From contig JAGOEF010000017.1 of assembly GCA_017997855.1 (NCBI GenBank), forward strand, positions 1 through 14,377: a DNA stretch of 14,377 bases, written 5' to 3'. A program made the translations under genes and the position numbers. Within the stretch, counting starts at the first letter, position 1. Every line of letters begins with the position of its first letter. Origin of the DNA: Bacteroidales bacterium (GTDB lineage Bacteria; Bacteroidota; Bacteroidia; Bacteroidales; ML635J-15). Shown in pieces: positions 1 through 14,377 of the stretch. The notes under the pieces were generated by a model. That model was given only the letters and a program-made list of their open reading frames with translations. It searched no databases and had not been told where the DNA came from.

Positions 1-1692
1 CATCATGGCCGAATGCACGGGAATATAAGGCAATTGTGCGCCATAAGACAGATCCTCCGTATTACCGGAATGTGTTTTATTCACTGATTGTGATAGGGTA
101 TAGCCCGTGTTAATCTGAATCGTGTATTTTCCAGACCTTATTCCGGCTTTTAATCCGGCCTCAATGCCACATGTTTGCACACTCGCAATGTTCTCAGGTG
201 TCCAGTAACCCCTCAGGGTTGGCCTCCACATAATCCAATTGATAATGTTGCTGCGGAAACCGGTTACATCGGCTATCACATCAAATTTTTTATGCTTATA
301 CGACCATTGAACCCCGGCCTCGGCCATCAGCGATTCTTCGGGGAGAAGGTCCGGGTTTCCTCCCGGTTGAAAATACAGATCGTTTAACGAAGGACTGCGC
401 AATACCCGCGAAACATTGGCTTTACACACCAGGGTCGGGAGCAGGCGGTATTCCACCTGAATAGCCGGCATGGGTTTCAGCCAGTTGCTCCCTGACAACT
501 GCTGCCTCAGTGAGACACCCAGACTCAGGGATGAAAATGGTTTGTAAAGCAGAGCCACCGACGCTGATGACTCGGTGCGTTTTACATCGTAATACCGTAA
601 TGAAACACTTTCGTCAGATGTCACATGGTGGAAATCGAACTGTATGAATGTGGACAGGAACCACTTCTTACCAAATTCAATTTTGTAATCCGCAAAATTA
701 TATAGCGAAAAACCATTCCCGATACTGTTCACCGCATTCAGGTAACCACTTCCACTAATGTAATTCCGCAGTGTATATACCGTGTTTTGTTGCGAAAGCG
801 CCGATTGCAGCGACAAGGATGAACGGTTAGTGAATCTGTCATACGAAACGATGGCATGCAGGGCATTGTCGGTTTGCCGGTTCAGGTTGTTGAGGCTGCC
901 ACTCTCGTTGGTCGAAAGTTGGGGTATGCTGCGGCTGCCTTGTTGTGTCCATAATTTCAGTGAAAGCGTATTATTACCCTTAAGCCGAAGGTATGTATCT
1001 GCCATGAATCCGTAACGTTGCCATGCTGCGTTTTCGCGCTGCTGTATGCCTCCGTTTAAAATATCGCGGTTGTAAAACTCAAAGTCGTTGCGCGAAGCCG
1101 AATACCAAAGGCTGCTTTTAATACTGAGTTTTTTTGAAGAATAGGTAGCCGCAGCAGCTTCATCAAAAGTATGAAAACTTCCTGCAGCCGACATCAGATC
1201 GAGTCCAAAGCCCTTATTCCACACCGGATTCCCCGATAAATCGATACGTCCTCCAATAGCAGGGTAGCCCGAGAGCAAGGAAGCTGATCCGTGATACAGG
1301 TCAATACCATCAGCAATGGATAGGGGAATCTGGCTGAAATCGGCCATCCCCAGCAGGGGAGAATTGAGTGGTACACCGTTCCATGTAAGCTGTGTGTGCG
1401 ACGGATCGGTTCCCCGAAACGAAGCTGTGGCCATACTGCCGCGCCCATACGATTTTATGAATACGGGGGTTTTCCAGGCAATGAGCTCCGATACACTGTA
1501 CTGACGGTTGTTGTCGTACACCAGCGAATCGATACGCGTTACTTTAAGTCCGCTTTCGAATACCGAACGCTGAGCGGCAATATTAACGTCGGGCAGCAGG
1601 GTAACTGAATCGTCGAAATATACATCCTGTGAAAATGCATGCGATGCAGTGCAAATCAGGATTAGGACAATATGGGATACCCTGCTTTTAAT
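1..1692 (-). CDS. btuB: BtuB-type TonB-dependent outer-membrane receptor, 3' end cut by window edge
   Basis: Predicted outer-membrane channel that imports corrinoid using TonB energy. The frame is consistent at both ends and at the points I translated in between, giving 564 residues; the last barrel strands lie outside the window. Visible: a signal peptide (residues 1-21, hydrophobic VLILIC stretch, AFS-QD cleavage), a TonB-box-like stretch near 28-38, a plug domain (motifs SMATASFRGTD, QLTWNGVPLNSP, GGRIDLSG), then a beta-barrel with RSPSLNDLYF (432-441) followed by GGNPDLLPEES, the usual conserved block of BtuB-like receptors. There is no N-terminal carboxypeptidase-regulatory-like domain. 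It is the third gene of a cobalamin-riboswitch operon, which is the main ground for assigning B12 rather than iron as substrate. No ATG, GTG or TTG start is available between an in-frame upstream TGA and the signal peptide. ATT at 1692-1690 gives an ideal MKSRVSHIV start and overlaps the upstream TAA. The receptor family is secure; the substrate is inferred. Confidence 0.88.
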   Translation of the reverse strand, partial: MKSRVSHIVLILICTASHAFSQDVYFDDSVTLLPDVNIAAQRSVFESGLKVTRIDSLVYDNNRQYSVSELIAWKTPVFIKSYGRGSMATASFRGTDPSHTQLTWNGVPLNSPLLGMADFSQIPLSIADGIDLYHGSASLLSGYPAIGGRIDLSGNPVWNKGFGLDLMSAAGSFHTFDEAAAATYSSKKLSIKSSLWYSASRNDFEFYNRDILNGGIQQRENAAWQRYGFMADTYLRLKGNNTLSLKLWTQQGSRSIPQLSTNESGSLNNLNRQTDNALHAIVSYDRFTNRSSLSLQSALSQQNTVYTLRNYISGSGYLNAVNSIGNGFSLYNFADYKIEFGKKWFLSTFIQFDFHHVTSDESVSLRYYDVKRTESSASVALLYKPFSSLSLGVSLRQQLSGSNWLKPMPAIQVEYRLLPTLVCKANVSRVLRSPSLNDLYFQPGGNPDLLPEESLMAEAGVQWSYKHKKFDVIADVTGFRSNIINWIMWRPTLRGYWTPENIASVQTCGIEAGLKAGIRSGKYTIQINTGYTLSQSVNKTHSGNTEDLSYGAQLPYIPVHSAMM

Positions 1693-2695
1693 ACTGTATC
1701 AGTTTACGGGTTAAACACGTTCCACTTTGAAGCTGAACCTTCAACCAATAACAACCGGGATTGAGATTTTCGGTGTTAATGCAAGTTGTTTCTTCCGCTA
1801 CAAAAACAGTTTTTCCGTAGATATCGATTATCTGAATTTGCCGTAAAGGCATTTCGGAGCGAAAATAAACCATTCCGGATGAAGGATTGGGATAGATTTC
1901 GAAGTCAACACTCTGGTCGTTTTCAATGGCATTCTGCGCTTCGTTGATTACCCCTACAGCGTCGATATCGAATCCACCGGTGTGAAACGGCGTAGGCCAG
2001 GGGTCGTTTACAATATTACCTTGCGAATCGTAACTTGCAAATTCCGGCTGAATGCAGCCCACTACATCAATCACCCTAACGTGGGTAATACGTTGTTTGT
2101 TGATCAATGCTTCGTCGGGCAGATCAGCCAGGTCGAATGCCACGCCGTAGGGTTGTGTGTAAACCCCGGCAAAACCATAAAACAAGGTCCAGTCGATGGC
2201 TGCAAAACTGTTGTTTTGCAACAGATAGGGCATTTCCGAAACGGTATTGAACCTGAAAAAGTGAATTCCATCGGAACTGACTTCCACAAATGCCAGTTCG
2301 ATAAAAGCCAGCGAAGTTTCGCCGGGCGGGTTGAAAAATCCATTTTCGAAAACCACAAAATCGAAGCCTTCTCCATCGCGTATGGGGTTCTGAAATTGCA
2401 CTGTTGCTATGCCGCCATCGCCAAGACTTACCGTGGATAAGCCATTGGCAGCCCCGCAGGCATCCTGCGCCGTTCCTGCAAAAGCAAGGTTCGAGGTAAT
2501 ATCGCCATTCGTATAAGTCTGGTTCTGATCCGAAATATTAATGTAACCACGCACCACATCGCAGTGAGTAGCCCAGGCCATGATACGCGAATCGTTGTTT
2601 GCAAGCGCATTCGGGTAGTTGTCATACACCTGAGCCTGCAATAATCCAGTAAGCATAAGCAACGCAATAATAAGTATGTGCTTGGAGCAAGGCAT
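1688..2695 (-). CDS. Secreted T9SS protein with GDGG/FENGF/FVEVSSDG motifs, probable surface partner of BtuB
   Basis: 335 residues. A signal peptide (1-21, ending LLQAQ) is followed by one globular domain of about 230 residues and a T9SS sorting domain (about 270-335, YPNP at 278-281, GCYWLKV near the end). The globular domain carries GDGG (92-95), FENGF (116-120), ELAFVEVSSDG (133-143), YGVAFDLADL (183-192), VRVIDVVG (206-213) and GGFDIDAVGV (240-249). These look like strands of an all-beta, possibly calcium- or ligand-binding, surface module. I know the motif set from Bacteroidota cell-surface proteins but not an established function. It starts 3 bases after the stop of the DUF4465 gene, and its stop overlaps the receptor's proposed start, so the three are probably translated as one unit under B12 control. 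A role in binding corrinoid or in covering the receptor is inferred from context only. Start chosen because it gives the signal peptide. Confidence 0.85.
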   Translation of the reverse strand: MPCSKHILIIALLMLTGLLQAQVYDNYPNALANNDSRIMAWATHCDVVRGYINISDQNQTYTNGDITSNLAFAGTAQDACGAANGLSTVSLGDGGIATVQFQNPIRDGEGFDFVVFENGFFNPPGETSLAFIELAFVEVSSDGIHFFRFNTVSEMPYLLQNNSFAAIDWTLFYGFAGVYTQPYGVAFDLADLPDEALINKQRITHVRVIDVVGCIQPEFASYDSQGNIVNDPWPTPFHTGGFDIDAVGVINEAQNAIENDQSVDFEIYPNPSSGMVYFRSEMPLRQIQIIDIYGKTVFVAEETTCINTENLNPGCYWLKVQLQSGTCLTRKLIQY

Positions 2696-2698
2696 GTT

Positions 2699-3946
2699 TT
2701 AGCGGATAATCAGTTTTTGGACATCGCGCTGGCCATTGGAAAGGATTTCGATCTGGTACACTCCGGAAGCCAATTCCGAAACCGGGAGTTGAACCAAAGT
2801 GCCCGTGGATAGCGTTGAAACCACACAGCGTCCCTGTAAGTCGTAAACATTAATGCCGGAACCTGAAGGAATGTTGGCAATATTCACAAAATCGCTGCAA
2901 GGGTTGGGATATACCGAAACTGTGCTGAATCCGGCAGTATGAACCCCTACTCCATCTACCACGACAGTTATCTGCTTTTGGATGCTATGGCCGGGTGATA
3001 ATGCAAAAACGTCAGATACCGTCACATAATACGTTGTTGTTTCGGTCGGATTGGCGGTTACCGTTTGTCCCGAAACCGAGCTCAGACTTTGGTCACCCTG
3101 CCACGCAAAGTTGTAAGGTTGTATTCCACCACCGGCAAGAACAGTCAGGTCAACCGATTCACCTTCGTTGATGGTTATCAGCGCAGGTGTTTCGACGTAC
3201 ATTTCGGGCAAGCTTGATAAAAAATACTCCGAGTTAAAATCATCAATACAGAAATACGCAGGTGTATTGATGCCAAAGCTACCCATGTCATCCGAAACGA
3301 GCAGGAACTCCAGTTTATAGACATTTCCCAGTGACGACAGATCAATAAAACGCCAGAAATCGTACTTGAAATCGTACAGGTTGTTTTCGAAACGATAGTC
3401 TGCCAGAATGTACTCCTGAGTTGTCATTGCCGGGAGCATTTCCGACATGTGGGCATTTACAATCAGTTTCAGATAGTGATTGTTACTGCTGTAGAAATCG
3501 TTGTCAGCCATGTAGAGCGAGGCATTGGCGTTAAGGCAAATCCATGTTCCAAACAGCGCAACCGGCTGGTTATCGCTTCGCTGAATCACGCAGGGAATGG
3601 GTTCATTATTGTTCATCCAGTCGCTCATTACATAGGCGGTGGCATAGTTTTCGGAATTCATAAATCCAACACCGGCTGCACTGCTGTACATATTTTGCCA
3701 GTTGTAGGTGGTGTTGTCGGTTTCGTTGGTATACGACCAACCCAGCCATGATTCATAGGCATCGTCGTACACGTTGATAAAATTCCATCCTGCCGACGTA
3801 AACATACCCGAACCGTCGGAGCCGTTCCAGTGACTTTCCGGTTGAAGTGTAAGCTCTTCAAAATCGACATTTTGTTGTGCGCTCACCGGTACACAGGTAC
3901 AAATAGCAAGCAGCGCGGCTGTTGCAAAAAATTCAAATCTTTTCAT
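2699..3946 (-). CDS. DUF4465 protein with Ig/PKD-like domain and T9SS sorting tail, first gene of the B12 operon
   Basis: 415 residues from the ATG at 3946. That start begins MKRFEFF and gives a clean signal peptide ending VSAQQ; two further in-frame ATGs lie upstream (3970, 3958) and look non-functional. Domains: signal (1-23); DUF4465 (about 26-240), recognised by FEELTL, SHWNGSD, the W-GWSYTN-x-TD block, YSSAAGVGFMNSENYATAY and ILADYRF; an Ig/PKD-like domain (about 255-332) with the ANPTETTTYYVTVSD signature; a T9SS type A sorting domain (about 342-415, YPNP at 346-349, GVYQIEIL, ending KLIIR). The product should be exported by T9SS and held at the surface. It is the first gene behind a cobalamin riboswitch and shares the operon with a BtuB-like receptor. 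To my recollection DUF4465 genes recur beside such receptors in Bacteroidota, so corrinoid binding or delivery is a reasonable inference, not shown by any residue here. Confidence 0.88.
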   Translation of the reverse strand: MKRFEFFATAALLAICTCVPVSAQQNVDFEELTLQPESHWNGSDGSGMFTSAGWNFINVYDDAYESWLGWSYTNETDNTTYNWQNMYSSAAGVGFMNSENYATAYVMSDWMNNNEPIPCVIQRSDNQPVALFGTWICLNANASLYMADNDFYSSNNHYLKLIVNAHMSEMLPAMTTQEYILADYRFENNLYDFKYDFWRFIDLSSLGNVYKLEFLLVSDDMGSFGINTPAYFCIDDFNSEYFLSSLPEMYVETPALITINEGESVDLTVLAGGGIQPYNFAWQGDQSLSSVSGQTVTANPTETTTYYVTVSDVFALSPGHSIQKQITVVVDGVGVHTAGFSTVSVYPNPCSDFVNIANIPSGSGINVYDLQGRCVVSTLSTGTLVQLPVSELASGVYQIEILSNGQRDVQKLIIR

Positions 3947-4040
3947 AGTTCCATCCATTAAGTAAAACATTACATAACATTACACCACGTGTTACTGTTT
4001 GTAAGTCTTTGGGCATCAGGGGGAAATTTATTCCGTCCTT

Positions 4041-4060
4041 GGCTTTTATACCCGAAAGCC
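4041..4060 (-). promoter_or_regulatory. Hairpin in the riboswitch leader, possible part of the expression platform
   Basis: On the minus strand GGCTTT and AAAGCC form a 6-bp stem 19 bases after the B12 box and about 95 bases before the operon start codon. No U-run follows, so it is not a standard intrinsic terminator. It may be part of the switching structure or only a spacer stem. Together with the long leader this leans towards control of translation rather than termination, but that is inference. Confidence 0.3.
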
Positions 4061-4076
4061 TTAAAAACATTGTGTA

Positions 4077-4256
4077 TTGGCAGGTCTTCTGACTTACTCT
4101 GCGTTACCGGCCTTCCCATCTCAGGTGTGGATCCTGATTCATGACAGTGGCATAATCGGTAACGGCTTTTTAAAGAGCTTACAGCAGCGGGTACTGTCTG
4201 GGATTTTCACCCGGTTCCCTTTTCATCCGCCGGTTGACCCGACGGAAACCATTACG
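4077..4256 (-). ncRNA. Cobalamin (vitamin B12) riboswitch
   Basis: Read on the minus strand, the region contains the family hallmarks in order: a P3-type hairpin (CCGTCGG with CCGGCGG), GATGAAAAGGGAA, GGTGAAAATCCC, GACAGTACCCGCTGCTGTAAG, GCCACTG, GGGAAGGC, and the 3' B12 box AGTAAGTCAGAAGACCTGCC (4098-4079). Spacing and order match known B12 aptamers. It lies about 130 bases upstream of the DUF4465/T9SS/BtuB operon on the same strand. When B12 is bound it is expected to lower expression of that operon. The exact 5' boundary is approximate. Confidence 0.95.
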
Positions 4257-4260
4257 GCAA

Positions 4261-4268
4261 CAAAAATA
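4261..4268 (-). promoter_or_regulatory. Probable -7 box of the riboswitch operon promoter
   Basis: The minus strand reads TATTTTTG, an exact match to the Bacteroidota -7 consensus TAnnTTTG, directly upstream of the riboswitch, so transcription would begin at about its 5' edge. No TTTG -33 element is found at the usual 19-21 base spacing. The call rests on the -7 box and its position. Confidence 0.42.
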
Positions 4269-4383
4269 AGAAAGACTTTTGGAAAAAACCGTTTACAACG
4301 AATAATTATTCACAAAATGATGAACAGAGAGGTTTACGTCGGAGGAGAAAACAGGAATACAGTTGTTACGAGTTTAGATTAGG

Positions 4384-4412
4384 GAATGAGACGCAATAAA
4401 TTGCGTCTTTAC
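4384..4412. repeat. REP-like perfect palindrome GACGCAA-TAAA-TTGCGTC
   Basis: A 7-bp perfect inverted repeat (4390-4396 with 4401-4407) around a 4-base loop lies 12 bases beyond the nitronate monooxygenase stop codon. Read on the minus strand it is TGTAAAGACGCAA-TTTA-TTGCGTCTCA. This resembles a short GAGACGCAATTTATTGCGTCTC palindrome that I recall as dispersed between genes in Bacteroidota and some other genomes. It may also act as a weak terminator for either strand: TTT follows on the plus strand but no good U-run on the minus strand. Only one copy is visible here, so calling it a repeat relies on recall. Confidence 0.45.
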
Positions 4413-4421
4413 AGAGTGGTG

Positions 4422-5510
4422 TTAAACCACAATTACATCACTGTTGATTGAGGTTTGTAAATCGTTGGTTAGTTCGTTAAAAATCTCTTTGACTGTAGTA
4501 ATTTCTTTTGCTTTGAAAGCATTACTTCCTGCAAAGGCATAACCTTTGTCCATATTGCCTTTATAGGCATTATACAGCGCAGCCATAATACAATAGGGGC
4601 TGGTTTCGGCATTGCAGGTTTTAATACAGTGGTAAGGGCACGATACAGGTGTTTTCAGTCCCTCGTTTATTTTTTTTATAAAATCATTCAGGATGGCTCT
4701 GCCCGGCATACCCACCGGACTGGCGATAATTTCCATATCTTCCTCGTTTGCACAGATATACGACTGTTTAAAAATCGGTGAAGCATCGCATTCTTTGGTA
4801 GTAACAAAGCGGCTGCCCAATTGAACGGCTCCGGCACCTTTGCGCATGATTTCGTAAATATCGTTGCCTGTATAGATTCCGCCGGCAGCAATTACCGGTA
4901 TTTTCTTCTCAAATTGTTCTTCGAATATTTCCACCTCGTTAACCACTTCGGGAATGAGTTCTTCGAGTGAATAATTATCATCATATATTTGATCTTTCTT
5001 AAACCCCAGATGACCTCCTGCTTTGGGACCTTCAACCACAAAGGCATCGGGGAGATAATCGTATGATGATTTCCATTTCTGGCATATAATTTTTGCAGCT
5101 CGCCCCGACGACACAATAGGCACCAGTTTGGTGGTGCTTTCAGTGTTGAGAAAACCGGGCAATTCAAGCGGTAATCCGGCCCCCGAAAAAATAATGTCCA
5201 CTTTTTCTTTGATAGCAGCCTTTGCCAGTTCTGCAAAGTTTGTCATTGCCACCATAATATTTACACCAATGATACCTTTGGTTTTTTCTTTTGCATTTTG
5301 AATTTCGATTTTAAGTCCTTCGATATTGGCCTGCACATAATCCAATGCACTATTCCTATGTATCAAACCCAGTCCGGCTGCCGAAATAACACCAACGCCA
5401 CCCTGATTTGCTACCGCAACGGCCAAACCCGAAAGCGACACACCCACACCCATTCCACCTTGAATAATAGGTATGGGAATGGTAAGTCCACCAATTTTTA
5501 ACTCTTTCAT
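4422..5510 (-). CDS. Nitronate monooxygenase / 2-nitropropane dioxygenase-family FMN enzyme with C-terminal Cys cluster
   Basis: 362 residues, a TIM-barrel flavoprotein expected to bind FMN and oxidise alkyl nitronates; many relatives have no proven substrate. Start set at 5510 (MKELKIGGLTIP) because the family begins there; the 19 in-frame residues upstream are AT-rich leader. Visible motifs: IIQGGMGVGVS (15-25), GVNIMVA (82-88), AGGHLG with the likely active-site His167, PVIAAGGI (195-202) and GAGAVQLGSRFVTTKE (215-230), the phosphate-binding end of the barrel. The C-terminus carries C291, C295, C299 and C307, with GYAFAGSNAFKAKEI after them. FabK-type enoyl reductases share the fold, but the GGMGVGVS start and Cys tail favour the nitronate monooxygenase branch. 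The gene stands alone, divergent from the Asp-box protein and upstream of a REP-like palindrome. Cytosolic; no signal peptide. Confidence 0.87.
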   Translation of the reverse strand: MKELKIGGLTIPIPIIQGGMGVGVSLSGLAVAVANQGGVGVISAAGLGLIHRNSALDYVQANIEGLKIEIQNAKEKTKGIIGVNIMVAMTNFAELAKAAIKEKVDIIFSGAGLPLELPGFLNTESTTKLVPIVSSGRAAKIICQKWKSSYDYLPDAFVVEGPKAGGHLGFKKDQIYDDNYSLEELIPEVVNEVEIFEEQFEKKIPVIAAGGIYTGNDIYEIMRKGAGAVQLGSRFVTTKECDASPIFKQSYICANEEDMEIIASPVGMPGRAILNDFIKKINEGLKTPVSCPYHCIKTCNAETSPYCIMAALYNAYKGNMDKGYAFAGSNAFKAKEITTVKEIFNELTNDLQTSINSDVIVV

Positions 5511-5708
5511 TGTATTATTGAGAATGAATTTTGAGAATAGGTAAAGGTAAACTAAATATTCAAACAAAGGACTTGAAAATCAAATTATTAATAAATGCAT
5601 TAGAATGCACATTAGAAAATTTCACAATAATTGGGTTTATTTGACATTATTTTAAAATATTTTTTGTATATTAAATCTAATTTGGTTAAATTGCAAAAAA
5701 CTTCACCG
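5511..5708. other. AT-rich divergent intergenic region, no confident promoter
   Basis: About 200 bases between the divergent flavoprotein gene and Asp-box gene. It must hold promoters for both. On the minus strand TACCTTTA (5549-5542) is a partial -7 box. On the plus strand several T-rich TTTG motifs lie between 5640 and 5693, but none pairs at proper spacing with a good -7 box. No RNA gene or conserved ORF is visible. Confidence 0.5.
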
Positions 5709-7835
5709 ATGAAAACTTTTTTCTTTATTCTTTGGGGGTTGCTGTTATTAACCCATGCTTCTACAGGGCAGTGGGTATGGCAAAATCCCACACCAACAGG
5801 GGAATCGATCTATGCGATTATTTTTGTTGATTCTCAAACAGGCTATGCATCCGGTGGAGCCGGGCATATAATTAAAACGACAAACGGAGGATTGTCGTGG
5901 TATTCAATTGGAAGCCTTGGTGATGATTATATTATGTCGCTGTCTTTTCTTAGCGAAGACAGTGGATTTGCATTCGGAAATGAAGGAAATCTATATTATA
6001 CCGATGATGGAGGCAATGAATGGACCATAATGGAAACAGGCTATGAAGATGAGAATTTTATGTCCGGTCATTTTATTAATTCCATGGTTGGACTAATTGC
6101 CTGCCGGAATGGAAAAATTCTGCGAACTACTGATGGTGGTAACTCGTGGAGTGTTGCATTCAGTACCATGGATAAAAACATTTGGGCTATGCAATTTGTT
6201 AACGAGAATACCGGTTATATTTGTTGCGATGGAGGTTATGTGTACAAAACCACCAACCAAGGAGCAAACTGGACAGCCAAACCTACGGGCTCATCTGAGT
6301 TTCTGAGTTCTTTGTTTTTTACTGATGAAAATACAGGCTACGCTTGTGGTTTTTTCGGAACCATGATGAAAACTACCGATGGGGGAAATAACTGGATTAC
6401 GCAAACGGTGGGAGAAGATATTAATTTCACCGAGTCGTATTTAACAAAATGTTTTTTTACAGATGCTAATCATGGCTGGGTAGGAAACGACTTTGGTGAT
6501 ATTTTCATTACCATTGATGGGGGAACAACATGGGAGTTGCAGGCCATCACGAACGACCAGATGATTAACGCGATATGCGCTACCTCAACAGGAACATTAT
6601 TTGTTGCAAATATGCTGGGAGAAATTTACCGGTCGAATAACTCCGGAGCATCGTGGATATTGATGACCGACAAACTCACAGAAGATTATTGCCTGCTCTA
6701 TAATGTTGAATTCTACGACGATAATGCAGGTATTGCAGTTGGTATCAGAGGGAACCTGTTACGCACTTCAGATGGAGGAAACACATGGGAACTTGATAAA
6801 TTCAATGATGATCTCGATTTTACCGATGTAGAATATCTTGGGGAAAACAACATAGTAATCAGCACCAACTACGGTCAGGTAATGCTTTCGGATGACGGGG
6901 GTGAGACATGGGAAACCGTGCTGCTTATGAATAATTTTCTGATTACAAGTATTTTCTTTACCAATGAGCTTATCGGGTATGCAGCAGGCTCCAACGGACA
7001 CGTTTTTAAAACTACCGACGGAGGCCATAGTTGGACAGAACAGAACTCAACAACCAATAGTTATCTGCAGGATATATTTTTCACCAATGATACAGTTGGC
7101 TATGCTGTAGGGTCGTATCATACAACTATAAAAACCATTGATGGCGGTAATACATGGCAGGATTTGGGAGTTTTTGATGATAACAGCAGTTTGTATTCTG
7201 TGGCTTTTATAAATAATGACACAGGATTTGTTTGCGGTTATATAGCCGAAAACTTCAATAGCCAAACAGGCGAATTCACAGCAATTCCAGTAATTAAAAA
7301 AACCTATGACGGAGGAGTAAACTGGCAGCTTGTTGAGGGAATTTCTTCGCAAAGCGTTTGGTTCAACGACATCATGTTTAACGAAGGCGACACAGCATAT
7401 GTGGCAGGCATGAGCGGAGCTTTTTTAATGTCGGTTGATACAGGAGAAACCTGGGAAACCATACCTCGTTTTACCTATCAGGATCTTAACGCTATTGCAG
7501 AAACCCCTGCCGGTCATTTGTATGTTGTTGGTGCGAATACTACAATCATGAAGCATCGTTACGCACCCAAAACCACATCCAATGAACCCATTGCCTCACA
7601 AAAACAGATTTATGTTTTCCCCAACCCTGCCAATAATTTGCTCAACATCAGCATTGATGATCGTGAAAAGGGATATTTCAGTATTTTCGACCTGAACGGC
7701 CGGTGTGTAATGTACGGTGATGTATTGCCGGTAATCAATATCAGCGAATTGCATGCCGGAGTTTATATTCTTGAGGTTAAATACCCAAACAACACCTACC
7801 GTACAAGGTTTGTAAAACAACATCAACGACCCTAA
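5709..7835 (+). CDS. Secreted Asp-box (Ycf48/BNR-like) beta-propeller protein with T9SS sorting domain
   Basis: 708 residues from the ATG at 5709 (MKTFFFILWGLLLLTHASTGQ), which gives a clean signal peptide; the 26-residue in-frame extension upstream is AT-rich and is left out. The body is 13 Asp-box repeats of the form (T/S)-x-D-G-G-x-x-W, with the box Trp at residues 64, 105, 147, 188, 229, 275, 316, 360, 401, 442, 483, 539 and 582. Most are 41-46 apart, each preceded by a GYA-x-G-x-x-G type strand. A decayed 14th unit (VVGANTTIMKHR, 606-617) suggests 14 blades, perhaps two seven-bladed propellers. A T9SS sorting domain follows (634-708, FPNP at 637-640, GVYILEV). No sialidase catalytic residues are evident, so a binding or structural surface role is more likely than hydrolysis. 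Function is not known. Confidence 0.88.
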   Translation: MKTFFFILWGLLLLTHASTGQWVWQNPTPTGESIYAIIFVDSQTGYASGGAGHIIKTTNGGLSWYSIGSLGDDYIMSLSFLSEDSGFAFGNEGNLYYTDDGGNEWTIMETGYEDENFMSGHFINSMVGLIACRNGKILRTTDGGNSWSVAFSTMDKNIWAMQFVNENTGYICCDGGYVYKTTNQGANWTAKPTGSSEFLSSLFFTDENTGYACGFFGTMMKTTDGGNNWITQTVGEDINFTESYLTKCFFTDANHGWVGNDFGDIFITIDGGTTWELQAITNDQMINAICATSTGTLFVANMLGEIYRSNNSGASWILMTDKLTEDYCLLYNVEFYDDNAGIAVGIRGNLLRTSDGGNTWELDKFNDDLDFTDVEYLGENNIVISTNYGQVMLSDDGGETWETVLLMNNFLITSIFFTNELIGYAAGSNGHVFKTTDGGHSWTEQNSTTNSYLQDIFFTNDTVGYAVGSYHTTIKTIDGGNTWQDLGVFDDNSSLYSVAFINNDTGFVCGYIAENFNSQTGEFTAIPVIKKTYDGGVNWQLVEGISSQSVWFNDIMFNEGDTAYVAGMSGAFLMSVDTGETWETIPRFTYQDLNAIAETPAGHLYVVGANTTIMKHRYAPKTTSNEPIASQKQIYVFPNPANNLLNISIDDREKGYFSIFDLNGRCVMYGDVLPVINISELHAGVYILEVKYPNNTYRTRFVKQHQRP

Positions 7836-7878
7836 ACTGTAAGATATATGCACTTTGAAATAACATATAGATCCACGT

Positions 7879-7910
7879 ATTGTTCACAAAATTAAAATTC
7901 ATTATCTTTA
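7879..7910 (+). promoter_or_regulatory. Probable Bacteroidota-type promoter of the YWTD propeller gene
   Basis: ATTG (7879-7882), a 20-base spacer and TATCTTTA (7903-7910) match the TTTG-N19-21-TAnnTTTG pattern with one mismatch in each box. The predicted transcription start is roughly 45-50 bases before the ATG at 7963. It lies in the 127-base gap after the Asp-box gene, so the two propeller genes can be transcribed separately. Confidence 0.45.
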
Positions 7911-7962
7911 CATGGCGGAATCTTCTATAAAAAATAAAATACACATTTAATTTGTAACTGAA

Positions 7963-9042
7963 ATGACAAGGCTTCTTTTTCTTTTCATAGTATTAGCAAT
8001 CGCAAAAATAGCTGTTTCGCAAGATTACATCTTCTGGGGCGATTACACGAATGGGAATATATACAGATCTGACGTTAATGGCGAGGACATTACAATAATC
8101 GCATCCGGTTATTATCAGGTGCGCACAGTTACAGTTGACAATAAATATTTTCGTGTGTATTGGGCAGTGGGAAATCAGGGCGTATATTCGGCAAACTTCG
8201 ATGGTTCCGAATTAATTCAAATACTGAATTACGGAGTTACCATTGGTCGAATAGAATTTGACTATCTGAACGACAGGATATTCTTTACAGAGAGTTATGT
8301 AGGCAATATCAAATCTTGCAAAATTGACGGCTCCGATATACAGCTTCTTGTCACGGGGACAGGATTGATACAAGGGTTAGGGGTTGACCCTGGTCGACAG
8401 TTCATTTTCTGGACAGATCAGGATTCAGGGGATACATACCGAGCCTATACAGATGGTTCTGGACAAACAACAATTCGTGAAACTACAACATCGCTATACG
8501 ATTTGGAGCTTGATGTTAAACATATGAAGATTTATTTCTCCGACAGGACCAACGATGAAATACAGGTGATGGATTACGATGGAGGCAATCTCCAATCGCT
8601 TGTAAACAGCAATGGGGTGATGGGATCAATGAGTACTGATTTCGATGATGAATATCTTTACTGGATAGAGCGAGAAAACGGATATATAAAAAGGTCGAAG
8701 CTTGATGGCTCTGAAGTTACCACAATCATTAATAATCAGGGCAGCAATATGGGCGGTCAGGATGTTACTCAGAATTACTTTATTTCGGGAATCCCGATTT
8801 CTGAAACACAATCGGAGTTTCGGATTTATCCAAATCCATGCTCTACATTAATTTACTGCAACAACACAAGTGACACCGAAATCAGAATTTATAGTACGGA
8901 CAGAAAGCTCGTTTTGGCAACACGTATCGATGCTTATGATCCCATTGATATATCAGCACTGAACAATGGGGCTTATATTTTAAATTGTAAAACTGGAGAC
9001 GGCATTACTACGTCGAAAATCGTGGTAAAAAACGAAAAGTAA
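7963..9042 (+). CDS. Secreted six-repeat YWTD (LDL-receptor class B-like) beta-propeller with T9SS sorting domain
   Basis: 359 residues. A signal peptide (1-19, ending AVSQ) is followed by six YWTD-type repeats starting at residues 22 (YIFWGD), 64 (RVYWAV), 105 (RIFFTE), 147 (FIFWTD), 189 (KIYFSD) and 231 (YLYWIE). Each continues with GxIYRSDxDGSE-like residues. The period is 41-42 residues and six is the number needed to close a YWTD propeller. The T9SS sorting domain spans about 285-359 (YPNP 289-292, GAYILNC, ending KIVVKNEK). It should be a surface or released binding protein. YWTD propellers are best known as protein-protein modules in animal receptors; the bacterial ligand is unknown. 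It follows another T9SS propeller on the same strand and runs convergent with pgi. Confidence 0.88.
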   Translation: MTRLLFLFIVLAIAKIAVSQDYIFWGDYTNGNIYRSDVNGEDITIIASGYYQVRTVTVDNKYFRVYWAVGNQGVYSANFDGSELIQILNYGVTIGRIEFDYLNDRIFFTESYVGNIKSCKIDGSDIQLLVTGTGLIQGLGVDPGRQFIFWTDQDSGDTYRAYTDGSGQTTIRETTTSLYDLELDVKHMKIYFSDRTNDEIQVMDYDGGNLQSLVNSNGVMGSMSTDFDDEYLYWIERENGYIKRSKLDGSEVTTIINNQGSNMGGQDVTQNYFISGIPISETQSEFRIYPNPCSTLIYCNNTSDTEIRIYSTDRKLVLATRIDAYDPIDISALNNGAYILNCKTGDGITTSKIVVKNEK

Positions 9043-9119
9043 ATACATTAAGTACCCGAGTATAAGTAAGTTGATAAACAGCCGGAAAGACCTCTGATTT
9101 GAAGAAGAAACGAAATTCC

Positions 9120-10391
9120 TCACTCCTTTCCCAGCATTCTGAACATATTCTTTTTGTATGCCTCTACGCCCGGCTGATCGAAAGGGTTCACCCCCAGCAT
9201 GTAGCCACTGATGGCACAAGCCACTTCGAACATATAGAGCAGGTAGCCAATTTGATAAGCATTAATTTCGGGTATTTCGAGCCGTAATACGGGTACTCCG
9301 CCATCCACATGCGCCTGTGCCGTGGCTTCCATGGCGGTGGCATTTACAAAATTCATACTCTTACCGGCCAGATAGTTTAAGCCGTCGGCGTCGTTGTTAT
9401 CGGGGGGAATAAAAACATTACCCCCGGCTTTTTCGACCGAAAGAATTGTTTCGAACATCATGCGCTGCCCATCCTGAATGTACTGACCCAACGAGTGCAG
9501 GTCGGTGGTGAACTGCACCGATGCAGGGAATAGTCCCAGATGCTGCTTGCCTTCGCTTTCGCCATAGAGCTGTTTCCACCATTCGGCGATATAGTGTAGC
9601 CCGGGCTCGTAGCTCACCATGATTTCGGTGGTCTTGCCCTTGCCCAGCAGGCAATTCCGTATGGCAGCATACTGCACCGCCGGATTTCCTTCCGATTCCA
9701 GCATTGTATCGTTGACAGCAGCCCTGGCTCCGGCCATCAGTTCGGTTATGGCTATACCCGAAAGGGCGATGGGCACCAGTCCAACCGGCGATAACACCGA
9801 GAAACGACCTCCCACATTGTCGGCAATAACAAAACTCCGATAGCCTTCGACATCGGCCATTGAACGAAGCGCACCCCGCTTTTTGTCGGTAATGGCAATG
9901 GTGTAGCGCGCAGCTTTTTCGCGACCTTCTTTCTGAATTAATAAATTACGCAGCAAGCGGAATGCTATGGCAGGTTCGGTGGTGGTTCCCGATTTCGAAA
10001 TGACCACAATGCCAAACGAACGTGTTTCCAGATACTTGAGCAGGGCATCGTGGTAGGGCTGACTCAGATGGTGTCCGGCATAAATGAGTTCGGGGCTCGG
10101 AGAATCGAAAGGTTTAGCCAGGGCATCGATAACAGCCCTTGCGCCCAGATATGAACCACCAATGCCAACCACAACCACTGCATCCAGCTTTTTCAGGGAA
10201 TTTACCGCTGCCATAATTTCGTTGGCGAGGGGTGGATTGAACTGCAGGGGCAAATCGAGCCAACCCAGAAAATCGTTGCCGGCACCCGTACGTTTTTTTA
10301 GGGTTTGCAGGGCTGCGATGGCTTGCTGTGTATAGTCGGTAAGTTCTTCGGAACTGACGAATGACTGGAGAAATCGGGTATCGGTTTTCAT
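9120..10391 (-). CDS. pgi: Glucose-6-phosphate isomerase, short bacterial form
   Basis: 423 residues; interconverts glucose-6-phosphate and fructose-6-phosphate in the cytosol (glycolysis and gluconeogenesis). Two SIS domains are visible: VVVGIGGSYLGARA (73-86) and SKSGTTTEPA (132-141) bind the phosphate. Both family signatures are present: DNVGGRFSVLSPVG (191-204) and YMLGVNPFDQPGVEAYKK (397-414). Expected catalytic residues are the Glu in the QLYGESEGK stretch (274-282), His299 in DLHSLGQ and Lys413 or Lys414 in the last signature. The length fits the roughly 420-450 residue form and not the 550-residue proteobacterial type. The start MKTDTRF matches the family N-terminus. The gene runs convergent with the YWTD gene, and I see no clear terminator in the 77-base gap. 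A partial -7 box lies just upstream. Confidence 0.96.
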   Translation of the reverse strand: MKTDTRFLQSFVSSEELTDYTQQAIAALQTLKKRTGAGNDFLGWLDLPLQFNPPLANEIMAAVNSLKKLDAVVVVGIGGSYLGARAVIDALAKPFDSPSPELIYAGHHLSQPYHDALLKYLETRSFGIVVISKSGTTTEPAIAFRLLRNLLIQKEGREKAARYTIAITDKKRGALRSMADVEGYRSFVIADNVGGRFSVLSPVGLVPIALSGIAITELMAGARAAVNDTMLESEGNPAVQYAAIRNCLLGKGKTTEIMVSYEPGLHYIAEWWKQLYGESEGKQHLGLFPASVQFTTDLHSLGQYIQDGQRMMFETILSVEKAGGNVFIPPDNNDADGLNYLAGKSMNFVNATAMEATAQAHVDGGVPVLRLEIPEINAYQIGYLLYMFEVACAISGYMLGVNPFDQPGVEAYKKNMFRMLGKE

Positions 10392-10407
10392 GGTGAATGA
10401 GTTTTTG

Positions 10408-10415
10408 TAAAGATA
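10408..10415 (-). promoter_or_regulatory. Possible -7 box for pgi
   Basis: The minus strand reads TATCTTTA, one mismatch from TAnnTTTG, ending 17 bases before the pgi ATG. No TTTG -33 element sits at the expected spacing, and the implied leader is short. Weak call. Confidence 0.28.
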
Positions 10416-10500
10416 AAAAAATCGATGCGAAATTGTTGTTAACGCTGCTTTAATTTTTTATGATTCGTGTTGATGTATACCAGGTATTGCTGCAAATTGT

Positions 10501-10508
10501 TATTTTTG
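10501..10508 (+). promoter_or_regulatory. Probable -7 box of the coiled-coil protein gene
   Basis: TATTTTTG is an exact TAnnTTTG match. It lies inside the long reading frame that opens at 10460, which supports using the ATG pair at 10523/10526 as the real start. The leader would then be only about 10 bases. No -33 TTTG is found at 19-21 bases. Confidence 0.35.
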
Positions 10509-10525
10509 AAAAAAATAGCCGTATG

Positions 10526-11950
10526 ATGAAATATATAATGATGGTCGTGGTAGTGCTTTTAGCAACCGGAATCAGTCCGGCACAGGAAAGCCTCATATCG
10601 CGCAATCCGATCACATTACCCTTCGACGTTTGCAGCAGCAATACCATCGAGAAAATGTTACGCAAGCATAAGGATGTTAAGTTCGACGATATGCAGATTC
10701 AGGAACTGAGGCTCGAAATATGGAACCGAAATGCACAGATCGACAAAGAGCAGCAGGAACTGATTAACCGGAGGAACCATCTGATAGGAATACGGCAGAA
10801 AATAACCCAACTGGGGAATCCCGACCTTATTCAGATACGAATAAAAGAAAAGCAAAATGCCATCGAAAAAATACGTAACGACATACGCACCAACCTTGCA
10901 GGACTTGGTTACAAAGGAATTTATGTTTTCGCTTGCAAAACCTCATCAAGCTACGATACCGAAAAGTCGCTGCACGAACAGGCCATGAAATTTATGACCC
11001 CGTTGTCGGTCGAAAAAACCAACGGGAGCTATATTGCTTCGGTTACCGAACTTCGCAAGAAAGAAGGCTACGAAGACAGCCTGTACCGGTATATTACCGA
11101 AGTGGTTCAGGGAACTTCGAACGTAGAGGCTGAAATAATCAACAAACTCAACCGCAAGGACGGCTACTATATTTTTGTTGCAAAGCTCAACACCAAACCC
11201 CTCCAGAAAGAAGTGAATCCGGTTAAATCCGACAATAGCCCCAGTCCGGAATATGTGGTGATTTTTGATGCTCTTCGCGACAAAAACATGAACAAAAAAA
11301 TCATGGAGGTAGGTGCCGGAAAAGACGATGTGAAAAACCTGGAACAGGAAATTGCAAAATGGAGGGACCTGGTGGCTGCCGAAAACAACAGAATCCGCGA
11401 GATCGAAAAAGATTTTATTTTATCGGGAAATCAGAAGATACTTCAGATAAATGAAGAAATAAAAGCACTGCAACTGGAATACGACCTTACGGTGTCTGAA
11501 ATTACCGGACTGATGACGGTGTATTCTCCGAACATCATTTTCAATAAAGCTTCTGCCGAAACCAGTATTCGCGAAGCGGTTGCCGCTATCGACCAATCCA
11601 TTGCAGAACTCGAGACTGCAATAATGGAAAAAGAAGCTGAGCGCTTATATGCCGATTATCAGATACTGGTGACCACCAGCGGTGATTATTTCACGAAGTT
11701 GTCCGAAGAGTGTATGGCTTCGAAGGACCGACTTACCGAAATGTATGCAACGGTTGATCATTATGTAAAACTGGTGGAAATGGAAAACGACAATTACCGT
11801 AAAACCATCGGCAACGATCAGGTGTACGTAAAGTACTTCGACAAAATATGGGTCTATCCCGAACCGGGTGAAGGTGATTTTTTCAGACTTACGGTGGTGG
11901 TCAAGTTTTCGTTGAGAAAAACAAAACCCTCGTGGAAGTTTTGGGATTAA
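10526..11950 (+). CDS. Secreted coiled-coil protein of unknown function
   Basis: 474 residues from the ATG at 10526 (10523 is equally possible). This start gives a signal peptide MKYIMMVVVVLLATGISPAQ, and a -7 promoter box lies within the longer in-frame extension. I do not recognise a family. Long charged helices likely to form coiled coils cover about 55-125, 266-325 and 340-425. Between them is a probable alpha/beta section with strands GIYVFACK (131-138), GYYIFVAK (213-220) and EYVVIFDAL (242-250). The C-terminus ends in a strand-rich segment, FFRLTVVVKFSLR (452-464). There is no T9SS sorting domain and no lipobox, so a soluble periplasmic product is most likely. It stands alone between pgi (divergent) and the sugar aminotransferase (convergent), so context gives no function. 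Confidence 0.8.
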   Translation: MKYIMMVVVVLLATGISPAQESLISRNPITLPFDVCSSNTIEKMLRKHKDVKFDDMQIQELRLEIWNRNAQIDKEQQELINRRNHLIGIRQKITQLGNPDLIQIRIKEKQNAIEKIRNDIRTNLAGLGYKGIYVFACKTSSSYDTEKSLHEQAMKFMTPLSVEKTNGSYIASVTELRKKEGYEDSLYRYITEVVQGTSNVEAEIINKLNRKDGYYIFVAKLNTKPLQKEVNPVKSDNSPSPEYVVIFDALRDKNMNKKIMEVGAGKDDVKNLEQEIAKWRDLVAAENNRIREIEKDFILSGNQKILQINEEIKALQLEYDLTVSEITGLMTVYSPNIIFNKASAETSIREAVAAIDQSIAELETAIMEKEAERLYADYQILVTTSGDYFTKLSEECMASKDRLTEMYATVDHYVKLVEMENDNYRKTIGNDQVYVKYFDKIWVYPEPGEGDFFRLTVVVKFSLRKTKPSWKFWD

Positions 11951-11955
11951 ATGCA

Positions 11956-11988
11956 GGACAGCGGGCAATCCGGCTCCGCTCAATGTCC
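11956..11988. terminator. Possible shared hairpin between convergent genes
   Basis: GGACA with TGTCC and the inner GCGG with CCGC (11956-11964 with 11976-11988) can fold as a broken stem in the 39-base gap between the coiled-coil gene and the aminotransferase gene. No T-run follows on either strand, so it is at best a weak bidirectional terminator. Confidence 0.22.
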
Positions 11989-11989
11989 G

Positions 11990-13147
11990 CTATCCGCAGC
12001 AGCAACCGCCACAACTGCGCCGATCGACAAATTCCATTACCGAATCGGTAATATAGCGAAGGGTTTCGTTGTCCATTTCGGTATGAATGGGTAAGGACAG
12101 TACATTTTTGCATAAGTATTCGGTTACCGGAAAATCGTCGGGGTTGTAGCTGTATCCTTTGAACGCATCCTGCAGATGCAGGGGAACCGGGTAGTATACC
12201 GCCGAAGCAATACCCTTCTCGGTTAGATGATTTTGCAGCGAGGCGCGGTTGATATTATCGAGAACAAGCGTGTACTGATGAAAGGTGTGCAAGGAGTACG
12301 GATTGCGGGCCGGAATCCTCAGATTGCGGCAATGACCAAAAGCTTCGGCGTAGTAGTCGGCCACCGAAATACGTGCTTTGATGTATTGGTCGAGGTGCGG
12401 CAGCTTAGCGCGCAACACGGCAGCCTGAATGGTGTCGAGGCGCGAGTTTACACCGATGCGTTCGTGGTAGTAGCGTACTTTCATTCCATGGTTAATAATG
12501 CTTTGCATCATTGCCGCCAGGTTGTCGTCGTTGGTAAACAGGGCTCCCCCATCGCCATAACAGCCAAGATTTTTCGAAGGGAAAAACGAAGTGGTACCAA
12601 TGTGCCCGATGGTGCCGGCTTTAGCGGTTGTGCCATCCGAAAAATAGTAGTCGGAGCCAATAGCCTGAGCCGTATCTTCAATTACGTAAAGATTGTACTC
12701 AGCGGCAATTTTCATAATTTCTTCCATGTTGGCACATTGTCCGAACAGATGCACCGGAACAATGGCTTTGGTGCGCGGGGTAATGGCCTTACGGAGTCGT
12801 TCGATATCGATATTGAAGTAGTTGGGCTCCACATCTACCAGTACCGGGGTTAATCCCAGCAACGCAATAACCTCGACGGTAGCAATAAAGGTGAAATCGG
12901 AAGTAATCACTTCGTCGCCGGGTTTGAGACCCAAGGCCATCATGGCTATCTGCAGGGCATCGGTACCATTGGCACAGGCAATGGCGTGTTTTACCCCCTG
13001 CGAGGCAGCCAGCTCCTGCTGAAATTGTTTTACAGCCGGTCCGCCAATAAATGCTGTGTTGTCGATTACCTCCTGTATGCCTTTGTCAACTTCTTCTTTT
13101 ATTTTCAGGTACTGACCTTTCAGGTCGACCATAGGGATTTGTTTCAT
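11990..13147 (-). CDS. DegT/DnrJ/EryC1 (WbpE-like) nucleotide-sugar aminotransferase with Cys-rich tail
   Basis: 385 residues; a PLP enzyme that aminates a keto-sugar nucleotide for surface polysaccharide or glycan synthesis in the cytosol. The N-terminus PMVDLKGQY, ANGTDALQIAMMALG (59-73), DFTFIATVEVIALLG (84-98), VPVHLFGQ (130-137), VIEDTAQAIG (155-164, with Asp158 and Gln161 expected at the PLP), SFFPSKNLG with Schiff-base Lys192 (187-195) and IGVNSRLD (231-238) fit the WbpE/WlbC subgroup acting on UDP-3-keto-GlcNAcA. The exact sugar is not certain. No other sugar-nucleotide or glycosyltransferase gene is visible, so its partners are elsewhere. The C-terminus is odd: after MEFVDRR the protein ends SCGGCCCG, four cysteines in the last seven residues, beyond the normal end of the fold. 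It is divergent from the HU/SPOR gene. Confidence 0.92.
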   Translation of the reverse strand: MKQIPMVDLKGQYLKIKEEVDKGIQEVIDNTAFIGGPAVKQFQQELAASQGVKHAIACANGTDALQIAMMALGLKPGDEVITSDFTFIATVEVIALLGLTPVLVDVEPNYFNIDIERLRKAITPRTKAIVPVHLFGQCANMEEIMKIAAEYNLYVIEDTAQAIGSDYYFSDGTTAKAGTIGHIGTTSFFPSKNLGCYGDGGALFTNDDNLAAMMQSIINHGMKVRYYHERIGVNSRLDTIQAAVLRAKLPHLDQYIKARISVADYYAEAFGHCRNLRIPARNPYSLHTFHQYTLVLDNINRASLQNHLTEKGIASAVYYPVPLHLQDAFKGYSYNPDDFPVTEYLCKNVLSLPIHTEMDNETLRYITDSVMEFVDRRSCGGCCCG

Positions 13148-13170
13148 GCTGCCATTGTTTTAATAAGCCA

Positions 13171-13178
13171 CAAAAATA
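13171..13178 (-). promoter_or_regulatory. Probable -7 box of the sugar aminotransferase gene
   Basis: The minus strand reads TATTTTTG, an exact TAnnTTTG match, ending 23 bases before the aminotransferase ATG. No TTTG is found at the -33 position. The location in a divergent intergenic region supports it. Confidence 0.4.
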
Positions 13179-13282
13179 GAAATTTTTTGAATGAGTCCGG
13201 TAATCGTTGAAACCACCATTGCATGGTTCGCAGTTTCGGAGCGTAGCACGAAAACAAAAACACAGGCTTCAAATTTTAGGTT

Positions 13283-13317
13283 TTTGTAATATTTCGCCAT
13301 ATTTTTTATTATTTTTG
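13283..13317 (+). promoter_or_regulatory. Probable promoter of the HU-CCDC81/SPOR gene
   Basis: TTTG (13283-13286) is followed 23 bases later by TATTTTTG (13310-13317), an exact -7 box. The spacer is longer than the usual 19-21, so the -33 assignment is doubtful. The box ends 18 bases before the ATG at 13336, which supports that start over the in-frame ATG at 13207. Confidence 0.42.
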
Positions 13318-13335
13318 CATGGTTATTTCAGAGGC

Positions 13336-14319
13336 ATGAATATCGAAAAATACATTCCCGGGTTGCTCTGTGAGCATGATTGTGTGATTGTTCCAGGTTT
13401 TGGCGGTTTTGTGGTAAACTACCGCGAAGCGATGGTGGACTTTCAGCATCAGAAGCTTACACCACCGGCACGCGTTGCTGCTTTTAACCAAAGCCTGACG
13501 ATGAATGACGGTCTGCTGGTAAGTTACGTTTCGCAGCAGGAGCAGGTGAGCTATAGCATTGCCATGGAAGAGGTGAAGTCGTTTGTGCTATCGGTACGCA
13601 GCGAACTGAAAAGCTCCGGAAGGGCTTCGATTGAGCAGCTTGGCTATTTTACACTTCAGGGAGAAAGCCTCGAATTTCATCCCCTTGCCGATCAGAACTT
13701 TTTACGCGATGCTTATGGTCTGACGGAATTTCATTATCCCTTGCTGAAAACCGTTTCAACACAACAGGTGGTTGAAGAAACGGCAAAAGAACTTGTGCGT
13801 CAGGTGGCTCAAGTGAAACATCGCCGTCCGGGCTGGGGAATTACCATTCCTGTGGCTGCAGCATCGATAGCACTGGCTGTTGTGCTGTTCAATCAGGATA
13901 AAATGCTGCAAAGTATCAGCCACAACTATGAGATGAATCCGTTTCAGATACCGGCCTCAAAGTCGATAGTTCATAACAACCGTACGGCAGTAAGCATTGA
14001 GGAACCTGTTATAACTCCGGTAAACAGCGACAGCATAACCAAGACTCAAACCACAGTACAACCAAGCACTCAGGTTGTTGAAACGAACAATGGAAACCGG
14101 GTTCATATTGTTGCCGGATGTTTCTCGAATCGCGAAAATGCAGAGGCAATGCTTGCAAAACTAAGCCAGCAGGGTTATCAGGCATGCATTCTGGAATCGG
14201 CAGACCAGATGCACCGCGTCAGCCTGAAATCGTACCGGGATAGCGACGCAGCCAATGCTGAATTGCAGCAACTGAAAACCAGCACGGGCAATCAGGCCTT
14301 GTGGGTAATGGTGGAATAA
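13336..14319 (+). CDS. HU-CCDC81-domain membrane protein with C-terminal SPOR domain
   Basis: 327 residues from the ATG at 13336, chosen because the family begins MNIEKYIPGLL, a GAGG lies just upstream, and a -7 box precedes it. The in-frame ATG at 13207 would add 43 unrelated residues. Order: a paired HU-like domain of the CCDC81 type (about 1-60, with HDCVIVPGFGGFVVNYREA at 14-32, and about 61-135, with GRASIEQLGYFTL at 95-107); one membrane helix (about 167-186, GWGITIPVAAASIALAVVLF); a Thr/Ser/Pro-rich linker (about 205-250); a SPOR domain (about 254-327, from RVHIVAGCFSNRENAEAML to ALWVMVE). With the HU part inside and SPOR in the periplasm, it should bind denuded septal peptidoglycan and may mark the division site. 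What the HU part binds is not known. Monocistronic as far as seen. Confidence 0.9.
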   Translation: MNIEKYIPGLLCEHDCVIVPGFGGFVVNYREAMVDFQHQKLTPPARVAAFNQSLTMNDGLLVSYVSQQEQVSYSIAMEEVKSFVLSVRSELKSSGRASIEQLGYFTLQGESLEFHPLADQNFLRDAYGLTEFHYPLLKTVSTQQVVEETAKELVRQVAQVKHRRPGWGITIPVAAASIALAVVLFNQDKMLQSISHNYEMNPFQIPASKSIVHNNRTAVSIEEPVITPVNSDSITKTQTTVQPSTQVVETNNGNRVHIVAGCFSNRENAEAMLAKLSQQGYQACILESADQMHRVSLKSYRDSDAANAELQQLKTSTGNQALWVMVE

Positions 14320-14377
14320 TCAGATTTTTTATTTGGATGATGCGTTGGGGAAGCTTTTCCCGAAGGCTTGGTGGGTT
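14320..14377. other. 3' edge of window, no gene seen
   Basis: 58 bases after the HU/SPOR stop. A short GGGAA-GCTT-TTCCC inverted repeat (14348-14361) has no following T-run. Nothing else is visible. Confidence 0.4.

Follow-up and report, generated by a model that had tools for sequence, protein, structure and literature searches.

The window analyzed here (14,377 nucleotides of a Bacteroidales contig) contains a minus-strand operon that begins with a cobalamin riboswitch, followed by a DUF4465 gene, a gene for a protein with a FENGF motif, and a TonB-dependent receptor gene. The riboswitch at the operon head (4062..4268, minus strand) matched the RF00174 covariance model over its full length (model positions 1-189 of 189) and is complete, as originally predicted; its score was 103.7 bits (gathering threshold, 31.5 bits; E = 1.7e-25). 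The stop codon of the DUF4465 gene ends at 2699 and the ATG of the FENGF gene begins at 2695, confirming the predicted 3-base gap. The original prediction also had the FENGF and receptor genes overlapping shortly; this statement depends on the receptor's start codon and holds if the receptor starts at ATT (1692-1690), the likely start codon, which overlaps the FENGF stop. The receptor frame is open from 1698, and its first ATG, GTG, or TTG lies at 1521, behind the signal peptide. Two genes for type IX secretion system (T9SS) repeat proteins on the opposite strand (5631-9042) were rejected as members of the system, because no riboswitch was found before them and an unrelated gene lies between.

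The DUF4465 protein (2699..3946, minus strand) has 415 amino acids from the ATG at 3946; the frame is also open from an ATG at 3970, giving a 423-residue reading. It consists of a signal peptide, the DUF4465 domain, a weak Ig-like linker, and a T9SS tail. The domain (PF14717; 3236..3760, minus strand; residues 71-245 of the 423-residue reading) scored 112.9 bits against a cut-off of 25, in agreement with the predicted family, and it contains the NTPAY motif (3254..3268, minus strand), with which the HI loop of DUF4465 proteins binds B12. The (N/G)TPAY signature is present including the B12-binding Tyr (N227, T228, P229, and Y231 in window numbering). Inspected by eye, the signal peptide MKRFEFFATAALLAICTCVPVSAQQ shows a plausible cleavage site (VSA-Q); its hydrophobic stretch contains two Cys but nothing that makes a convincing lipobox. 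The type A sorting tail (2705..2914, minus strand) reached 52.6 bits with PF18962 and 50 bits with TIGR04183 (cut-offs, 27 and 23 bits, respectively). Among solved structures, the protein matched 9hmu_A (E = 8.3e-13), 4jqr_A (1e-9), and BtuJ2 (9i2l_B; 2.6e-4). According to PMC12751083, DUF4465 corresponds to BtuJ, structures of BtuJ1 and BtuJ2 with B12 have been solved, and the Kd of BtuJ1 is subnanomolar. PMC13398666 describes B12 binding by eight distantly related DUF4465 members with a conserved (G/N)TPAY loop, and a family in which >70% are lipoproteins and the remainder have periplasmic signals; the terms "T9SS," "type IX," and "sorting" have zero occurrences in its main text. The window protein shares with BtuJ1 and BtuJ2 of Bacteroides thetaiotaomicron (PF14717/IPR027828) the domain, the NTPAY loop motif, and the location in a B12-riboswitch operon with btuB, but carries a T9SS tail where BtuJ carries a lipid anchor. 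By sequence, it is a member of the published B12-binding family BtuJ, and its own corrinoid binding is predicted.

The receptor gene (1..1692, minus strand) leaves the window at base 1 and encodes a plug and a barrel (Pfam). Its best relatives among solved structures are the Bacteroides BtuB chains 8bmx_C (E = 2.7e-76), 8p97_A (4.5e-70), and 8p98_A (5.1e-70), the last of which is named BtuB, and Escherichia coli BtuB (1nqf) matched with an E value of 2.9e-6. TIGR01779, although the best NCBIfam row, gave 78.3 bits and thus missed its cut-off (599.7), because the protein is divergent and truncated by the window edge. Since the solved BtuB chains nevertheless match strongly, we use the label BtuB-type, in line with the original prediction. 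In the Bacteroides BtuB-BtuG complex (8blw, 8bmx, 8p97, 8p98) the receptor is likewise of BtuB type; the position after btuB falls beyond the left edge of the window. In relatives, a gene for a BtuG-type lipoprotein often comes directly after btuB; L001, L003, L014, and L071, for example, have a DUF5074 (BtuG-type) gene following btuB, and L001 combines BtuJ-type, BtuH-type, BtuB, and BtuG genes.

The FENGF protein (P0001; 1688..2695, minus strand; 335 amino acids) is composed of a signal peptide, a BtuH-like core (1931..2632, minus strand; assigned by structure model and profile comparison), and a type A sorting tail (1697..1897, minus strand). The tail scored 41.3 bits with Por_Secre_tail (PF18962) and also passed the TIGR04183 cut-off, so that both accessory proteins carry the sorting tails claimed for them; their signal peptides were recognizable by eye, that of the FENGF protein (MPCSKHILIIALLMLTGLLQAQ) having no lipobox. 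A Pfam search found zero domains in the core. The family is large: 6,968 of 8,000 scored database candidates belong to it, some perhaps via the tail alone, and 47 of the 159 genomes in a class sample have a strong match.

Foldseek with the whole FENGF protein was rejected as a basis for interpretation. Most of its matches reflected the sorting tail or were long, low-quality alignments to glycosidases; the core was therefore modeled alone. The top row of both structure searches with the modeled core was a BtuH-bearing chain, making the C-terminal B12-binding domain of BtuH (7biz, BtuH2; BtuGH in 8blw) the best-matching fold. A direct search of the protein sequence against the PDB gave no useful match, and hmmsearch with the family profile (A2) had 8blw_B as its top match at an E value of 0.044, which is suggestive only. 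Distant matches in a phylum sample included an intermediate group, L084-L096, whose genes lie next to those of BtuB-like receptors, and L097, which is a genuine PKD-BtuH lipoprotein. With hhalign, FENGF aligned to the intermediate group with a score of 164 (P = 99.6, E = 6e-24) and the intermediate group to BtuH with a score of 62 (P = 94.8, E = 5e-8); the direct comparison of FENGF to BtuH scored 43 (P = 81, E = 1.2e-5), so that the link is stronger through the intermediates. Controls reached at most 22.6 in 60 column shuffles of each and 13-19 with reversed or unrelated profiles. As judged from profiles and the structure model, the FENGF core is probably related, though distantly, to the B12-binding domain of BtuH, which suggests corrinoid binding.

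The alignment places the FENGF motif (2336..2350, minus strand) opposite LGNAY/LGNAF of BtuH. According to PMC8941943, BtuH2 contacts B12 through Gln333, Asn399 (phosphate), Phe401 (lower ligand), His476, Tyr510, Trp511, Trp577, and Leu578. An offset of 100 in the 7biz sequence numbering reproduces Gln333, Asn399, Phe401, Tyr510, Trp511, Trp577, and Leu578; therefore, the motif Asn lies opposite Asn399 and the last Phe opposite Phe401. Leaving out rows gapped at the motif column, this Asn is present in 128/128 strong FENGF domains (127 distinct, as L099 repeats L069), in 13/13 intermediates, in 36/36 BtuH domains, and in L097. It is missing in 37/37 domains of the T9SS paralog arrays L140-L143, which lack any B12 context, and six solitary weak matches have N (three) or M (three) at this position. 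Phe at +2 from the Asn was found in 110 of the 128 strong domains and in the window protein. Only two of the eight BtuH2 contacts map confidently, the other pocket loops being unalignable between FENGF and BtuH; opposite Gln333, FENGF has a residue other than Gln (by eye). The FENGF protein further differs from BtuH, which is a lipoprotein with a PKD or beta-propeller N terminus or the domain alone, in its remote sequence, in having no PKD domains, and in having a T9SS tail in place of the lipid anchor. Because of the tail and the lack of PKD domains, we class it as BtuH-like and not as BtuH.

We analyzed the neighborhood of FENGF genes in the best 80 of at least 550 confirmed stretches, which were chosen by similarity and blind to context. 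Neighbors were identified with home-made models and had to lie on the FENGF strand no more than 6 kb away; the riboswitch was searched with an nhmmer model and, on empty loci, with Rfam, and matches inside a locus's coordinate range but on another contig were excluded. Among these best 80, a riboswitch was found near FENGF in 64 loci, BtuB in 51, BtuJ in 26, a BtuG-type gene in 60, and a DUF4430-type gene in 15. A riboswitch or BtuB was present in 73/80 loci with the local models and in 74/80 when L076 was added by Rfam. All riboswitches detected with the local model were on the FENGF strand. About 0.1 riboswitch neighbors in 80 would be expected by chance, assuming 3.6-Mb genomes. RF00174 matched in 75 of the 80 genomes (31/33 and 44/47), exactly once in 45 of the 75. 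The three-gene order behind a riboswitch, to be sought elsewhere according to the original prediction, recurred as riboswitch-DUF4465-FENGF-BtuB in 12 of these best 80 loci; other orders were common, e.g., riboswitch-BtuB-DUF4465-FENGF in the class sample.

The class sample of 159 genomes was even, and its 47 genomes with a strong FENGF match include the center genome (G001), which was preselected for such a match. In these 47 loci, the local models detected a riboswitch or BtuB in 34 and any partner in 35; with L102 and L111 added by Rfam, the counts were 36 and 37, leaving 10 with none. B12 context was found in 0/10 weaker class-sample loci, which include paralog arrays (weak matches of G240 left out). 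Location mainly beside non-B12 receptors without riboswitches had been named as evidence against the prediction; the close family does not show this pattern (74 of the best 80), but the ten weaker loci have no B12 context. In 14 distant phylum-sample loci, BtuB was found in 14 and a riboswitch in 4.

The two accessory proteins also occur together across genomes. DUF4465 exceeded its cut-off in 40/159 class-sample genomes, 35 of which have a strong FENGF match as well (11.8 expected; Fisher, 1e-19), with the two genes at most a few kb apart on the same contig in 24 and not so in 11. Canonical BtuH was strong in 3/159 genomes, none with FENGF, and weak in a fourth (G199). In two of the five DUF4465 genomes without strong FENGF (G225 and G260), canonical BtuH adjoins the DUF4465 gene. 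Since BtuH was found there and, where strong, in no genome with FENGF, the two seem to be alternative partners of DUF4465 in B12 operons. Furthermore, DUF4465 and FENGF domains share one reading frame in L064, L066, and L106; the DUF4465 domain was Pfam confirmed in L064, in L066, and in the genome of L106, and the T9SS tail was detected by Pfam in L066 and by the local model only in L064. The BtuGH fusion of B. thetaiotaomicron is a precedent for a surface protein made of two fused B12-binding domains; the fusions described here differ in joining DUF4465 to a BtuH-like domain and, in L066, in the T9SS tail.

T9SS tails were found in 81/83 FENGF proteins by Pfam and in 124/128 strong ones by the local tail model. 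The corresponding numbers for DUF4465 proteins were 22/26 and 44/49 (three of the others have a lipobox, and two are unclassified). BtuG-type proteins were called with a local model, and nine of ten tested with Pfam have DUF5074, the exception being L029. (The idea that the gene L029:1849 represents a family of its own was dropped; the local model groups it with the BtuG type, although Pfam shows no DUF5074.) Directly after BtuB, 0/54 BtuG-type copies have a tail; 41 have a lipobox, and the starts of 13 are unclassified. Elsewhere, 21/70 have a tail, 42 have a lipobox, and 7 are unclassified (Fisher, 1.4e-6, with unclassified copies treated as tailless and relatedness ignored). Relatives such as L013, L033, and L060 have additional T9SS-tailed DUF5074 copies, which distinguishes them from the BtuB-BtuG complex, and sorting tails were also found on proteins of L008, L014, and L031. 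In L030, L035 (partly by eye), and L054, a lipobox BtuJ lies beside a T9SS FENGF protein, as if lipid and T9SS anchors were interchangeable. SprA_N, searched as a sign of the T9SS translocon, was detected in 31/33 genomes of relatives and in 0/14 controls; the 33, a subset of the best 80 of at least 550, were chosen mostly for BtuB in view.

Surface B12 capture in Bacteroidota is known from lipoproteins of gut Bacteroides. As both accessory proteins of the window carry T9SS tails, there are T9SS counterparts to the lipoproteins BtuJ and BtuH. The idea that T9SS proteins take the place of lipoproteins is thus partly supported: it agrees with the tails of the predicted BtuJ- and BtuH-type binders and with the B12 context of FENGF (74 of the best 80 of at least 550 loci), but it does not extend to the whole machine, since in relatives the BtuG-type proteins after BtuB lack tails (0/54). 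In titles and abstract beginnings of the open-access literature, with subscription papers and preprints outside the scope, we found no T9SS-exported B12 binder. What is new here is the export route for known tasks and the tie of a large family to BtuH. Whether the usual B12 capture in Bacteroidia is by T9SS-exported BtuJ- and BtuH-type proteins (in some lineages joined by further BtuG-type propellers and by DUF4430 proteins resembling transcobalamin), with only the BtuG lid on BtuB lipid anchored and the lipoprotein BtuH of gut Bacteroides a minority form in the class, we regard as evenly balanced.

Sequence analysis or prediction shows the riboswitch, the domains and tails, the BtuB identity, the recurrent neighborhood, the J-H fusions, the remote BtuH relation, and the conserved Asn. 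The window pairs both kinds of binder, each T9SS tailed, with a BtuB-type receptor, and most probably this is a B12-repressed operon that captures corrinoids and imports them over the outer membrane, the exported binders relaying them to BtuB. Scarce corrinoid would permit expression, as expected of this riboswitch family. Both proteins would then pass the inner membrane by their signal peptides and leave by type IX export, with the tail being cut by the T9SS and the domains left on surface LPS or set free. Outside the cell, both would bind corrinoid tightly and hand it from the BtuJ type to the BtuH type and on to the receptor. There, a BtuG-type lid with a lipid anchor, presumably encoded beyond the window edge, probably passes it to BtuB. 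For B. thetaiotaomicron, PMC12751083 proposes that BtuJ and BtuG hold the lower ligand of B12 outward and BtuH inward, allowing BtuJ-to-BtuH-to-BtuBG transfer; such lipoproteins are proposed to associate only transiently with BtuBG (PMC10404256 and PMC8941943).

It is possible, if rather unlikely, that both binders are set free as soluble or vesicle-borne, siderophore-like B12 scavengers instead of being held on LPS. Type A T9SS cargo can be either anchored or released; the sequence features separate neither fate, and cotranscription with btuB fits use at the cell surface equally well. In B. thetaiotaomicron, extracellular vesicles are a site of BtuJ action (PMC12751083), which would agree with release. 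We consider it improbable that the DUF4465 protein is the sole B12 binder and FENGF a nonbinding helper in BtuB docking, transfer, or assembly: PMC12751083 reports no cobalamin binding for BtuL and BtuK2 of B. thetaiotaomicron operons, and only two of the eight BtuH2 contacts map confidently, but the phosphate-contacting Asn is invariant in the close relatives and absent from the arrays without B12 context, and in L010 (a 3-kb contig), L015, L036, and L043 FENGF lies directly behind the riboswitch in a locus where neither BtuB nor DUF4465 was found. Discoidin and CBM families are possible distant structural kin of the core, but a discoidin-like carbohydrate or surface binder with a different ligand, coregulated with B12 uptake, is very doubtful in view of the BtuH-bearing chain topping both structure searches, the strong association of FENGF with riboswitch, BtuB, and BtuJ, and the three DUF4465 fusions.

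If the reading of FENGF as an exported BtuH-like binder is true, ligand, binding residue, and export route can be predicted for a large family outside Pfam, and the T9SS becomes linked to vitamin scavenging, a connection that the literature searched did not contain. The contrast between lipid-anchored BtuG by BtuB and T9SS-exported capture proteins would offer a testable rule for which parts stay at the gate and which roam or are released. As to DUF4430, the L058 protein showed no transcobalamin match by sequence against solved structures, and the relation is therefore based on Pfam and on a passage in a paper. A possible fusion of a DUF4430-like domain with FENGF was detected, by the local model only, in L077.

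In many Bacteroidales loci, the cobalamin riboswitch was followed by a gene for a DUF4430-domain T9SS protein and then by the FENGF gene, which encodes a T9SS-tailed protein with a BtuH-like core. Several of the loci with the DUF4430 protein in this position come from rumen and gut MAGs. Among 15 similar ORFs of this type, including L004:8787-9998 (+) and L058:8818-10002 (+), all carried a T9SS tail and 11 matched Pfam DUF4430 (E 0.01). Since vertebrate transcobalamins also contain DUF4430, as described in PMC4350170, these proteins may be transcobalamin-like B12 binders exported via T9SS. T9SS tails were also found on DUF5074 (BtuG-type) propellers, at L013:8628-9911, L033:8685-9983 and L060:8591-9868; L013 harbors a second, tailless DUF5074 copy after BtuB.

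The FENGF gene was located directly behind the riboswitch in five loci (L010, L015, L036, L043 and L076), within which BtuB was not found, L010 being a 3-kb contig. These loci could represent stand-alone B12-regulated units. Tandem FENGF genes were observed within single loci (L007, L028 and L055). Furthermore, the frame of a BtuB-linked FENGF-like protein (L090:8636-9739, minus strand) bears DUF5522 at its N-terminus, perhaps as an upstream extension of the frame.

Divergent FENGF-like domains were detected in multidomain T9SS proteins encoded in arrays (L140-L143), with the motif Asn replaced by Ser, Thr, Ile or Val, and no B12 context was found in these loci. Five genomes of the class sample (159 Bacteroidia) had 16-19 matches each. 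In L147-L149, where B12 context was likewise not found, a solitary FENGF-like domain with the motif FEMGKY precedes an apparent OmpA-type C-terminus, as judged by eye.

Two other T9SS-tailed repeat proteins are encoded in the window on the plus strand, opposite to the B12 operon, with YCF48/BNR (5631-7835) and LDL-receptor class B/DUF5050 repeats (7963-9042); they are apparently unrelated to B12.

Finally, the frame of the window's BtuB-type receptor contains no ATG, GTG or TTG ahead of the signal peptide. Translation likely starts at ATT, which overlaps the upstream stop codon (ATTAA, within window 1688-1698). A usable canonical receptor start is also missing in L020 and L079, and in L001 and L003 a TTG is available immediately ahead of the ATT.
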